Source: Flavobacterium sp. K5-23 (GTDB taxonomy: Bacteria; Bacteroidota; Bacteroidia; Flavobacteriales; Flavobacteriaceae). From it: a DNA stretch of 64,000 nt. The DNA is taken from contig NZ_CP056783.1 of the NCBI RefSeq assembly GCF_023278045.1, forward strand, positions 2,451,501 through 2,515,500, written 5' to 3'. The translations under genes were made by a program, and so were the position numbers. Numbering within the stretch: the stretch's first letter is position 1; every line of letters starts with the position of its first letter. Below are positions 1 through 64,000 of this stretch, one piece after another. Below the pieces are notes generated by a model that did not search any database, was not told the origin of the DNA, and saw only the letters and a list, made by a program, of their open reading frames with translations.

Positions 1-1
1 T

Positions 2-940
2 CCGGGTTGGTACAATTCTGCCGCTTTTGAAAAAGAAGCGAAAAATGCAGGATTATATGCAAAAAGTGTAAATGGAGATGCATTTTCGAATGAAGTAAAA
101 CAACAAACATTAGACCTTATAAAAGCTGATTTAGGTCAGGTGGATATGGTTATCTACAGTTTGGCTTCTCCTGTTCGTATGCATCCTACAACAGGTGTAT
201 TGCACCGTTCAGTATTGAAACCTATTGGAAGTACTTTTACTAATAAAACAGTTGATTTTCACACTGGAAAAGTTTCTGAAATTTCTATCGAGCCTTGTGG
301 TGGTGATGATATTGAAAATACAGTTGCAGTAATGGGTGGTGAAGACTGGGCTATGTGGATAGATGCTTTGAAAGCTGAAAATCTATTAGCTCCTGGAGCA
401 ACGACTGTTGCTTATTCTTATATTGGGCCATCATTAACTGAGGCTGTTTATAGAAAAGGAACTATCGGTCGTGCCAAAGACCATCTTGAAGCTACTGCTT
501 TTTCTATCACTGACAGCTTAGCTGATATTCAGGGTAAAGCGTATGTTTCTGTAAATAAAGCTTTGGTTACACAAGCAAGTTCAGCAATTCCAGTTATTCC
601 ATTGTATATTTCTTTATTGTATAAAATAATGAAAGAAGAAGGAATTCACGAAGGATGTATTGAGCAAATTCAACGTTTGTATCAAGACAGACTTTTCTCT
701 GGTGCTGCAGTTCCTACGGATGAGAAAGGAAGAATTCGTATCGACGATTTAGAGATGCGTGCTGATGTTCAAGAAAAAATCGGCAAATTATGGCTAGAAG
801 CTACTACTGAAAATTTAGCCGAATTAGGAGATTTAGAAGGATATAGAAGTGATTTCCATAATCTTTTTGGTTTTGGATTTGATGGAGTTGATTACAAAGC
901 TGACACTGACGAAATGGTAAATGTAGAGAGTATCGCATAA
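2..940 (+). CDS. fabV: FabV/Ter-type trans-2-enoyl reductase, 5' end outside window
   Basis: NAD(P)H-dependent reduction of trans-2-enoyl-ACP or enoyl-CoA, the last step of each fatty-acid elongation cycle. The reading frame is open from base 2, so the N-terminal part (roughly 85 residues of a family usually near 395-400) lies before the window; 312 residues are present. The visible start reads PGWYNSAAFEKEA and continues into YSLASPVR, both typical of the FabV/Ter family. The catalytic Tyr-x8-Lys signature is present as YRKGTIGRAK (codons at 449 and 476). The YRKGTIG form resembles Treponema-type Ter enzymes, so the substrate may be enoyl-CoA rather than enoyl-ACP. FabI follows on the same strand, but a strong hairpin lies between them. 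Confidence 0.9.
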   Translation, partial: PGWYNSAAFEKEAKNAGLYAKSVNGDAFSNEVKQQTLDLIKADLGQVDMVIYSLASPVRMHPTTGVLHRSVLKPIGSTFTNKTVDFHTGKVSEISIEPCGGDDIENTVAVMGGEDWAMWIDALKAENLLAPGATTVAYSYIGPSLTEAVYRKGTIGRAKDHLEATAFSITDSLADIQGKAYVSVNKALVTQASSAIPVIPLYISLLYKIMKEEGIHEGCIEQIQRLYQDRLFSGAAVPTDEKGRIRIDDLEMRADVQEKIGKLWLEATTENLAELGDLEGYRSDFHNLFGFGFDGVDYKADTDEMVNVESIA

Positions 941-973
941 TCATATAAGGCTAAGATTAATATTTAGTTTTAG

Positions 974-1033
974 TAATGCATCTTAATTTCATAATGGTTT
1001 ATTCCTTTAGAAATTAAGGTGCATTAGTTTTTT
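974..1033 (+). terminator. Terminator after fabV
   Basis: Seventeen-base arms (974-990 and 1010-1026, one G-T pair) form a long hairpin followed by six T residues. It separates fabV from fabI, which argues that the two are transcribed separately. Confidence 0.75.
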
Positions 1034-1065
1034 ATAAAAATGAGTAAAAATTAATTTCATTTATT

Positions 1066-1872
1066 ATGTATAACTTATTAAAAGGTAAAAGAGGAATCAT
1101 ATTTGGTGCCTTAGATGAAAATTCTATTGCTTGGAAAACTGCCGAACGAGTTCATGAAGAAGGTGGCGTTTTTGTATTGTCGAATGCTCCAGCGGCTATG
1201 CGATTAGGAGATATTGATGTTCTTGCCAAAAAGACAAATTCACAAATCATTCCTGCTGATGCTACTTCGGTTGCTGATTTAGAGCTTTTAGTTGATCAGG
1301 CAGTGGAGATTCTTGGAGGTAAAATTGATTTTGTTTTGCATTCCATCGGAATGTCCGTAAATGTTAGAAAAGGAAATCATTATACAAACCAAAACTATGA
1401 TTATACGGAGAAAGGATGGAACGTATCCGCCCTTTCATTTCATAAAGTAATGCAAGTATTGTATAAAAAAGACGCGATGAATGAATGGGGAAGTATCGTG
1501 GCTTTGTCTTATATGGCTGCGCAACGCGTATTTCCAGATTATAATGACATGGCTGATAATAAAGCCTACTTAGAGTCAATTGCCCGTAGTTTTGGGTATT
1601 TCTTTGGAAGAGATAAAAAGGTAAGAGTAAATACAATTTCGCAATCTCCAACAGATACAAGAGCTGGTAAGGGAGTTAAAGGGTTTGGCGGTTTTATTGC
1701 CTTTTCTGAAAAAATGTCTCCTTTAGGAAATGCATCTGCTTTAGATTGCGCTAATTACACCGTGACTTTATTCTCTGATTTGACCAGAAAAGTGACGCTT
1801 CAAAATTTGTTGCATGACGGTGGATTTTCTAATATGGGAGTCAGTCAAGGTGTGATGGAAATGTTTGAATAA
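1066..1872 (+). CDS. fabI: Enoyl-[acyl-carrier-protein] reductase FabI
   Basis: Short-chain dehydrogenase-type enoyl-ACP reductase of type II fatty acid synthesis, cytoplasmic, 268 residues (normal length). The N-terminal nucleotide-binding segment reads RGIIFGALDENSIAWK. The catalytic residues have exactly the spacing of Escherichia coli FabI: Tyr149, Tyr159 and Lys166 in SYMAAQRVFPDYNDMADNK. The C-terminal part (VRVNTISQSP and the LLHDGGFSNMG tail) matches Bacteroidota FabI. It lies downstream of an unrelated enoyl reductase (FabV/Ter), so this genome has two enzymes able to catalyse enoyl reduction. The ATG start is preceded by an AT-rich leader without a clear Shine-Dalgarno, as usual in this phylum. 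Confidence 0.95.
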   Translation: MYNLLKGKRGIIFGALDENSIAWKTAERVHEEGGVFVLSNAPAAMRLGDIDVLAKKTNSQIIPADATSVADLELLVDQAVEILGGKIDFVLHSIGMSVNVRKGNHYTNQNYDYTEKGWNVSALSFHKVMQVLYKKDAMNEWGSIVALSYMAAQRVFPDYNDMADNKAYLESIARSFGYFFGRDKKVRVNTISQSPTDTRAGKGVKGFGGFIAFSEKMSPLGNASALDCANYTVTLFSDLTRKVTLQNLLHDGGFSNMGVSQGVMEMFE

Positions 1873-1915
1873 TCAAGAAAATATATTAAGGAATACTAAG
1901 AAACATCAATTTATA

Positions 1916-1949
1916 TTGGTGTTTTTTTTAGCGATATAGTATATCTTTG
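1916..1949 (+). promoter_or_regulatory. Flavobacterial promoter of the glycosyltransferase-coaE pair
   Basis: A TTG (-33) at 1916-1918 and TATCTTTG (-7, fits TAnnTTTG) at 1942-1949 are separated by 23 bases. The predicted transcript start is about 40 bases before the ATG at 1996. Confidence 0.6.
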
Positions 1950-1995
1950 TTAATTAAAATCTTGTTATTATATAATTAATACCACTTTCAAAAAT

Positions 1996-2994
1996 ATGTT
2001 GTTTTCTTTAATTATACCCGTTTACAATCGTCCTGATGAAGTAGATGAACTTTTGGATAGTTTGTCGAAATCCGATTATAATGAAAAATTTGAAATTGTA
2101 ATTGTCGAAGACGGATCTTCTCTAAAATGTGAAGATGTGGTAAACAAATACCAAGATAAATTAGATATTTCCTATTATTTCAAGGAAAATTCGGGTCCTG
2201 GTGATTCGAGAAATTACGGAATGAAGAAGGCCAAAGGTGATTATTTTATCATCTTTGATTCGGATTGTATTATTCCTGATTCTTATTTAACTGAAGTTGA
2301 CAAAGCTTTAAAATTGGATTATGTAGATTGTTTTGGGGGTCCTGATAAGGCTTTAGACAGTTTTTCGGATATACAAAAAGCAATTAATTTTGCCATGACT
2401 TCTTTTCTTACAACTGGAGGTATTAGAGGAGGTTCAGAAAAAATAGGTAAGTTTCAGCCCAGAAGTTTCAATATGGGATTGTCTAGAGAAGCTTTTATAG
2501 CCTCAAATGGTTTTGGAAATATTCATCCTGGAGAAGATCCGGATTTGTCGATACGTTTGTGGAATTTAGGTTTTGAAACTAGATTGTTTTCTAATGCTTA
2601 TGTGTATCATAAAAGACGTATTGATTGGGATAAATTTTCCGTTCAGGTAAATAAGTTTGGGAAAGCAAGACCAATTTTGAATAGTTGGTACCCAGAATAC
2701 AACAAGCTTACATTTTTCTTTCCGTCGTTTTTTATTATAGGATTTGCTATAGCGGTGCTTCTGTTAATTTTAACATATGATTTATTACTTAAATTGTATT
2801 TTGTTTATTTCTTGGTATTGTTTTTGGTGTCCACATATCAAAATAAAAGTGTTAAAATTGGGTATTTGTCTGTAATTGCGGTTTGGAAACAATTTTATGG
2901 ATATGGCATTGGTTTTATGGAATCATACATAAAAATTATTATTCAAAAACAGAAGCCAGAAATAGCTTTTCCTGAATTGTTTTTCAAAAAATAA
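1996..2994 (+). CDS. Family 2 glycosyltransferase, membrane-anchored
   Basis: GT-A fold inverting glycosyltransferase of 332 residues. The N-terminus (SLIIPVYNRPDEV) is the nucleotide-sugar-binding start of GT2 enzymes. The metal-binding DxD is Asp88-Ser-Asp90 in IIFDSDC, and GEDPDLSIRLW near residue 175 is the ED-containing acceptor/catalytic loop. Two hydrophobic segments around residues 245-285 suggest attachment to the inner membrane with the catalytic domain in the cytoplasm. The sugar and acceptor cannot be told from sequence; polysaccharide or glycolipid synthesis is likely. coaE starts one base after the stop codon, so the two are co-transcribed. Confidence 0.85.
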   Translation: MLFSLIIPVYNRPDEVDELLDSLSKSDYNEKFEIVIVEDGSSLKCEDVVNKYQDKLDISYYFKENSGPGDSRNYGMKKAKGDYFIIFDSDCIIPDSYLTEVDKALKLDYVDCFGGPDKALDSFSDIQKAINFAMTSFLTTGGIRGGSEKIGKFQPRSFNMGLSREAFIASNGFGNIHPGEDPDLSIRLWNLGFETRLFSNAYVYHKRRIDWDKFSVQVNKFGKARPILNSWYPEYNKLTFFFPSFFIIGFAIAVLLLILTYDLLLKLYFVYFLVLFLVSTYQNKSVKIGYLSVIAVWKQFYGYGIGFMESYIKIIIQKQKPEIAFPELFFKK

Positions 2995-2995
2995 T

Positions 2996-3592
2996 ATGAC
3001 AAAAATAATAGGTTTAACGGGTGGTATTGGAAGCGGTAAAACTACTGTTGCTAATCATTTTCTATCTTTAGGGGTACCTGTGTATATTGCAGATGATCAA
3101 GCTAGAAAAATTATGCAAACGGAAGCAGTCAAGAATGCAATTAAAAATGTATTTGGAGTTGTTGTTTTTGATAATGACGTTTTAAATAGGGAAAAGCTGG
3201 CAGGAATCGTCTTTAACAATCCTGAAAAATTAGCACTTTTAAATTCCATTGTGCATCCTGCTGTTAAAGAACATTTTGAAAAATGGTTGACTAAACATAA
3301 AGATACCCCTTTTATAATATATGAAGCTGCAATATTATTTGAAAGCGGTGGTTTTAAAAATTGCGATTATATTATTACAGTTACGGCTCCCGTAGAGCTA
3401 AGAATACAGCGTGTAATGCAAAGAGACAATACAACTAGAGAACTTGTCTTAAAAAGGGTTAATGCACAATGGGATGATGAACAACGCATTACTAAAAGTG
3501 ATTTTGTCATAAATAACATAAATCCAGGAATTACAAAAGAAGAAGTTGTTAAAATTCTTAAAATTTTAGAGATTAAACAAGTTGAAAGTTGA
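2996..3592 (+). CDS. coaE: Dephospho-CoA kinase
   Basis: Final enzyme of coenzyme A synthesis: phosphorylates the 3'-hydroxyl of dephospho-CoA using ATP. The 198 residues match the usual length of about 200. The P-loop GGIGSGKTT lies at residues 9-17, followed by the family motif ADDQAR near residue 32, and YEAAILFESG in the middle of the protein forms part of the CoA domain. It lies one base behind a glycosyltransferase gene, an arrangement that reflects operon crowding rather than a shared pathway. A promoter for the following histidine kinase starts just after this gene. Confidence 0.95.
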   Translation: MTKIIGLTGGIGSGKTTVANHFLSLGVPVYIADDQARKIMQTEAVKNAIKNVFGVVVFDNDVLNREKLAGIVFNNPEKLALLNSIVHPAVKEHFEKWLTKHKDTPFIIYEAAILFESGGFKNCDYIITVTAPVELRIQRVMQRDNTTRELVLKRVNAQWDDEQRITKSDFVINNINPGITKEEVVKILKILEIKQVES

Positions 3593-3614
3593 ATGTTAAT
3601 GTTTGGTTAATGTA

Positions 3615-3646
3615 TTGTCATTTATATTGTTAAAATGTTAAATTTG
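3615..3646 (+). promoter_or_regulatory. Promoter of the two-component system, nearly leaderless
   Basis: TTG at 3615-3617, a 21-base spacer, and TAAATTTG at 3639-3646, a perfect TAnnTTTG. The -7 box ends five bases before the ATG at 3652, so the mRNA should begin at or very near the start codon. It also shows that the GTG at 3646 is promoter, not coding. Confidence 0.6.
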
Positions 3647-3651
3647 TGCTG

Positions 3652-5235
3652 ATGAATAAACTTTTTTTTAGGCTTTTGGTTTTGTTAATGAGTTTGTCCC
3701 TGATAGGGATAATTCTGGTTCAAGTGTATTGGTTCAATACTTCATTTAAAAATAATGACGAGCAATTTAAATTTCACGTTAAACAAGTTATAGGTAATGT
3801 AGCTGATAAACTTCAAAAAAAGGAGTTTTATAGTTTTTTTAATAAGTACAATCAAATAAAAGACAGTACTGGGAAAATCCCTAAAAAAGAGGATTTACTG
3901 GAGTTTTATTATGTTCAAAGGAATACCAAAACCAATAAAACGATTGTGTATTCTAATAGTATAATTGCTGAGGATTACAGTATTTCATCATCATCGTTTA
4001 ACAAAAAATTTAACAATGACAGGTTTAAAAATTTCAGTTCAAGACGTACCACTGAAATTTATAACAATAATGCTATTGATAAATCCAATATGCAGCAAAG
4101 CTTATTACCGGATGTAACGATTGAAAAATCAGGAAATTTGGAGGTTTTAGATAAAGCGCAAATGGAAATCTCATACAAAGACCTTGCTTCGGCGACTCCT
4201 TTGGATGAGCGGGTTTCAAATGAAGATTTACAAAAATTATTAAAAAGCGAATTAGAAAGCTATGGCGTAAAGACAAAATTTGAGTTTGGTATCTATGGAA
4301 ATGGTTTATCTACAAAAATTAAGTCAAACGGATTTAAATATGACAAAGAAAACACATACTCGATTCCGATATTTGCTGATAATGAAGGGAATAACAAATA
4401 TGAATTATTAGTTACATTTCCACATAAAAAGAAATTTTTATTGTCTGAACTGGTTAGTATTACGATACTTTCAATAGTTTTTACTTTAATTATTTTGATT
4501 GCCTATTCTAGTGCTTTGAATCAATTGATACGTCAACGTCATATATCAGAGATTAAAACGGATTTCATTAATAATATGACTCATGAGTTTAAAACGCCTA
4601 TTGCTACTATTAATTTAGCATTGGATGCTATAAAAAACCCAAAAATTATTGATGACAAAGAAAAGGTTTTTAAATACCTGCAAATGATACGGGACGAGAA
4701 TAAACGGATGCATGCCCAGGTAGAAAATGTGTTGCGAATTTCTAAACTCGAGAAAAAAGAGTTAGATATAGAAAAGGAATCTAGCAATGTTGAAGAGGTA
4801 ATTAATGATGCTATTGAGCATGTTAATCTTATTTTAGAAGACAGAGAAGGTACTATTACAAGTCATTTTAATGCCAATAGAACCAGTGTATTAATAAACG
4901 AAGTTCACTTTACAAATGTGATTGTGAATGTTTTAGAAAATGCCATTAAATATTCTCCGGATATTCCTGAAATTGATGTTTATACTGAGAATGTAAAAGA
5001 TATGATTCTCATCAAAGTGGTCGACAAGGGTTCAGGAATGAGTAAAGTGGCTCAAAAAAGAGTGTTTGAAAAATTTTATAGAGAACATACCGGTGACCTT
5101 CACAATGTTAAAGGACATGGTTTAGGATTAGCGTACGTAAAAAGAATTGTTGAAGACCATCATGGTCAAGTATATGTAGAAAGTGAAAAAGGGAAAGGAA
5201 GTACCTTTATAATAAAAATACCACTAATAAATTAA
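3652..5235 (+). CDS. Sensor histidine kinase
   Basis: Membrane-bound histidine kinase of 527 residues. A first membrane helix lies at about residues 5-25, then a sensor region of about 230 residues outside the membrane with no recognised fold and a long Asn/Ser/Lys-rich stretch, then a second helix at about 263-288. No HAMP domain is evident: the HisKA helix begins directly after the second helix. The phospho-acceptor is His311 in MTHEFKTP. The ATPase domain shows the N box NVLENAIKYSP, the G1 box DKGSGM and the G2 box GHGLGLAYVKRIV. The response regulator follows after three bases. I chose ATG 3652 because the upstream GTG/CTG codons overlap the -7 promoter box. The signal sensed is unknown. 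Confidence 0.92.
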   Translation: MNKLFFRLLVLLMSLSLIGIILVQVYWFNTSFKNNDEQFKFHVKQVIGNVADKLQKKEFYSFFNKYNQIKDSTGKIPKKEDLLEFYYVQRNTKTNKTIVYSNSIIAEDYSISSSSFNKKFNNDRFKNFSSRRTTEIYNNNAIDKSNMQQSLLPDVTIEKSGNLEVLDKAQMEISYKDLASATPLDERVSNEDLQKLLKSELESYGVKTKFEFGIYGNGLSTKIKSNGFKYDKENTYSIPIFADNEGNNKYELLVTFPHKKKFLLSELVSITILSIVFTLIILIAYSSALNQLIRQRHISEIKTDFINNMTHEFKTPIATINLALDAIKNPKIIDDKEKVFKYLQMIRDENKRMHAQVENVLRISKLEKKELDIEKESSNVEEVINDAIEHVNLILEDREGTITSHFNANRTSVLINEVHFTNVIVNVLENAIKYSPDIPEIDVYTENVKDMILIKVVDKGSGMSKVAQKRVFEKFYREHTGDLHNVKGHGLGLAYVKRIVEDHHGQVYVESEKGKGSTFIIKIPLIN

Positions 5236-5238
5236 TTT

Positions 5239-5952
5239 ATGGAAAATATAAATAAAAGAATCCTTTTAGTTGAAGATGATCTTAATTTTGGAGCAGTGCT
5301 TAAAGATTATTTAATGCTGAATGACTTTGATGTAACATTAGCTAAAAACGGAATGGAAGGTTTTGAAAAATTCAAAAAAGAAACCTACGATTTATGTATT
5401 CTAGATGTTATGATGCCTTATAAAGATGGATACACTTTAGCCAAGGAAATTAGAGAGAAAAACAGTGAAGTGCCTATCATTTTTCTAACAGCAAAATCGA
5501 TGAAAGAAGATGTGCTGAAAGGGTATAAGGCAGGAGCTGATGACTACTTGAACAAGCCTTTTGACTCTGAAGTATTGTTGATGAAAATTAAAGCAATTAT
5601 TCAAAGAAAATCATCTGATTCAAAATCAGAGCAAGTTCAGTTTGAATTCAATATTGGTAAATTTCACCTTAATTCAAAATTGAGATTCTTGACTTTCAAT
5701 AATGAAGAACCTATCAAATTGTCTCCAAAAGAGAACGAATTGTTAAAGATGTTAATTCTTCATGAAAATGATTTAATGCCTAGAGAATTGGCTCTGACAA
5801 AAATATGGAGAGACGATAACTATTTTACTTCAAGAAGTATGGATGTGTATATCGCTAAACTTAGAAAATACCTTAAGCCAGACGAGAATGTGGAAATCCT
5901 GAATATTCACGGTGAAGGATTTAGACTGGTTGTTAAAAATAAAACCGTTTAA
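5239..5952 (+). CDS. OmpR/RprY-type response regulator
   Basis: DNA-binding response regulator of 237 residues, partner of the kinase immediately upstream (three-base gap). The receiver domain (residues about 5-120) has the acidic pair in VEDD, the phospho-acceptor Asp56 in LDVMMP, Thr84 and Lys106 in NKPF. The C-terminal domain (about 135-232) is a winged helix of the OmpR/PhoB type, with SPKENELLKML and the recognition-helix region RSMDVYIAKLRKYL. It resembles the RprY/RprX systems of Bacteroidota; the regulon is not visible here. Transcription ends at a hairpin with a GAAA loop. Confidence 0.93.
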   Translation: MENINKRILLVEDDLNFGAVLKDYLMLNDFDVTLAKNGMEGFEKFKKETYDLCILDVMMPYKDGYTLAKEIREKNSEVPIIFLTAKSMKEDVLKGYKAGADDYLNKPFDSEVLLMKIKAIIQRKSSDSKSEQVQFEFNIGKFHLNSKLRFLTFNNEEPIKLSPKENELLKMLILHENDLMPRELALTKIWRDDNYFTSRSMDVYIAKLRKYLKPDENVEILNIHGEGFRLVVKNKTV

Positions 5953-5960
5953 ATATAATA

Positions 5961-5992
5961 AGGCTCCAAGAAATTGGAGCCTTTGTTTTTTT
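5961..5992 (+). terminator. Terminator after the response regulator
   Basis: A nine-base perfect stem (AGGCTCCAA, 5961-5969, with 5974-5982) closes a GAAA tetraloop and is followed by a T-rich run. It lies between convergent genes. Confidence 0.85.
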
Positions 5993-5994
5993 AC

Positions 5995-6735
5995 TTATTT
6001 CAAATTCAATTGCAGTGCAAAACAGTTTTTGTCTTCTTTTGAAATACTAAAAATAACTGATTCTTCGGATGTATTTTCATGAATGATAACCTTGTCCTTC
6101 AAAGAAAGCTCTTTCATAAAATTCATTTCGAAACTTTGAATTTCTTGCTTTACAATGATGTTTTCATCAATTAAATCCAAACACCATTCCAGGTATTTTA
6201 CGTTATTGACATGGTTGACAATATCTAAATCAGATACGAAAACTGTTTTTTCAAAAACAACTTCCTTTGCGGGATTGAGGTTTATTTTTGAAAAAGCTTC
6301 AAGTGTAGCTTTGTTTTCAGGGTACAACTCAAAATGTTCGTATGGCAAAGCCAAAGCTTCAGGACGTCTTTTTTCAGTGTTGAAGACTGCCCAAAAAGTT
6401 TCGGAACCCACAATTTTTTTTCCATTTAAATACATTTCCAAGGCACGAACAGAACGGGAATTTTCTAATGTATTAATCCAGGTTTTTACAGTAACAATAT
6501 CTCTCCATTTTGGCAATGCTGTAATTTCAACACGCATTCTACTTAACACCCAAGCTTGATTGAATTCCTGCATATCCGTAAAACTAATACCACCCAGATC
6601 AGAGTGTGCAGCTGCAGTCAATTGTAAAAGATTGCATAAATCGGTGTGTTTTAAATAGCCATTAGGGGAACATTGGGTAAAGTTGATTTCCCAATCTTTG
6701 CTTAATATGGAGGTGAAATTTGGCGCTATTGGCAT
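5995..6735 (-). CDS. Acyl-ACP thioesterase family protein
   Basis: Double hot-dog protein of 246 residues related to plant FatA/FatB acyl-ACP thioesterases. It is expected to hydrolyse acyl-ACP, or a related acyl thioester, to a free fatty acid in the cytoplasm. The N-terminal hot-dog includes TDLCNLLQLTAAAHSDLGG and WVLSRMRVEI. The second contains VSDLDIVNHVNNVKYLEWCLD, where the Asn-x-His pair of the NHVNNVKY motif is the usual catalytic element. miaA lies upstream with eight bases between them, so the two are probably one transcription unit. Substrate chain length cannot be read from the sequence. Confidence 0.82.
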   Translation of the reverse strand: MPIAPNFTSILSKDWEINFTQCSPNGYLKHTDLCNLLQLTAAAHSDLGGISFTDMQEFNQAWVLSRMRVEITALPKWRDIVTVKTWINTLENSRSVRALEMYLNGKKIVGSETFWAVFNTEKRRPEALALPYEHFELYPENKATLEAFSKINLNPAKEVVFEKTVFVSDLDIVNHVNNVKYLEWCLDLIDENIIVKQEIQSFEMNFMKELSLKDKVIIHENTSEESVIFSISKEDKNCFALQLNLK

Positions 6736-6743
6736 ATAAATAA

Positions 6744-7670
6744 TTATGAATTATGAATTTTAGTTTTTATATAATTGAAAATAGTTTGGTACGGTGTTTC
6801 ATAATCAAACCATTTTGTAGATTCGTTTCGTTTGAACCAGGTAAGCTGTCTTTTGGCAAAACGTCTCGTGTTTTTCTTAATTTCTTCTATGGCAAATTCT
6901 AATGTGAAATCACCATCAAAATAACTAAACAATTCCCTATAACCCACAGTTTGCAAGGCATTCAGTTCTTTATGTTGATAAACACTTTTGGCCTCAGCTA
7001 ATAAACCTTCATTCTTCATAGTATCCACACGTTGATTGATGCGGTCGTACATAATGCTTCTTTCGGCTTCAAGACCGATAAGAATAGGAGTAAAGGTTCG
7101 CTCATTTTTCTTTTGGTTTAAAAAAGAAGAATAGGGTAATCCTGTACCTATACATACTTCCACAAAACGCATCATTCGTTGTGGGTTTTGTAATGTTTGA
7201 GGATTTTCGGTTGTTATTTTTTCAAAATAACCGAAATCAAGTGCTTTCAATTGCTCTTGTAAGTAGGGTATGCCTAATTTTTCATAATTATCATTTACAG
7301 CTGTGCGAACAGCAGGATCTATTTCAGGAAATTCATCAAATCCTCTTAAAATAGCATCTACATATAATCCTGAACCACCCACGAGTACAACGTAATCGTT
7401 AGATTGATATAATTCATCCAGTTTTGCTAAGGCTTCTTTTTCAAAATCACCAACGGTATAATTTTTAAATACCGATTTGTTTTGGATAAAATGATGGGGT
7501 GCTGCGTTTAATTCATCTCGGCTGGGAACTGCCGTTCCTATTGTCATTTCCTTGAAGAATTGTCGACTGTCACAAGAGATAATCTCGCATTTAAAATGAT
7601 TAGCCACAGCAATGCTTAAGGATGTTTTTCCAATTGCTGTAGGTCCGATAATGGTAATTAGATGTTTCAT
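6744..7670 (-). CDS. miaA: tRNA dimethylallyltransferase
   Basis: Transfers a dimethylallyl group to the N6 of adenosine 37 in tRNAs that read UNN codons; cytoplasmic. The 308 residues match the family length of about 300-315. The P-loop is GPTAIGKTS at the N-terminus; SCDSRQFFKEMTIGTAVPS is the substrate-binding Asp-Ser-Arg-Gln segment; GGSGLYVDAIL is the next conserved block; the C-terminal RRFAKRQLTWFKR is the family tRNA-binding helix. The thioesterase follows closely on the same strand. Upstream lies a copy of a dispersed hairpin element (7680-7825). Confidence 0.96.
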   Translation of the reverse strand: MKHLITIIGPTAIGKTSLSIAVANHFKCEIISCDSRQFFKEMTIGTAVPSRDELNAAPHHFIQNKSVFKNYTVGDFEKEALAKLDELYQSNDYVVLVGGSGLYVDAILRGFDEFPEIDPAVRTAVNDNYEKLGIPYLQEQLKALDFGYFEKITTENPQTLQNPQRMMRFVEVCIGTGLPYSSFLNQKKNERTFTPILIGLEAERSIMYDRINQRVDTMKNEGLLAEAKSVYQHKELNALQTVGYRELFSYFDGDFTLEFAIEEIKKNTRRFAKRQLTWFKRNESTKWFDYETPYQTIFNYIKTKIHNS

Positions 7671-7679
7671 ATTGTATTT

Positions 7680-7825
7680 TAGCCCTGATGGAAACGAAAA
7701 CCCCGGACGATTGCAAGTTAGTATTTCTTGATGTAAAAGAGCGACAATAGAAGCTCCTTTTATGTCTTAGAAATACAAATTGAAAGAGGAGGAGTTGTAG
7801 TGTACAGCGGGATTAAGCTTCTAAT
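7680..7825. repeat. Dispersed intergenic element, copy 1 (long form)
   Basis: It begins TAGCCCTGATGG and ends AGCGGGATTAAGCTTCTAAT, the same edges as the element at 36310-36388 (AGCGGGATTAGCTCCTAAT). The centre is longer and less hairpin-like than in the other copies. It fills the gap between miaA and the channel gene and has no open frame. Confidence 0.5.
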
Positions 7826-7826
7826 T

Positions 7827-8666
7827 CTATTTGTTTTCTAAAGTATGTCCACACAGATGACAAAATTTAGCATCCTCAGGATAATCTTCGGTACCGCATC
7901 CTTTACACGGATTTTGTGATTCTATAGGAGGATTATTTATTGTTCTTTTTGCGATTTCGGCTGAAACAATTCCCGTTGGTACGGCAATAATTCCATACCC
8001 CAATATCATTACAAAAGAAGCGATAAACTGTCCTAAAGGTGTTTGAGGAGAAATATCCCCGTAACCTACTGTTGTCAAAGTTACAATTGTCCAATAAATC
8101 GAAGCAGGAATACTTGTAAATCCGCTTTCTTTTCCTTCAACAACATACATAACCGATCCAATAATAATGGTGCTGATAAGTACAAAATAGATAAATACAA
8201 TGATTTTTCCTTTACTGGCATGTAGAGCTTGTCTAAGTTGTACGGATTGACTAGTAAACTGCGGGTGGTTTAAAATTTTAAACAAACGCAATAATCTCAG
8301 TGAACGAACAATAGTTAAAATACTGGTTCCTGTCATAAATAACGATAAATACATAGGTAGTGTGGCAAGCAGATCTATCAGTCCGTAGAAACTAAAAATG
8401 TATTTAAAAGGTTTATTGATGGTAAGGATTCTCAATATGTATTCGATGGTAAAAAATGCGGTTATTACCCATTCGAAAAAAAGCAAATAAGCGTGGTATT
8501 TTTTATCAAAACCTTCTACGGTTTCCATCATTACCAAAAAAACACTTAATAATATTAAACCTAATAGAATAAGGTCAAATAAACGGCCTGCCTTTGTAGA
8601 TGTACCATAAATAATGATATATGTTTTATGCTTGAAAAGGTCGTATTTCGATCTTATTTTGTTCAT
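7827..8666 (-). CDS. Voltage-gated-type potassium channel with C-terminal zinc ribbon
   Basis: Inner-membrane ion channel subunit of 279 residues with the six-helix voltage-gated plan. Helices cover roughly residues 30-50, 60-80, 90-110, an Arg-rich S4 (RSLRLLRLFKIL, 121-132), S5 near 155-175 and S6 near 212-235. The pore loop carries the potassium selectivity filter TTVGYGD (198-204). After S6, the cytoplasmic tail carries CKGC and CHLC (Cys254, 257, 269, 272), a four-cysteine zinc ribbon absent from textbook channels of this class. It probably forms a homotetramer. The next gene upstream ends 26 bases away. Confidence 0.88.
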   Translation of the reverse strand: MNKIRSKYDLFKHKTYIIIYGTSTKAGRLFDLILLGLILLSVFLVMMETVEGFDKKYHAYLLFFEWVITAFFTIEYILRILTINKPFKYIFSFYGLIDLLATLPMYLSLFMTGTSILTIVRSLRLLRLFKILNHPQFTSQSVQLRQALHASKGKIIVFIYFVLISTIIIGSVMYVVEGKESGFTSIPASIYWTIVTLTTVGYGDISPQTPLGQFIASFVMILGYGIIAVPTGIVSAEIAKRTINNPPIESQNPCKGCGTEDYPEDAKFCHLCGHTLENK

Positions 8667-8692
8667 AAATAAGGGATATAATTAAAATCACT

Positions 8693-10054
8693 CTATAAAT
8701 TTATAATCTTAAAGCCTTTGTTTTTTCTAAGATGTCCTTGAATAATATTTCGAGCATCACGGTTATTTGGCATTGGGATAATAATGTTTTTTAGTACTTC
8801 GATATTATTAATCTGATAATTTAAATCATAAAAACAATAGCCTTTATAGATTCCGTCTTCAATTAATATCGCACTTCGCTCATTAATGGTCCTTCCTTTG
8901 TCTACAATGATCATACTTTTATTATCGATTCCGTTGTTATCTATAAAAGTTTGGATGCGGGAATTATATTCGGTAACAGAAATTTTTCCAACACATGCTC
9001 CATCACATTCACTGATTGTATGCTGAAAACAATGTGTTTTGGACTGGTATAAACCGGTTAATTTTTGGCAAAGTTTAAAATCAGTGGTAATTCTATATAA
9101 AGCATTTTGACCTTCCAGGGCGTTTAGATAAGACGTGATTTCTTTCTTTCTACCGTCAGATTTTTGAAGTTTTAAATTAATATAACCATTGACATCTTTT
9201 TCAGAATAAACAGACCAAGAAAAATTACTCTTGCGTGACATTCTATTATAGACAGGTTTATTGACTTTTATTTCTTCGGTTTCTTTTAAAAAGGCAATCA
9301 ATTCCGTCCCAGTTTCTTCATAGGTAACCGTAAACACTTCTTTTTGAATTTTTTTGGCACTAGTTGTAATGCCGGTAAAATGTTGATTGACTCTTTTTTT
9401 TATGTTTTTACTTTTTCCTATAAATATTATTATACCTGCTTCATTATGAATATAATATGTGCCTGTTCTTGAAGGTAAACTTTCGATAATGGTAGTTAGC
9501 TTAGGTGCTATTCCCTTTTCAATTCCGGATTTAATAAGATCTGTTACAATAACTTTTTCTAAATCTTTATCAAGTAGCATTTTGAAAAGCTTTACAGTTG
9601 CCATAGCATCACCGCTAGCACGGTGTCTGTCAGCCATAGGAATTCCCAAGGCGCGAACTAACTTTCCTAAGCTGTGTGATGTTTGTTCCGGTAATAATTT
9701 TTTAGACAATTCAACAGTACACAACGTTTTTTGGCAAAAATCATAACCCAAACGACGAAATTCAGTTCGTAGAATCCTATAATCAAAATCGGCGTTGTGT
9801 GCTACAAGTACACAATCATTAGTCATTTCTATAATTCGCTTAGCTACTTCAAAAAACTTAGGAGCAGATGTTAACATAGCATTATTAATACCTGTTAGTT
9901 TTACAACGAAAGGTTGAATTGGAATTTCGGGATTAACTAAACTGATAAATTGATCCACGACTTCGTGACCATCAAATTTATAGATGGCGATTTCAGTGAT
10001 TCCTTCTTCGTTGAATTGACCCCCAGTGGTTTCTATGTCAAGTATTGCGTACAA
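8693..10054 (-). CDS. DEDDh exonuclease fused to a UvrC-like GIY-YIG domain
   Basis: Protein of 453 residues with two nuclease-type domains. Residues 1-165 form a DnaQ-like 3'-5' exonuclease with Asp6 and Glu8 (LDIETTG), Asp89 (HNADFDY), His144 and Asp149 (HRASGDA), all catalytic residues of the DEDDh group. Residues about 195-275 resemble the UvrC/Cho GIY-YIG domain: GTYYIHN, then FIGKSKNIKKRVNQHF with the catalytic-type Arg, a later Glu in ELIAFLKE and YNR. The first motif is TYY rather than GIY. The remaining 180 residues match the extension seen in such fusions and include several cysteines. A role in DNA repair or end processing is likely; it is not the replicative epsilon subunit. Confidence 0.85.
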   Translation of the reverse strand: MYAILDIETTGGQFNEEGITEIAIYKFDGHEVVDQFISLVNPEIPIQPFVVKLTGINNAMLTSAPKFFEVAKRIIEMTNDCVLVAHNADFDYRILRTEFRRLGYDFCQKTLCTVELSKKLLPEQTSHSLGKLVRALGIPMADRHRASGDAMATVKLFKMLLDKDLEKVIVTDLIKSGIEKGIAPKLTTIIESLPSRTGTYYIHNEAGIIIFIGKSKNIKKRVNQHFTGITTSAKKIQKEVFTVTYEETGTELIAFLKETEEIKVNKPVYNRMSRKSNFSWSVYSEKDVNGYINLKLQKSDGRKKEITSYLNALEGQNALYRITTDFKLCQKLTGLYQSKTHCFQHTISECDGACVGKISVTEYNSRIQTFIDNNGIDNKSMIIVDKGRTINERSAILIEDGIYKGYCFYDLNYQINNIEVLKNIIIPMPNNRDARNIIQGHLRKNKGFKIINL

Positions 10055-10166
10055 AATAAGTATTCAGTTTACAGTTTAAAGTGTTCAGTTTTTAGTTCAG
10101 TTTTCATATCTGAAATGCTTTACCAGTTCGCTATCGTTAAGATTAACAAACGTCAATCATCAATCG

Positions 10167-10865
10167 CTATCTCGTTCCAAAGATACTACTTCCTATTCGA
10201 ACCATTGTACTGCCACATTCAATTGCTAATTTATAGTCTCCAGACATTCCCATAGATAATGTAGAGAAATGACTATTTGTATTTAAAACATTTGATTCTG
10301 TTTTTTTCGAATTAGACACGGGATAAATCGCTTCAATACGGTCAAAAATAGATTTCAAATGCATGAATTCTTTTTTAATTTGGTTTTGATTGTCGGTAAA
10401 TGTCGCCATTCCCATTAATCCTATTATTCGAATGTTTTTCAATTGTTGAAATTCAGTTGATGCAAGTAACTCATTAAGTTCTTTTTCATCAAGTCCAAAT
10501 TTAGATTCTTCCTCAGCAATGTATATTTGTAGCAAACAATCGATTACTCGGTTGTTTTTTAATGCCTGTTTGTTAATTTCCTGTAATAGCTTCAAACTAT
10601 CCACTCCGTGAATTAAGCTCACAAATGGTGCCATAAATTTAACCTTGTTCGTTTGAACATGTCCTATCATATGCCATTGGATATTTTTGGGCATTTGTTC
10701 CCATTTCTCAACCATTTCTTGGATTTTATTTTCTCCAAAAATACGCTGACCGGCATCATAGGCTTCCATTAAATCAGGAATAGGTTTTGTTTTAGAAACG
10801 GCAACCAGGGTTACATTCTCAGTTAAAGTTAATTTTATTTCTTTTAAATTTCCTGCTATTGCCAT
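10167..10865 (-). CDS. YggS-family pyridoxal-phosphate homeostasis protein
   Basis: Single-domain alanine-racemase-fold protein of 232 residues that binds pyridoxal 5'-phosphate and balances B6 vitamers and amino/keto acid pools in the cytoplasm. The PLP lysine is Lys25 in VAVSKTKP. Other family marks are FGENKIQEM, WHMIGHVQTNK, GLMGMATF and SMGMSGDYKLAIECGSTMVRIGSSIFG at the C-terminus. It follows the DUF1015 gene with a 20-base gap and probably shares its transcript. Confidence 0.93.
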   Translation of the reverse strand: MAIAGNLKEIKLTLTENVTLVAVSKTKPIPDLMEAYDAGQRIFGENKIQEMVEKWEQMPKNIQWHMIGHVQTNKVKFMAPFVSLIHGVDSLKLLQEINKQALKNNRVIDCLLQIYIAEEESKFGLDEKELNELLASTEFQQLKNIRIIGLMGMATFTDNQNQIKKEFMHLKSIFDRIEAIYPVSNSKKTESNVLNTNSHFSTLSMGMSGDYKLAIECGSTMVRIGSSIFGTR

Positions 10866-10885
10866 TTTTTATTTTTTAGGCTGAT

Positions 10886-12106
10886 TTAAAGCTCGTAAAC
10901 GATAATTCCGCTTCTGAACTTTGGTTCAATATAAGTACTCTTTGGAGGCATAATTAAATTAGCATCTGCCAAAGCTTTTATTTCATTTATTGTGGAAGGG
11001 AATAGTATAAAACCAACTTCAAATTCTCCTTCATCAATTGTTTGTTTCAATTCCAGTATCGAATGTTTTCCGGAAATGTACTCAATGCGTTCGTCATTTC
11101 GTAAGTCATTAATTCCCAATAGAGGAAACAACACTGTTTGATAGAGTATTTGGGCATCTAGACTTTCTAAAGAGGTATTAAAATCACAAAATTCGCTTCT
11201 TAAAATCAAACTATAGAATTCATTATCAAGGTACATCCCAAATTGATGTTTTTCAGAAGGTTGAAAAGGCTGTTGATCCTTATTTTCGATAATAAAAACA
11301 GAATTCAATTTATGGATAAAATCATTTTTTTGAAGCCCATTTAAATCTTTTATAAGTCTGTTATACTCGTAAATCTTGATGTTATTTTCAGGAATTAAAT
11401 AGCTCAACAAGAAATTTTTAGCTTTGTTTTCTGGATTGTCATTTTCTTCTAACAATTGTTTTGATGCTTCAGAACGGTGATGACCATCAGCTATATAAAG
11501 GGCGCCTATGTTTTCAAAGATTGTCTGAATCCAGCTAATTTCTTTGGGGTCTTCAATTTTCCAAAAATAATTAATTTCTTTTTTTGTTGTAGAAAACTCA
11601 AAATCAGCTAAGTTTTGTGTGCGATTAATGATCCAGTTTTCAATATCTTTATTATCAGGATAAGTCATCAATACGGGTTCCGTATTGAACTCCGAATATT
11701 TCATGTAATCCTTAAGAAGCTGTACCCTGAAATCAATTGTGTCTTCATGTTTCTTTATGACATCATTGCAATAATCGGCAATACTAGTACCAACAATTAA
11801 TCCTGTAAAGGATTGCGTTTTAGTTACAATTTTATGAATGTAAATTGCTGGAATTTTATCTTTTACCAATATATTTTCAGCCTTGAAATCTTGGTATTTT
11901 TGATGAACCTGTCGGTATCTTTTTTCAGAAGAAACCTTTTCCTGATTTGTATATGCAGGTTTAAGAACATGTAAAAAAGACAAAGGATTAAAGTCTAATT
12001 GTGCTGCTAATTCAGCAGTGGTGTATTCTTCAAATGAACGACAGCTAACCAGACTGACTTTATCTCTAGTGGGACGTACTGCTTTGAAAGGAACTATTTT
12101 AGCCAT
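10886..12106 (-). CDS. DUF1015 family protein
   Basis: Conserved protein of 406 residues, normal for DUF1015. The start MAKIVPFKAVRPTRDKVSLV is the family N-terminus (PFxAxRP), and YIADGHHRSEA near the middle is the most conserved segment, probably an active or binding site. Biochemical function is not established to my knowledge. It is likely cytoplasmic, without signal peptide or membrane segments. It is transcribed together with the yggS-like gene downstream; upstream is a large inverted repeat. The name is certain at family level only. Confidence 0.85.
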   Translation of the reverse strand: MAKIVPFKAVRPTRDKVSLVSCRSFEEYTTAELAAQLDFNPLSFLHVLKPAYTNQEKVSSEKRYRQVHQKYQDFKAENILVKDKIPAIYIHKIVTKTQSFTGLIVGTSIADYCNDVIKKHEDTIDFRVQLLKDYMKYSEFNTEPVLMTYPDNKDIENWIINRTQNLADFEFSTTKKEINYFWKIEDPKEISWIQTIFENIGALYIADGHHRSEASKQLLEENDNPENKAKNFLLSYLIPENNIKIYEYNRLIKDLNGLQKNDFIHKLNSVFIIENKDQQPFQPSEKHQFGMYLDNEFYSLILRSEFCDFNTSLESLDAQILYQTVLFPLLGINDLRNDERIEYISGKHSILELKQTIDEGEFEVGFILFPSTINEIKALADANLIMPPKSTYIEPKFRSGIIVYEL

Positions 12107-12120
12107 ATCGTTAAAGTAAG

Positions 12121-12177
12121 CAGTGTTCAGTTTTTAGTATTCAGTTTCAGGTACTGAACACTAAAAACTGAACACTG
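12121..12177. repeat. 24-base inverted repeat built on GTTCAGTTTTTAG
   Basis: Arms at 12121-12144 and 12154-12177 are complementary except at one position, with a nine-base loop. The core AGTGTTCAGTTTTTAGT also occurs at 10080-10096. No T-run follows on either strand, so it is not a standard terminator. Confidence 0.85.
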
Positions 12178-12185
12178 AACACTAT

Positions 12186-13073
12186 TTATATAAATTGTTT
12201 GGAAACTTTTTCTGCTTTTCTGCTTTCGCTATAATCATAAAAACCTTCGCCTGATTTCACTCCAAGTTTCCCTGCACGAACCATATTAACTAACAATGGG
12301 CAAGGGGCATATTTTGGGTTTTTGAATCCGTCATACATTACATTTAAAATGGCTAAACATACATCAAGACCGATAAAATCTGCTAGTTGTAAAGGCCCCA
12401 TAGGGTGTCCCATACCTAATTTCATAACAGTGTCAATTTCATAAACTCCTGCAACTCCATTGTATAATGTTTCGATAGCTTCGTTTATCATTGGCATCAA
12501 AATTCTATTAGCAACAAAACCTGGGTAGTCATTTACTTCTACCGGTGTTTTTCCTAATTTTTCAGATAATGACATAATAGTTTTCGTCACTTCATCACTC
12601 GTATTGTATCCACGAATGATTTCAACCAATTTCATAATAGGCACAGGATTCATAAAGTGCATCCCAATCACTCTTTCAGGATGTGCTACAACAGCCCCTA
12701 TTTGAGTAATTGAAATTGATGAAGTATTTGTTGCCAAAATTGTATTGTGAGAACAGGCTTCGTTTAATTGTTTGAAAATATTAAGTTTTAAATCCACGTT
12801 TTCTGTAGCAGCTTCTACAACTAGATCCACTCCTACAACACCATCTTTTATGTCAGTGTAGGTGATGATATTTGTGATTGTTTTTGCTTTGTCTTCTTGA
12901 GTAATGGTTCCTTTAGCAACCATTCTGTCAAGATTAGCAGCAATTGTTGCCATTCCTTTATCTAAAGATTTTTCAGATACGTCAATTAATTTTACGGTAA
13001 AACCACTTTGAGCAAAAGTGTGAGCAATTCCATTACCCATTGTTCCTGCTCCTATTACAGCTATTATTTTCAT
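12186..13073 (-). CDS. 3-hydroxybutyryl-CoA dehydrogenase
   Basis: NAD-dependent oxidoreductase interconverting 3-hydroxyacyl-CoA and 3-oxoacyl-CoA, 295 residues, the single-function length. The Rossmann motif is VIGAGTMGNGIAHTF (7-20). The catalytic pair is His139 (GMHFMNPVP) and Glu151 (KLVEI), with Ser118/Asn116 in ATNTSSI. The C-terminal dimerisation domain includes NRILMPMINEA and LGMGHPMGPLQLADFIGLD. It is probably used in fatty-acid, amino-acid or phenylacetate breakdown; no partner enzymes lie nearby. The Gfo/Idh gene upstream is on the same strand with a 60-base gap. Confidence 0.92.
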   Translation of the reverse strand: MKIIAVIGAGTMGNGIAHTFAQSGFTVKLIDVSEKSLDKGMATIAANLDRMVAKGTITQEDKAKTITNIITYTDIKDGVVGVDLVVEAATENVDLKLNIFKQLNEACSHNTILATNTSSISITQIGAVVAHPERVIGMHFMNPVPIMKLVEIIRGYNTSDEVTKTIMSLSEKLGKTPVEVNDYPGFVANRILMPMINEAIETLYNGVAGVYEIDTVMKLGMGHPMGPLQLADFIGLDVCLAILNVMYDGFKNPKYAPCPLLVNMVRAGKLGVKSGEGFYDYSESRKAEKVSKQFI

Positions 13074-13133
13074 TTTTTTTTGTTTTTTTATTTTAAAGTT
13101 TTCTCGTCTAACTTTTAAATCCGAATGCTTGTT

Positions 13134-14099
13134 TTACTTTTTAAAACAGTCTATAATTTGGTAAGCTACTCTTAAAGCTTCTGTTGCTTGTTCTAATGTA
13201 ACAACAGGAGTTGAATTTGTATTTATAGCATCTGCAAAAGTTTCTAATTCTTCTAAGATGGCATTGTTTTGTTCAACCTCAGGATTTGAGAAATAGATTT
13301 GTTTTTTAGCACCTTCCGCGTTTTGTAGAATCATATCAAAATCACCAGGAACTTCTGGAGCATCTTTCATCTTTACAACTTCACATTTTTTCTCTAAAAA
13401 ATCCACTGATATATAGGCATCTTTCTGGAAGAAACGTGTCTTACGCATATTTTTCATCGAAATTCTACTAGCTGTTAAATTAGCTACACATCCATTTTCA
13501 AATTCGATTCGGGCATTTGCAATATCTGGAGTGTCACTAATTACAGAAACGCCACTTGCACTTATATTTTTCACTTTAGATTTAACTACACTTAATATAA
13601 CATCAATATCATGAATCATTAAGTCTAATACTACTGGAACATCGGTACCACGAGGATTAAACTCGGCCAAACGGTGCGTTTCAATAAACATAGGATTCTC
13701 AATCATGTTTTTAGTGGCAATGAAAGCAGGATTAAAGCGTTCTACATGGCCCACTTGCCCTTTCACATTATATTCATTAGCTAAAGCAATAATTTCTTCG
13801 GCTTCTTCAACGGTATTTGAAATGGGTTTTTCTATAAAAACATGTTTTCCAGATTTGATGGCTACTTTAGCACATTTATAATGGGAAAGAGTAGGAGTAA
13901 CGATATCGATGACATCAACTGCATGAATTAGAGTTGCAATTGTACTAAAGTGTTTATAACCAAATTCCTTAGAAATCTTTTCAGCATTCTCTTGATTTGG
14001 GTCGTAAAAACCAACTAATTCATATTTTTCAGATTGTTGTAATAATCGTAAATGTATTTTCCCAAGATGACCAGCACCTAATACTCCAATTTTCAGCAT
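13134..14099 (-). CDS. Gfo/Idh/MocA family oxidoreductase
   Basis: NAD(P)-dependent oxidoreductase of 321 residues. The Rossmann motif is GVLGAGHLGKIH (5-16), and the conserved EKP is Glu90-Lys91-Pro92. Further family blocks are GHVERFNPAF and DLMIHDIDVILS, where the His-Asp-Asp residues lie near the active site. The substrate is likely a sugar or cyclitol derivative but is not predictable. A TATTTTTG box at 14116-14123 on the minus strand is a possible -7 element 17 bases before the start. The gene is divergent from pcm. Confidence 0.88.
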   Translation of the reverse strand: MLKIGVLGAGHLGKIHLRLLQQSEKYELVGFYDPNQENAEKISKEFGYKHFSTIATLIHAVDVIDIVTPTLSHYKCAKVAIKSGKHVFIEKPISNTVEEAEEIIALANEYNVKGQVGHVERFNPAFIATKNMIENPMFIETHRLAEFNPRGTDVPVVLDLMIHDIDVILSVVKSKVKNISASGVSVISDTPDIANARIEFENGCVANLTASRISMKNMRKTRFFQKDAYISVDFLEKKCEVVKMKDAPEVPGDFDMILQNAEGAKKQIYFSNPEVEQNNAILEELETFADAINTNSTPVVTLEQATEALRVAYQIIDCFKK

Positions 14100-14243
14100 A
14101 ATGATGTTATTTCCACAAAAATAGGAATAAAATGATTAAATAATCAGTGTTAAGGGACAATTATTTGAGATATTAAAAATTAAAATTAGATAATTATAAT
14201 TAGAATTTCTTTTCTACTTTTACCAAAATTAAATTTAAAAACA

Positions 14244-14885
14244 TTGATAGATAAAGCCAAACATCAAGGACTTCGTAATCAATTAGTAAGTACTTTGCAG
14301 AAGAAAGGAATTACTGATTTGAATGTTCTGGATGCTATAAAAAAAATACCAAGGCACCTGTTTTTGAATTCTAGTTTTGAAGATTATGCTTATCAGGACA
14401 AAGCATTTCCTATTGGAGCAGGACAAACCATTTCACAACCCTACACTGTTGCTTTCCAATCACAATTATTGGAAATTAAGAAAGACCACAAAGTTTTGGA
14501 AATTGGAACCGGTTCCGGATATCAAACAGCTGTACTTTATATGATGGGAGCAAAAGTGTATAGTGTTGAACGTCAGAATGAGTTGTTCAAACAAACTTCT
14601 GCGTTATTACCAAAATTAAATATTCGCCCTAAACATTTATCCTTTGGAGATGGATATAAAGGGTTACCAAGTTATGCTCCTTTTGACAGTATCATTGTAA
14701 CTGCTGGGGCGCCATTTATTCCGCAACCATTAATGGCTCAATTAAAAATAGGAGGTAGGCTTGTTATCCCATTAGGAGAAGATGTACAAATTATGACATT
14801 GCTGATCCGAAAAAATGAAACGCAATTTGAAAAACATGAATTGGGAGAATTTAGATTTGTCCCTTTATTAGAAGATAAAAATTAA
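14244..14885 (+). CDS. pcm: Protein-L-isoaspartate O-methyltransferase
   Basis: SAM-dependent methyltransferase that starts repair of isoaspartyl residues in damaged proteins. It has 213 residues, the usual length. Family marks are IPRHLFL, IGAGQTISQPYTVAFQ, the SAM-binding motif VLEIGTGSGYQTAVL and VTAGAPFIPQPLMAQL. Translation appears to start at TTG 14244: the homologous N-terminus begins right there (KHQGLRNQLV), and no ATG is available upstream in frame before a stop. The terminator after it also serves the convergent Fic gene. Confidence 0.92.
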   Translation: MIDKAKHQGLRNQLVSTLQKKGITDLNVLDAIKKIPRHLFLNSSFEDYAYQDKAFPIGAGQTISQPYTVAFQSQLLEIKKDHKVLEIGTGSGYQTAVLYMMGAKVYSVERQNELFKQTSALLPKLNIRPKHLSFGDGYKGLPSYAPFDSIIVTAGAPFIPQPLMAQLKIGGRLVIPLGEDVQIMTLLIRKNETQFEKHELGEFRFVPLLEDKN

Positions 14886-14890
14886 TATAA

Positions 14891-14918
14891 AAACCCACAT
14901 TTAAGTGGGTTTTTTATT
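14891..14918. terminator. Bidirectional terminator between pcm and the Fic gene
   Basis: Perfect eight-base stem AAACCCAC (14891-14898) with GTGGGTTT (14905-14912), with T-runs on both strands. The minus-strand gene's stop codon sits in its downstream edge. Confidence 0.85.
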
Positions 14919-15954
14919 GGGCAATATTTTTTATATAATGTTGCATACTTTCTTTTACTATTTGGATTGTAAAAAGAACAAAAGCATCTTTGTTTTTAGA
15001 TAGTGCTAATTCAAGAGCTTGTTTGTATTGGTTTTCATTGCTCGTTTTTATGGTTGTTATTGGATATCCATATTGCAATAAAATTAGGTTTTTTAATATA
15101 CGGGAAGCTTTTTCATTACCATATAAAAAAGGATGGATTTTTATTAACCGTTCCTGCATTTCGGCAGCTAAAACAATTGGGTGCAGACTGTTTTTATTGG
15201 TTTCATACCAAATAAAATAATCACCCATTTCTTTAGTTATTTTTAAATGTTGCGGGGGGGTGTAATTGAAACCTTCTATACTTATATCTTGCTTTCTATA
15301 ACGACCTGCATCTTCTGGATAAATTCCTCTTAGTATTAAATTATGAATAGATAGCAACTCCCTTTCATTTAACGGAGTGCTTTTCTTAACCATATTCTTA
15401 ATATAAACAATCGCTTCCTGATGATTAATTGCTTCGAGATGTTCCCGCATACTTTTTCCGGGTATGGTAAGTCCTTTATTAATAATTAAAGTAGTTTCTT
15501 CGAGTGTAAGCGTATTTCCTTCTGCACGATTGCTTTCAAAAGTGTATTCAATTTCAAATGTTTTAGAAATAGTATTATTATCAAATTGACGAAAATGGTC
15601 TAATTTGAATTTTAAATTATTTATTTCTTCTAAAATTTTTTGTAATGATGCCGAAATGTCATTTGTTGTAGAATTTCTTAAAAGTTTAATTTCTTCTTCA
15701 GCAATTTTTAAGGCTTTTAAAGCAAATTCTTCTTGGCCAATTTCGTTAATGATTTTTTCTTTTAACCAAGTTACAATCAATGTCTCTAAATCTATTTCAA
15801 GAAGTGTCGCTAGTTTTATGATTTGTTCTCTAGTGGGTTTTCTTGTACCGCTTTCGAACTTACTCACAAGTGCCTGATCAATTCCTAATAACTGAGATAC
15901 TTCTCTAGTTTTTAGGCCTTTATTTTCTCGAGCATTTTTAAGTATTTCTTTCAT
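14914..15954 (-). CDS. XRE-type HTH plus Fic domain protein with degenerate active site
   Basis: Protein of 346 residues. Residues 5-60 form a Cro/CI-type helix-turn-helix (TREVSQLLGIDQALVSKFESG). Residues about 130-335 form a Fic domain, which normally transfers AMP to target proteins. An N-terminal inhibitory motif of the S-x3-E-G type is present (Ser141 to Gly146, SNRAEGN). The Fic motif reads HPFLYGNEKASR at 274-285 instead of HPFxDGNGRxxR: His274 and Asn280 are kept, but the acidic residue is Tyr278, the second Gly is Glu281 and the phosphate-binding Arg is Lys282. Each change is one base away from the consensus codon. The protein may therefore be regulatory or non-AMPylating. Neighbours pcm and smpB are housekeeping genes. 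Confidence 0.88.
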   Translation of the reverse strand: MKEILKNARENKGLKTREVSQLLGIDQALVSKFESGTRKPTREQIIKLATLLEIDLETLIVTWLKEKIINEIGQEEFALKALKIAEEEIKLLRNSTTNDISASLQKILEEINNLKFKLDHFRQFDNNTISKTFEIEYTFESNRAEGNTLTLEETTLIINKGLTIPGKSMREHLEAINHQEAIVYIKNMVKKSTPLNERELLSIHNLILRGIYPEDAGRYRKQDISIEGFNYTPPQHLKITKEMGDYFIWYETNKNSLHPIVLAAEMQERLIKIHPFLYGNEKASRILKNLILLQYGYPITTIKTSNENQYKQALELALSKNKDAFVLFTIQIVKESMQHYIKNIAQ

Positions 15955-16013
15955 TAGAAAAGATTAGTTGTGATTTGTCTTGACTATAAATGTCATCAAT
16001 TTGTAATAAAAAA

Positions 16014-16033
16014 AAGGTTAGTTGCCTAACCTT
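16014..16033 (-). terminator. smpB terminator
   Basis: An eight-base perfect stem AAGGTTAG/CTAACCTT with a four-base loop is followed on the minus strand by an eight-T run. Confidence 0.85.
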
Positions 16034-16037
16034 GATT

Positions 16038-16493
16038 TTATTTGTATTCTTTTTTTATACGGGCTAAGTCGCGTTTTGTATCTTGTTCTTTTAAAGATTC
16101 TCTTTTGTCATAGGTTTTCTTACCTCTACAAAGACCAATCTCCAGTTTAGCCATTCCCTTTTCATTTGTAAACAACTTCAAGGGAACAATGGTTAATCCT
16201 TTGGCTTGCACACTTCGTTCTAAGCTTTTTAGCTCGCGTTTATTTAAAAGAAGTTTTCTTTCACTTCGTGCTTTATGATTGAATTGATTCCCAAAAGTAT
16301 ACTCTTCAATATAGGTATTGATAGCAAAAAGTTCGTTGTTACTAAATTCACAAAAACTCTCCGTTATATTAGCCTTCCCTAAACGAATGGATTTAATTTC
16401 GGTTCCCGCCAAAACAATTCCAGCAGTGAATTTTTCGATTATTTCATAATCAAATCGAGCTCTCTTATTAAGTATGTTGACTGTTTTTAGCAT
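16038..16493 (-). CDS. smpB: SsrA-binding protein SmpB
   Basis: Binds tmRNA and delivers it to stalled ribosomes for trans-translation. The 151 residues match the family (150-160). Marks include NKRARFDYEIIEKFTAGIVL, GTEIKSIRLGKANI, the RKLLLNKRE block and the C-terminal basic tail KKTYDKRESLKEQDTKRDL that inserts into the ribosome. I chose the ATG at 16493 (MLKTVNILN) because it matches the family start. An in-frame extension would run into a -7 promoter box. It is divergent from the VF530-type gene with about 70 bases between start codons. Confidence 0.95.
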   Translation of the reverse strand: MLKTVNILNKRARFDYEIIEKFTAGIVLAGTEIKSIRLGKANITESFCEFSNNELFAINTYIEEYTFGNQFNHKARSERKLLLNKRELKSLERSVQAKGLTIVPLKLFTNEKGMAKLEIGLCRGKKTYDKRESLKEQDTKRDLARIKKEYK

Positions 16494-16500
16494 AGGATTG

Positions 16501-16508
16501 CAAATGTA
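16501..16508 (-). promoter_or_regulatory. -7 box for smpB
   Basis: TACATTTG on the minus strand fits TAnnTTTG and ends seven bases before the smpB ATG, predicting an almost leaderless transcript. No clear TTG at the expected -33 distance. Confidence 0.45.
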
Positions 16509-16551
16509 GGAACAATTCAATAAATCAGCACTATTTTTTGTAAAATTGATA

Positions 16552-16559
16552 TAAATTTG
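16552..16559 (+). promoter_or_regulatory. -7 box for the VF530-type gene
   Basis: TAAATTTG fits TAnnTTTG and ends four bases before ATG 16564, so the transcript is probably leaderless. No clear -33 element. Confidence 0.45.
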
Positions 16560-16563
16560 CATT

Positions 16564-16797
16564 ATGGAAAAGCAAAAATCTAAAGATCCGCTTCACGGGA
16601 TCACTCTAAAAACAATTTTAGAACAATTAGTCGAATATTATGGCTTTGATACATTAGGGGAAATAGTTAAAATAAAATGTTTTAACGAAAATCCAAGTAT
16701 AAAATCAAGCTTGACGTTTTTAAGAAAAACCGACTGGGCAAGGTTAAAAGTAGAGGAATTGTATATAGACTCCTTATCTAAATTTATTAAAGAATAA
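16564..16797 (+). CDS. VF530 family (DUF2132) small protein
   Basis: A 77-residue protein of the VF530/DUF2132 family, recognised from SKDPLHGITLKTILEQLVEYYGF, IKCFNENPSIKSSLTFLRKTDWAR and KVEELYI. The family has a compact helical fold proposed to bind DNA; a cellular role is not established. It is full-length and starts almost directly behind a -7 promoter box. Its terminator is a perfect palindrome shared with the convergent TonB receptor gene. Confidence 0.88.
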   Translation: MEKQKSKDPLHGITLKTILEQLVEYYGFDTLGEIVKIKCFNENPSIKSSLTFLRKTDWARLKVEELYIDSLSKFIKE

Positions 16798-16829
16798 AAA
16801 AAGCTCAAATAGTACTATTTGAGCTTTTT
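16798..16829. terminator. Bidirectional terminator, perfect 32-base palindrome
   Basis: Sixteen-base arms meet without a spacer (16798-16813, 16814-16829); the ends are A5 and T5, so it can terminate both convergent genes. Confidence 0.85.
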
Positions 16830-16852
16830 AGGGCAGTCATAATTTTATTTAT

Positions 16853-19045
16853 CTAAAAATGAATTTTGGCTCCAATATAGATATTTCTACCTGAAGCATT
16901 TATTCCAGATGCGAATGTTCTATATTGAGTATCTAGAATATTTTCAATTCCACTATATAAAGTTAGATTTTTCACAACGGTTGTAGCACCTTTCAAGTTG
17001 AAAGTTTGCCAAGCTGGCATTCCCTCAACAGGAGCATATTGTTCATTGTCTTCTCCATTTAGAAAGTAATCTGAAATGTCTTTCTTTCCATTATAGAGCA
17101 TATAAAAATCAAGATTGAAATTTTTGTTTTCGTATTTCAATCCCGTTTTCCCATAAAAAGGGGGGATATGATCGAGTGGTCGATCACTATTGTTATTTAC
17201 AATTCGCCCATTTGTAAAATTAAAACTACCGTAAAATTGTAACGGTTTTGTGATTGTAATTTTTAATGTTGAAGTCACACCCGTGACATTCGCCGTCCCC
17301 ATATTTTGATTTGCAAAAACAGTACTAGGTTGGCCAGCGTAGTTAACTACACTTTGTCCATTAAAAAGGAATTTGTCTGTTATAATTGCGTCAAATAAAC
17401 GGGTATAAAAAAGAGTGTTTTCAAACTCAATTGTTTTTCCTTTAAATAAGGTGATGCTTAATTCTGCCGAAACTGATTTTTCAGGTTTTATATTTTGATT
17501 TGGTACAATTAATATGCCACTTGCCGAGTCAAATAGTTTCCCTAAGTCATCAATATTAGGTACTCTAAAACCAGTAGCTAAATTAAAAGCAATTCTGGTG
17601 GTCGAATTATTATTGACTATTCCGGCTGCTCCGCTATAAGTAAAATTACTTTGGTTTATTTCATCAAATGGGAAACTGAAAATTGAATTATCAGCAATTG
17701 TGCTTTTTAAAGTAACATATCCCGCTCTTGCTCCAAAATTATATGCTGTTTTATCATTGATATTTGAACTATAGGTAGCAAATACATCAGTTCTTAAGGT
17801 ATGATTAATGCCGTTAGGGTATCTTGAATCAGTAACAGTTACTGCTCCTGTTTTTCTATTTGAATTTGTTGCACTAGAGTTTAAATCATCATAAAACATT
17901 TCAGCACCATATAGGAAATCGCCTTTTCCAATTTTTGTTTCAAAGTCGGCATTAATAGAATAAACATTTATTTTTTCTAGTTGAGTTTTGGTGTTATCAT
18001 TGTTGAATTTCCTGGTGATTCGGCTTTCTTCTACATTTTGATAGTTGAATCCTAAACTCATGTCACTATTTAAAAAAACATTTTCTTTGGTAAGTTTATA
18101 GGCTGCTAAAAACCTTTTTTGAGGACCATAATCCCATCTGACATTTTTTAATTTAGTTCCATTTTGGTCGGTTAAACGATCATATCTGGGTACATCTGAA
18201 GTAGTGGATAACTGTAAATTCAAACTGTGCTGGGCAGTTTCGTTTTGCTGAAAAACAACTTTCTGCATTGCATTGTATTGGGTGTAGCCACTAAATTTTT
18301 GGACAAGTTTATCTGAATTTGGAACTAATTGATCATTTCCATTTATAGTTTCAACATAAAAGGGACGCTCACCAAAGAAATCATTCTTTCCGTTTTTCTT
18401 ACTTCCCATTCTTAAATCTCCAAAATCATTATATGAAAATGCGGATAATGAACCCCATTTTTTTCCTGCAAAATTTAAATCTAAATAACCTGACTTTTCT
18501 TCATTTGAAGAACTGTATCTTGTAGATGCATTACCGGAAAAAGTAGTGTTTATTTCCGAAAGTAATTTAGCGTCTTTGGTCTTTAAATTAATCGCACCTC
18601 CCATAGCATCACTACCGAAAATAGTTGATGAAGGGCCAAATAATACATCAACCTGTTCCAGCATATTTTCATCTACTGTAATCACATTTTGCAAATGACC
18701 GGATCTAAAAATTAAGTTGTTCATTCGGATACCATCTACTAGGAGCAGTATTCTGTTGGCTTCAAACCCACGAATTACCGGACTTCCTCCACCTTGTTGT
18801 GATTTCTGAACTGTTAACGTACCACTATTAGAAAGTAAATCTGCGGTGTTTTGAAAATTTTGTTGCTCTATTTCTTTTTGAGAAATAGTTTCAATTTTTT
18901 GTGTTGTTTTTTTTGAGGATTTTGTATAACGTTGTAAAGGAAGTTTAATTTCTTTTAATTGAATTGGTTTTATAGTATCCAATACTTTTTGAGAATGACC
19001 GGTCATTGTAATTAAAAGAACCAGAATTAAAAAAGTTTTTTTCAT
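16853..19045 (-). CDS. TonB-dependent receptor, haem/haemoglobin type
   Basis: Outer-membrane active transporter of 730 residues. The signal peptide MKKTFLILVLLITMTGHSQ is at 1-19; a start at ATG 19045 fits it better than the upstream TTG. The plug domain (about 45-160) contains GGGSPVIRGFEANRILLLVDGIRMN and VLFGPSSTIFGSDAMGGAINLKTK, typical of haem/haemoglobin receptors such as HmuR. The FRVPNIDDLGKLFDS and PNQNIKPE segments correspond to the FRAP and NPNL boxes of haem receptors, in altered form. The rest is a 22-strand barrel ending in an aromatic beta strand (IYIGAKIHF). No SusD partner or CarboxypepD-like extension is present. A small outer-membrane-type protein (DUF3575) lies upstream. 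Confidence 0.88.
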   Translation of the reverse strand: MKKTFLILVLLITMTGHSQKVLDTIKPIQLKEIKLPLQRYTKSSKKTTQKIETISQKEIEQQNFQNTADLLSNSGTLTVQKSQQGGGSPVIRGFEANRILLLVDGIRMNNLIFRSGHLQNVITVDENMLEQVDVLFGPSSTIFGSDAMGGAINLKTKDAKLLSEINTTFSGNASTRYSSSNEEKSGYLDLNFAGKKWGSLSAFSYNDFGDLRMGSKKNGKNDFFGERPFYVETINGNDQLVPNSDKLVQKFSGYTQYNAMQKVVFQQNETAQHSLNLQLSTTSDVPRYDRLTDQNGTKLKNVRWDYGPQKRFLAAYKLTKENVFLNSDMSLGFNYQNVEESRITRKFNNDNTKTQLEKINVYSINADFETKIGKGDFLYGAEMFYDDLNSSATNSNRKTGAVTVTDSRYPNGINHTLRTDVFATYSSNINDKTAYNFGARAGYVTLKSTIADNSIFSFPFDEINQSNFTYSGAAGIVNNNSTTRIAFNLATGFRVPNIDDLGKLFDSASGILIVPNQNIKPEKSVSAELSITLFKGKTIEFENTLFYTRLFDAIITDKFLFNGQSVVNYAGQPSTVFANQNMGTANVTGVTSTLKITITKPLQFYGSFNFTNGRIVNNNSDRPLDHIPPFYGKTGLKYENKNFNLDFYMLYNGKKDISDYFLNGEDNEQYAPVEGMPAWQTFNLKGATTVVKNLTLYSGIENILDTQYRTFASGINASGRNIYIGAKIHF

Positions 19046-19136
19046 AATTAAATTCAATATGCTTATATAATATTCATCAATAGTAAGTCCTATGATATTT
19101 TCACAATTGCTTAGAATTGAATGATTATGGTTTTTT

Positions 19137-19688
19137 TTAATTCAGCTTATAAGATACCATAACACCGCCTCTGTAAGGCAGCCATTCCCCGCTTTTATTA
19201 TAGTTTTTAACAAACTCGTATCGTTCATTTGTACCAATATAATACCCCTTATAGAAGCCTTGATGATTTCCTCCACCCACAAAACAATCCAACATAAACT
19301 TATCGTTTATTTTTGCTTTAAATCCTACTGTTACACCCATAACATAACCAAGGCCTTTTTCGTAAAGGTTTGTATTTAAATAATTCCATTTTTGAAAATT
19401 AAAAAAAGTAGCCCCCATATGTCCTCCTACGTATAAACCATTTTCTGTGTCCTTAAAATGGTAACGATATTCGGGAATTAAAATGTAAAATTGTCTAGGC
19501 TTGCCATTTACAGATTTCCATGGTGATGCCATTGCATCAAACTGAAAAGTTGATTTTTTTCCAATACTTGTTTCAATAGCTACTTGTGGTAATGTAAATA
19601 TCGTGGTAAGTGCATTAACTTTTATATATGTTTGACTTTGTGAATGAATTGAAAAAAAAAGAACGATAATAATAAGTAACTTTTTCAT
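19137..19688 (-). CDS. DUF3575 outer-membrane-type protein
   Basis: A 183-residue protein with signal peptide (residues 1-18, ending SHSQSQ) and alternating hydrophobic strands ending SYKLN, matching the DUF3575 family of small beta-barrel-like outer-membrane proteins of Bacteroidota. Function unknown. It lies upstream of the TonB receptor on the same strand with 91 bases between, so co-transcription is possible but not shown. A TATATTTG -7 box lies on the minus strand at 19751-19758. Confidence 0.78.
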   Translation of the reverse strand: MKKLLIIIVLFFSIHSQSQTYIKVNALTTIFTLPQVAIETSIGKKSTFQFDAMASPWKSVNGKPRQFYILIPEYRYHFKDTENGLYVGGHMGATFFNFQKWNYLNTNLYEKGLGYVMGVTVGFKAKINDKFMLDCFVGGGNHQGFYKGYYIGTNERYEFVKNYNKSGEWLPYRGGVMVSYKLN

Positions 19689-19842
19689 GTAATTGTTTCC
19701 TATGTGTTTCTATTTATAAAAACACAATTTAAATTTTAATAATTTTTGTGCAAATATAGAAGTTAATGATAGAAAAATCTTAAATTTTAACCATAATAAT
19801 TTTGGTCAAAATTTATTGTGTTTTTAATTAATACCCTTGGTA

Positions 19843-20394
19843 TTAAGGCTTCTTTAATAGCGAATAAATAACAGTATCTATAAAACGACCATTAAAGCAT
19901 TCATTTTGTTTAAAATAAGCTTCTTTAATAAAACCATTTTTTTGCAACACTTTCTCAGAGGCTAAATTATCAGGAGAAATAATTGCTTCAATTGAATGTA
20001 AATTCATCGTGTTAAAGCCATAGTTTACAACTTCATTTACAGCTTCAGTAACAATCCCTTTTCCATTATATTCCGGTAATAACATATAGCCAATTTCGGC
20101 ACGGAAATGTTCCGGCTTTATCCTGTAGTGACCTATAATTCCAATAAGCCTTGTATCATTCTTGAGTGTAATTGCCCAATTGATGCCTTCATTGGCTTTA
20201 ATTTTTTCATCGATGTTAGCAATATGTTCTAAAGCTTCTTCGATTGACTTCACTATTGGTCTGGGAATATATTTCATTGTTTCGATATTAGAACGTAATT
20301 CGAATATTTCGTTTACATCCTTTTTATCAACACGTCTTAATAGGAGTCGTTCCGTTTCAATATTTGGAAAAGGAGAGAAATTAAGGGATAACAT
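19843..20394 (-). CDS. RimJ/RimL-type GNAT acetyltransferase
   Basis: Acetyl-CoA-dependent N-acetyltransferase of 183 residues. The N-terminus IETERLLLRRVDKKDVNEIFEL is the RimJ/RimL-type start. The acetyl-CoA loop is in EIGYMLLPEYNGKGIVTEAVNEVVNYGF, and NLASEKVLQKNGF is the C-terminal motif. Substrate unknown, perhaps a protein N-terminus or small amine. The aldose epimerase gene ends upstream within ten bases, so the two are likely co-transcribed. Confidence 0.87.
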   Translation of the reverse strand: MLSLNFSPFPNIETERLLLRRVDKKDVNEIFELRSNIETMKYIPRPIVKSIEEALEHIANIDEKIKANEGINWAITLKNDTRLIGIIGHYRIKPEHFRAEIGYMLLPEYNGKGIVTEAVNEVVNYGFNTMNLHSIEAIISPDNLASEKVLQKNGFIKEAYFKQNECFNGRFIDTVIYSLLKKP

Positions 20395-20403
20395 ATTTTA
20401 TAA

Positions 20404-21252
20404 TTAAAGAATATTTATACTGAATTTTGCTTCAAAGGATTCACTACTGTCTAATAGCTGTATTCCTTCTTTTTCAAATAGATCTCCTGAACTCTCTATC
20501 GTATTTGAATACCCAAACCATGGTTCGATACACAGGAATGGTGCATTTTCTAATGTCCATATGCCTAAGTTTGGAAAATCTTCGAAATTTACTCTGAGTA
20601 TAGGACTATTGTTTTCTAATATAGTTACAGTTTTAGATTCTAATTTTTTAAAGACCAATGCATCGTCTTTGAATAGTTGGTACTTTAATGGAATCATTCT
20701 GTCCTTAAGGTTAATCTTTTTTATTTGGTTTGTGATTAATCCATTTTCCAAAAGATGGTACTCTAAAGTTTCCTCTTTTTCAAATTGAAGCGAATAATCG
20801 TCAAAAGTACCAGCTAATGAAAAAGCAGGATGTGCCCCAATAGAAAAAGGCATCTTTGAATTAGTGTTGTTTATGACCTTATATTGGATGCATAAACTAC
20901 TTTGCTGTAATGTATATATGATTAGTAACTCAAATTCAAAAGGGTACTGTTTTAAAGTTATTTCATTTGATTTCAATGAAAATGTGGCGCTATTTTCTTT
21001 ATGATCAACTCTTTCGAATAGCATATCCCTAGCAAATCCATGGCGGGATAAATGATATTCCGTTTCATTATAAGAATAAGTGTTATCTTTTAATGTTCCA
21101 ACAATAGGGAATAATACAGGAGAATGTTTAGCCCAAAATTCAGGATTTCCATTCCAGATATATTCTTTACTATTTTTTTTAAAAGAAATTAATTCGGCGC
21201 CCTTATGGTTTATTACTGCTGAAAATTTTCCTTGTGTTAGTGTTGTGTTCAA
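20404..21252 (-). CDS. Aldose 1-epimerase family protein (LacX-like)
   Basis: Galactose-mutarotase fold protein of 282 residues. The N-terminal block GAELISFKKNSKEYIWNGNPEFWAKHSPVLFPIVG and the mid block FSIGAHPAFSL (with the conserved His) match LacX-like epimerases. LCIEPWFGYSN near the C-terminus holds the catalytic-type Glu region. It probably interconverts anomers of a hexose or hexose phosphate. No sugar gene cluster surrounds it. It is divergent from the 93-residue gene at 21347. Confidence 0.88.
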   Translation of the reverse strand: MNTTLTQGKFSAVINHKGAELISFKKNSKEYIWNGNPEFWAKHSPVLFPIVGTLKDNTYSYNETEYHLSRHGFARDMLFERVDHKENSATFSLKSNEITLKQYPFEFELLIIYTLQQSSLCIQYKVINNTNSKMPFSIGAHPAFSLAGTFDDYSLQFEKEETLEYHLLENGLITNQIKKINLKDRMIPLKYQLFKDDALVFKKLESKTVTILENNSPILRVNFEDFPNLGIWTLENAPFLCIEPWFGYSNTIESSGDLFEKEGIQLLDSSESFEAKFSINIL

Positions 21253-21346
21253 TATGAATATAAGTTATGTTTTTTTTTGATTTGTAAATATATTTCATTA
21301 AATTCACTAAGACAAATGCTAGAGGTAAACTAAAAAAAATATTATT

Positions 21347-21628
21347 ATGATAGCAAATTTTCAAATTATAGAAAAAGAAAACATTTATGCTTTGAAATTT
21401 CCTTCTGAAGAGGTTTTAGAAGATACAGATGCTATTATACAAAGGCGGGTTGACTTAAATCGCGCACAAACTTTGGGTAATATTGAGCATATGAAAATTA
21501 AAATATACTTTGAAGATGATGAATCTAAAAAAGTCGTAGAAACTACTGTATGGGCTGTAACTGATAACAGTGTTGTCCTTAAAAAAGGAGTAGGAATACC
21601 TATAAATAGAATCATTAAATTGATCTAA
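21347..21628 (+). CDS. Conserved small protein, function unknown
   Basis: A 93-residue soluble protein without signal peptide or membrane segment, rich in acidic and hydrophobic residues (MIANFQIIEKENIYALKF... GIPINRIIKLI). I do not recognise a domain, but the composition, clean ATG start and own terminator support a real gene, and I believe it is conserved among flavobacteria. Six to seven short beta strands are predicted by eye. Confidence 0.72.
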   Translation: MIANFQIIEKENIYALKFPSEEVLEDTDAIIQRRVDLNRAQTLGNIEHMKIKIYFEDDESKKVVETTVWAVTDNSVVLKKGVGIPINRIIKLI

Positions 21629-21640
21629 ATTTTTTAAAAA

Positions 21641-21670
21641 AAATCAACTTTCCAGTTGGTTTTTTTTTTG
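21641..21670 (+). terminator. Terminator after the 93-residue gene
   Basis: Stem AATCAACT/AGTTGGTT (one G-T pair) with a three-base loop followed by about ten T residues. Confidence 0.8.
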
Positions 21671-21822
21671 CCCTTTTTTAAAATAAGCTACTTAAGTTTA
21701 TGAAATTATTAAAAATTAGCTAAATTCGTTGCCTATACATTAAAATCAGAAATTAAAGTATTTAGATTTTGGACTTATAAGTAAGCTCCTGAAACTTCTC
21801 TTAAATTAAAAAAACTAAATTT

Positions 21823-24093
21823 ATGAAAATTAATTGTTTTAAAGGCCTATTTCAGATGGCTTTGTTATTAGGGATTTCGTCCCTTTCGGCACAACAAGTC
21901 CCTGTCACAGCAGCAAAGAATACCCCAATTTCAAATTATGATTACCATGATGCATTTGGACCTTTGTTTTACACTAAAAATGCAACAAGCACGCGTTCTG
22001 CAAGTGGACAACCCGGTGCGGAATATTGGCAAAATAGAGCTGACTATCAGATAACTGCAAAGTTGAATGAAAAGAACAATGAAATTATCGGTACTGATAT
22101 TATTACTTACACTAATAATAGCCCTGATAAAATGTCTTTTTTATGGATGAATGTAGATCAAAATCTATTCAAAGAAGATTCACGTGGTAATGCTATTGTT
22201 CCTTTAACTGGAAGTCGTAATGGTGCGCAAGGACAAGTTTTTGACGGAGGTCATAAAATAAAATCGGTTAAGGTTGTTTCTATTTCTAATGGAAAAACTA
22301 CTGAAGCTAATGCGAAGTTCATCATAACTGATACAAGAATGCAAGTTTTTCTTCCTCAAGAATTAAAAGCTAAAGGAGGTTCCGTTAAAATAAAAATTGA
22401 TTTCTCATATATTTCTCCAGAAGAAGGTTCAGACAGAACAGGAGTTCTTGAAACTAAGAATGGAAAGATTTTTACAATTGCTCAATGGTATCCACGTATG
22501 TGTGTGTATGATGATGTGAGAGGTTGGAACACGAATCCTTATTTAGGTGCTTCTGAGTTTTATCTTGAATACGGAGATTTTGATGTAAATATTACAGCAC
22601 CTTCTAATCATATAGTTGTCTGTTCAGGAGAGCTGTTGAATCCAACAGCAGTTTATTCAACTGTAGAACAAAATAGATTGGCACAAGCCAAACAAAGCGA
22701 CAAAACGGTTTTCATACGTACAGCAGATGAAGTTGCTATTTCTTCTAAAAACGTATCAACTACAACAAAAACGTGGCATTATAATATTAAAAATGCGAGA
22801 GACGTTTCTTGGGCATCTTCGGCAGCATTTATTTTAGATGGTGCCAAAATTAATTTACCAAGCGGTAAAAAATCACTTGCATTATCAGTTTACCCTGTTG
22901 AAAGTGAAGGGAATGATGCTTGGGGACGTTCTACTGAATATACTAAAGCTTCTATCGAAAACTATTCTAAAAGATGGTTAGAATATCCTTATCCTTCAGC
23001 TACAAACGTGGCTGGAAATGAGGGAGGAATGGAATATCCTGGAATTGTTTTTTGCAGTTGGGAGTCTAAAGGAGCTGATTTATGGGGAGTTACAGACCAC
23101 GAATTTGGACATATTTGGTTTCCAATGATTGTAGGTTCTAATGAGCGTTTATTTGCGTGGATGGATGAAGGTTTCAATACTTTTATTAATTCATTGAGTG
23201 GAGCTGATTTTAACAATGGAGAATTCAAAGAAGAAGCTGCTGATTTACATCAAAGAGCTGAAACTTATACAAGTCCTAATTTAGAGACTATTATGAGTTC
23301 ACCTGATAATATGAAAGAAGGAAACATAGGTCTTTTGTGTTATTCAAAGCCCAGTTCAGGTTTAGTTATATTACGGGAACAAGTATTAGGACCAGAGCGT
23401 TTTGATTTGGCTTTCCGTACTTATATTGATCGTTGGGCTTATAAGCATCCTACTCCAGATGATTTCTTCAGAACTATGGAGAATGTTGCTGGTGAAGATT
23501 TAAGTTGGTTTTGGAGAGGTTGGATCGTTAATAATTGGAGATTAGATCAAGGGATTAATTCGATTAAATATGTGAAAAATGACCCTAAGCAAGGTGTTGT
23601 TATCACTATAGAGAACTTCGAGAAAATGGTTATGCCAGTAATTCTGGATGTAAAAACTAAAAGCGGAAAGGTAAATAGAGTAAAATTGCCGGTTGAAGTA
23701 TGGCAAAGAAATAAGGAATGGTCTTTTAAACATAATTCTACTGAAGAGATTGAAAGTATTACTTTAGATCCAGATCACGTTTTCCCGGATAGTAATGAAG
23801 GGAATAACATTTGGACTGCTGATAAGGGTACAATTGAAAAAGACATCATTTTAGATGGTTATTTAGGAATTTATTCCAATCCGAATGCTCCAATAAAAAT
23901 TGAGTTTACTGAGAAAAACAATGTTCTAAATGTGGAAATGACAGGTTATCCAAAAATTTCTGTGGAGCCAATAGGTAAAAATCTATTTGAATCTAAAAGA
24001 GCAGGTGTTAAATTTCAGTTCAATGAAAATCAGTCAGGTTTTGAATTGATTATAAGTGATTCTCAAAAGATTCCTTTTACAAAAGAAAAATAA
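21823..24093 (+). CDS. Secreted M1 family metallopeptidase
   Basis: Zinc aminopeptidase-like protein of 756 residues with an N-terminal signal peptide (about 1-23, ending SLSAQ). The zinc site is His426-Glu427-x2-His430 in HEFGHIW with the third ligand Glu449, 18 residues later in WMDEGFNTF, exactly the M1 spacing. The exopeptidase motif normally written GxMEN appears as GGMEYPG (401-407), so strict aminopeptidase activity is not assured. The catalytic Tyr region is [11 protein letters not shown] and the helical C-terminal domain follows. No T9SS C-terminal domain is visible. It is probably periplasmic. Confidence 0.9.
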
Positions 24094-24109
24094 TAAATTC
24101 GACATAAAC

Positions 24110-24141
24110 AAAAAACACCAGCTTGATGCTGGTGTTTTTTT
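24110..24141. terminator. Bidirectional terminator between M1 peptidase and agmatine deiminase
   Basis: A 13-base perfect stem (24110-24122 with 24128-24140), A6 on one side and T6 on the other, between convergent genes. Confidence 0.88.
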
Positions 24142-24165
24142 ATATAATAAAATGGGAATATAATA

Positions 24166-25206
24166 TTATGCTGGAATTTGTTGACTCAAGCAATGCAAGG
24201 TTCCAAAACCCCATATCAAATCAATGGCACTGATTCCGATGATTTCTCTTTCAGGAAAACATTCCGCAAGTATGTTAAGCGCTTTACGATCATTAGGATC
24301 GTTGAATGTAGGTACTAAAACACATTTGTTCAATATCAAGAAATTTGCGTAACTCGCAGGCAATCTTAAATCTTCAAAATCAATTCTTTTAGGCATTGGT
24401 AAAGCCACAATTATGGGTGACTTTCCATTTTCTAATTTTGCATTTTGCAATCTTTTCAAATTGTCTTGTAACGGAGCGTAGTTACTGTCTTTTGGATCCG
24501 TTTCTACAATAGTTACAATCGTATCTTCATTTATAAAACGACATAAATCATCAATGTGTCCGTGAGTATCATCGCCTTCAACACCATCACCAAGCCAAAT
24601 CACATTGGTGATTCCAAGGTATTCCTTGAAAACAGCTTCGTAATCCTCTTTGGTGAAATTGGGGTTGCGAACCTGAATATCGGGATGCATCAAGCATTCT
24701 TCCGATGTCAATAATGTTCCTTTTCCGTTGCTGTCTATAGCTCCACCTTCAACTATTACAGGCTTTCCTTTGTACATCACTTGTGTTAGTGGTACATCTA
24801 GAAAATTTGCTACTGTTGCAGGAACGTGTTTGTCCAGTTGGAAATTTTTATATTTTGCCCAACCGTTAAAATTGAAATTCAACGCTTCTCTTTTCTCACC
24901 GTTTTTAATTACAATAGGACCAGAATCACGCATCCAGCTTCTATTTGTTTTTTGGATTATAAACGAAATGTTATCAAGGTCAACGTGTGCCATTTCAAGC
25001 ATTCCATTAACTTTCTCTTTTAACTTTTCATCGGCAACAACCAAAAATACGGTTTCGTAAGTGGCTATTTTTTTTATAAATTCGACAAAAGCCCATTGAA
25101 TAGCATCGTATTTTCCAGGCCAGTCTTTCCCGTTATGAGGGAAACAAAGTAAAATCCCTTGTTGGTTTTCCCATTCAGCAGGGAATCTTCTATTATTTGT
25201 GCTCAT
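24166..25206 (-). CDS. aguA: Agmatine deiminase family protein
   Basis: Guanidino-group hydrolase of 346 residues converting agmatine to N-carbamoylputrescine and ammonia. The PAD-type fold is recognisable from RRFPAEWENQQGILLCFPHNGKDW, MRDSGPIVI (Asp of the active site), VEGGAIDSNGKGTLLTSEEC, DTHGHIDDLCRF with the catalytic His, and the nucleophile Cys339 in TLHCLSQQIP. The neighbouring amidase with a two-base gap supports agmatine rather than peptidyl-arginine as substrate. Together they make putrescine from agmatine. Confidence 0.93.
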   Translation of the reverse strand: MSTNNRRFPAEWENQQGILLCFPHNGKDWPGKYDAIQWAFVEFIKKIATYETVFLVVADEKLKEKVNGMLEMAHVDLDNISFIIQKTNRSWMRDSGPIVIKNGEKREALNFNFNGWAKYKNFQLDKHVPATVANFLDVPLTQVMYKGKPVIVEGGAIDSNGKGTLLTSEECLMHPDIQVRNPNFTKEDYEAVFKEYLGITNVIWLGDGVEGDDTHGHIDDLCRFINEDTIVTIVETDPKDSNYAPLQDNLKRLQNAKLENGKSPIIVALPMPKRIDFEDLRLPASYANFLILNKCVLVPTFNDPNDRKALNILAECFPEREIIGISAIDLIWGFGTLHCLSQQIPA

Positions 25207-25208
25207 AA

Positions 25209-26096
25209 TTAGTCGATTGCTCTTTTTGTAATATCACCAAAAGCATCAATTCTTCTATCTCTAAAAAAGGGCCAGTTCTGACGTACATTTTCTTGAAGAT
25301 CTAAGTCAACTTCGGCAATTAAAATTTCTTCTTTATCGTGTGAGGCTTGCGCCAAAATTTCCCCTTGTGGTCCCGCAATAAATGAAGATCCCCAAAACTG
25401 GATTCCAGCCGTATCAGGTAAGTATTGCTCCAGTCCGATTCTATTTGCAGCAGCGACATACACACCATTTGCCACAGCGTGTCCTTTCATTACGCTCATC
25501 CAAGCTCCGTGTTGGTTTTCACCATATTCGTCTTTTTCTGCTGGATGCCATCCAATAGCTGTAGGGTAAAATAAAACATCAGCACCTTGAAGGGCCGTTA
25601 AACGAGCTGCTTCTGGATACCATTGATCCCAACAGATTAATGTTCCAATTTTTCCTTTTTGTGTTGGAATTGTTTTGAACCCTAAATCTCCTGGAGTAAA
25701 ATAGAATTTTTCATAGAAATGAGGATCATCCGGTATGTGCATTTTACGGTACAATCCCGCTTCTGAACCGTCAGTGTCAATAATGTAAGCACTATTGTGA
25801 TAAATTCCAGCCATTCTTTTTTCAAAGAAAGGAACAATGATTACCACGCCTAATTCTTTTGCCAAAGCACTAAATGCGATAAACGAAGTACTGTATAAAG
25901 GTTCTGCTAATGCAAAATTATCTACATCTTCACTTTGACAGAAATAATGACTGCTGTATAATTCCGGTAAAGAGATAACCTCAGCACCTTGACTGGCCGC
26001 ATCACGTACCCAACTCAAACATTTTTTAAGGTTGTTTTCGGCAACATCATTAAGGTTCAATTGGATAACGGCTATTTTATATTTTTTATTTGGCAT
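25209..26096 (-). CDS. aguB: N-carbamoylputrescine amidase (carbon-nitrogen hydrolase)
   Basis: Nitrilase-superfamily amidase of 295 residues that completes the agmatine route by releasing putrescine, ammonia and carbon dioxide. The catalytic triad is Glu45 (SLPELYSSHYF), Lys118 (YRKMHIPDD) and Cys155 (LICWDQWYPE). I chose ATG 26096 (MPNKKYKIAVIQ) because it starts the conserved first strand; an in-frame upstream codon adds only unconserved residues. A TATTTTTG box (26115-26122, minus) lies 18 bases upstream. aguA follows immediately. Confidence 0.93.
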   Translation of the reverse strand: MPNKKYKIAVIQLNLNDVAENNLKKCLSWVRDAASQGAEVISLPELYSSHYFCQSEDVDNFALAEPLYSTSFIAFSALAKELGVVIIVPFFEKRMAGIYHNSAYIIDTDGSEAGLYRKMHIPDDPHFYEKFYFTPGDLGFKTIPTQKGKIGTLICWDQWYPEAARLTALQGADVLFYPTAIGWHPAEKDEYGENQHGAWMSVMKGHAVANGVYVAAANRIGLEQYLPDTAGIQFWGSSFIAGPQGEILAQASHDKEEILIAEVDLDLQENVRQNWPFFRDRRIDAFGDITKRAID

Positions 26097-26228
26097 GACA
26101 TAAATTTTAGACTGCAAAAATAGGGAATTTTATAAAGAGTAGAAAATAGGGGTAAAGGAAAAGTTTTGTTCTATGTAATCTATTCTTTCTTATGTGTCAC
26201 TTGTCATCTCGACGAAGGAGAGATCACA

Positions 26229-26618
26229 TCAAGAAATTGTTCTTAATTCATTTTTAAACCAATATTTCTCTATAACAATAACGATAACGAGACCAATGAC
26301 ATACATTAGTAAATCAATCCAAGAGAAGGAAGTTCCAATGATAGTTCGAGCTATTTTTGAATTTTCTAAATGAAGTGTGTTGACAATATTCACATATTGA
26401 AGAAACTCAATAGAGAAAGCGAAAATCAATACTATTACCGCTGCTGTTATAACAGGTAATCTTAAAAAAGATTTAATAAAACAATAGATCAATATCACAA
26501 CCAAAATATCCCCGAGATAAGGTCTGACAAAGACATCGTGTACAAAAAGGGCAATTATAACTTCAATCACAAAGATTAAAAACGCTATTGCAAAGTAGTT
26601 TTTATTGAATGTTAACAT
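26229..26618 (-). CDS. DUF2809 family membrane protein
   Basis: Inner-membrane protein of 129 residues with about four hydrophobic helices (residues 8-28, 35-50, 58-75, 98-118). The segment DVFVRPYLGDILVVILIYCFIKSF, with Arg and Asp inside the membrane region, and FSIEFLQ are typical of DUF2809. Function unknown. It stands alone between the agmatine genes and another small membrane protein. Confidence 0.82.
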   Translation of the reverse strand: MLTFNKNYFAIAFLIFVIEVIIALFVHDVFVRPYLGDILVVILIYCFIKSFLRLPVITAAVIVLIFAFSIEFLQYVNIVNTLHLENSKIARTIIGTSFSWIDLLMYVIGLVIVIVIEKYWFKNELRTIS

Positions 26619-26834
26619 ATGTTTTTTTAATGTTCTGACGAATATATTCCCAGCGTTACATGCTTTATTATTTATTTTCTAATTTAAGATACTCTTCTCA
26701 GATGAGCATCAGAAAACAATAAAAATAAGTACAAATATGAATAGCAATTGCTTTGAAAAGATTATACCAAAGAAGTTCTCAATTCTTTACAAATGCATAA
26801 ATCTTATTTATTCCGTTACTGTCTTAAACGTCTT

Positions 26835-27233
26835 TTACATTTTTGTTATAACAAATTTTTTAATAAGGTGGGAGGCGTATGCTCCTATTATTGCTGGAAT
26901 TGTAAAAAGACCATAAAAAATAAATTCAAATGGAAACATATTATGAGAAGAAGAATCGGCAATCATTTCACAGAAAGTAGCTAAGGGAAATAAAAACATA
27001 CTCATTAATCCAATTATCCAAAATGGAACGTTACTAAATAGCTTTACACTAAAACCTGATATGAAAAGGAAGAGTAAACTATATTTTGAAATTCCTTCAA
27101 TTCCAGTTCTAATTAGTGGAAATAAAGGTGATTCATAGGGTTTCAAATCATCCAAAATAAATACAGGAAGTATTATCGATAACATACCTAGAATTGATAC
27201 GACTATTAAGGCTGAAGCAATTTTTAAATTCAT
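26835..27233 (-). CDS. Small membrane protein, function unknown
   Basis: A 132-residue protein with four hydrophobic segments (about 5-27, 50-68, 72-90, 104-122), so an integral membrane protein. I recognise no domain. It has a clean ATG start and does not overlap other genes. Base composition is similar to its neighbours. Confidence 0.6.
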   Translation of the reverse strand: MNLKIASALIVVSILGMLSIILPVFILDDLKPYESPLFPLIRTGIEGISKYSLLFLFISGFSVKLFSNVPFWIIGLMSMFLFPLATFCEMIADSSSHNMFPFEFIFYGLFTIPAIIGAYASHLIKKFVITKM

Positions 27234-27358
27234 AATATTTATTATTTAATTTGTTTTTTCTAATAAGTTTAGCCGCTTGAATTATAAAAAATCGAATTTG
27301 TTCTACTAAATTTATTATAATAAAAAAGGAAAATTACACTAATTAAGATACAATTTTA

Positions 27359-27823
27359 TTATCTTTCTTTGTTAATGGCAAGTTGGTCATTTGGCATTTC
27401 CATTTCGTATAAATCAAGTCCTAGTCCCCAAAAATCCTTTTCAATTTTTGAAAGTTTGTAGCCAAATTTCTCAAAAAAATTATAAGCTAATTGTGAAGTA
27501 GTTACAACCAATTTTTCCACTTTAGGATTATTCTTTAATTTTGTCAAACAATGCTCTACTGCTTGTTTCCCTAAACCAAATCCTGAATAGTTAGGATGAA
27601 AAAATATCCAAGTTATTCGACCTGAATTATCTGAATAATTTACATAGTATCCTGTTCCACCAACAATTTTGTCTTCGTGTTCAATTGTTAAATAGGTATC
27701 GCTGTAATTATCTAAATATTCTATAAAATCAGCTACTTCTTTCTTGTCGAAATACTGAGGAGTGTTAAGATTGAATATTTCTATTAAAGTATCTTTGTCC
27801 GAATCGTTATATGATCTTATCAT
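27359..27823 (-). CDS. GNAT family acetyltransferase
   Basis: A 154-residue N-acetyltransferase. The CoA-binding segment is WIFFHPNYSGFGLGKQAVEHCL (motif A, with a GFGLG loop in place of RGKGIG), followed by KLVVTTSQLAYNFFEKFGY (motif B). It resembles small GNATs annotated in many flavobacteria; the substrate is unknown. No operon partner is evident. Confidence 0.83.
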   Translation of the reverse strand: MIRSYNDSDKDTLIEIFNLNTPQYFDKKEVADFIEYLDNYSDTYLTIEHEDKIVGGTGYYVNYSDNSGRITWIFFHPNYSGFGLGKQAVEHCLTKLKNNPKVEKLVVTTSQLAYNFFEKFGYKLSKIEKDFWGLGLDLYEMEMPNDQLAINKER

Positions 27824-27895
27824 ATTTATATAAAGTAAATTGTTATTGAATATTGAGTTTATTTGAATTATTTCTTAACTTTTTGAAATTTAATT

Positions 27896-27997
27896 TTACT
27901 TAATAGTAACTTGTTTATCGTAGCTATAATACAGCAAATATTCTACCAATTCAGTTGGCATTAAGCAATAAACATCTTGTTTTGCTAATATATACAT
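27896..27997 (-). CDS. Possible 33-codon ORF or gene remnant
   Basis: In the 336-base gap between two genes, the minus strand encodes MYILAKQDVYCLMPTELV and ends DKQVTIK after 33 codons. The composition (Gln, Asp, Cys, Glu, no low-complexity run) is more protein-like than expected for random AT-rich spacer. A stop codon closes the frame eight codons upstream of the ATG. It could be a small gene, or the 3' tail of a decayed gene. The rest of the gap (27824-28159) shows nothing else apart from the terminator at 28099. Confidence 0.25.
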   Translation of the reverse strand: MYILAKQDVYCLMPTELVEYLLYYSYDKQVTIK

Positions 27998-28098
27998 AAA
28001 ATATACAAGTAGTATTGAGAATTATTCTCTTACTTGTTATCAAGTTACAGTTGGGTCAATATAATTCTTGTAATTTCATTTATCCCTTACACATAAAA

Positions 28099-28128
28099 AT
28101 AGCGCAATTATTTAAACAATTGCGCTAT
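28099..28128 (-). terminator. Terminator after the 95-residue gene
   Basis: An 11-base perfect stem (ATAGCGCAATT, 28099-28109, with 28118-28128) followed on the minus strand by a T5 run. Confidence 0.82.
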
Positions 28129-28159
28129 AGTTTACCTCTAATAAAGAGATAAGTATATA

Positions 28160-28447
28160 TTAACTTTCTTCGTTAAGTTCGTCTTCGGCTGAGTTAAATG
28201 CTTCTAATCCTTTAGCGGGGATAAGTTTTTCCTGATTGTAATTGTGTGATACATCTACAATTTGTTGGTGAATGTCACTAAAAGAAGAATTGATTGTACC
28301 TAAAAATTTTTCAAGGTCATTGTCGGGATTGTTAAATAAATCCACTTGCAATTGACCTATTTTTTGAATTAAACTTGAACAAGAATTACTGATATCTTCA
28401 ATCTTGTTATAATTGTTTTCAATAGCTTCTACTTTAGAATTTTCCAT
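28160..28447 (-). CDS. Small acidic helical protein, function unknown
   Basis: A 95-residue protein, very rich in Asn, Ser, Asp and Glu (NNYNKIEDISNSCSSLIQK... ending ELNEES), predicted helical and possibly coiled-coil, without signal peptide. I recognise no family. Its own terminator and an isolated position support expression. The 513-base stretch upstream holds no other gene. Confidence 0.55.
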   Translation of the reverse strand: MENSKVEAIENNYNKIEDISNSCSSLIQKIGQLQVDLFNNPDNDLEKFLGTINSSFSDIHQQIVDVSHNYNQEKLIPAKGLEAFNSAEDELNEES

Positions 28448-28812
28448 AGGAATAAATATTTAAGTTAATAATTATTTTAAAGCTAATAAGGATAATGAAA
28501 TGAAATTCAATTGTATATAAAATCTGTCTTTAGCTTAAAATCTTCTTTATTTTTAGTTATGGTTACCATTAAAGATACAATTTTTGTTTGTTTTATTAAA
28601 ATTTTGATAAAATATTACTTTGTTAATTATTTGTAAATGAATGACATACATTGTTTTTACCACATATAAACATAGTTTTATTACTCTTATAAAGAATCAG
28701 ATAGTTGTTTTACAATTCACGTATATAAACAAGGTGTTTAATTCCATTAGAATAGTACTTTGTCTTTGCTGAAATCAGGACTGCAGATATTATGAAAACG
28801 TTTTGTTGTTTT

Positions 28813-28880
28813 TAGCCCTGATGGGAGCAAGTATCCCACGCTTTTGGGCGTGGATACTGCGGACAGCAGGAGGGAAGTTG
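28813..28880. repeat. Dispersed intergenic element, copy 2
   Basis: It starts TAGCCCTGATGGGAGC, contains a strong hairpin (GTATC-C-CACGC at 28831-28841 pairing with GCGTG-GATAC) and continues GCGGACAGCAGGAGG. It shares its edge and its GATAC-GCGGACAGC layout with 36310-36388. Confidence 0.5.
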
Positions 28881-28904
28881 ATGAAAAAACGGCAATTTAT
28901 GCTC

Positions 28905-28937
28905 CAAAAAAAACACCAGTCTTACAACTGATGTTTT
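28905..28937 (-). terminator. clpB terminator
   Basis: Stem 28912-28920 with 28927-28935 (one G-T pair), six-base loop, followed on the minus strand by an eight-T run. Confidence 0.85.
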
Positions 28938-28960
28938 ATATAATTCTATTTACTGTGTAT

Positions 28961-31567
28961 TTACTCTGCGGCTTCCGTTTGATTTCTAAATACCAATTCT
29001 CCGTCAAAAGCATCCAAAAGAATGATGCTGTCCGTGGCGATATTACCTCCCAAAATTTCTTTAGACAGTTTATTCAGCACGTCTCTTTGTATCACTCTTT
29101 TTACTGGTCGGGCTCCAAATTGCGGGTCATATCCTTTTTCAGACAAATAACCAATAGCTTCCGGTGTGGCATCCATTGTGATGCCTTGAAGTGCCAGCAT
29201 TTTGGTCACGTTTTTCAGTTGCAAGCCTACAATTTTAGTAATGTTAGCATTGGTAAGCGGTGTAAACATCACGATTTCGTCAATACGATTGATGAATTCC
29301 GGGCGTACGGTTTGTTTCAATAAACCAAGGACTTCCACTTTTGCGGCTTCGGTAGCGGCTTCCATACTTCCTTTTAGATTTTCGAATTTTTCCTGTATGA
29401 TCTGGCTTCCCATATTAGAAGTCATAATGATAATGGTATTTTTAAAGTCGGCCAAGCGCCCTTTATTATCCGTTAATCGTCCTTCATCCAAAACTTGTAA
29501 AAGTATATTGAAAGTATCAGGATGCGCCTTTTCGATTTCATCCAATAAAATAACTGAATACGGTTTTCTACGTACAGCTTCAGTCAATTGCCCGCCTTCA
29601 TCATAACCCACATATCCCGGAGGTGCCCCCACTAATCTACTCACACTGTGTCGTTCCTGGTATTCACTCATATCGATACGCGTCATGGCGTTTTCATCGT
29701 CAAAAAGATATTCGGCTAAGGCTTTCGCCAATTCGGTTTTTCCAACTCCTGTTGTTCCAAGGAAAAGGAAGGTTCCCACCGGTTTTTTCATATCTTGTAA
29801 TCCAGCACGGCTTCTACGCACGGCATCACTCACGGCTTCAATAGCTTCTTCTTGACCTACGACACGTTTATGCAATTCGTCTTCCAGAAGCAATAATTTT
29901 TCTCGTTCTCCTTGTAGCATTTTCATAACTGGAATTCCGGTCCATTTGGCTACAACTTCGGCAATGTCTTCGCGGGTCACTTCTTCTTTTATCAAAGAAC
30001 TTCCGCCAGATTGATTTTCAACCAATTCTTTGTGTAAAACATCGAGACGCTCTTGAGCTTCTTTGATTTTTCCATAACGGATCTCGGCTACTTTTCCATA
30101 ATCACCATCACGCTCGGCGCGTTCGGCTTCGTATTTAAAATCCTCTATTTCGGTTTTGATGCCTTGAATATTATCAACTACATCTTTTTCCGATTTCCAT
30201 TTGGCATATATCTTGTTTCGATCTTCTTTTAGATTGGCTAAATCCATTCCTAAAGTTTTGAGTTTGCTCTCGTCTTTTTCTCTTTTTATGGCTTCGATTT
30301 CAATTTCGAGTTGCATCACTTTTCGGTCCAAAACATCAAGTTCTTCTGGTTTTGAATTGATTTCCATTCGGATTTTTGAAGCTGCCTCATCCATTAAATC
30401 AATTGCTTTGTCTGGAAGGAAACGATTCGTAATATAACGTTGTGAAAGCTCTACAGCGGCAATAATGGCTTCATCTTTTATCTGTACTTTATGATGTGTT
30501 TCGTATTTATCCTTTATACCACGCAAAATTGAAATGGCGCTTTCGGTATCGGGTTCTTCGATTATAATTTTCTGGAAACGTCTTTCGAGCGCTTTGTCTT
30601 TTTCGAAATATTTTTGGTATTCGTCCAAAGTAGTTGCCCCAATAGCTCTCAATTCTCCACGAGCCAAGGCTGGTTTCAGAATATTTGCCGCATCCATCGC
30701 GCCTTCACCACCACCTGCGCCTACAAGGGTATGGATTTCGTCAATGAAAAGTACAATATCACCTTCGGCAGAAGTTACTTCTTTAACCACGGCTTTTAGA
30801 CGCTCTTCAAATTCCCCTTTGTATTTGGCTCCCGCAATAAGTGCTCCCATATCAAGGGAAAAAACGATTTTGTTTTTCAGGTTGTCGGGAACATCACCAT
30901 CAACTATTCTATGTGCTAAACCTTCGGCGATGGCGGTTTTACCCACACCCGGTTCACCCACAAGCATTGGGTTGTTTTTTGTTCTACGCGTTAATATTTG
31001 CAAAACACGACGTATTTCCTCGTCACGGCCAATAACCGGATCTAGTTTTCCGTTTTTGGCTAATTCGTTCAGGTTTTTGGCGTATTTGTTTAAGGAATTA
31101 TAGGTTTCCTCTGCTGAGGCTGAAGTTACTCTTTCTCCTTTTCGTAGTTCGTCAATTGCTGCTTTCAGTCCTTTTTCGGTTACGCCTTGGTCTTTTAGAA
31201 TTTGTGCCACTTTGCTTTTGGACGCAAAAATGGCCAAAATTAAATGCTCGATGGAAACAAATTCATCGTTCATTTTTTTTGCAATAATCTCAGCTTCATT
31301 CAAGGTGGAATTTGCGGTTCTGGAAAGCATTATTTCTCCACCGGAAACTTTAGGAAAACTTTCAATGGTACTGTCAAGTATTTGAATGAACAAAGAGACA
31401 TTTACATTTAGTTTCTTTAAAATAAAAGGCGCTACATTTTCGTCGACTTCAAATATCGCTTTGAAAATATGTTCGTTCTCTATTTGTTGTTGTCCAAAGC
31501 CTTGAGCCAATTGTTGTGATTGCTGAATGGCTTCCTGTGATTTTATTGTAAATTTATTTATGTTCAT
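28961..31567 (-). CDS. clpB: ATP-dependent disaggregase ClpB
   Basis: Hsp100 chaperone that threads aggregated proteins through a hexameric pore, working with DnaK. It has 868 residues, the normal length. Order: Clp N-domain (1-145), AAA+ domain 1 with Walker A GEPGVGKT (204-211) and [10 protein letters not shown], the coiled-coil middle domain (about 400-530) that distinguishes ClpB from ClpA/ClpC, AAA+ domain 2 with [10 protein letters not shown] and [11 protein letters not shown], and the C-terminal D2-small domain. No IGF/ClpP-binding loop is seen, consistent with disaggregation without proteolysis. It has its own terminator; ytxJ diverges from its start. Confidence 0.97.
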
Positions 31568-31724
31568 GATTTTACTATTTTGTAGTTATATAATTGTAGT
31601 TAATTGATAACTTTGCGAACAGATCTTCAATTTATATTCCATTACAATATTAGAGACAAAATGGCGTATAAAATATGATTTTCATCATAAAAACCAGTCA
31701 AAATGACTGAATTAACGACAAATT

Positions 31725-32114
31725 ATGAGTTTTTTTAAAAATATATTTAGTGGTTCAGAGAACCAAAATGATTCTAGTAGTAAAATGGACTGGAATAACT
31801 TAACTGATTTGGGACAGTTAAACGAAATAATAACACTTTCAAATGATAAGCCAGTTGCTATTTTCAAACACAGCACACGCTGTAGTATAAGCAGAATGGC
31901 ATTAAGACAATTTGAAAACGAGTTTGATTTATCAGATAAAGTTACGCCTTATTTTTTAGATTTAATAGCGTATCGTGATGTTTCAAATGAAATAGCAACG
32001 CGTTTTGGTGTTATGCATCAATCACCGCAATTAATACTTATTAAAGATGGTAAAGCCGTTTATAACGCTTCACATAGTGATATTGATGCTGGACAATTAG
32101 GGAAAAAGCTTTAG
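31725..32114 (+). CDS. ytxJ: Bacillithiol-system redox protein YtxJ
   Basis: Thioredoxin-fold monothiol bacilliredoxin of 129 residues that removes bacillithiol from mixed disulfides on proteins. The active-site block is AIFKHSTRCSIS with a single Cys53, and the cis-proline segment is MHQSPQLILIKDGK. It implies that the cell makes bacillithiol, as many flavobacteria do. No signal peptide. The gene is followed by a terminator whose stem sequence is repeated 2.8 kb downstream on the far side of an accessory block. Confidence 0.92.
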   Translation: MSFFKNIFSGSENQNDSSSKMDWNNLTDLGQLNEIITLSNDKPVAIFKHSTRCSISRMALRQFENEFDLSDKVTPYFLDLIAYRDVSNEIATRFGVMHQSPQLILIKDGKAVYNASHSDIDAGQLGKKL

Positions 32115-32140
32115 ATTTCACTTTTAAATTTAATATTATA

Positions 32141-32178
32141 AAAATCCATTCGTGTAAACGAATGGATTTTTGATTTAA
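32141..32178 (+). terminator. ytxJ terminator, left copy of a flanking repeat
   Basis: A 12-base perfect stem (AAAATCCATTCG, 32141-32152, with 32159-32170) and a T-rich tail. The hairpin and about ten bases before it recur at 34881-34930. Confidence 0.85.
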
Positions 32179-32405
32179 AAAAAGTTACCTTAGTTGAAAT
32201 TATTTTGTAGATAAAAATCATAATAACTTTTTTAAAATTTATCTCTAAATATGGGTTCAATTCAAGATTGTAAAAATGAAAAGTTTCTATTTTTTAGATT
32301 TGACGGTAAATTATCAAATTTTAATATTAACTAAAATATGATTATTTTCTTTGACTTAAAGGATAATCATTTGGATAATTAAGTGAACAACTAACAATTA
32401 AATAA

Positions 32406-33554
32406 ATGCAATTAAAAAAAGAAACATTCATAGGCATAGACAATCATTTTGATGATTTTAATTTTTTTTATAAAGAATATTACGAAAATGGTTTGCTTAA
32501 ATCTAAGCAGACATTTGGGTATTTATCGGAATTTGAATATACTGAGGATGGGAAAAAACTAGTTGAAAAAATAAAATCAGATAACGGTGGCGGTGATAAT
32601 TTTTTTAAAGATGAATACAAATATGAAGGATTAACAACACGCATTTTTCGATATAAAACGGGATATTCGGATTTAAATGATCAATTTGTATCTGTATACC
32701 CTTATCAAAATTTAGGAGAACCTCGTGTTGGTCAATTACCAATTTATCCTTTAAGTGAATTATTAAGCATTGAAGAACTTGTTTTCAATGAAAATAAAGA
32801 AATAATTTCACAAAAGAAAACTGATTTAAAAAACAATTCTTTTTCAGAAGAAAAAAGGGTGCTTGATGATTTAGGTAATTTGATTAATCGTGTTTATTCA
32901 ATAAACAATAAAATACAGAGTAATTTCACATACAAATATAAGGATAATGTATTAGAATCAATTTTAGTTAATAATGCTATTACATATTTTAATTACAATG
33001 ATGATGGAAATATTATTGAAATTAATTGTTTTGAAATAATTGATGACCTTGAAGTTTTTTATTCCAATACTGTTTTAGAATATTTGGATAATAGACTTAT
33101 TGGTGTAAGTTTTAATGCTTCAAATGAAGATGGTTTTAGTTTTGATGATGAGCTTGGATTTTCAGGATGGGAAAGTTTATTTAACAAAGAAAGAAAATCT
33201 ACTTTAAGAATGGATTGTCTACTAAATCCTTATTATGATTATAATCAAAAAAAATATGAAGTCAAATTTATATATGGTTTAAACAATGAAATCAAACAAT
33301 CTACTGTTATAAATTCACAAAATAATTGGAAAGAAGAATTGGATTCTGAAGGTTATGAAAAGACTATGCTTTTTGAGGAAAAGACAGAAGAAAATAGATT
33401 TTTCATTTATAAATATAATGAGAATTTATTAATTAATAAAAACTCTGAAAATTATATGATAAAGAATAATCCGATTGAATATATTGATGGGTTTATTATC
33501 AAAGACAATCAGATTGAACACCTGTTTACCCACAAATTTGCATATTATGAATAA
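32406..33554 (+). CDS. Unknown protein with YD/MORN-like repeated strands
   Basis: A 382-residue protein without signal peptide or membrane segment. It is a chain of short beta-hairpin units such as YYENGLLKSKQTFG, FEYTEDGKKLVEKI, FTYKYKDNVLESILVNN and YFNYNDDGNIIEI, which resemble YD-type or toxin_R-repeat hairpins found in Rhs/polymorphic-toxin proteins and in cytoplasmic companions of such systems. I cannot assign a function. It is markedly AT-rich and Asn/Lys/Ile-rich compared with ytxJ and argH, suggesting acquisition. An immunity or bystander gene left from a toxin locus is one possibility, unproven. Confidence 0.6.
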   Translation: MQLKKETFIGIDNHFDDFNFFYKEYYENGLLKSKQTFGYLSEFEYTEDGKKLVEKIKSDNGGGDNFFKDEYKYEGLTTRIFRYKTGYSDLNDQFVSVYPYQNLGEPRVGQLPIYPLSELLSIEELVFNENKEIISQKKTDLKNNSFSEEKRVLDDLGNLINRVYSINNKIQSNFTYKYKDNVLESILVNNAITYFNYNDDGNIIEINCFEIIDDLEVFYSNTVLEYLDNRLIGVSFNASNEDGFSFDDELGFSGWESLFNKERKSTLRMDCLLNPYYDYNQKKYEVKFIYGLNNEIKQSTVINSQNNWKEELDSEGYEKTMLFEEKTEENRFFIYKYNENLLINKNSENYMIKNNPIEYIDGFIIKDNQIEHLFTHKFAYYE

Positions 33555-33624
33555 AATAAAGACCTATGATCTTTACCGCAGACTAAATCTAATTACTACA
33601 ACTCCAATTAGGAGAATTTAAAAT

Positions 33625-33915
33625 GTTAATTGAAGAAAGTAAGATTAAGACATTATCGTAGAAACAGAGGGGCAATATCCAAAGAAAATATGCGTGAGCA
33701 TTTAGGGAGACAAAATAAATAAAAGTAAATTGCAAGTTGGTAATTCTCTTATCATATCCTATGAATTGGATAGTCGTGAATTCAATAACAAATGGTACAC
33801 TGATGTAAAAGAATGGAAAATAGAATTAGCAGACGCTAAAGTGGCAATTGTTGAAAACAGTATTTTTATTGCTCCAGATTCTATTTCAGAAGTCGATGAA
33901 GACTTGCCTTTTTAG
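33625..33915 (+). pseudogene. Broken DUF3127 family gene
   Basis: The frame from 33649 encodes DIIVETEGQYPKKICVSI, then a TAG at 33703-33705, then GDKINKSKLQVGNSLIISYE... REFNNKWYTDVKEWKIE and ends EDLPF at 33915. This matches the DUF3127 fold (VVETEGQYPQ, the VGQ.V.. strand, GREW/WYT, GWRIE and an acidic C-terminal tail as in ssDNA-binding-like proteins). Upstream, the frame is closed by a TAA at 33646, and ATG 33623 leads out of frame, so at least one frameshift precedes the nonsense codon. A shortened product from TTG 33730 would lack the first half and is unlikely to be functional. Confidence 0.7.
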
Positions 33916-33966
33916 TTAAACTACTATAATTATTTCCTTTAATTCAAATATCAAATAAAATCAAAA

Positions 33967-34839
33967 ATGGACGAATATACTAAGTATATAATCTTAATGC
34001 ATTTGCATTGGATAAAAATAGGATTTACTAAAGAAGACATTAGGAGAGTTCATAACGAGGTTACTGATGAGTATATGTTTGAAAATGTAACGATGAAAAG
34101 AATGCAGTATAAAACAAGAGGTCAAATTGAAAACAAAAATGTCATACAAGCTTCTGATTTTGAAAAAATAACATGTCTATATTTGAATTATTCTGAACAT
34201 ATTCTCGATTTGTCTTTCTTGAAGTATTGTGTAAACTTGGAAGAAATTACTATAAGAAATCAAAAATTAAAAAATCTAGATGTATTAGAAAATTTGGAAA
34301 AAATCAGAAAAATTGATGCAAGTTCTAATGAAATCGAAAACATTAATGTTCTTTATACATTCAAAAACTTAGAAGAAATCGACCTAGAAAGTAATCCTAT
34401 AAGATCTTTAAAAGCTATTACGCATCTTAAAAAATTGAGAAAAGTAAATATTAACGAAATTAACAATGAAAATGAGGTTATAGAAATGCTCAAGAATAAT
34501 AAAATTTGTTCCATAAATTACATTTTAAAAGGGAATGATATTGATTTTGAAAATTTTATTTTTCCTAAATACCATATTATACTCTCGAAAAAAGAGAGTA
34601 ATATTTCAATCTATTTGGAAGCTACAACTAACGAACTTAAAATAGGTAAAACAATAGATTTCCCTAAAGAACTGGAAAATAAACTAGATTTCAAGGATAG
34701 ATATTTTGCTAAAATTAAATATGAAACTACAGAACGATTGGAAAAAATTACAGGAAACTCAATTCTAATAAATGGTAAACAAATGTTTTATGATATGGAT
34801 TGTTATTCGTTTCAGTACAAACATAATTTGTCTCAATAA
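33967..34839 (+). CDS. Leucine-rich-repeat protein, function unknown
   Basis: A 290-residue cytoplasmic-type protein. Residues about 75-170 contain four to five leucine-rich repeats of about 22 residues (LSFLKYCVNLEEITIRNQKL, LDVLENLEKIRKIDASSNEI, NVLYTFKNLEEIDLESNPI, LKAITHLKKLRKVNI), of the internalin-like type. The flanking regions are unrecognised. The gene is extremely AT-rich. It sits at the end of an accessory block with the unknown 382-residue protein and a DUF3127 remnant. A protein-binding role is implied by the repeats; nothing more specific is supported. Confidence 0.72.
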   Translation: MDEYTKYIILMHLHWIKIGFTKEDIRRVHNEVTDEYMFENVTMKRMQYKTRGQIENKNVIQASDFEKITCLYLNYSEHILDLSFLKYCVNLEEITIRNQKLKNLDVLENLEKIRKIDASSNEIENINVLYTFKNLEEIDLESNPIRSLKAITHLKKLRKVNINEINNENEVIEMLKNNKICSINYILKGNDIDFENFIFPKYHIILSKKESNISIYLEATTNELKIGKTIDFPKELENKLDFKDRYFAKIKYETTERLEKITGNSILINGKQMFYDMDCYSFQYKHNLSQ

Positions 34840-34898
34840 ACACTCACAAAAATGAGTATAAAATTAAATAATCAATTAGTTTAAGTTTAGAATATAAT

Positions 34899-34930
34899 AA
34901 AATCCATTCATAGAACCGAATGGATTTTAT
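34899..34930. terminator. Terminator between LRR gene and argH, right copy of the flanking repeat
   Basis: An 11-base perfect stem (AAAATCCATTC, 34899-34909, with 34918-34928). A-rich and T-rich flanks allow use on both strands. Same stem as the ytxJ terminator. Confidence 0.8.
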
Positions 34931-34954
34931 TGTGAAAATTATTTTGGTTTTTAA

Positions 34955-36235
34955 TTAATAAGAACTGTTCATCTTTTCCTTTATATCATTTAAACAAAGG
35001 TTATTGATACTTCCTTCGTGGGTATGTTTGGTTTCTTTTGGAGATTCGAATGTTCCGTTTTCCAATTGTTCAGCAACCGCTTTGTAAGCATCTCTAAAAG
35101 GCATTCCTGCAACCACCATTTCGTTTAACGTATCCACAGTGAATAAATAGTCGTATTTTTTATCGGTCAAGATGTTGTCTTTTACTTTGATGTCTTTTAT
35201 TGAGAAAATAGCAATATCCAGACAGGCTTTTAAATTTTGTATTGCAGGAAATAATCCTTCTTTCAAAAGCTGTAAGTCTCTGTGGTATCCACTTGGTAGA
35301 TTATTAGTAATCAAAGTAATTTCGTACGGCAAGGCTTGAATTTTGTTGCATTTTCCACGGATTAACTCAAATACATCTGGGTTTTTCTTGTGAGGCATAA
35401 TACTCGATCCCGTTGTAAGATGGGCGGGCAAACTGATGAAATCAAAATTTTGACTCATATACAAACAAACATCCATAGAAAATTTCGATAGAGTAGCGGC
35501 AACACTGCTCATTGCAAAAGCCAAAGTTTTCTCTGATTTTCCACGGCTCATTTGGGCAGCAACGGCATTGTATTTTAGGGTTTCAAATCCCAATTCCTTT
35601 GTAGTAAATGTTCTGTCGATTGGAAATGAACTACCATATCCCGCAGCGGATCCCAACGGATTTTGGTCGACAATTTTCAAGGCGGCGTTCAACATGGTGA
35701 TATCGTCAATCAAACTCTCGGCATAAGCGGAAAACCACATTCCGAAAGAAGAAGGCATTGCGATTTGTAAATGTGTATAACCTGGAAGTAAAACATTTTG
35801 GTGTTTCTCTGCCGATTCCATCATCAAGTCAAAAAGCATTTTCACTTGCTCTTTCAGTTCGATAATTACATCTTTTAAGTACAAATGCACATCGACCAAC
35901 ACTTGGTCGTTACGGGAACGCGCGGTGTGGATTTTTTTTCCGGCATCACCGAGTTTTACCGTTAACAAATATTCGATTTTGGAATGTACGTCTTCAAAAG
36001 TATCTTCGATTATGAAGTTTCCGTTTTCGACATCTGCAATAATTTCATTTAATGCTAAAACTAAGGAATCTGTTTCAGTATCGGTCAGAAGTCCGATTTG
36101 TCCCAACATCTTAGCGTGAGCAATAGAACCCAAAGCATCATATTTAGCTAGGACTAAATCCAAATCCCTGTCGTTTCCAACGGTGAATTGTTCTATTTGT
36201 TTATCTGTAGGTATTCCTTTTTCCCAAAGTTTCAT
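34955..36235 (-). CDS. argH: Argininosuccinate lyase
   Basis: Last arginine step: splits argininosuccinate to arginine and fumarate. The 426 residues start at ATG 36235 (MKLWEKG), which matches family N-termini better than an upstream in-frame codon. Family marks are HTARSRNDQV, PGYTHLQIAMP with the catalytic His, and the signature SSIMPHKKNPD with the catalytic Ser. It is the last gene of the arginine/proline operon. A dispersed hairpin element separates it from argE. Confidence 0.96.
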   Translation of the reverse strand: MKLWEKGIPTDKQIEQFTVGNDRDLDLVLAKYDALGSIAHAKMLGQIGLLTDTETDSLVLALNEIIADVENGNFIIEDTFEDVHSKIEYLLTVKLGDAGKKIHTARSRNDQVLVDVHLYLKDVIIELKEQVKMLFDLMMESAEKHQNVLLPGYTHLQIAMPSSFGMWFSAYAESLIDDITMLNAALKIVDQNPLGSAAGYGSSFPIDRTFTTKELGFETLKYNAVAAQMSRGKSEKTLAFAMSSVAATLSKFSMDVCLYMSQNFDFISLPAHLTTGSSIMPHKKNPDVFELIRGKCNKIQALPYEITLITNNLPSGYHRDLQLLKEGLFPAIQNLKACLDIAIFSIKDIKVKDNILTDKKYDYLFTVDTLNEMVVAGMPFRDAYKAVAEQLENGTFESPKETKHTHEGSINNLCLNDIKEKMNSSY

Positions 36236-36309
36236 AGTTTTTATTTTTGTTTCGCAAAGATTCTCCAAGTTTACTCAAAGATTCACAAAGTTTTTATTTT
36301 TGATATTTC

Positions 36310-36388
36310 TAGCCTCGATAGAAGCGGTATCCTCTTGTGGCGGTGTTCGCCATAAGAGATATAGCGAATAGCGGGATTAGCTCCTAAT
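36310..36388. repeat. Dispersed intergenic element, copy 3 (best formed)
   Basis: It starts TAGCCTCGATAGAAGCGG and ends AGCGGGATTAGCTCCTAAT. Between them an interrupted hairpin (TATCCTCTT, GGCG / CGCC, AAGAG-ATA) spans 36328-36363. It lies inside the arg operon, between argE and argH. Confidence 0.6.
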
Positions 36389-36392
36389 TATT

Positions 36393-37463
36393 TTACTGCT
36401 TCAAGAAATCTTTTAATATTTTTATATACAACTGGATTCCTTCTTCGATTTCGTTTAAATAGATAAATTCGTCAGCAGAGTGTGACCGGAGTGTTTCTCC
36501 AGGTCCTAATTTCAATGATTTACAACTCAAAACAGATTGGTCCGAAAGGGTAGGAGAGCCATAAGTTGTCCTTCCCAACGCGATTCCTGCTTGAACTAAT
36601 CCGTGTGTTTCAGGTATTGAAGAGGCGCTTAAATTCATAGAACGCGGAGTTACCTCAGCGGTACAATTTTCTTTGACGATTTGTAAAATTGCTTGATTTG
36701 AATAACAATCGTTAACTCTAATATCGATAACCAAATCACAATCGGATGGTACCACATTGTGTTGTTTTCCCGCATTGATTTGGGTTACGGTCATTTTTAC
36801 AGGGCCTAATTGCTCCGATATTTTATCGAATCTATAATTTCTAAACCACTCCATCACTGGAATAGCGTTGTAAATTGAATTGTCTTCGTTTTGATGTGCA
36901 GCGTGACTTGGTGTCCCTTTTACTTTGACATCCAAAACCAATAATCCTTTTTCGGCTATGGCCAATTGCATTAAAGTAGGTTCACCCACAATGGCGCAAT
37001 CAAGTTCTGGTAAACTTTTAAGTACACTGTTTAAACCCTTTTTTCCGCTGCTTTCTTCCTCAGCTGAGGCAACAACAACGATGTTGTAAAGTAAAGTTTC
37101 ATTGGCATAAAAATAAACAAAAGTGGCCAAAAGAGAAACCAAACAACCTCCTGCATCATTGCTTCCCAAACCGAATAATTTACCGTCTTTAACGATTGCT
37201 TTGAAAGGGTCGTTAGTATAGGCTTGATTAGGCCTAACGGTATCATGGTGTGAATTCAGTAAAAGTGTTGGTTTGTTTTTGTCGAAAAACTTGTTGTATG
37301 CCCAAACATTATTGTTCTCTCTCTCAAAGGGAATCTCGTTATGTATAAACCATTTTTCGATTAAAGCCGCCGTTTGTTCTTCTTCGCTTGAAAAAGAAGG
37401 GGTTTCAATCAGATTTTTTAATAAAGTTATAGCTTCTTGAGTAAGTGTTTCTATGTTTTTCAT
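36393..37463 (-). CDS. argE: N-acyl-ornithine/citrulline deacylase (ArgE-type M20 peptidase)
   Basis: Zinc hydrolase of 356 residues that removes the acyl group in arginine synthesis. M20 marks are NSHHDTV (first zinc His and Asp), GLGSNDAGG (bridging Asp), SAEEESSGKKG (catalytic Glu pair) and VGEPT. Because the operon's carbamoyltransferase acts on acyl-ornithine, the natural substrate is probably N-acyl-citrulline. Whether the acyl group is acetyl or succinyl is open. It lies between argB and argH. Confidence 0.9.
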   Translation of the reverse strand: MKNIETLTQEAITLLKNLIETPSFSSEEEQTAALIEKWFIHNEIPFERENNNVWAYNKFFDKNKPTLLLNSHHDTVRPNQAYTNDPFKAIVKDGKLFGLGSNDAGGCLVSLLATFVYFYANETLLYNIVVVASAEEESSGKKGLNSVLKSLPELDCAIVGEPTLMQLAIAEKGLLVLDVKVKGTPSHAAHQNEDNSIYNAIPVMEWFRNYRFDKISEQLGPVKMTVTQINAGKQHNVVPSDCDLVIDIRVNDCYSNQAILQIVKENCTAEVTPRSMNLSASSIPETHGLVQAGIALGRTTYGSPTLSDQSVLSCKSLKLGPGETLRSHSADEFIYLNEIEEGIQLYIKILKDFLKQ

Positions 37464-37510
37464 AATTTTTTTATGTCGAATCCTAAAACTGAAATTTTCA
37501 GTTGTAAACT

Positions 37511-37563
37511 AACCATTAAGATATTTAGTTAATTAAGCTTAAAACCTTAATTTCTTAATGGTT
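37511..37563. repeat. Inverted repeat between argB and argE
   Basis: Eleven-base arms AACCATTAAGA (37511-37521) and TCTTAATGGTT (37553-37563) are perfectly complementary; the 31-base loop is itself TTAA-rich. No T-run typical of a terminator. Confidence 0.7.
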
Positions 37564-37582
37564 CAATTTTTAATCGTACGTT

Positions 37583-38368
37583 TTATAATTCTATAGTTGT
37601 ACAAATAGCTTTTGCGTTTTGTAACATACGGTGATGACCAATTTTTATTTTTTGAACTCCTTTGGACAAACTATTGAAACAGTTATCCAGTTTTGGAATC
37701 ATTCCGGAATGAATTGCTTTTTCTTTTTTTAATTTGGCGTACAATTCGGGATTAATTTTTTCAATAACGGAAGAATCGTCTTCGGCATCGAATAATACAC
37801 CCGGTTTTTCGAAGCAATAATTCAAGGAAACTTTATATATTTCAGACAAAGCGATGGCTAATTCACTCGCAATAGTATCCGCATTTGTATTCAATAATTG
37901 CCCTTTTTTATTATGCGTAATTGCACAAAATACGGGAGTAATTCCGCTTGAAATCAAGGTTTCTAAAAGAGAAGTATTCACTTTTATAACATCGCCAACA
38001 TAACCATAATCTATTGTTGGGTGGTTTCTTTTTTCGGATAGGATTAAATTTCCGTCTGCACCTGAAAAACCCATTGCATTTGTGTCATTGGCTTGTAATT
38101 GTGCAACAATGTTTTTATTGATTTGCCCGGCATAAATCATCACAACAACATCAAGCATTGCAGCATCAGTAATGCGACGACCCTCAATCATTTGAGGAAC
38201 AAGACCAATGCTTTCCGCCATTTTAGTGGCTGATTTTCCACCGCCGTGAACGAGTATTTTATTCCCCTCAATTTTAGAGAAATCAGACAGGAACGATGAC
38301 AATTCGGCGGGGTCATCGATGATGTTTCCGCCAATTTTCACAATTGTTAAAGGAGTTTTACTGTCCAT
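37583..38368 (-). CDS. argB: N-acetylglutamate kinase
   Basis: Phosphorylates the gamma-carboxyl of N-acyl-glutamate with ATP. It has 261 residues, the short form. Marks: KIGGNIIDD, VHGGGKSATKMAE (glycine-rich phosphate loop), GRRITD, GFSGADGNLI and ADTIASELAIAL. There is no N-terminal helix of the kind associated with arginine-inhibited hexameric enzymes, so allosteric inhibition by arginine is unlikely; control may be at the RNA level. Its start overlaps the end of the carbamoyltransferase gene by 11 bases. Confidence 0.94.
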   Translation of the reverse strand: MDSKTPLTIVKIGGNIIDDPAELSSFLSDFSKIEGNKILVHGGGKSATKMAESIGLVPQMIEGRRITDAAMLDVVVMIYAGQINKNIVAQLQANDTNAMGFSGADGNLILSEKRNHPTIDYGYVGDVIKVNTSLLETLISSGITPVFCAITHNKKGQLLNTNADTIASELAIALSEIYKVSLNYCFEKPGVLFDAEDDSSVIEKINPELYAKLKKEKAIHSGMIPKLDNCFNSLSKGVQKIKIGHHRMLQNAKAICTTIEL

Positions 38369-39305
38369 TTTTTAATATTTTTTGCAAAACCAATTGGGCT
38401 GCATAAGTTCTGTTATTCGCTTGTTCAATTACGATTGAATTTTCGCTATCCAAAACTTCGTCAGATACAATTACATTACGTCTTACTGGAAGACAATGCA
38501 TGAATTTGGCATTATTAGTCAATTTCATTTTATCGGCTGTAACGGTCCAGTTTGGATCAGAATTGGTTATTTTACCGTAGTCATTGTAGTTACTCCAGTT
38601 TTTGGCATAAATAAAATCGGCGTTTTCAAAAGCTTTATCTTGATTGTATTCAATTTTTGAGTCTTTGGTAATTAAAGGATTTAGTTCATACCCTTCGGGA
38701 TGTGTAATGATAAATTCGGCATCTTGTAACTGCATCATTTCGATAAAAGAATTGACAACAGCCTGAGGTAAAGCTTTAGGGTGAGGAGCCCACGACAAGA
38801 CAATTTTAGGTCTGTGTGTTGTTTTATACTCTTCCATAGTTATTGCGTCAGCAAGAGCCTGTAAAGGGTGACCTGTTGCTCCTTCCATATTCACGATGGG
38901 AACCGTAGCGTATTTAAGGAAACCAGACATAACAATCTCAGCATTGTCTTTTTCTTTGTCTACTAATCCTGCAAAGGCTCTTACGGCAATAATATCACAA
39001 TACTGGGATATTACTTCGGCAGCTTCTTTGATGTGTTCTGAAGCACCAGAATTCATGATTGCTCCATCTTCAAACTCCAGAGTCCATCCTTCATTAGTAA
39101 AATTCATCACCATAACGTTCATACCTAAGTTTAAAGCTGCTTTTTGAGTGCTCAAACGAGTCCTTAAACTTGGATTAAAAAACAGCATTCCCAAGGTTTT
39201 GTTTTTACCCAGTTTTTTGTTTTTCAACGGGTTTTTTTTGATTTTTATTGCCGATTTCACCCATTTTGAGAGCGAATCGATGTCTTTTATTGAAGTGTAG
39301 TTCAT
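38358..39305 (-). CDS. N-acyl-ornithine carbamoyltransferase (acetyl or succinyl)
   Basis: Transfers a carbamoyl group to the side chain of an N-acylated ornithine, the variant pathway of Bacteroidota and Xanthomonas. 315 residues. The carbamoyl phosphate motif is FFNPSLRTRLSTQ, followed by HPLQALAD and MHCLPVRRN. The overall match is to Bacteroides fragilis succinylornithine carbamoyltransferase (WAPHPKALPQAV, ITHPEGYELNP, ADFIYAKNW). The loop residue reported to set acyl specificity (Pro for succinyl, Glu for acetyl) aligns with Ser89 in SGASEHI here, so the substrate cannot be called. It lies between proB and argB. Confidence 0.92.
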   Translation of the reverse strand: MNYTSIKDIDSLSKWVKSAIKIKKNPLKNKKLGKNKTLGMLFFNPSLRTRLSTQKAALNLGMNVMVMNFTNEGWTLEFEDGAIMNSGASEHIKEAAEVISQYCDIIAVRAFAGLVDKEKDNAEIVMSGFLKYATVPIVNMEGATGHPLQALADAITMEEYKTTHRPKIVLSWAPHPKALPQAVVNSFIEMMQLQDAEFIITHPEGYELNPLITKDSKIEYNQDKAFENADFIYAKNWSNYNDYGKITNSDPNWTVTADKMKLTNNAKFMHCLPVRRNVIVSDEVLDSENSIVIEQANNRTYAAQLVLQKILKNGQ

Positions 39306-39379
39306 CTTTTTAATTTGTTTATTCGATTATTTATTTAATCGATTAACCGAATTAACGATTAATCAAACCAACAATCTGA

Positions 39380-40141
39380 TTATTTAATCTTCGTAAAAGG
39401 GATATTATTTTTTAATGCATCCAAAATAAAATTGTCTTTTAAACCATTGACAATCCAAGTCTCAATATTGGCTTCTTTTGCAATGGCGGAGGCTTCAATT
39501 TTTGATTTCATACCACCCGTTCCGTGGGATGATTTTGAATCGCCAATTTCTTTTTCCAATAGTTGTAAATCATTCACCAATGGTATCGTTTCCGGAATTT
39601 CATTGTGAATAGACTCTTTAGTGTAAATTGCATTAGTGTTTGTGGCGATAATTAATAGATCCACTTTCAATAAAACAGCGGTTAAAGCGGCTAATTTATC
39701 GTTGTCACCAAACTGTATTTCATCTGTTGCCACCGTATCATTTTCATTGATGATTGGAATGTAATTATTCTCAACCAATATATTTATGGTGTTTACAATA
39801 TTGACTTTGGACTGTTCTTTTTCAAAATCAGAATAAGACAATAAACATTGCGAGGTAAGCAATCCCAAATCGCTGAAGTTTTCATGGAAAATCCGCATTA
39901 AATGGGGCTGACCAATAGAAGCCAACGCTTGTTTGACTATAATTTCTTTGCCATTACTCTCCAGTTTTACAAATTGTTTTGCCGCTGCAATAGCTCCAGA
40001 ACTTACAATTATAAATTCATATTTATCGTTTAAAGCGGCTATTTGCATGCCTATATCTTCAATTTTTCCTCTGGAAATATGATTGGTTTCCTTGGTTAAA
40101 GTATTACTGCCTATTTTTAATAAAATTCTTTTTTTTGCCAT
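39380..40141 (-). CDS. proB: Glutamate 5-kinase, short form without PUA domain
   Basis: First proline step: phosphorylates glutamate. 253 residues contain the whole amino-acid-kinase domain (KIGSNTLT, VSSGAIAAAK, INENDTVATDEIQFGDNDKLAA, GTGGMKSKIEAS) and stop there. The PUA domain that brings the Escherichia coli enzyme to 367 residues is missing. It lies with proA inside the arginine operon, so proline and arginine synthesis from glutamate are transcribed together. Confidence 0.93.
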   Translation of the reverse strand: MAKKRILLKIGSNTLTKETNHISRGKIEDIGMQIAALNDKYEFIIVSSGAIAAAKQFVKLESNGKEIIVKQALASIGQPHLMRIFHENFSDLGLLTSQCLLSYSDFEKEQSKVNIVNTINILVENNYIPIINENDTVATDEIQFGDNDKLAALTAVLLKVDLLIIATNTNAIYTKESIHNEIPETIPLVNDLQLLEKEIGDSKSSHGTGGMKSKIEASAIAKEANIETWIVNGLKDNFILDALKNNIPFTKIK

Positions 40142-40154
40142 TATTTTTTAATTT

Positions 40155-40234
40155 AAAAATTGAAAGATTTAATAATTTAAAAATTTCGTTGTCCAAATCT
40201 TTTAATACTTCAATCTTTTAATCTTTCAATTTTT
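40155..40234. repeat. Inverted repeat between proA and proB
   Basis: Perfect 15-base arms AAAAATTGAAAGATT (40155-40169) and AATCTTTCAATTTTT (40220-40234); the right arm overlaps the proA stop codon. Similar words (CTTCAATCTTTTAAT) recur at 42617-42631 upstream of argD. Confidence 0.75.
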
Positions 40235-41429
40235 ATCGAATCTGTCCATCTCCGTAAATATACCATTTATTAGTGACTAGGTGTTGCAACCCAATTGGTC
40301 CTCTTTGGTGCAATTTGTCAGTGCTTATGGCGAGTTCTCCACCCAAACCAAACTGGCCTCCATCGGTAAACCGCGTTGAAGCGTTTTGATATACCGCAGC
40401 AGTATCAACATTATCCATGAACTCCTGGGCAATGGTATCATTTTTAGTGATTATAGAAGCCGAATGACCACCACAATACTTGTTTATTTTTTCTATCGCT
40501 TCCTGATCAGAATTGGTTGTTCCAATTACAATTTTATAATCTAAAAATTCTTCGTACCAAATCAAATCATTTTCGATACAAGCAACTTGCGTTGCATTTG
40601 AAACCGAATCGTCCCCCAAAACGTTTACATTGAACAATTGTAATTTGGATACTAATTGTTTTGCAAAAATTTCCCAGTTTGGAAGATTCGTATCAATTAA
40701 TACTTTATCTAAAGCATTGCATACTGATATGTTTGAAGTCTTTCCGTTGATGATGATAGCAAGTGCCTGATCTAAATCGGCTGCCTTATTTACATATACA
40801 AAGTTGTTTCCTCTGCCGCTCACAATTACCGGACATGTAGCATGTTTTTTTACAAAATTGATAAGATTTTCACCGCCTCTAGGGACAATTAAGTCCACTT
40901 TTTGTGTTGGTTTTTCCAAGAATTCTTGGGTTTCAGTCCTGTCATAATTCAGGTATTCAACCCAAGAAGTAGTCACTTCATTGTCTGTTAAGGCTTGGTG
41001 CCAAAGACTCACAATTTTTTGATTTGAAAGCAACGATTCTTTTCCGCCTTTCAATAGTATTCTGTTCCCCGACTTGAAGGCGATTCCTCCCGCCTCAACA
41101 GTCACGTCTGGGCGAGATTCATATATGATTAATATGGTGCCAAAAGCAGCTGTTTTATTACTTATTTTCAGTCCGTTATCGTGTGTGAAGTCAAAACGAA
41201 CTTTACCCAAAGGATCTTCTTGACTTGCTAATTGTTGCAAGGATAAGATCATCCCGTCAATTTTGGAGTCATCTACAACTAATCTTTTTTCCATAGCAAG
41301 GTCATCGCCTGAATAATTGGCAAGATCTTGTTGATTGATGCTTTTGACAGTAGCTCTTTCTTGTTCCAAAAGTGTTGCCATTCGGTTTAAAACAGCATTT
41401 CTTTTTTCTATGGATAAAATACGACTCAT
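40233..41429 (-). CDS. proA: Gamma-glutamyl phosphate reductase
   Basis: NADPH-dependent second proline step, giving glutamate semialdehyde. 398 residues, normal. The catalytic cysteine is in GKTSNISVCNALDKVL. Other marks are IIYESRPDVTVEAGGIAFKSGN, LIVPRGGENLI and TRFTDGGQFGLGGELAISTDKLHQRGPIGLQHLV at the C-terminus. argD ends three bases upstream, so the genes are tightly coupled; ArgD-type transaminases can act on related semialdehydes. Confidence 0.95.
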   Translation of the reverse strand: MSRILSIEKRNAVLNRMATLLEQERATVKSINQQDLANYSGDDLAMEKRLVVDDSKIDGMILSLQQLASQEDPLGKVRFDFTHDNGLKISNKTAAFGTILIIYESRPDVTVEAGGIAFKSGNRILLKGGKESLLSNQKIVSLWHQALTDNEVTTSWVEYLNYDRTETQEFLEKPTQKVDLIVPRGGENLINFVKKHATCPVIVSGRGNNFVYVNKAADLDQALAIIINGKTSNISVCNALDKVLIDTNLPNWEIFAKQLVSKLQLFNVNVLGDDSVSNATQVACIENDLIWYEEFLDYKIVIGTTNSDQEAIEKINKYCGGHSASIITKNDTIAQEFMDNVDTAAVYQNASTRFTDGGQFGLGGELAISTDKLHQRGPIGLQHLVTNKWYIYGDGQIR

Positions 41430-41431
41430 AA

Positions 41432-42598
41432 CTAAGATTTTAATTGATTCGCCAGTTCGCTAACGCTCAGCTCGGCTAAAGTTTCTTTTAAAGCCACAAT
41501 AAAGGTATCGATATCCTTTTTCTGTATGGTCAAAGGAGGAAGAATTCTTAGTAAGTTTTTATTATTTGCAGCACCAGTAAAGATGTGTTTGTCCATTATC
41601 ATTTTCTTTCTAAGTTCGCTTACATCAAAATCAAATTCGACACCTAACATTAGTCCTTTACCTTTTACTTTTTTTATTTGTGGGACTTGTTGGATTGCTT
41701 CCAAAAAATATTTAGAAACAGCATTTACATTGTCTTGCAATTTCAAACTTTCGAAAATATCCAAAACAGCTATTCCTGCTGTACATGCTAGATGGCTTCC
41801 GCCAAAAGTGGTTCCTAGGAGTCCATGACTAGCTTCGAATTTTGGGGAAATCAAAACGCCTCCAATTGGGAAACCATTTCCCATCCCTTTGGCAGTAGTG
41901 ACAATATCAGGATTGATACCGTGGTGTTGAAATGCGAAAAACTTCCCACTTCTTCCATAACCAGATTGCACTTCGTCTAATATAAGAACAGCTTGGTATT
42001 TATCGCACATTTTTTCCAAAGCTTGAAAGAATTCGGTTGTTCCTTCATCTAAACCTCCCACACCTTGAATTCCCTCAATGATGACACAGCAAACATCTCC
42101 TTTTTTTAATTCGGTTTCCACCAATTCAATTTGGTTTAAAGGCAAAAATGTGACGATTTGCTGCGCGTTTATTGGAGCAACAATTTTCTTGTTATCGGTT
42201 GCCGCAACGGCAGCTGAAGTTCTTCCGTGAAAAGAATTATCAAAAGATAGTATTCTAGATTTATTCGTGTGAAAAGAAGCTAGCTTTAAGGCATTTTCAT
42301 TGGCTTCAGCCCCTGAACTACACAAGAATAAACTGTAATCTTCTAGACCAGATGCCTTTCCTAGTTTTTGAGCCAATTCTGTTTGCAATGGATTCTGAAT
42401 CGCATTCGAATAAAAACTCAATTGGTCCAATTGATTTTTAATTTGTGCTACATATTCCGGTTGCGTGTGCCCGATGGAAATAACTCCATGGCCACCATAC
42501 AAATCTAGGTATTCAACTCCGTTTTCGTCAGTAATGGTGCAATCTAATGCTTTTACAGGAGTGATGTTATATAAAGGGTAAACGTCAAATAAGTTCAT
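41432..42598 (-). CDS. argD: Acyl-ornithine aminotransferase
   Basis: PLP-dependent class III transaminase of 388 residues that converts N-acyl-glutamate semialdehyde to N-acyl-ornithine. Marks: CSSGAEANENALKLA, SFDNSFHGRT, ILDEVQSGYGRSGKFF, and the PLP lysine in TTAKGMGNGFPIGG. The start MNLFDVYPLYNITPVKALDC is typical of Bacteroidota ArgD. Position between argC and proA suits a shared role with ornithine or acyl-ornithine. Confidence 0.93.
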   Translation of the reverse strand: MNLFDVYPLYNITPVKALDCTITDENGVEYLDLYGGHGVISIGHTQPEYVAQIKNQLDQLSFYSNAIQNPLQTELAQKLGKASGLEDYSLFLCSSGAEANENALKLASFHTNKSRILSFDNSFHGRTSAAVAATDNKKIVAPINAQQIVTFLPLNQIELVETELKKGDVCCVIIEGIQGVGGLDEGTTEFFQALEKMCDKYQAVLILDEVQSGYGRSGKFFAFQHHGINPDIVTTAKGMGNGFPIGGVLISPKFEASHGLLGTTFGGSHLACTAGIAVLDIFESLKLQDNVNAVSKYFLEAIQQVPQIKKVKGKGLMLGVEFDFDVSELRKKMIMDKHIFTGAANNKNLLRILPPLTIQKKDIDTFIVALKETLAELSVSELANQLKS

Positions 42599-42636
42599 TT
42601 TTGTAATTATTTAATTCTTCAATCTTTTAATTGTTT

Positions 42637-43614
42637 TTAGAAACCAGATGGTTTCAAATGCAATCCTGTAGTTTCATCCAATCCAAACATTAAATTCATA
42701 TTTTGAATGGCTTGTCCAGAAGCACCTTTTACTAGGTTATCAATTACTGAGGTTATCAATAAACGGTTTCCTTTTTTCATTAAACTAATAATGCATTTGT
42801 TCGTTTGCACTACTTGTTTCATATTGATGTTAGTTGTAGTAACAGTTACAAATGGCTGGTCTTTATAGAACGCTTCGTATTTGGCCACTACATCTTCTAA
42901 ACTTTCCTCAACTGTTGTGTACAGTGTTGCGAAAATTCCTCTTGCAAAATCCCCTCTGTTGGGAACGAAAATTAATTCGTTTTTATAATCAATTTGTAAT
43001 TGATTGATACTTTGGTTTATCTCTCCTAAATGTTGGTGATCAAAAGCTTTGTAATGCGACATATTGTTTGCTCTCCAACTGAAATGTGTAGTTTCTGATG
43101 GGCTGACTCCAGCTCCCGTGCTTCCCGTTGTGGCATTAATATGAACATCATTATTCAATAATTCATTTGCTGCAAGCGGTAATAAAGCGAGTTGAATTGC
43201 TGTAGCAAAACAACCTGGATTAGCGATATATTTAGAGGTTTTTATACTGTTTTTATTCAGCTCAGGTAAGCCATAAACAAAAGATTTTCCTTGAAATTCT
43301 TTGTCTTTTGTCAATCTAAAGTCATTTCCTAAATCGATGATTTTTGTAGCATCAGAAAACTGATTTTGTTCTAAAAAAGAAATTGATTTCCCGTGACCTA
43401 AACACAAGAAAACAACATCAACGTCTGTATTCACTGTGTCGGTAAAATTCATTTCGATATCACCCATTAAATCATGGTGCGCTATAGAAAGTGGTTTTCC
43501 AGCATTGGTTGTGCTATAGACAAAATCAAGTTTTGCATTAGGATGAAACATCAATATTCTAATAAGTTCACCTGCGGTATATCCCGAACCTCCTATTATT
43601 CCAACATTAATCAT
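42637..43614 (-). CDS. argC: N-acetyl-gamma-glutamyl-phosphate reductase
   Basis: Reduces N-acyl-glutamyl phosphate to the semialdehyde with NADPH. 325 residues. Marks: IIGGSGYTAGELIRIL, FLCLGHGKS, the catalytic cysteine in KYIANPGCFATAIQLAL, and DHQHLGEINQ with the catalytic His region. The start codon overlaps the end of argG by eight bases, indicating translational coupling. Confidence 0.95.
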   Translation of the reverse strand: MINVGIIGGSGYTAGELIRILMFHPNAKLDFVYSTTNAGKPLSIAHHDLMGDIEMNFTDTVNTDVDVVFLCLGHGKSISFLEQNQFSDATKIIDLGNDFRLTKDKEFQGKSFVYGLPELNKNSIKTSKYIANPGCFATAIQLALLPLAANELLNNDVHINATTGSTGAGVSPSETTHFSWRANNMSHYKAFDHQHLGEINQSINQLQIDYKNELIFVPNRGDFARGIFATLYTTVEESLEDVVAKYEAFYKDQPFVTVTTTNINMKQVVQTNKCIISLMKKGNRLLITSVIDNLVKGASGQAIQNMNLMFGLDETTGLHLKPSGF

Positions 43615-44800
43615 AAGTCAAGTCGTTTACAGATGAAAATATATTTTGAGCGTTTCCTAAAATTTTGATGAATCCTTTAGCATCATCTGACGTCCAAGCG
43701 TTGTTCATTTCTCCATACTGACCAAAACCTGTATTCATCAAATCATTATCTGATTCAATTCCGTCCAATGAGAAATGATATGGTTTTAAGGATACAGTTA
43801 CAGTTCCGTTTACTGTTTTCTGGGTGTCTTCAAGGAAAGCCTCGATGTTTCTCATTACAGGATCAAGGAATTGTCCTTCGTGAAATAACATTCCGTACCA
43901 GTTTCCTAGTTGTTCTTTCCAGTATTGTTGCCATTTACCAAGGGTATGTTTCTCCAATAAATGGTGTGCTTTGATAATAATTAATGGAGCAGCAGCTTCA
44001 AACCCAACTCTCCCTTTAATTCCGATTATTGTATCACCCACATGCGTATCTCTACCTATAGCGTATGCATTAGCTAATTTTTCAAGGATAACAATGTTTT
44101 TTACCGGAGCGTTTTTAGTTCCGTTAATACCAACTAATTCCCCTTTTTCAAATTGTAAAGTCACTTTTTCTTCACCCTCTTTTTGCAATTGAGAAGGGTA
44201 AGCTTCACTAGGTAAAGCTTGATGAGAAGTTAAGGTTTCTTTACCACCAACACTAGTTCCCCAAAGTCCTTTATTGATTGAATATTGTGCTTTTTCCCAA
44301 GAATAATGCACACCGTTTTTTGACAAATAATCCACTTCTTCTTGTCTTGATAATTTCAAGTCTCTGATAGGAGTTATTATTTCAATTTCGGGAGCTATGG
44401 TTTGGAAAATTAAATCAAAACGGATCTGGTCATTTCCTGCGCCAGTACTTCCGTGAGCGATAGCTTCTGCACCAACAGATTTGGCGTATTTTATAGCTTC
44501 AATAGCTTGAAAAACTCTTTCTGCACTTACTGACAGTGGATAGGTGTTGTTTTTTAGAACATTACCATAAATTAAGTATTTAATAGCTTTGTCATAGTAT
44601 TTATCTACGATAGTAAGGTTTGCGTGTTTTGCACTACCTAATTCATAAGCTCTTTCTTCAATAGCAGTTAACTCTTCATCATCAAATCCACCTGTATTGA
44701 TTAATACAGTATGAACCTCATATCCTTTTTCGTTTTTTAAATATTTTAGACAGTATGAAGTGTCTAAACCTCCACTATATGCTAATACAACTTTTTTCAT
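43607..44800 (-). CDS. argG: Argininosuccinate synthase
   Basis: Joins citrulline and aspartate using ATP. 397 residues. The PP-loop is LAYSGGLDTSYC at the N-terminus; IAHGSTGAGNDQIRFD and KETLTSHQALPSEAYP follow. It is the second gene of the operon, 61 bases after the GNAT gene. Placing this late-step enzyme early in the operon is common in this group. Confidence 0.96.
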   Translation of the reverse strand: MKKVVLAYSGGLDTSYCLKYLKNEKGYEVHTVLINTGGFDDEELTAIEERAYELGSAKHANLTIVDKYYDKAIKYLIYGNVLKNNTYPLSVSAERVFQAIEAIKYAKSVGAEAIAHGSTGAGNDQIRFDLIFQTIAPEIEIITPIRDLKLSRQEEVDYLSKNGVHYSWEKAQYSINKGLWGTSVGGKETLTSHQALPSEAYPSQLQKEGEEKVTLQFEKGELVGINGTKNAPVKNIVILEKLANAYAIGRDTHVGDTIIGIKGRVGFEAAAPLIIIKAHHLLEKHTLGKWQQYWKEQLGNWYGMLFHEGQFLDPVMRNIEAFLEDTQKTVNGTVTVSLKPYHFSLDGIESDNDLMNTGFGQYGEMNNAWTSDDAKGFIKILGNAQNIFSSVNDLTYD

Positions 44801-44861
44801 TTTATATGTTTTTAAGCTTTTTACTAATTAATTTCTAATAGTTATAAGCTGATTTATTATT

Positions 44862-45482
44862 TTATTTGTCCTCTAAGAAAAGAGCTTGTTTTATCTTTTT
44901 TAACCTATTCCATATCCGGACATTAAATGGATGTTTTGGCGGGATTTTAAGTTTTTCTTTTGGATCGTAAAGCATTCCTGTACACAAGCACATTTTATTG
45001 TCTTTGCTTTTTAGAATTTCGTAATTAGTACATGTTTGACATCCTTTCCAAAAGCTTGGATCTGTTGTCAATTCAGAAAAAGGTACAGGTTTATATCCTA
45101 AATCCGAATTAATTTTCATTACTGCTAAACCTGTAGTAATTCCAAATACTTTTGCATCAGGATATTTTTCTAATGAATACTCAAACACTTTAGATTTAAT
45201 TTGTTTTGCTAAGCCTAAGTTTCTGTAATCAGGATGTACGATAAGACCTGAATGGGCCACATACTTTCCGTGCTCCCAGCTTTCGATATAACAAAAACCT
45301 GCAAATTTTCCGTTGTCTAATGCAATTACTGCATCCTTGTTTTCCATCTTTTTTTGGATGTATTCAGGAGTTCTTTTTGCAATTCCAGTTCCTCTCAATA
45401 GAGCAGATTCTTCAATAGTATCACATACTATTTGCGAATATTTAAAATGCTCTTCTTGTGCTATAATTATTGAGATATTCAT
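44862..45482 (-). CDS. GNAT acetyltransferase, candidate acyl-glutamate synthase of the arginine pathway
   Basis: A 206-residue protein starting at ATG 45482 (MNISIIIAQEEHF). The GNAT core includes HSGLIVHPDYRNLGLAKQIKSKVF (acetyl-CoA loop) and GITTGLAVMKINSDLGY. The C-terminal part carries Cys148, Cys151, Cys165 and Cys167 (GCQTC and MCLC), a possible metal site not seen in ordinary GNATs. As first gene of the operon, and with no ArgA or ArgJ elsewhere in it, it is the best candidate for the missing first step, N-acylation of glutamate. That role is inferred from position, not from catalytic residues. Confidence 0.8.
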   Translation of the reverse strand: MNISIIIAQEEHFKYSQIVCDTIEESALLRGTGIAKRTPEYIQKKMENKDAVIALDNGKFAGFCYIESWEHGKYVAHSGLIVHPDYRNLGLAKQIKSKVFEYSLEKYPDAKVFGITTGLAVMKINSDLGYKPVPFSELTTDPSFWKGCQTCTNYEILKSKDNKMCLCTGMLYDPKEKLKIPPKHPFNVRIWNRLKKIKQALFLEDK

Positions 45483-45815
45483 TTTAAGATATAAATAATT
45501 GGTTAAAAAATGAGGTGTAAAGTTTATACCAAAAATCAAAGTTATTGATTTTTAGTTTATTAATTGCTATATAAGACATTGTTAAACAAGTTGTTGAGTT
45601 TAAAAATAAAAAATGGTTACAAGTAGATTTTGGATATAATAATCCAATAGTAAATAATTGAAATTTCAAAATAGAATATAGAAAAAATGAATAAAAATAG
45701 AACGAAACAGTCGTTGGGTACTATATAGATAGTATCCGTACTTCGGGAGAAGCCGTAGGTCTGTTTATCCGTGAGATAGAAGTTATATTTACACTTGTAT
45801 TATTCATTGGTACAA
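45483..45815 (-). promoter_or_regulatory. Long leader of the arginine/proline operon, possible attenuator
   Basis: The predicted mRNA leader is about 325 bases. After the small ORF come a hairpin spanning its stop codon (minus strand GG-A-TACTAT-CTAT-ATAGTA-CC, about 45716-45738), then AACGA-CTGTT-TCGTT (about 45699-45713) followed by the T-rich tract CTATTTTTATTCATTTTTT. Further down are TTGGAT/ATCCAA and AAAAATCA/TGATTTTT stems. This layout would suit transcription attenuation; no known riboswitch class is recognised. Confidence 0.4.
45721..45807 (-). CDS. 28-codon leader peptide with three arginine codons
   Basis: An ATG at 45807 opens a frame of 28 codons ending with TAG at 45721-45723. 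It starts MNNTSVNITS, contains SISRINRPTASPEVR and ends ILSI. Arginines are residues 13, 16 and 24, encoded CGG, AGA, CGG. The ATG lies five bases after a perfect -7 box, so translation would be leaderless. The arginine operon's first gene starts 238 bases further on with nothing between. Comparison with other flavobacteria would decide whether it is a conserved sensing peptide. Confidence 0.5.
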   Translation of the reverse strand: MNNTSVNITSISRINRPTASPEVRILSI

Positions 45816-45840
45816 ATGTACACTAATTTTTGATTCACAA
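45813..45840 (-). promoter_or_regulatory. Promoter of the arginine/proline operon
   Basis: On the minus strand, TTG (45838-45840), a 17-base spacer and TACATTTG (45813-45820), both elements matching the flavobacterial consensus. It follows the terminator of the preceding lipoprotein gene (45901-45936) and is the only good promoter I see before the operon. Confidence 0.65.
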
Positions 45841-45900
45841 TATCAAATTGATGTTTTGTAACAAAATCATCAGTCAGTGTTATTTTTTATAACAAACAAA

Positions 45901-45936
45901 AACTCCTCCAAAAAAAATGTTTTTCAAGGAGGAGTT
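45901..45936 (-). terminator. Terminator after the lipoprotein gene
   Basis: Perfect stem AACTCCTCC (45901-45909) with GGAGGAGTT (45928-45936), and a T-run on the minus strand. Confidence 0.82.
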
Positions 45937-45958
45937 CAATGCTATATGGGATTGTTTA

Positions 45959-47149
45959 TTAGTTTCTAAATTTATTTCGACTAATAATATCTTTTAATTT
46001 TAATTTTAAATCTTCTCCAGTATCATAAACCATTTGTTCATTAGAAGGAAATGGAACAGCTCTTCTATCAAAATTAGAGTAATAAGAATCATCAGAAGCA
46101 CGTTTGTCTCCTTTATAAGTGGCATACATATTTTCAAAAACAAACTCCGTTGTCAGTGGAAAAGATTCTAATAATTGATTATTTTTAAAATTCACATAAT
46201 CGACTTTAGCGTTAATTTGACACGCCTTAAACTGATTGAATTCATAAATGCTAACGCGAATGGTTTTGAAATTATCTACTTTAATAGCGTTACCGAGGCT
46301 GTCTTTTATCACTTTTCCTTTGCTGTCAACAAGTGTTTTTACTCCGTCCTTTATTTGTTTTTCCTTGATGAATTCTTTCTCTTTAATTTGCTCAGGGGAG
46401 ATATTAATTTGTCTGAAATTAACAATCAATCCATAATCATATTTTGTCCCTTTTTGTAAGCTGCTATGATAAACGGTCCATTTGTCATTTAAACCGAAAG
46501 TACTAAAATCTAAAAGATCATTTTCTAAACCAACAGGGATTACCATATTCGTTTCGTTTTTCATAGATACGTTAACGAAATCAGTTCCCTTGAATTGAGC
46601 CTCGTCCATCAATTTTAAAACATCTCTATAGTTTGGATTAATTTTATTTAAGTAAACTAGATCATCGTACGCTTTTCTATAATCCATTTTATTATTGGAA
46701 GATAATAAAGTTTTGGTGTTGGCATACAGGTATTTTGACAATGTATTTTTACTATCAATTATCTGACTGTTATAATTGTTAAAAGGGAATTTAGCATTTC
46801 GACCTTCCTTCATCAATTTTAATGGCAATAGTGGAGTAATTAATTCCTGACGGTTGTTTAATTGCAAATAAAGATTGTAAATTTTTTCAGAATTTGCAGG
46901 ATTGCCGTCTTGTGTCAATAAATTTAATGAGTTCAAATCTCTTTCTTTCGCTTTTGCAAATGCTTCTTCGAGAAGGTATATATAATCTTGTTTTCCTTTT
47001 TTGTCTTTATTGGAACGTAAATTTGACACAGCATTATCAATAGCTTCATCATAATTTCCTGAAGTCAACATATTACGGGTTTGTTTTACACCGCAAGAAA
47101 GAATAAGTACAATTAAAGAGAGTAGGAGTATAGTTTTTTTCATATTCAT
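45959..47149 (-). CDS. Lipoprotein, function unknown
   Basis: A 396-residue protein (394 if the second ATG at 47143 is used). The signal peptide and lipobox are in LLLSLIVLILSCG, so it should be lipid-anchored after cleavage before the Cys. Residues about 25-110 look like helical TPR-type repeats (SGNYDEAIDNAVSNL, YLLEEAFAKAKERD), and the remainder is mixed with many beta strands. I recognise no named family. It has its own promoter and terminator and is not part of the arginine operon. Confidence 0.72.
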   Translation of the reverse strand: MNMKKTILLLSLIVLILSCGVKQTRNMLTSGNYDEAIDNAVSNLRSNKDKKGKQDYIYLLEEAFAKAKERDLNSLNLLTQDGNPANSEKIYNLYLQLNNRQELITPLLPLKLMKEGRNAKFPFNNYNSQIIDSKNTLSKYLYANTKTLLSSNNKMDYRKAYDDLVYLNKINPNYRDVLKLMDEAQFKGTDFVNVSMKNETNMVIPVGLENDLLDFSTFGLNDKWTVYHSSLQKGTKYDYGLIVNFRQINISPEQIKEKEFIKEKQIKDGVKTLVDSKGKVIKDSLGNAIKVDNFKTIRVSIYEFNQFKACQINAKVDYVNFKNNQLLESFPLTTEFVFENMYATYKGDKRASDDSYYSNFDRRAVPFPSNEQMVYDTGEDLKLKLKDIISRNKFRN

Positions 47150-47159
47150 TAAGTTTAAG

Positions 47160-47189
47160 CAAATATATTTTTTAAAACTTAAAATTCAA
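47160..47189 (-). promoter_or_regulatory. Promoter of the lipoprotein gene
   Basis: Minus strand TTG (47187-47189), 19-base spacer, TATATTTG (47160-47167). The -7 box ends 10 bases before ATG 47149, giving a leader of only a few bases. Confidence 0.65.
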
Positions 47190-47205
47190 TTATGATTCCA
47201 TAAAA

Positions 47206-47233
47206 AAACCATCAAACCTTAATTTGATGGTTT
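47206..47233 (-). terminator. Terminator after the sugar transporter
   Basis: Perfect 11-base stem AAACCATCAAA (47206-47216) with 47223-47233, followed by T7 on the minus strand. Confidence 0.85.
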
Positions 47234-47282
47234 AATATTCAAGTGTAATTGGTCTAATTTTAGTTGGTGACTTGAATTAAAA

Positions 47283-48719
47283 TTAATGTCCTCCAGCTAT
47301 TTTAGCATCAAAATTAATTCCTTGACTTTTAAGAATTCCGCTAACTTTCCAAGCATAAAACACTAAATAAAAGAAGCATAAAACGCCCACAATATAACTG
47401 TTTTGAATTCCGATACTTTCTGATACATATCCTTGAAGCCAACTTATAATTCCTCCACCCATAATCATCATAATAAGGAAACTACTTCCTTGACTGGTGT
47501 TTTTTCCTAATCCGCTTACCGCCAAAGTAAATATACAAGGCCAAAGTGTACTACAGAACAAACCAACACTTGTTATGGCATATACACTTACCATTCCACT
47601 TGTTGCCATTCCTATTACAAGTGCTACAATACCTAAAGATGAAAATATAAGCAACATTCTTGCGGGATTTCCTTTGCTTGTAATATCGGCAGCAATAAGT
47701 ACTAATATGATTAATCCATAAACATAAAAAGGAGTTAGATCGTGTTTCGCGATTGCATTTACAGCTAAGAACACTCCAAAAGCTAAATATGGAGCTAAAA
47801 AGCGCAATATTTTTCGCAAACTCAAATCGTTTGTAAATGCTTCAACAGCACCTGTCCAACGACCAATCATTAAACTCGCCCAATATAAAGAAATGTATGG
47901 AGCCACATCTTTTGTTAGAAAACCAAGGTTTGTCTCCATATAAGCAGGCAAATTACTTGCTGTTGAAACCTCTACACCTACATATACAAAGATTGCAATC
48001 ATTCCTAAAACTAATTGTGGATACTGCAATGCTGATTTTTTAGTAATTGCAGCATCATCAGCAACTTCAATTATTGTTTTTGGTTTGTCAGGTAAAGATG
48101 AAAATTTTAATAATATGGCAACTAGTAAGAAAGCCAATCCTAGTACTAAATAAGGAATCTTTACACTTTCAATACTCATATTAGTATTGCTGTTTGTATT
48201 AGTTCCAAAAATGGCAAAACTGACAATTAATGGACCAATAGTTGTTCCAAGATTGTTAATACCTCCAGCCATAGTAAGACGTTGAGATCCTGTGGTAATA
48301 GGACCTAAGGCAATGGCTAATGGATTTGCAACAGTTTGTTGTAATGAAAAACCCAATGCAACTATAAACAATCCCGATAACATCAATGGAAATGAACCCG
48401 TATTTGCCGCAGGGTAAAATAATAAAGTACCTAATGCAGAAATGGCTAATCCTAAAGCTAATCCATTTTTATACCCTATTTTATTTACTAAGTCTTCTTT
48501 TATAAGTACCGAAACTCCCATATATATTAAGGAACCAACAGTGTAAGCGATATAAAAGGCTAGAGATACAAGTTGACTTTCTCCTTGAGAAAGATCGAAT
48601 GCTTTTTTAAATACGGGAATTAAAATGTCATTACTGGCAGCAACAAACCCCCAAAAGAAGAATACGATAGCTAGGGGGATAAATTGCCCCCATTTTGTTT
48701 GTGAATTTTCTGAATTCAT
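47283..48719 (-). CDS. FucP-type sugar MFS transporter
   Basis: Inner-membrane sugar/proton symporter of the major facilitator superfamily, 478 residues with about 12 hydrophobic helices. The N-terminal helix FIPLAIVFFFWGFVAASNDILIPVFKKAFDLSQGESQLVSLAFY is characteristic of the FucP/glucose-galactose transporter group, with the conserved Trp, Asn-Asp and Gln. GWTGAVEAF-like RWTGAVEAF near residue 300 marks the second half. The sugar is not predictable. It stands alone; upstream lies a 21-base-period direct repeat that may be a regulator site. Confidence 0.9.
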   Translation of the reverse strand: MNSENSQTKWGQFIPLAIVFFFWGFVAASNDILIPVFKKAFDLSQGESQLVSLAFYIAYTVGSLIYMGVSVLIKEDLVNKIGYKNGLALGLAISALGTLLFYPAANTGSFPLMLSGLFIVALGFSLQQTVANPLAIALGPITTGSQRLTMAGGINNLGTTIGPLIVSFAIFGTNTNSNTNMSIESVKIPYLVLGLAFLLVAILLKFSSLPDKPKTIIEVADDAAITKKSALQYPQLVLGMIAIFVYVGVEVSTASNLPAYMETNLGFLTKDVAPYISLYWASLMIGRWTGAVEAFTNDLSLRKILRFLAPYLAFGVFLAVNAIAKHDLTPFYVYGLIILVLIAADITSKGNPARMLLIFSSLGIVALVIGMATSGMVSVYAITSVGLFCSTLWPCIFTLAVSGLGKNTSQGSSFLIMMIMGGGIISWLQGYVSESIGIQNSYIVGVLCFFYLVFYAWKVSGILKSQGINFDAKIAGGH

Positions 48720-48818
48720 AATTAATTAAATGGTTAATTTTTTGTTTTAGTTCAGGGTAAATATATTAGTTAAGTAAATAATAAAAAAATTATTACGTAC
48801 AAAAAATATACATTTTAA

Positions 48819-48848
48819 ACCAACAGTGTTATTTGTTCCACCAACAGT
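48819..48848 (-). promoter_or_regulatory. Direct repeat, candidate operator of the sugar transporter
   Basis: The nonamer ACCAACAGT (minus strand ACTGTTGGT) occurs at 48819-48827 and 48840-48848, 21 bases apart, i.e. two helical turns, about 100-130 bases before the transporter start. This is a typical arrangement for a dimeric activator or repressor. Confidence 0.4.
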
Positions 48849-49065
48849 TATTTTCCAAAGTAATTGCATAAATTAAAACTTGTTAGTTTTGGTTTAAGAA
48901 TGATGATCGTAATAAGAGTGTTTTTAAATTTAGATGAAGATTTAACTCTTGTTTGATACAGTGTCTTGATGCTTTTTAGAGATGTAATTATTAATTAGAT
49001 TTGATGATTTTTCCAGAATTTTATTTTAAAAGCATTTTAAACCTAACATAAGTTCAAGATAGTAA

Positions 49066-50730
<1,665 letters not shown>

Positions 50731-50752
50731 ATTGAGTTTCAAAAATAATATT

Positions 50753-50783
50753 AAACCCTGAGTACTAACTCAGGGTTTTTTTA
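50753..50783 (+). terminator. ABC-F terminator
   Basis: Perfect stem AAACCCTGAGT (50753-50763) with 50768-50778, four-base loop, and a T-run. Confidence 0.88.
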
Positions 50784-50861
50784 TACTTTTTAAATTTCAC
50801 CAAAGTCTTTGTTATCTTTTTAGTTCAGAATTAAAAAAAAGATGTGTTAAAATAGATAAAA

Positions 50862-50892
50862 TTGGTATAAATAAAAGAATAGAATATCTTTG
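50862..50892 (+). promoter_or_regulatory. Upstream promoter of pyrR-pyrB
   Basis: TTG (50862-50864), 20-base spacer, TATCTTTG (50885-50892). A second -7 box, TATATTTG (50980-50987), lies 24 bases before the pyrR ATG, so two start points are possible, with leaders of about 115 and 20 bases. Confidence 0.55.
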
Positions 50893-51011
50893 ACTAAACC
50901 AATTGTAGATTTCGATTAGAATTTAATAAATGATATTATTTTCGAGGTTTATAATATATAAATCATAAAACGGAATTTGTATATTTGCAAAACCAAACAC
51001 AACCCTTTACT

Positions 51012-51557
51012 ATGACCCAAAAAGTATTGCTCAATTCCAAAGAAGTCAATATCATTCTAAATCGTTTGGCTTGTCAGTTAATTGAAAAACACCTTGATTT
51101 TTCGGATACGGTTTTAGTTGGAATTCAGCCAAGAGGGACTTTCCTGGCGGAACGTCTAAAGGAATTATTAGAAAAAGAATACAACACACCCGAAATTACT
51201 ATAGGTTATTTAGATATCACCTTCTTCAGGGATGATTTCCGTAGAACCGATAAACCATTAGAAGCCAATAAAACCAAAATTAATTTTATTGTCGAAAATA
51301 AAAAAGTCATTTTTATTGATGATGTTTTATTTACCGGTAGAAGTATTCGGTCAGCCTTGACTGCAATACAGTCTTTTGGAAGACCTTCTGAAATAGAATT
51401 ACTGGTTTTAATCGACAGACGTTTTAGCCGTAATTTACCAATTCAGCCTGATTATAGAGGAAGACAGGTGGATGCTATAAACAACGAGAAAGTAAAAGTG
51501 AACTGGAAAGAAAATGAAGGGGAAGACGGTGTTTTTTTAATTAATAATAATCAATAA
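51012..51557 (+). CDS. pyrR: PyrR bifunctional regulator / uracil phosphoribosyltransferase
   Basis: Phosphoribosyltransferase-fold protein of 181 residues, starting at ATG 51012 (MTQKVLLNSKEVNIIL). The PRPP loop is VIFIDDVLFTGRSIRSAL, preceded by LVGIQPRGTFLAERL. In Bacillus it binds pyr mRNA to cause attenuation and also makes UMP from uracil. Here it precedes pyrB by six bases, so a link with pyrimidine synthesis is clear; I do not see the Bacillus-type RNA-binding loops in the leader. Regulation may therefore differ. Confidence 0.92.
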   Translation: MTQKVLLNSKEVNIILNRLACQLIEKHLDFSDTVLVGIQPRGTFLAERLKELLEKEYNTPEITIGYLDITFFRDDFRRTDKPLEANKTKINFIVENKKVIFIDDVLFTGRSIRSALTAIQSFGRPSEIELLVLIDRRFSRNLPIQPDYRGRQVDAINNEKVKVNWKENEGEDGVFLINNNQ

Positions 51558-51563
51558 ATAAAG

Positions 51564-52490
51564 ATGAGCGAACTAAGTGTAAATCATTTATTAGGAATAA
51601 AATACATTAACAAGAATGATATTGACCTTATTTTTGAAACCGCCGATCATTTTAAAGAGGTCATCAATCGTCCTATAAAGAAGGTGCCTTCCCTAAGGGA
51701 TATTACTATTGCCAACATATTTTTTGAAAATAGTACAAGGACTAAACTTTCTTTTGAATTAGCTCAAAAAAGATTATCAGCAGATGTTATTAGTTTTTCG
51801 GCAGCACAATCCTCAGTTAAAAAAGGAGAAACGCTAATAGATACGGTTAACAATATTCTTTCGATGAAAGTGGATATGGTGGTGATGCGTCATGCTAATC
51901 CCGGTGCTGCTTATTTTTTGTCTAAAAACGTTAAAGCTAGTATTGTAAATGCTGGGGACGGTGCACATGAACATCCAACTCAAGCTTTACTTGATAGTTA
52001 TTCGATTAGAGAAAGATTAGGAGATGTAGCCGGAAAAAAAGTGGTTATAGTGGGTGATATATTGCATTCGAGAGTGGCGCTTTCTAATATATATGCCTTG
52101 AAAATGCAGGGAGCTGAAGTGAAAGTTTGCGGGCCAAAAACCTTGATTCCTAGATATATTGAATCTTTGGGAGTTACAGTGGAACCTAATTTACGCAAAG
52201 CCCTTGAATGGTGTGATGTAGCCAATATGTTGCGTGTGCAAAATGAACGTCTTGATGTCAATTATTTTCCTTCAACTAGAGAATATGCTCAGCAATACGG
52301 ATTAGATAAAACTTTATTAGATTCACTGAATAAGGAAATCGTAATTATGCATCCAGGACCAATCAATAGAGGAGTAGAGATAACCTCTGAAGTAGCCGAC
52401 TCACAACAATCCGTGATTTTAAATCAGGTTGAAAATGGTGTGGCAATAAGAATGGCTGTAATCTATCTTTTAGCTTCAAAAATTCAATAA
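51564..52490 (+). CDS. pyrB: Aspartate carbamoyltransferase catalytic subunit
   Basis: Committed step of pyrimidine synthesis: carbamoyl phosphate plus aspartate to carbamoylaspartate. 308 residues. Marks: FFENSTRTKLSFELA (carbamoyl phosphate), GAHEHPTQALLD, and MHPGPINRGVEI near the C-terminus. No pyrI regulatory subunit gene follows, so it should be an unregulated trimer. It is co-transcribed with pyrR. Confidence 0.96.
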   Translation: MSELSVNHLLGIKYINKNDIDLIFETADHFKEVINRPIKKVPSLRDITIANIFFENSTRTKLSFELAQKRLSADVISFSAAQSSVKKGETLIDTVNNILSMKVDMVVMRHANPGAAYFLSKNVKASIVNAGDGAHEHPTQALLDSYSIRERLGDVAGKKVVIVGDILHSRVALSNIYALKMQGAEVKVCGPKTLIPRYIESLGVTVEPNLRKALEWCDVANMLRVQNERLDVNYFPSTREYAQQYGLDKTLLDSLNKEIVIMHPGPINRGVEITSEVADSQQSVILNQVENGVAIRMAVIYLLASKIQ

Positions 52491-52547
52491 TATTTTCAAA
52501 TAATACTTAGTTTATAAGAACTGAGGAATTCTAAAAATTAATAGGTT

Positions 52548-52880
52548 ATGAAAGTAGATCAAAAAGGACATACAACAACAATCAAAGATACTCAGGGGGA
52601 TTTATCTTCGTTTATAAGTAAAATTACCAGTCAGAGTATTACATTTGAAAAAACCAATTTGATTATTGATCTTTTACCTTATGATTCATTAAAAGTAACT
52701 GATATTAAATTATTTTCACCTCTTTCTAAACAATTTAATAAAGCCAAAAAATCATTTGTAATTGTTGTTTCAGATACTGATTTTAATGCGATTCCTGAAA
52801 GTTTAACGGTTGTCCCTTCTTTGCTTGAAGCTCATGATATTATTGAAATGGATGAGATTGAAAGAGATTTAGGCTTTTAG
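52548..52880 (+). CDS. Small STAS-like protein
   Basis: A 110-residue cytoplasmic protein (MKVDQKGHTTTIKDT... ending IERDLGF). The strand-helix pattern, with NLIIDLLPYDSLKVTDIKLFSPLSKQFNKAKKSFVIVV, resembles a STAS/anti-anti-sigma fold. It consistently precedes RNase Z genes in flavobacteria as far as I recall, and does so here with a 64-base gap. It is sometimes mislabelled ribonuclease Z. Function unknown. Confidence 0.75.
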   Translation: MKVDQKGHTTTIKDTQGDLSSFISKITSQSITFEKTNLIIDLLPYDSLKVTDIKLFSPLSKQFNKAKKSFVIVVSDTDFNAIPESLTVVPSLLEAHDIIEMDEIERDLGF

Positions 52881-52901
52881 AATAAAAGTATATCCCAATA
52901 A

Positions 52902-52938
52902 AGTTATGGGTTAAAAAACTAACTCATAACCCATAACT
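52902..52938. repeat. Inverted repeat directly before rnz
   Basis: Perfect 12-base arms AGTTATGGGTTA (52902-52913) and TAACCCATAACT (52927-52938). The hairpin ends six bases before the rnz ATG. Confidence 0.85.
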
Positions 52939-52944
52939 AAACGA

Positions 52945-53865
52945 ATGAAACTAACCATACTCGGTTGCTATGCTGCAACACCTCGTACTTTTACCAATCC
53001 AACTTCACAAATTTTAGATATAAAAAACAGATTGTTTCTTATAGATTGTGGAGAAGGAACACAAGTACAACTTCGTAAAAACAAAATAAAATTTTCTAAA
53101 ATTAACCATATCTTCATTTCACATTTACATGGAGATCACTTTTTTGGATTGATAGGTTTAATTTCTACATTTATGCTGCTAAATCGCACAACTGATTTAC
53201 ACATTTATGGGCCTAAAGGTATAAAGGAAATTATAATGCTTCAATTGAAATTATCTAATTCATGGACAAGTTACGGTTTGTATTTTCATGAATTAGTTTC
53301 AAAAGAGAGTGAAGTTATTTTTGAAGATGATAAAGTATTAGTTAAGACGATTCCTTTAAAACATCGTATATATACCAATGGTTTTCTTTTTCAGGAAAAG
53401 AAAGATAAAAGAAAGCTAAATGTTGATGCTGTGCAAACTTATGAAATTGAAGAATGCTACTTTCAAAACATTAAAAACGGAAAAGATATTGTACTTGACG
53501 ATGGTAGGGTTATTGAAAATGATAAATTAACGTTTGATCCCGTTGCTCCTATGAGTTACGCATTTTGTTCGGATACGGCGTATGATGAAAGTATTATTCC
53601 AACAATCAATGAGGTGGATGTTTTATACCATGAATCCACTTTTTTAGAGTCAGAATCTGCCTTGGCTAATAAAACGATGCATTCCACCGCTAAAGAAGCG
53701 GCTACTATAGCATTAAAAGCAAAAGTTAAAACATTAGTTTTAGGACATTATTCGACACGATATGAAAGCATAGATAAATTTAAGGAAGAAGCGATAAGTA
53801 TCTTTCCAGAAATCCTTCTAGCGAACGATGGTAAATCATTCGAATTTAAGAATGATAATTTTTAA
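52945..53865 (+). CDS. rnz: Ribonuclease Z
   Basis: Metallo-beta-lactamase-fold endonuclease that trims the 3' trailer of tRNA precursors. 306 residues, the short tRNase Z(S) form. The zinc motif is His60-x-His62-x-Asp64-His65 in SHLHGDHFFGL. Later ligands are in FCSDTAYDE and LGHYSTRY, and HESTFL is the family His-Glu segment. A perfect hairpin lies just before the start codon. pdxH follows after 32 bases. Confidence 0.95.
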   Translation: MKLTILGCYAATPRTFTNPTSQILDIKNRLFLIDCGEGTQVQLRKNKIKFSKINHIFISHLHGDHFFGLIGLISTFMLLNRTTDLHIYGPKGIKEIIMLQLKLSNSWTSYGLYFHELVSKESEVIFEDDKVLVKTIPLKHRIYTNGFLFQEKKDKRKLNVDAVQTYEIEECYFQNIKNGKDIVLDDGRVIENDKLTFDPVAPMSYAFCSDTAYDESIIPTINEVDVLYHESTFLESESALANKTMHSTAKEAATIALKAKVKTLVLGHYSTRYESIDKFKEEAISIFPEILLANDGKSFEFKNDNF

Positions 53866-53897
53866 AATTAGGCTATTATAATCTAACAATATAAAGA

Positions 53898-54542
53898 ATG
53901 GAAGATTTAAGTAATTATAGAAAATCATATGAAAAAAGCGAATTATTAGAATCTTCTATTCCAGAAGATCCAATTAACCTTTTTAACAGATGGTTTCATG
54001 AAGTGGAAGATTTTGGAGGCAATGAAGAAGTTAATGCTATGACAGTTGCTACAATTGGTTTAGATGGCTTTCCAAGGTCTCGTGTTGTTTTGTTGAAAAA
54101 ATATACAGAAGAAGGATTCATTTTTTATACCAATTATAATTCCGAGAAAGGGAAGGCTATTTCAAATAATCCAAAAATATGTCTGTCTTTTTTTTGGCAT
54201 AGTATGGAGAGACAAGTGATCATAAAAGGAATTGCTGAGAAGACATCCGAAATCACTTCTGATAATTATTTTGATTCAAGACCAGATGGGAGTAAATTAG
54301 GCGCAATTGTTTCTAATCAAAGTACTGTAGTTTCTTCAAGGTTATTTTTAGAAGACAATTTAAAACAATTAGAAAAGGAATTTGAAGGTAAAGTAATTGC
54401 AAGACCACAACATTGGGGAGGGTTTATTGTAAAACCTATAGAAGTTGAATTTTGGCAAGGAAGAGCCAATCGATTGCATGACAGAATTAGATACAGCTAT
54501 CAAGACGACTTTTCTTGGTCTATTGAACGATTAGCTCCATAA
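53898..54542 (+). CDS. pdxH: Pyridoxamine/pyridoxine 5'-phosphate oxidase
   Basis: FMN enzyme producing pyridoxal 5'-phosphate. 214 residues, normal. Marks: NAMTVATIGLDGFPRSRVVLLKKY, FYTNYNSEKGKAI, the middle block SRPDGSKLGAIVSNQS and the C-terminal FWQGRANRLHDRIRY. A terminator follows. It lies in the pyrB-rnz transcription direction with short gaps, so it is probably in the same unit. Confidence 0.96.
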   Translation: MEDLSNYRKSYEKSELLESSIPEDPINLFNRWFHEVEDFGGNEEVNAMTVATIGLDGFPRSRVVLLKKYTEEGFIFYTNYNSEKGKAISNNPKICLSFFWHSMERQVIIKGIAEKTSEITSDNYFDSRPDGSKLGAIVSNQSTVVSSRLFLEDNLKQLEKEFEGKVIARPQHWGGFIVKPIEVEFWQGRANRLHDRIRYSYQDDFSWSIERLAP

Positions 54543-54563
54543 TACGATTTATTATAAATTTTT

Positions 54564-54588
54564 AACCGCCTTTTGGCGGTTTTTTTTG
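54564..54588 (+). terminator. pdxH terminator
   Basis: Stem AACCGCC-TTTT-GGCGGTT followed by T7. Confidence 0.88.
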
Positions 54589-54831
54589 TTCTTAATTTTT
54601 TTTGTTATTAAAATATTATTAACATTAACTGAAATTCAAGTTAAAGAAATACAATTTTTAATCATATTGTAAGAAAAAAGTGTTTTATAATTAATTTTTG
54701 TGTAGTTCATCGATTAAATTAAGTTATTAAACGATAATAGATGTAAGTTTGAGAAAGAAACAAAAGCAATTTTGATTATTAATATTAAAGAAGTTTGCCC
54801 CACAATCTACTTTAAACTTAAACTACTTATT

Positions 54832-55335
54832 ATGAAAACAAATTTACTTAGAACAGTATTGTTCGTGGCTATGTTATGCACTTTGAATTCCTGTTCAGCA
54901 GATGCCTCAGAAGATACAACAGTAGAAGCGAAATCTCAAGTAGTTGTTAATTACGAATATAACTCTATTGAATTGGAAACAATGAGTATGATCAATGCTT
55001 ACAGGGTAAGTGTTGGATTAAATGAGCTAAAGCAAATAAATCATATATCTCATAAATCAGAGGAACATGATAATTATATGATTGCAAATAATGTTGTAAA
55101 TCACAATGATTTTGTTGCTCGATCAGAAAATATTATTAAGCTTCTAGGGGCTAAAACTGTAAGTGAAAATATAGCTTATAACTTTAGCACACCAGAATCG
55201 GTTGTAAAAGCTTGGCTAAACAGTCCTTCACACAAAGAAAACATTGTTGGTAATTTTACACATTTTGGAATTGCAATTAAAGAAAATCCTGCTAACGGTA
55301 AAAAATATTATACAAACATCTTCGCTAAAATATAA
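54832..55335 (+). CDS. CAP-domain (SCP/PR1-like) lipoprotein
   Basis: A 167-residue lipoprotein. ATG 54832 begins a signal peptide ending LCTLNSC with the lipid-anchored Cys21; the in-frame extension upstream is not signal-like. The CAP domain (about 45-165) has MSMINAYRVSVGLNELK, NHNDF with a conserved His, SENIAYNF with the conserved Glu, and VVKAWLNSPSHKENIVGNFTHFGIAI. Bacterial CAP proteins of this kind are extracytoplasmic, of unclear activity. A TAAGTTTG -7 box lies at 54744-54751. It has its own terminator. Confidence 0.88.
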   Translation: MKTNLLRTVLFVAMLCTLNSCSADASEDTTVEAKSQVVVNYEYNSIELETMSMINAYRVSVGLNELKQINHISHKSEEHDNYMIANNVVNHNDFVARSENIIKLLGAKTVSENIAYNFSTPESVVKAWLNSPSHKENIVGNFTHFGIAIKENPANGKKYYTNIFAKI

Positions 55336-55351
55336 TTTTAATTCCTATAAT

Positions 55352-55386
55352 AAGGCTGCCTTCTCACAAAGGCAGCCTTTTTTTTT
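55352..55386 (+). terminator. CAP lipoprotein terminator
   Basis: Perfect 11-base stem (55352-55362 with 55369-55379) followed by T9. Confidence 0.88.
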
Positions 55387-55596
55387 GTTATATAAGGGAT
55401 TATAGTTTAATTCAATTCTTAAAAAAAAAACAGAAGTCCATAAAACTTATAGATTGCCTGTTTAAAGAGATTTAATAGATTACTGATAACCGCTATTATA
55501 TAATTGAAGGGCAGTTATAAGAGCAAAAAATAGATTTAAATCATAAATATAACTTGATTATTATTAACAATTGCTCTTTCAAAAAAGGAAGTTTAT
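55387..55596. other. Gene-free spacer between two terminators
   Basis: Part of the 345-base gap between convergent genes (55336-55680). AT-rich; I see no gene or element besides the two terminators at its edges. Confidence 0.6.
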
Positions 55597-55641
55597 AAAA
55601 ACAGAAACCTCGGAAAAAAAATTCCCGAGGTTTCTGTTTTT
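55597..55641. terminator. Terminator of the OmpA-family gene
   Basis: A 17-base perfect stem (55597-55613 with 55625-55641) with A5 and T5 ends, usable on both strands; nearest gene end is the minus-strand OmpA gene. Confidence 0.85.
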
Positions 55642-55680
55642 ATAAAGTAGTCTTGTAAATTATAAGTTTAAATTATAGTA

Positions 55681-57618
55681 TTATAATGCAATAATAATAA
55701 ATTCGCTACGTCTGTTCAATTGATGCTCTTCTTCTGTACATTCAATATCGTCAGCGCATTTATTTATTAATTGTGTCTCACCATATCCTTTTCCAGTTAA
55801 TCTTTTTGGATTCACACCGTTTTTAACAAACCAACTAATTGTCGATTTTGCTCTTCTGTCAGATAAAGATTCATTGTATTTATGCGAAGCTCTACTGTCA
55901 GTATGCGAACGAATATCTAACTTCATCGTTGGATATGATTTTAATACGTCTAATATTTTTTCTAAATCTAATGCTGCTTCTGAACGGATATTTGATTTGT
56001 CTAAATCAAAATAAATCATTTTGATTCCGAAACACCTTCCTAAATCATCTCCATTAGTTACTTTACACTCTTCCTTTTCAAGAGTTATAGGTAAATTAGT
56101 TTTACCATTTTCAGAAACTATAGTTACTTTTTCTTCTTTTGATGTATAATCGGTTTTTTGAAATCTTAAAATATAAGTTTTACCACATTCTACAGTAAAG
56201 GAATATATTCCTTTTGCATCTGAAACTGTTGTATTAACTAAGTTAAATTTATTATCATATAAAGTAACCTTAGTATTTGGTAAAATTTGTTTTGAAACTA
56301 AATCAGTTATTTCTCCATATAATTCTTGTTCACAAGAAAGTTTTTTGGTTTCTAAGAATTTGTAAATATCATCATATCCTTGTCCGCCATCCCTGTTAGA
56401 AGTAAAAAAACCTCTTCGAGATTTAGTGTCAATCAAATAAGCAAAATCATCTTTTGGAGAATTAATATCGCCTCCTAAATTTCGAATTTCATTTAATGTT
56501 CCATCTAAATTTATTTTAGACATAAACACATCAAGTCCTCCTAGTCCCGGATGTCCATCTGATGCAAAATATATTTCGTTTTCATCATTTACAAACGGAA
56601 AAGTTTCTCTACCCGCTGTGTTTATCTTTGATCCTAAATTTTCAGGGGTGCCAAAGCTTCCATCTACATTTATTTTTACTTTAAATATATCGGATTGACC
56701 TAAGGTACCAGGCATATCAGAAGCAAAATACAAAGTGTTTTCATCTGAACTTAATGAAGGATGAGCTGTACTGTAATTATCATTATTAAATGGAAGTTCA
56801 GTTATGTTTTCCCATTTTCCATTTTCAAGACTTGCTTTGTAGATTTTAATTAAAGTAACATTATTAGCATCTTTTCCTTTTTTACCTCCATTATAATTAT
56901 TTCTAGTAAAATACATAGTTTTACCATCTTTAGTAAAAGTAGGTGTAGACTCATTATACTTAGAATTAATTTTTTCATCAAATTTATCTGGATTTCCAGG
57001 AGTCTTTGATTCGTCTAAATCGGCAATGTATAAATTTGTAAAATATTGGTTAGTCCAAGTGTGTTTTCTTTGTGTTAAACTACCTGTATCTCTAGACGAA
57101 GCAAAAACTATTTTATTTAAATAAATAGCAGCTCCGTAATCTGAATATTTTGAATTAACTCCAGCATCTTGTATTTCATATCTTCCTGAATTTGCTTTTA
57201 TTTCATCTAGGTAATTCTTGTTTTTCTGGAATAGTTTAGACCTATCATCGTTTCCAGATAATTGATTAAATTTCTCCATCATTAGATCTGCCTTGGAATT
57301 TTCACCTATAGCTCTTAATGATTGCGAATATCTGTAATAATACTCGGAATCTACCTCTGATGTAAGTGTAAATAGCTCAGTATACCATTTGGCCGCACTT
57401 TCTAGTTTGGCATTGAAGTAATATGCGTTTCCTAATTTCTGAAACATTGCCGCAGATTTATACCCTTTTTCTGCAATTCTCTCATATGTTTTTATGGCAT
57501 CTATATAAGCATAATTATCATATTTTTTGTCAGCTGAAGTTACTTTATTTGTTTGTGAATAACTGTTATAAGAGAAAGTACTTAATATAGTTATGTATAG
57601 AATGATATATTTTTTCAT
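55681..57618 (-). CDS. TPR/PD40/OmpA-family outer-membrane-associated protein
   Basis: A 645-residue envelope protein. Order: signal peptide (1-22, ending NSYSQ), TPR-like helices (about 25-130), a PD40/WD40-like beta-propeller (about 150-430; repeats such as NESTPTFTKDGKTMYFTRNNY and STAHPSLSSDENTLYFASDMP), a CarboxypepD-regulatory-like domain (about 435-520) and a C-terminal OmpA peptidoglycan-binding domain (about 535-645; YFDLDKSNIRSEA, HTDSRASHKYNESLSDRRA, NRRSEF). It resembles PorE-type proteins linked to type IX secretion. It lies 10 bases after the PorP/SprF gene, forming a module with it and the adhesin. Confidence 0.9.
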   Translation of the reverse strand: MKKYIILYITILSTFSYNSYSQTNKVTSADKKYDNYAYIDAIKTYERIAEKGYKSAAMFQKLGNAYYFNAKLESAAKWYTELFTLTSEVDSEYYYRYSQSLRAIGENSKADLMMEKFNQLSGNDDRSKLFQKNKNYLDEIKANSGRYEIQDAGVNSKYSDYGAAIYLNKIVFASSRDTGSLTQRKHTWTNQYFTNLYIADLDESKTPGNPDKFDEKINSKYNESTPTFTKDGKTMYFTRNNYNGGKKGKDANNVTLIKIYKASLENGKWENITELPFNNDNYSTAHPSLSSDENTLYFASDMPGTLGQSDIFKVKINVDGSFGTPENLGSKINTAGRETFPFVNDENEIYFASDGHPGLGGLDVFMSKINLDGTLNEIRNLGGDINSPKDDFAYLIDTKSRRGFFTSNRDGGQGYDDIYKFLETKKLSCEQELYGEITDLVSKQILPNTKVTLYDNKFNLVNTTVSDAKGIYSFTVECGKTYILRFQKTDYTSKEEKVTIVSENGKTNLPITLEKEECKVTNGDDLGRCFGIKMIYFDLDKSNIRSEAALDLEKILDVLKSYPTMKLDIRSHTDSRASHKYNESLSDRRAKSTISWFVKNGVNPKRLTGKGYGETQLINKCADDIECTEEEHQLNRRSEFIIIAL

Positions 57619-57628
57619 GTTAATTATA

Positions 57629-58537
57629 TTAGAAGAATCTTGGAGTGGTTATTTTTTTATCCTTTTTGAATAATTCATAGCGTAGAAATATCTCGTGTGA
57701 TCCCGAATTATAATTTCCTAATTTAGTAGTATCAAGGTCATATCCGTATCCTATGTATATAGCATCGGATACTTGGAAACCAGCCATTGCACTAAAAGCA
57801 GCACTCCATCTGTAAGCAAGTCCAACAGAGAATTTATCGTTAAACATAAAATTTCCTGAAACATCAACCTGAAGTGGGGCACCTTGAACCATTTTAGTAA
57901 GCAATGCAGGTTTAAATTTTAAAGTATTATTTAAATCAAAAACGTATCCTGCTATTAAATAATAATTTATTTTTTCTTTGAAAATTGCTACTTCACTTGC
58001 ATCATAACGATTACTTTCAATAAAATTAGGAACTGATAAACCGATATAAGCTTTGTTGGAATGGTAGTAAATACCCGCACCAATATTAGGTGAAAATCTA
58101 TTGTTAAAATTATGTAGTTTTGGATCATCTTCCGCAGGGTTTAATCTTGTAACATCTAAATTAAATACATTTGCTGTTCCTTTAACTCCAAAAGAAAGTT
58201 TAAAATCTTCAGAAGTTGGTATGGAATAAGACAAATCTGCTGAAAAAGTATTTTCATTAGTTGGGCCTATTCGATCATTAATAATAGAGATTCCTAAACC
58301 TAAATTACTTCCATTTATAGGGGTATTCATTGAGGCTGTATTTGTAACTGGTGCGCCATCTAAACCAACCCATTGAGTACGGTGCAAGGCAAAAACACTA
58401 AGTACCCCTCTAGAACCGGCATATGCTGGATTTACATTAATGGTGTTGTACATATATTGTGTAAATTGTGCATCCTGTTGTGCAAAACTTGCAATAGTTG
58501 TAAACATCAAAACGATTGAAACTAATTTTATTTTCAT
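57629..58537 (-). CDS. PorP/SprF family type IX secretion outer-membrane protein
   Basis: A 302-residue outer-membrane beta-barrel with signal peptide (1-19, ending SFAQ). The start of the mature protein, QDAQFTQYMYNTINVNPAYAGSRG, and HRTQWVGLDGAPVT are the hallmarks of the PorP/SprF family. In Flavobacterium johnsoniae SprF is needed for export of the motility adhesin SprB. It follows the giant type B adhesin gene, so it is probably that adhesin's dedicated secretion or attachment partner. Confidence 0.93.
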   Translation of the reverse strand: MKIKLVSIVLMFTTIASFAQQDAQFTQYMYNTINVNPAYAGSRGVLSVFALHRTQWVGLDGAPVTNTASMNTPINGSNLGLGISIINDRIGPTNENTFSADLSYSIPTSEDFKLSFGVKGTANVFNLDVTRLNPAEDDPKLHNFNNRFSPNIGAGIYYHSNKAYIGLSVPNFIESNRYDASEVAIFKEKINYYLIAGYVFDLNNTLKFKPALLTKMVQGAPLQVDVSGNFMFNDKFSVGLAYRWSAAFSAMAGFQVSDAIYIGYGYDLDTTKLGNYNSGSHEIFLRYELFKKDKKITTPRFF

Positions 58538-58616
58538 AGTAGATATTTGAAATTTTTTTAAAGAATTCCATTTTTATTTGAAATCCGATTTAGTTTTAAA
58601 AAGCAATTTTTAAATA

Positions 58617-58640
58617 CCTAAGGGGTTTTTGCCCCTCAGG
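58617..58640 (-). terminator. Hairpin between adhesin and PorP/SprF gene
   Basis: Minus strand CCTGAGGGG-CAAAAA-CCCCTTAGG, nine pairs with one G-T, 13 bases after the adhesin stop codon. The tail is not a clean T-run, so it may be a leaky terminator or a 3'-stabilising stem that sets the adhesin/SprF ratio. Confidence 0.6.
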
Positions 58641-58652
58641 TGTATTAGATAC

Positions 58653-61600
58653 TTATCTTGTTAAATATAAAAAACCGTCTTTTTTGTTGGTTATTATTTT
58701 ATTATTTCCGTCAAATGAGGTGTAATTCAAGATATAAAAGTAAGTTCCTGTTGGTAAACTAGTAGATTGAGTAATGGTAGTCCTACCTTCTGAATAACCT
58801 CTAAATGCTTTATTTACATTGTCATAGCCTTTAGTCTCAAAAACTAAAACTCCCCAACGATTATATATCTCAACAGTATTATCAGGGTAGCAGTTTGTAT
58901 CTTCTATATTATCTATAAGAAATGTTTCATTGATTCTATCACCATTTGGAGAGAAAGCATTATGAACAGTTATAGTTCCACAACCTAATACAATAGACTT
59001 ATCAATTTCTACAGTTCCACTTGCTCCTATCGGTTTGTTATCAGGCGTAAATCCATTTGCATAAGCGATATTGACTACTGAATCTTTAAATAAGTCACTT
59101 TCTGTAATCGTATAGTTTTGAATAAATTCTTTAGAAAACCCAGGTTCTAAAAGAGATATAATGCTATTTAAACCTGTTAAAGGATCTGTAACTACTATAT
59201 TGTTAAGTGAAACATTACCCGTGTTTTTTACCTGTATAGTATAAATGATGACTTCACCAACACTACTATAACTTGTTGTATTAGCCGTTTTGATAACAAC
59301 CAATCCAGGATTCTGATCCAAAACAGTAATAGTACACGGAATACAAGTAGGATCCACCACACAAGTAGTACAAGGAGTTGGATCGGTAGAAGTACCCGTT
59401 ACTTTTGGACCTTTTGGAGGAGTTCCAGTAGCCGTAGCCAAATTGTAAACAATTCTAGCATCGATATCCGCTTGAGTAATCGTATGGATAGCCGTAAAAG
59501 TAGTACTGTCAGAAGCACCAGGAGCAAGAGATACAATAGGACCTCCGGTCACCACCGCGTTATTATCAGTTACCGTTACGTTAGTCAAAGCTACATCACC
59601 AGTATTCGTTACCACGAAGTTGTATTTCACTACATCTCCAATGTTAGTTTTACCGTCATTGTTCACATCCACATAAGTGCCGTCTTTAGTAATTTTTATA
59701 GAAGGATTTTCAGGTAAAACAGTAATAGTACACGGAATACAAGTAGGATCCACCACACAAGTAGTACAAGGAGTTGGATCGGTAGAAGTACCCGTTACTT
59801 TTGGACCTTTTGGAGGAGTTCCAGTAGCCGTAGCCAAATTGTAAACAATTCTAGCATCGATATCCGCTTGAGTAATCGTATGGATAGCCGTAAAAGTAGT
59901 ACTGTCAGAAGCACCAGGAGCAAGAGATGCAATAGGACCTCCGGTCACCACCGCGTTATTATCAGTTACCGTTACGTTAGTCAAAGTTACATCACCAGTA
60001 TTCGTTACCACGAAGTTGTATTTCACTACATCTCCAATGTTAGTTTTACCGTCATTGTTCACATCTACATAAGTACCGTCTTTAGTAATTTTTATAGAAG
60101 GATTCTCTGGTAAAACAGTAATAGTACAAGGGATACAAGTAGGATCCACCACACAAGTAGTACAAGGAGTTGGATCTGTTGAAGTACCCGTTACTTTTGG
60201 TCCTTTTGGAGGAGTTCCAGTAGCTAAAGCCAAATTGTAAACAATTCTAGCATCGATATCCGCTTGAGTAATCGTATGGATAGCCGTAAAAGTAGTACTG
60301 TCAGAAGCACCAGGAGCAAGAGATGCAATAGGACCTCCGGTCACCACCGCGTTATTATCAGTTACCGTTACGTTAGTCAAAGTTACATCACCAGTATTCG
60401 TTACCACGAAGTTGTATTTCACTACATCTCCAATGTTAGTTTTACCATCATTATTCACATCTACATAAGTACCGTCTTTAGTAATTTTAATTGAAGGATT
60501 TTCAGGTAAAACAGTAATAGTACAAGGAATACAAGTAGGGTCAACCACACAAGTAGTACAAGGAGTTGGATCTGTTGAAGTACCCGTTACTTTTGGTCCT
60601 TTTGGAGGAGTTCCAGTAGCCGTAGCCAAATTGTAAACAATTCTAGCATCGATATCCGCTTGAGTAATCGTATGGATAGCCGTAAAAGTAGTACTGTCAG
60701 AAGCACCAGGAGCAAGAGATACAATAGGACCTCCGGTCACCACCGCGTTATTATCAGTTACCGTTACGTTAGTCAAAGTTACATCACCAGTATTTGTCAC
60801 CACGAAGTTGTATTTCACTACATCTCCAATGTTAGTTTTACCGTCATTGTTCACATCGACATAAGTACCGTCTTTAGTAATTTTAATTGAAGGATTTTCA
60901 GGTAAAACAGTAATAGTACAAGGGATACAAGTAGGATCCACCACACAAGTAGTACAAGGAGTTGGATCGGTAGAAGTACCCGTTACTTTTGGACCTTTTG
61001 GAGGAGTTCCAGTAGCCGTAGCTAAATTGTAAACAATTCTAGCATCGATATCCGCTTGAGTAATCGTATGGATAGCGGTAAAAGTAGTACTGTCAGAAGC
61101 GCCAGGAGCAAGAGATGCAATAGGACCTCCGGTTACCACCGCGTTATTATCAGTTACCGTTACGTTAGTCAAAGTTACATCACCAGTATTTGTTACTACG
61201 AAGTTGTATTTCACTACATCTCCAATGTTAGTTTTACCATCATTGTTCACATCTACATAAGTACCGTCTTTAGTAATTTTTATTGAAGGATTTTCAGGTA
61301 AAACAGTAATAGTACAAGGAATACAAGTAGGATCCACCACACAAGTAGTACAAGGAGTTGGATCGGTAGAAGTACCCGTTACTTTTGGTCCTTTTGGAGG
61401 AGTTCCAGTAGCCGTAGCCAAATTGTAAACAATTCTAGCATCGATATCCGCTTGGGTAATCGTATGGATAGCCGTAAAAGTAGTACTGTCAGAAGCGCCA
61501 GGAGCAAGAGATGCAATAGGACCTCCGGTCACCACCGCGTTATTATCAGTTACCGTTACGTTAGTCAAAGTTACATCACCAGTATTCGTCACCACGAAGT

Positions 61601-64000
61601 TGTATTTCACTACATCTCCAATGTTAGTTTTACCGTCATTATTCACATCTACATAAGTACCGTCTTTAGTAATTTTAATTGAAGGATTCTCTGGTAATAC
61701 CGTAATAGTACAAGGAATACAAGTAGGATCCACCACACAAGTAGTACAAGGAGTTGGATCTGTAGAAGTACCCGTTACTTTCGGTCCTTTTGGAGGAGTT
61801 CCAGTAGCCGTAGCCAAATTGTAAACGATTCTAGCATCGATATCCGCTTGAGTAATCGTATGGATAGCGGTAAAAGTAGTACTGTCAGAAGCACCAGGAG
61901 CAAGAGATGCAATAGGACCTCCGGTCACCACCGCGTTATTATCAGTTACCGTTACGTTAGTCAAAGTTACATCACCAGTATTTGTTACTACGAAGTTGTA
62001 TTTCACTACATCTCCAATGTTAGTTTTACCGTCATTGTTAACATCTACATAAGTACCGTCTTTAGTAATTTTAATTGAAGGAAGATTAACTCTAACAGTA
62101 ACCGTAGCAGAATCACAGTTATTAGGATTTAATATTTCACAGATTTTGTATACCAAAGTATAATCACCGGCAGGCGTACCCGCAGCAACATTTACATTAG
62201 TTCCAGAAAGCGTGATACCAGTATGTGTAGCCGAAACAAAAGTGGTGTTCACCTTAGTTGGATCAACCAATACACCGTTCAGTTTGTCATTAACCAATAC
62301 ATTAGTGAAAGCAGTTCCGCCAACAAGTCCGTTAACTGCTGTTCCGTTATCATCGATTGCATCGATAAGAGCAGGGTTCACTTTAACAGTAACCGTAGCT
62401 GAATCACAGTTATTCGGATTTAATATTTCACAGATTTTGTATACCAAAGTATAATTACCGGCAGGCGTACCCGCAGCAACAAGTACATTAGTTCCAGAAA
62501 GCGTTATTCCAGTATGGGTAGCCGAAACAAAAGTGGTATTCACTTTAGTTGGATCAACCAGTACACCGTTCAGTTTGTCATTAACCAATACATTGGTAAA
62601 AGCAGTTCCACCAACAAGACCGTTAACCGCCGTTCCGTTATCATCGATTGCATCGATAAGAGCAGGGTTCACTTTAACGGTAACCGTAGCCGAATCACAA
62701 TTGTTAGGATTTAATTTTTCACAGATTTTGTATACCAAAGTATAATCACCGGCAGGCGTACCCGCAGCAACATTTACACTAGTTCCAGAAAGCGTTATTC
62801 CAGTATGTGTAGCCGAAACAAAAGTAGTGTTCACTTTAGTTGGATCAACCAATACATTGTTCAGTTTGTCATTAACTAATACATTGGTGAAAGCCGTTCC
62901 GCCAACAAGACCGTTAACCGCCGTTCCATTATCATCGATTGCATCGATAAGAGCAGGGTTCACTTTAACGGTAACCGTAGCTGAATCACAATTATTAGGA
63001 TTTAATTTTTCACAGATTTTGTATACCAAAGTATAATCACCGGCAGGCGTACCCGCAGCAACCAGTACGTTAGTTCCAGAAAGTGTTATTCCAGTATGTG
63101 TAGCCGAAACAAAAGTGGTGTTCACCTTAGTTGGATCAACCAGTACACCGTTCAGTTTGTCATTAACCAATACATTAGTGAAAGCAGTTCCACCAACAAG
63201 TCCGTTAACTGCTGTTCCGTTATCATCGATTGCATCGATAAGAGCTGGATTTACTTTAACAGTAACCGTAGCTGAATCACAGTTATTAGGATTTAATATT
63301 TCACATATTTTGTATACCAAAGTATAATCACCGGCAGGCGTACCCGCAGCAACATTTACATTAGTTCCAGAAAGCGTGATACCAGTATGTGTAGCCGAAA
63401 CAAAAGTAGTGTTCACCTTAGTTGGATCAACCAATACACCGTTCAGTTTGTCATTAACCAATACATTAGTGAAAGCCGTTCCGCCAACAAGTCCGTTAAC
63501 CGCCGTTCCGTTATCATCGATTGCATCGATAAGAGCAGGGTTCACTTTAACAGTAACCGTAGCTGAATCACAGTTATTCGGATTTAATATTTCACAGATT
63601 TTGTATACCAAAGTATAATCACCGGCAGGCGTACCCGCAGCAACAAGTACATTAGTTCCAGAAAGCGTTATTCCAGTATGTGTAGCCGAAACAAAAGTGG
63701 TGTTCACCTTAGTTGGATCAACCAATACACCGTTCAGTTTATCGTTAGTAAGTACATTGGTAAAAGCCGTTCCGCCAACAAGACCGTTAACCGCCGTTCC
63801 GTTATCATCGATTGCATCGATAAGAGCAGGGTTCACTTTAACGGTAACCGTAGCTGAATCACAGTTATTCGGATTTAATATTTCACAGATTTTGTATACC
63901 AAAGTATAATCACCGGCAGGCGTACCCGCAGCAACAAGTACATTAGTTCCAGAAAGGGTTATTCCAGTATGTGTAGCCGAAACAAAAGTAGTGTTCACTT
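58653..64000 (-). CDS. Giant repetitive surface adhesin with type B T9SS sorting domain, 5' end outside window
   Basis: At least 1781 residues; the frame is open to the right edge, and the GTG near 63998 is an internal Val of a repeat. From the N-terminal side: one partial and six full 97-residue repeats (family A, IDAIDDNGTAVNGL... KICEILNPNNCDSATVTVKV), then seven 132-residue DUF11-type repeats (family B, ITKDGTYVDVNNDGKTNIGD... CTTCVVDPTCIPC), one divergent DUF11 domain (GLVVIKTANTTSYSSVGE), and a C-terminal gliding-motility-type domain (HNAFSPNGDRINETF, VEIYNRWGVLVFE, TGTYFYILNY, KKDGFLYLTR). That domain directs export by the type IX system to the cell surface. Repeats are near-identical even at silent sites. 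Confidence 0.93.
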   Translation of the reverse strand, partial: VNTTFVSATHTGITLSGTNVLVAAGTPAGDYTLVYKICEILNPNNCDSATVTVKVNPALIDAIDDNGTAVNGLVGGTAFTNVLTNDKLNGVLVDPTKVNTTFVSATHTGITLSGTNVLVAAGTPAGDYTLVYKICEILNPNNCDSATVTVKVNPALIDAIDDNGTAVNGLVGGTAFTNVLVNDKLNGVLVDPTKVNTTFVSATHTGITLSGTNVNVAAGTPAGDYTLVYKICEILNPNNCDSATVTVKVNPALIDAIDDNGTAVNGLVGGTAFTNVLVNDKLNGVLVDPTKVNTTFVSATHTGITLSGTNVLVAAGTPAGDYTLVYKICEKLNPNNCDSATVTVKVNPALIDAIDDNGTAVNGLVGGTAFTNVLVNDKLNNVLVDPTKVNTTFVSATHTGITLSGTSVNVAAGTPAGDYTLVYKICEKLNPNNCDSATVTVKVNPALIDAIDDNGTAVNGLVGGTAFTNVLVNDKLNGVLVDPTKVNTTFVSATHTGITLSGTNVLVAAGTPAGNYTLVYKICEILNPNNCDSATVTVKVNPALIDAIDDNGTAVNGLVGGTAFTNVLVNDKLNGVLVDPTKVNTTFVSATHTGITLSGTNVNVAAGTPAGDYTLVYKICEILNPNNCDSATVTVRVNLPSIKITKDGTYVDVNNDGKTNIGDVVKYNFVVTNTGDVTLTNVTVTDNNAVVTGGPIASLAPGASDSTTFTAIHTITQADIDARIVYNLATATGTPPKGPKVTGTSTDPTPCTTCVVDPTCIPCTITVLPENPSIKITKDGTYVDVNNDGKTNIGDVVKYNFVVTNTGDVTLTNVTVTDNNAVVTGGPIASLAPGASDSTTFTAIHTITQADIDARIVYNLATATGTPPKGPKVTGTSTDPTPCTTCVVDPTCIPCTITVLPENPSIKITKDGTYVDVNNDGKTNIGDVVKYNFVVTNTGDVTLTNVTVTDNNAVVTGGPIASLAPGASDSTTFTAIHTITQADIDARIVYNLATATGTPPKGPKVTGTSTDPTPCTTCVVDPTCIPCTITVLPENPSIKITKDGTYVDVNNDGKTNIGDVVKYNFVVTNTGDVTLTNVTVTDNNAVVTGGPIVSLAPGASDSTTFTAIHTITQADIDARIVYNLATATGTPPKGPKVTGTSTDPTPCTTCVVDPTCIPCTITVLPENPSIKITKDGTYVDVNNDGKTNIGDVVKYNFVVTNTGDVTLTNVTVTDNNAVVTGGPIASLAPGASDSTTFTAIHTITQADIDARIVYNLALATGTPPKGPKVTGTSTDPTPCTTCVVDPTCIPCTITVLPENPSIKITKDGTYVDVNNDGKTNIGDVVKYNFVVTNTGDVTLTNVTVTDNNAVVTGGPIASLAPGASDSTTFTAIHTITQADIDARIVYNLATATGTPPKGPKVTGTSTDPTPCTTCVVDPTCIPCTITVLPENPSIKITKDGTYVDVNNDGKTNIGDVVKYNFVVTNTGDVALTNVTVTDNNAVVTGGPIVSLAPGASDSTTFTAIHTITQADIDARIVYNLATATGTPPKGPKVTGTSTDPTPCTTCVVDPTCIPCTITVLDQNPGLVVIKTANTTSYSSVGEVIIYTIQVKNTGNVSLNNIVVTDPLTGLNSIISLLEPGFSKEFIQNYTITESDLFKDSVVNIAYANGFTPDNKPIGASGTVEIDKSIVLGCGTITVHNAFSPNGDRINETFLIDNIEDTNCYPDNTVEIYNRWGVLVFETKGYDNVNKAFRGYSEGRTTITQSTSLPTGTYFYILNYTSFDGNNKIITNKKDGFLYLTR
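59310..62081 (-). repeat. Seven tandem 396-base repeats (DUF11 family B)
   Basis: Period exactly 396 bases (132 codons). Each unit has a DVNNDGKTNIGD loop near its start and a CTTCVVDPTCIPC linker at its end. Units differ at scattered, shared positions (for example TTTTCAGGT versus TTCTCTGGT at the linker), a mosaic pattern. Confidence 0.92.
62076..64000 (-). repeat. Tandem 291-base repeats (family A), six full plus one partial
   Basis: Period exactly 291 bases (97 codons), continuing past the window edge. Variable positions are few: GTNVLVAAG/GTNVNVAAG, CEILNP/CEKLNP, LNGVLV/LNNVLV. Each unit holds two cysteines (KIC and NNCD). Confidence 0.92.

Follow-up and report, generated by a model that had tools for sequence, protein, structure and literature searches.

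The his, trp, and leu attenuators of Proteobacteria combine an upstream open reading frame (ORF), which carries codons for the product of the operon, with overlapping RNA hairpins. ArgR is a DNA-binding repressor. Arginine can also be sensed by a leader ORF, as the Arg codons of Salmonella orf34, which precedes speF, respond to arginine by pausing (PMC6386406). In Flavobacterium psychrophilum, clues to leader-peptide attenuation before amino-acid operons have been reported, with 5' elements of pheA and hisG named (PMC9723704), and leader-like short ORFs are mentioned for Bacteroides (PMC7366714). The accessible main text of PMC9723704 names no arginine leader, and its sole mention of arginine concerns cyanophycin. 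No account of an arginine leader or of ArgR in Bacteroidota was found in the main texts of the open-access literature.

The window analyzed here, a stretch of 64,000 nucleotides from Flavobacterium sp. K5-23, contains a candidate for such a leader on its minus strand. A Bacteroidota-type promoter (45813..45840) consists of a -33 TTG at 45840-45838, a 17-nt spacer, and the -7 box TACATTTG at 45820-45813; the consensus of such promoters is TAnnTTTG (PMC9723704). By direct reading, the bases TACCA lie between the -7 box and an ATG at 45807, which opens a leaderless ORF of 28 codons (45721..45807), MNNTSVNITSISRINRPTASPEVRILSI followed by a stop codon. Its Arg codons are codon 13 (CGG, 45769..45771), codon 16 (AGA, 45760..45762), and codon 24 (CGG, 45736..45738). 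Codon 24 sits at the junction of two hairpins, SL1 (GCUUC-UCCC-GAAGU, 45740..45753), which lies within the ORF at codons 19-23, and SL2 (45716..45737), which extends across the stop codon. The single-sequence fold adds a small hairpin, AACGA/UCGUU (45701..45715), with U-rich sequence next to it, and the leader alignment defines a conserved U-rich tract, UAUUUUUAUUCAUUUUUUCU (45680..45699), of which 45694-45686 can pair with the start of the ORF at 45808-45800. The ORF and the GNAT acetyltransferase ATG at 45482 are separated by 238 nt. An earlier sequence-only reading had described the TTG-N17-TACATTTG promoter, the ATG five bases beyond it, the 28-codon ORF with Arg codons CGG, AGA, and CGG, the hairpin at the stop codon, and about 240 bases leading to a ten-gene arginine/proline operon; this observation is confirmed. 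The classical local terminator that a second small hairpin with U-rich sequence would suggest was not found past that hairpin, and no intrinsic terminator was found in the window leader. The fold of the window leader barely beats shuffled sequences (single-sequence fold, z -1.7, 10/200), and there was no Rfam match to it at the gathering threshold.

Ten genes on the minus strand follow. The first encodes the GNAT acetyltransferase (44862..45482), which has no NCBIfam match. NCBIfam matches identify argC (42637..43614), proA (40233..41429), proB (39380..40141), an N-acetylornithine carbamoyltransferase type (38358..39305), argB (37583..38368; its product, of 261 aa, is the acetylglutamate kinase that the sequence-only reading considered a short form), and argH (34955..36268). 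Matches below the curated cut-offs identify argG (43607..44800, argG models), an argD-type aminotransferase (41432..42598), and an ArgE/DapE-type deacylase (36393..37463). A Flavo-1 RNA (RF01705, 65.6 bits) was observed at 36307-36382 on the plus strand, in the interval that separates argH from the ArgE/DapE-type gene and opposite to the operon strand. Loci of relatives were collected by scanning GTDB genomes with the GNAT protein and taking the best 80 of 147; the closest GNAT relatives in named Flavobacterium are about 90% identical. The argG gene lies directly 3' of GNAT in 79 of these best 80 loci, 76 by the threshold used and three (L077-L079) in which GNAT ends 15 nt earlier than the default, and in the 80th (L040) the contig stops 51 nt past GNAT.

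It is likely that the ORF at 45807-45721 is an arginine-sensing leader peptide, and that stalling at its Arg codons lifts a premature termination of transcription. The leaderless ORF would be translated and charged tRNA-Arg would be gauged through the rare CGG codons 13 and 24. When arginine is plentiful, ribosomes would clear the ORF and the leader RNA would fold into SL1, into SL2 at the stop codon, and probably also into a long-range stem that joins the start of the ORF to the U-rich tract; RNA polymerase would then be halted in or after this tract, before the GNAT-argG operon. When arginine is short, ribosomes would stall at the CGG codons and queue on the leaderless start, keeping the 5' part of the ORF unfolded, so that the operon would be transcribed. 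Translation of the ORF, ribosome stalling, and the direction of control are steps that we infer, and the final step, the long-range stem with its U-tract or else Rho, is the least certain. The interpretation offered by the sequence-only reading, an arginine-sensing leader peptide, is largely supported by the comparisons that follow.

Class A comprises 71 leaders (the window, L002-L070, and L083), from records that are mostly named Flavobacterium, with some uncultured Flavobacteriaceae and one metagenome bin labelled Klebsiella (L021). The proposed alignment of the upstream regions bore out a conserved ORF with conserved Arg codons: 70 of the 71 carry an intact ORF that fits M.....(H/N)I..SR......SPEVR.L, the single exception being a frameshift in L046, and codons 13 and 24 are each CGG in 69/70. 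The remaining leader, that of F. branchiophilum (L039), has Leu at codon 13, Arg (AGG) at codon 14, and AGG at codon 24. In another leader, L301, codon 13 is CGC. The distance from the start to codon 24 is 24 codons in 67/70 leaders. Codon 16, by comparison, encodes Arg in only 19/67, the conserved Arg codons being 13 and 24. CGG accounts for 139/168 Arg codons in the leaders versus 4/87 in twelve genes of the window. A leaderless ORF after a Bacteroidota-type -7 box is present in 69/71 class A leaders versus a shuffle mean of 9.3, and one with at least two Arg codons in 69/71 versus a mean of 1.6 in dinucleotide shuffles, where the leader counts come from related species rather than independent events and the shuffles leave that relatedness in place. 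The Arg codons are kept while most other codons change, indicating that the ORF is probably a sensor of arginine shortage. The nucleotides flanking the CGG codons are themselves conserved, and an RNA-level reason for this conservation is therefore not fully separable from a codon-level one. As in amino-acid attenuators, codons for the amino acid of the operon are found in a short upstream ORF, and these control codons are conserved while the remaining peptide varies.

A covariance model of the class A leader, searched against 179 Flavobacterium genomes, matched 76 of them once each, and all 76 matches sit 190-227 nt upstream of GNAT. The same peptide before non-arginine operons, which the sequence-only reading considered an argument for another signal, was not seen at the sensitivity of this model, and the leader is linked to the argG operon alone. 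GNAT is present in 100/179 genomes, of which 83 have a complete copy of the close type, and the remaining 79 have neither GNAT nor a leader match. Seven of the 83 had no class A match. Six of these, together with two genomes with weak matches, were read directly, and in the seventh the contig ends. Seven of the eight leaders thus read are full ORFs with changed sequence, such as MNKTELHITNMSRTKNQATSRMVRSI and MNKNIFNTKLPKGQAPIRLNYRIIRLV, with peptides that end, for example, in SRMVRSI, LRVVRS, or SRSERSTF before the stop codon; the eighth (L305) is a shorter ORF of 17 codons. Among the seven, 20/22 Arg codons are CGG, at positions 13, 21, and 24 in five leaders and 18, 22, and 25 in two. Reading was extended to eleven Flavobacterium genomes whose GNAT is of a more distant type, and five of these had no convincing leader. 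Another type of leader, ending in SRxxRxRA before the stop codon and using CGG and CGC as Arg codons, was observed in L313-L317, and a similar one, ending in LRTLRIRG, in L312.

The leader RNA of class A is structured. RNAalifold, applied to 54 non-redundant leaders, predicted SL1 (UACUUC/GAAGUA), within the ORF and ending just 5' of codon 24, and SL2 (UACUAU/AUAGUA), which covers the stop codon. When covariation was scanned across all 329 columns of the leader, SL2 ranked first and SL1 third; a four-pair GAAA/TTTT match between distant columns, ranked second, was taken as background. With SL1 and SL2 imposed as a fixed structure on 36 leaders, pairing holds in 94.4% of cells, and neither any of 500 shuffles nor the slid partners reached the covariation score of 0.209. 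The expectation of covarying stems in relatives was thus realized by two hairpins, one of which is the predicted hairpin at the stop codon (45737-45716), and conserved hairpins that overlap an ORF and its stop codon are a further property of amino-acid attenuators. The small hairpin at 45701-45715 and the U-rich sequence next to it are seen in the fold of the window, but the covariation scan revealed no covarying helix for this hairpin in class A relatives.

RNAalifold also predicted the long-range stem, in which AUGAAUA at the ORF start pairs with UAUUCAU in the U-rich tract. At least five of its pairs occur in the minimum-energy fold of 76/77 leaders, and it is found in the fold of the window as well. 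It ranked sixth in the covariation scan. Own partners were not significantly better than swapped ones for three choices of the stem (z +1.1, -0.8, and -0.7) or in a further test of this kind (z -1.5, 361/5000). Mismatches are uncompensated in a minority of class A leaders, and the U-richness of these leaders is slightly above that of shuffles. For class A, the long-range stem between the ORF start and the U-tract is therefore suggestive only.

Arg-rich leaders of other kinds precede GNAT in other Flavobacteriaceae, as found at 119 loci that represent 108 of 128 further GNAT genomes and 11 named loci. Leaderless ORFs with four or more Arg codons occur at 71/119 (shuffle mean 0.6), and stretches of eight codons that include four or more Arg codons at 92/119 (shuffle mean 8.0). 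The reverse complement was rejected as a control for such Arg runs, since CGN runs give Arg codons in the opposite strand as well. In class C, a single leaderless ORF ending in RRRRP or RRRP before the stop codon lies roughly 160-230 nt upstream of GNAT. In class B, a leaderless ORF1, for example MKNLKNKIRCTTPGLPVRNRRRF and a stop codon, lies about 300 nt upstream and is followed by a second Arg frame, such as MRRRFPRRP, which in part of the loci has no evident start codon. The endings of Arg-rich leaderless peptides in other Flavobacteriaceae also include PVRNRRRF, and two such peptides sometimes stand in series. At several class B loci, including L117, L120, and L183, two Arg frames occur in series, each of a type that is found alone in other genera. 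Serial Arg frames in class B could possibly act as a double sensor.

For class B, 45 loci were picked by eye and ORF1 was found in 42. In 21 dissimilar leaders, an early segment of ORF1 pairs with the segment immediately 5' of the U-tract, in the same layout as the weaker class A stem in the window. Own partners scored -13.3 versus -9.9 for permuted ones (z -5.5, 0/5000 permutations), and 19/21 leaders were better than the mean of their row. A hairpin over the ORF1 stop codon is weak (z -2.0, 147/5000). The stem between ORF1 and the U-tract is the best evidence for a terminator-like switch in class B.

Classes B and C share a second RNA element, in which an RRP-stop hairpin, CGYCGCCC-GUAA-GGGUG, is followed by a spacer and a hairpin with an AGGUGnGUCC loop, mostly of 5-7 pairs. 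The loop is GGUGAGUCC in 74 of 107 pattern-matching loci, GGUG(U/C)GUCC in 29, and a GCCC variant in 4, a constancy that is partly due to selection, as AGGUGnGUCC was also the search pattern for these loci. The arms of this hairpin occur in 57 versions among 97. The strict loop pattern is found in 107 of the 119 loci and a lenient form of it in 109; a covariance model of the element still matches, at lower scores, seven of the ten loci that fit neither form. Covariation in the element was scored on an alignment of 56 rows, with a score that 0/500 shuffles reach; two of five covariation measures are not clear on this alignment (reached by 53 and 33 of 500 shuffles), and with the partner shifted by +1 the value is 0.170 versus 0.199, as some of the rows have the stem out of register by one base. 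An example from this alignment is L118:100-166 (minus), a covarying hairpin with a nearly constant loop. The loop resembles the complement of the 3' end of 16S rRNA (GGAUCACCU). A conceivable alternative pairing would join the SL1 arm CGCC to the GGUG loop of the second element, two segments that hardly vary.

A covariance model of the second element matched 122/199 Flavobacteriaceae genomes. Of 124 matches, 120 lie at most 239 nt upstream of GNAT, and 8/128 GNAT genomes have no match; of the other four matches, two are weak (E 0.004). The other two are those in L296 and L297, where the element was observed before a different GNAT-like ORF (194-197 aa), in genomes without the usual GNAT. In a sample of the phylum, 12/296 genomes have the element, all of them Flavobacteriaceae, and it was not found in the genome of the window or in 17 further Flavobacterium listed in that sample. 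Rfam searches of the loci of 20 relatives, with E up to 1, gave three miRNA-type matches below the gathering threshold, on one flank and far from the leader.

These results bear on how the arginine signal would be converted into expression. The same Arg-codon sensor could act within the 238 untranslated bases, through Rho-dependent termination or through decay of the RNA. A ribosome at codon 24 or the stop codon would then shield an entry site that a released ribosome exposes. This form of the output is possible, if somewhat unlikely for the window. It would suit a leader without an intrinsic terminator, and it has a precedent in Salmonella orf34, an Arg-codon leader that works partly via Rho and RNase G (PMC6386406). 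It would also suit the second element, as at least four T in a row within 12 nt after the last hairpin occur in only 13/107 loci, making intrinsic termination unlikely as a common output; the output of the second element is probably not intrinsic termination. Against it stands the covarying stem of class B, which lies directly before the U-tract and resembles intrinsic termination. The output step seems to differ between the modules, and might be intrinsic termination with a long-range stem in class B, and perhaps class A, and Rho or another mechanism for the second element.

A structured regulatory RNA for arginine, such as a riboswitch or a protein binding site, in which the ORF is incidental or only a part of the fold, is improbable. 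Two covarying hairpins and the conserved nucleotides around the Arg codons are what such an RNA would display, and so is the nearly constant AGGUGnGUCC loop of other genera, with its 57 distinct arm pairs among 97. The reading frame, nevertheless, is open in all class A leaders except L046, and it is leaderless in 69/71. Arg is furthermore retained through codon changes, to AGG and CGC, and in other genera the leaders have a different sequence and a different fold, yet share the Arg codons.

It is very improbable that the ORF encodes a small functional protein and comes first in the operon only by chance. The ORF is conserved, and its C-terminal SPEVR is conserved in most species, but this segment coincides with SL1, and the diverged leaders retain little except Arg. 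The substitution pattern is also near neutral: dN/dS is 0.78 in the true frame against 0.88 and 0.99 in the two others, and over codons 2-16 the true frame has 0.98 and the wrong frames 0.70 and 0.83. A dN/dS below 1, which had been proposed as a test of coding, was dropped as proof of a peptide, since the wrong frames are lower at codons 2-16. Near-free change of the peptide combined with fixed Arg codons may instead fit a codon-sensing leader, and is no independent proof of translation. Least credible of all is an ordinary promoter followed by a chance ORF, for although short ORFs are common, leaderless ORFs with at least two Arg codons occur in 69/71 leaders against 1.6 in shuffles, and the model found no match away from GNAT in 179 genomes.

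The distribution of ArgR provides a second line of comparison. Searches with PF01316 (ArgR) gave one borderline match, at 26.9 bits, in 199 Flavobacteriaceae genomes and no match in the genome of the window, so that no argR was found there as the basis of an ArgR regulon. In a control set that included Bacteroides, 9/14 genomes were positive, 8 of them over the cut-off. Among 198 Bacteroidia genomes there were 12 PF01316 matches, nine over the cut-off including the borderline Flavobacteriaceae genome. Of the eight Bacteroidia genomes with a clear ArgR, five have a GNAT match and three do not, and in each of the five with GNAT the two matches share a strand, with ArgR ending 296-350 nt ahead of GNAT; in the one that was read, a 156-aa argR lies directly upstream of GNAT. 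The operon is thus headed by argR in these Bacteroidia and by Arg-rich leaders in the Flavobacteriaceae described above.

Leaders were also sought in 59 Bacteroidia genomes of other families that have GNAT and no clear ArgR. A leaderless ORF with at least three Arg codons is present in 8/59 (shuffle mean 0.8), and four or more Arg codons fall within eight in 23/59 (shuffle mean 7.8). Five of the eight ORFs, before GNAT in L239, L242, L252, L255, and L260 and thus outside Flavobacteriaceae, are of one shared leaderless type, MFL..KHI.....SF.R..RPS.RP. Upstream of argR itself, 3/8 loci show four or more Arg codons within eight in some open frame, so that this small set is no clean negative control, and 3/8 have a short leaderless ORF carrying a few Arg codons. 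The best reading of this distribution is that Arg-codon ribosome stalling took over from ArgR, a replacement that is well supported for Flavobacteriaceae and partial or unproven beyond.

A wider scenario may tentatively be drawn from these comparisons. Flavobacteriaceae may have given up ArgR for Arg leader peptides that are read by the ribosome, in two interchangeable modules that are sometimes placed in series. One of these modules would be a new RNA element, in which an Arg-run-Pro-stop sequence over a GUAA-type hairpin is combined with the AGGUGnGUCC loop, and which would need no intrinsic terminator; it might instead contact the ribosome or a dedicated factor. The leaders offer a candidate answer to how arginine is sensed in a family with ArgR in at most 1/199 genomes. 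If this answer is correct, leaderless leader peptides can act as sensors. The second element is in itself a structured RNA of 122/199 genomes, with no Rfam match and a nearly constant loop. The contrast between the argR-headed and leader-headed versions of the operon would furthermore show cleanly how an RNA/ribosome regulator has taken the place of a protein regulator.

Set beside the his, trp, and leu attenuators, the leader of the window has the same short upstream ORF with codons for the product and the same overlapping hairpins, but it is leaderless at its expected 5' end, its proposed signal is arginine, no local terminator was found in it, and it belongs to Bacteroidota. With ArgR-controlled operons it shares the head of the operon, as argR lies directly before GNAT in five sampled Bacteroidia, whereas no argR was found in the genome of the window. 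Salmonella orf34 is similar in having rare Arg codons in a leader ORF that controls downstream transcription and decay; it differs in its target, an ornithine decarboxylase, in its DUF2618 peptide with adjacent Arg codons (HIRRT), in the use of Rho and RNase G, and in its Shine-Dalgarno start (PMC6386406). The peptide of the window is thus not a SpeFL, as it has no HIRRT core and precedes GNAT-argG rather than speF. In Staphylococcus aureus rbfL, rare Arg codons in a leader ORF likewise sense arginine shortage, but there pausing blocks the ribosome site of the gene for a biofilm regulator and starvation lowers expression, in another phylum (PMC13009471). The elements reported for F. psychrophilum come from the same genus as the leader of the window, and they too point to leader-peptide attenuation before amino-acid operons (PMC9723704).
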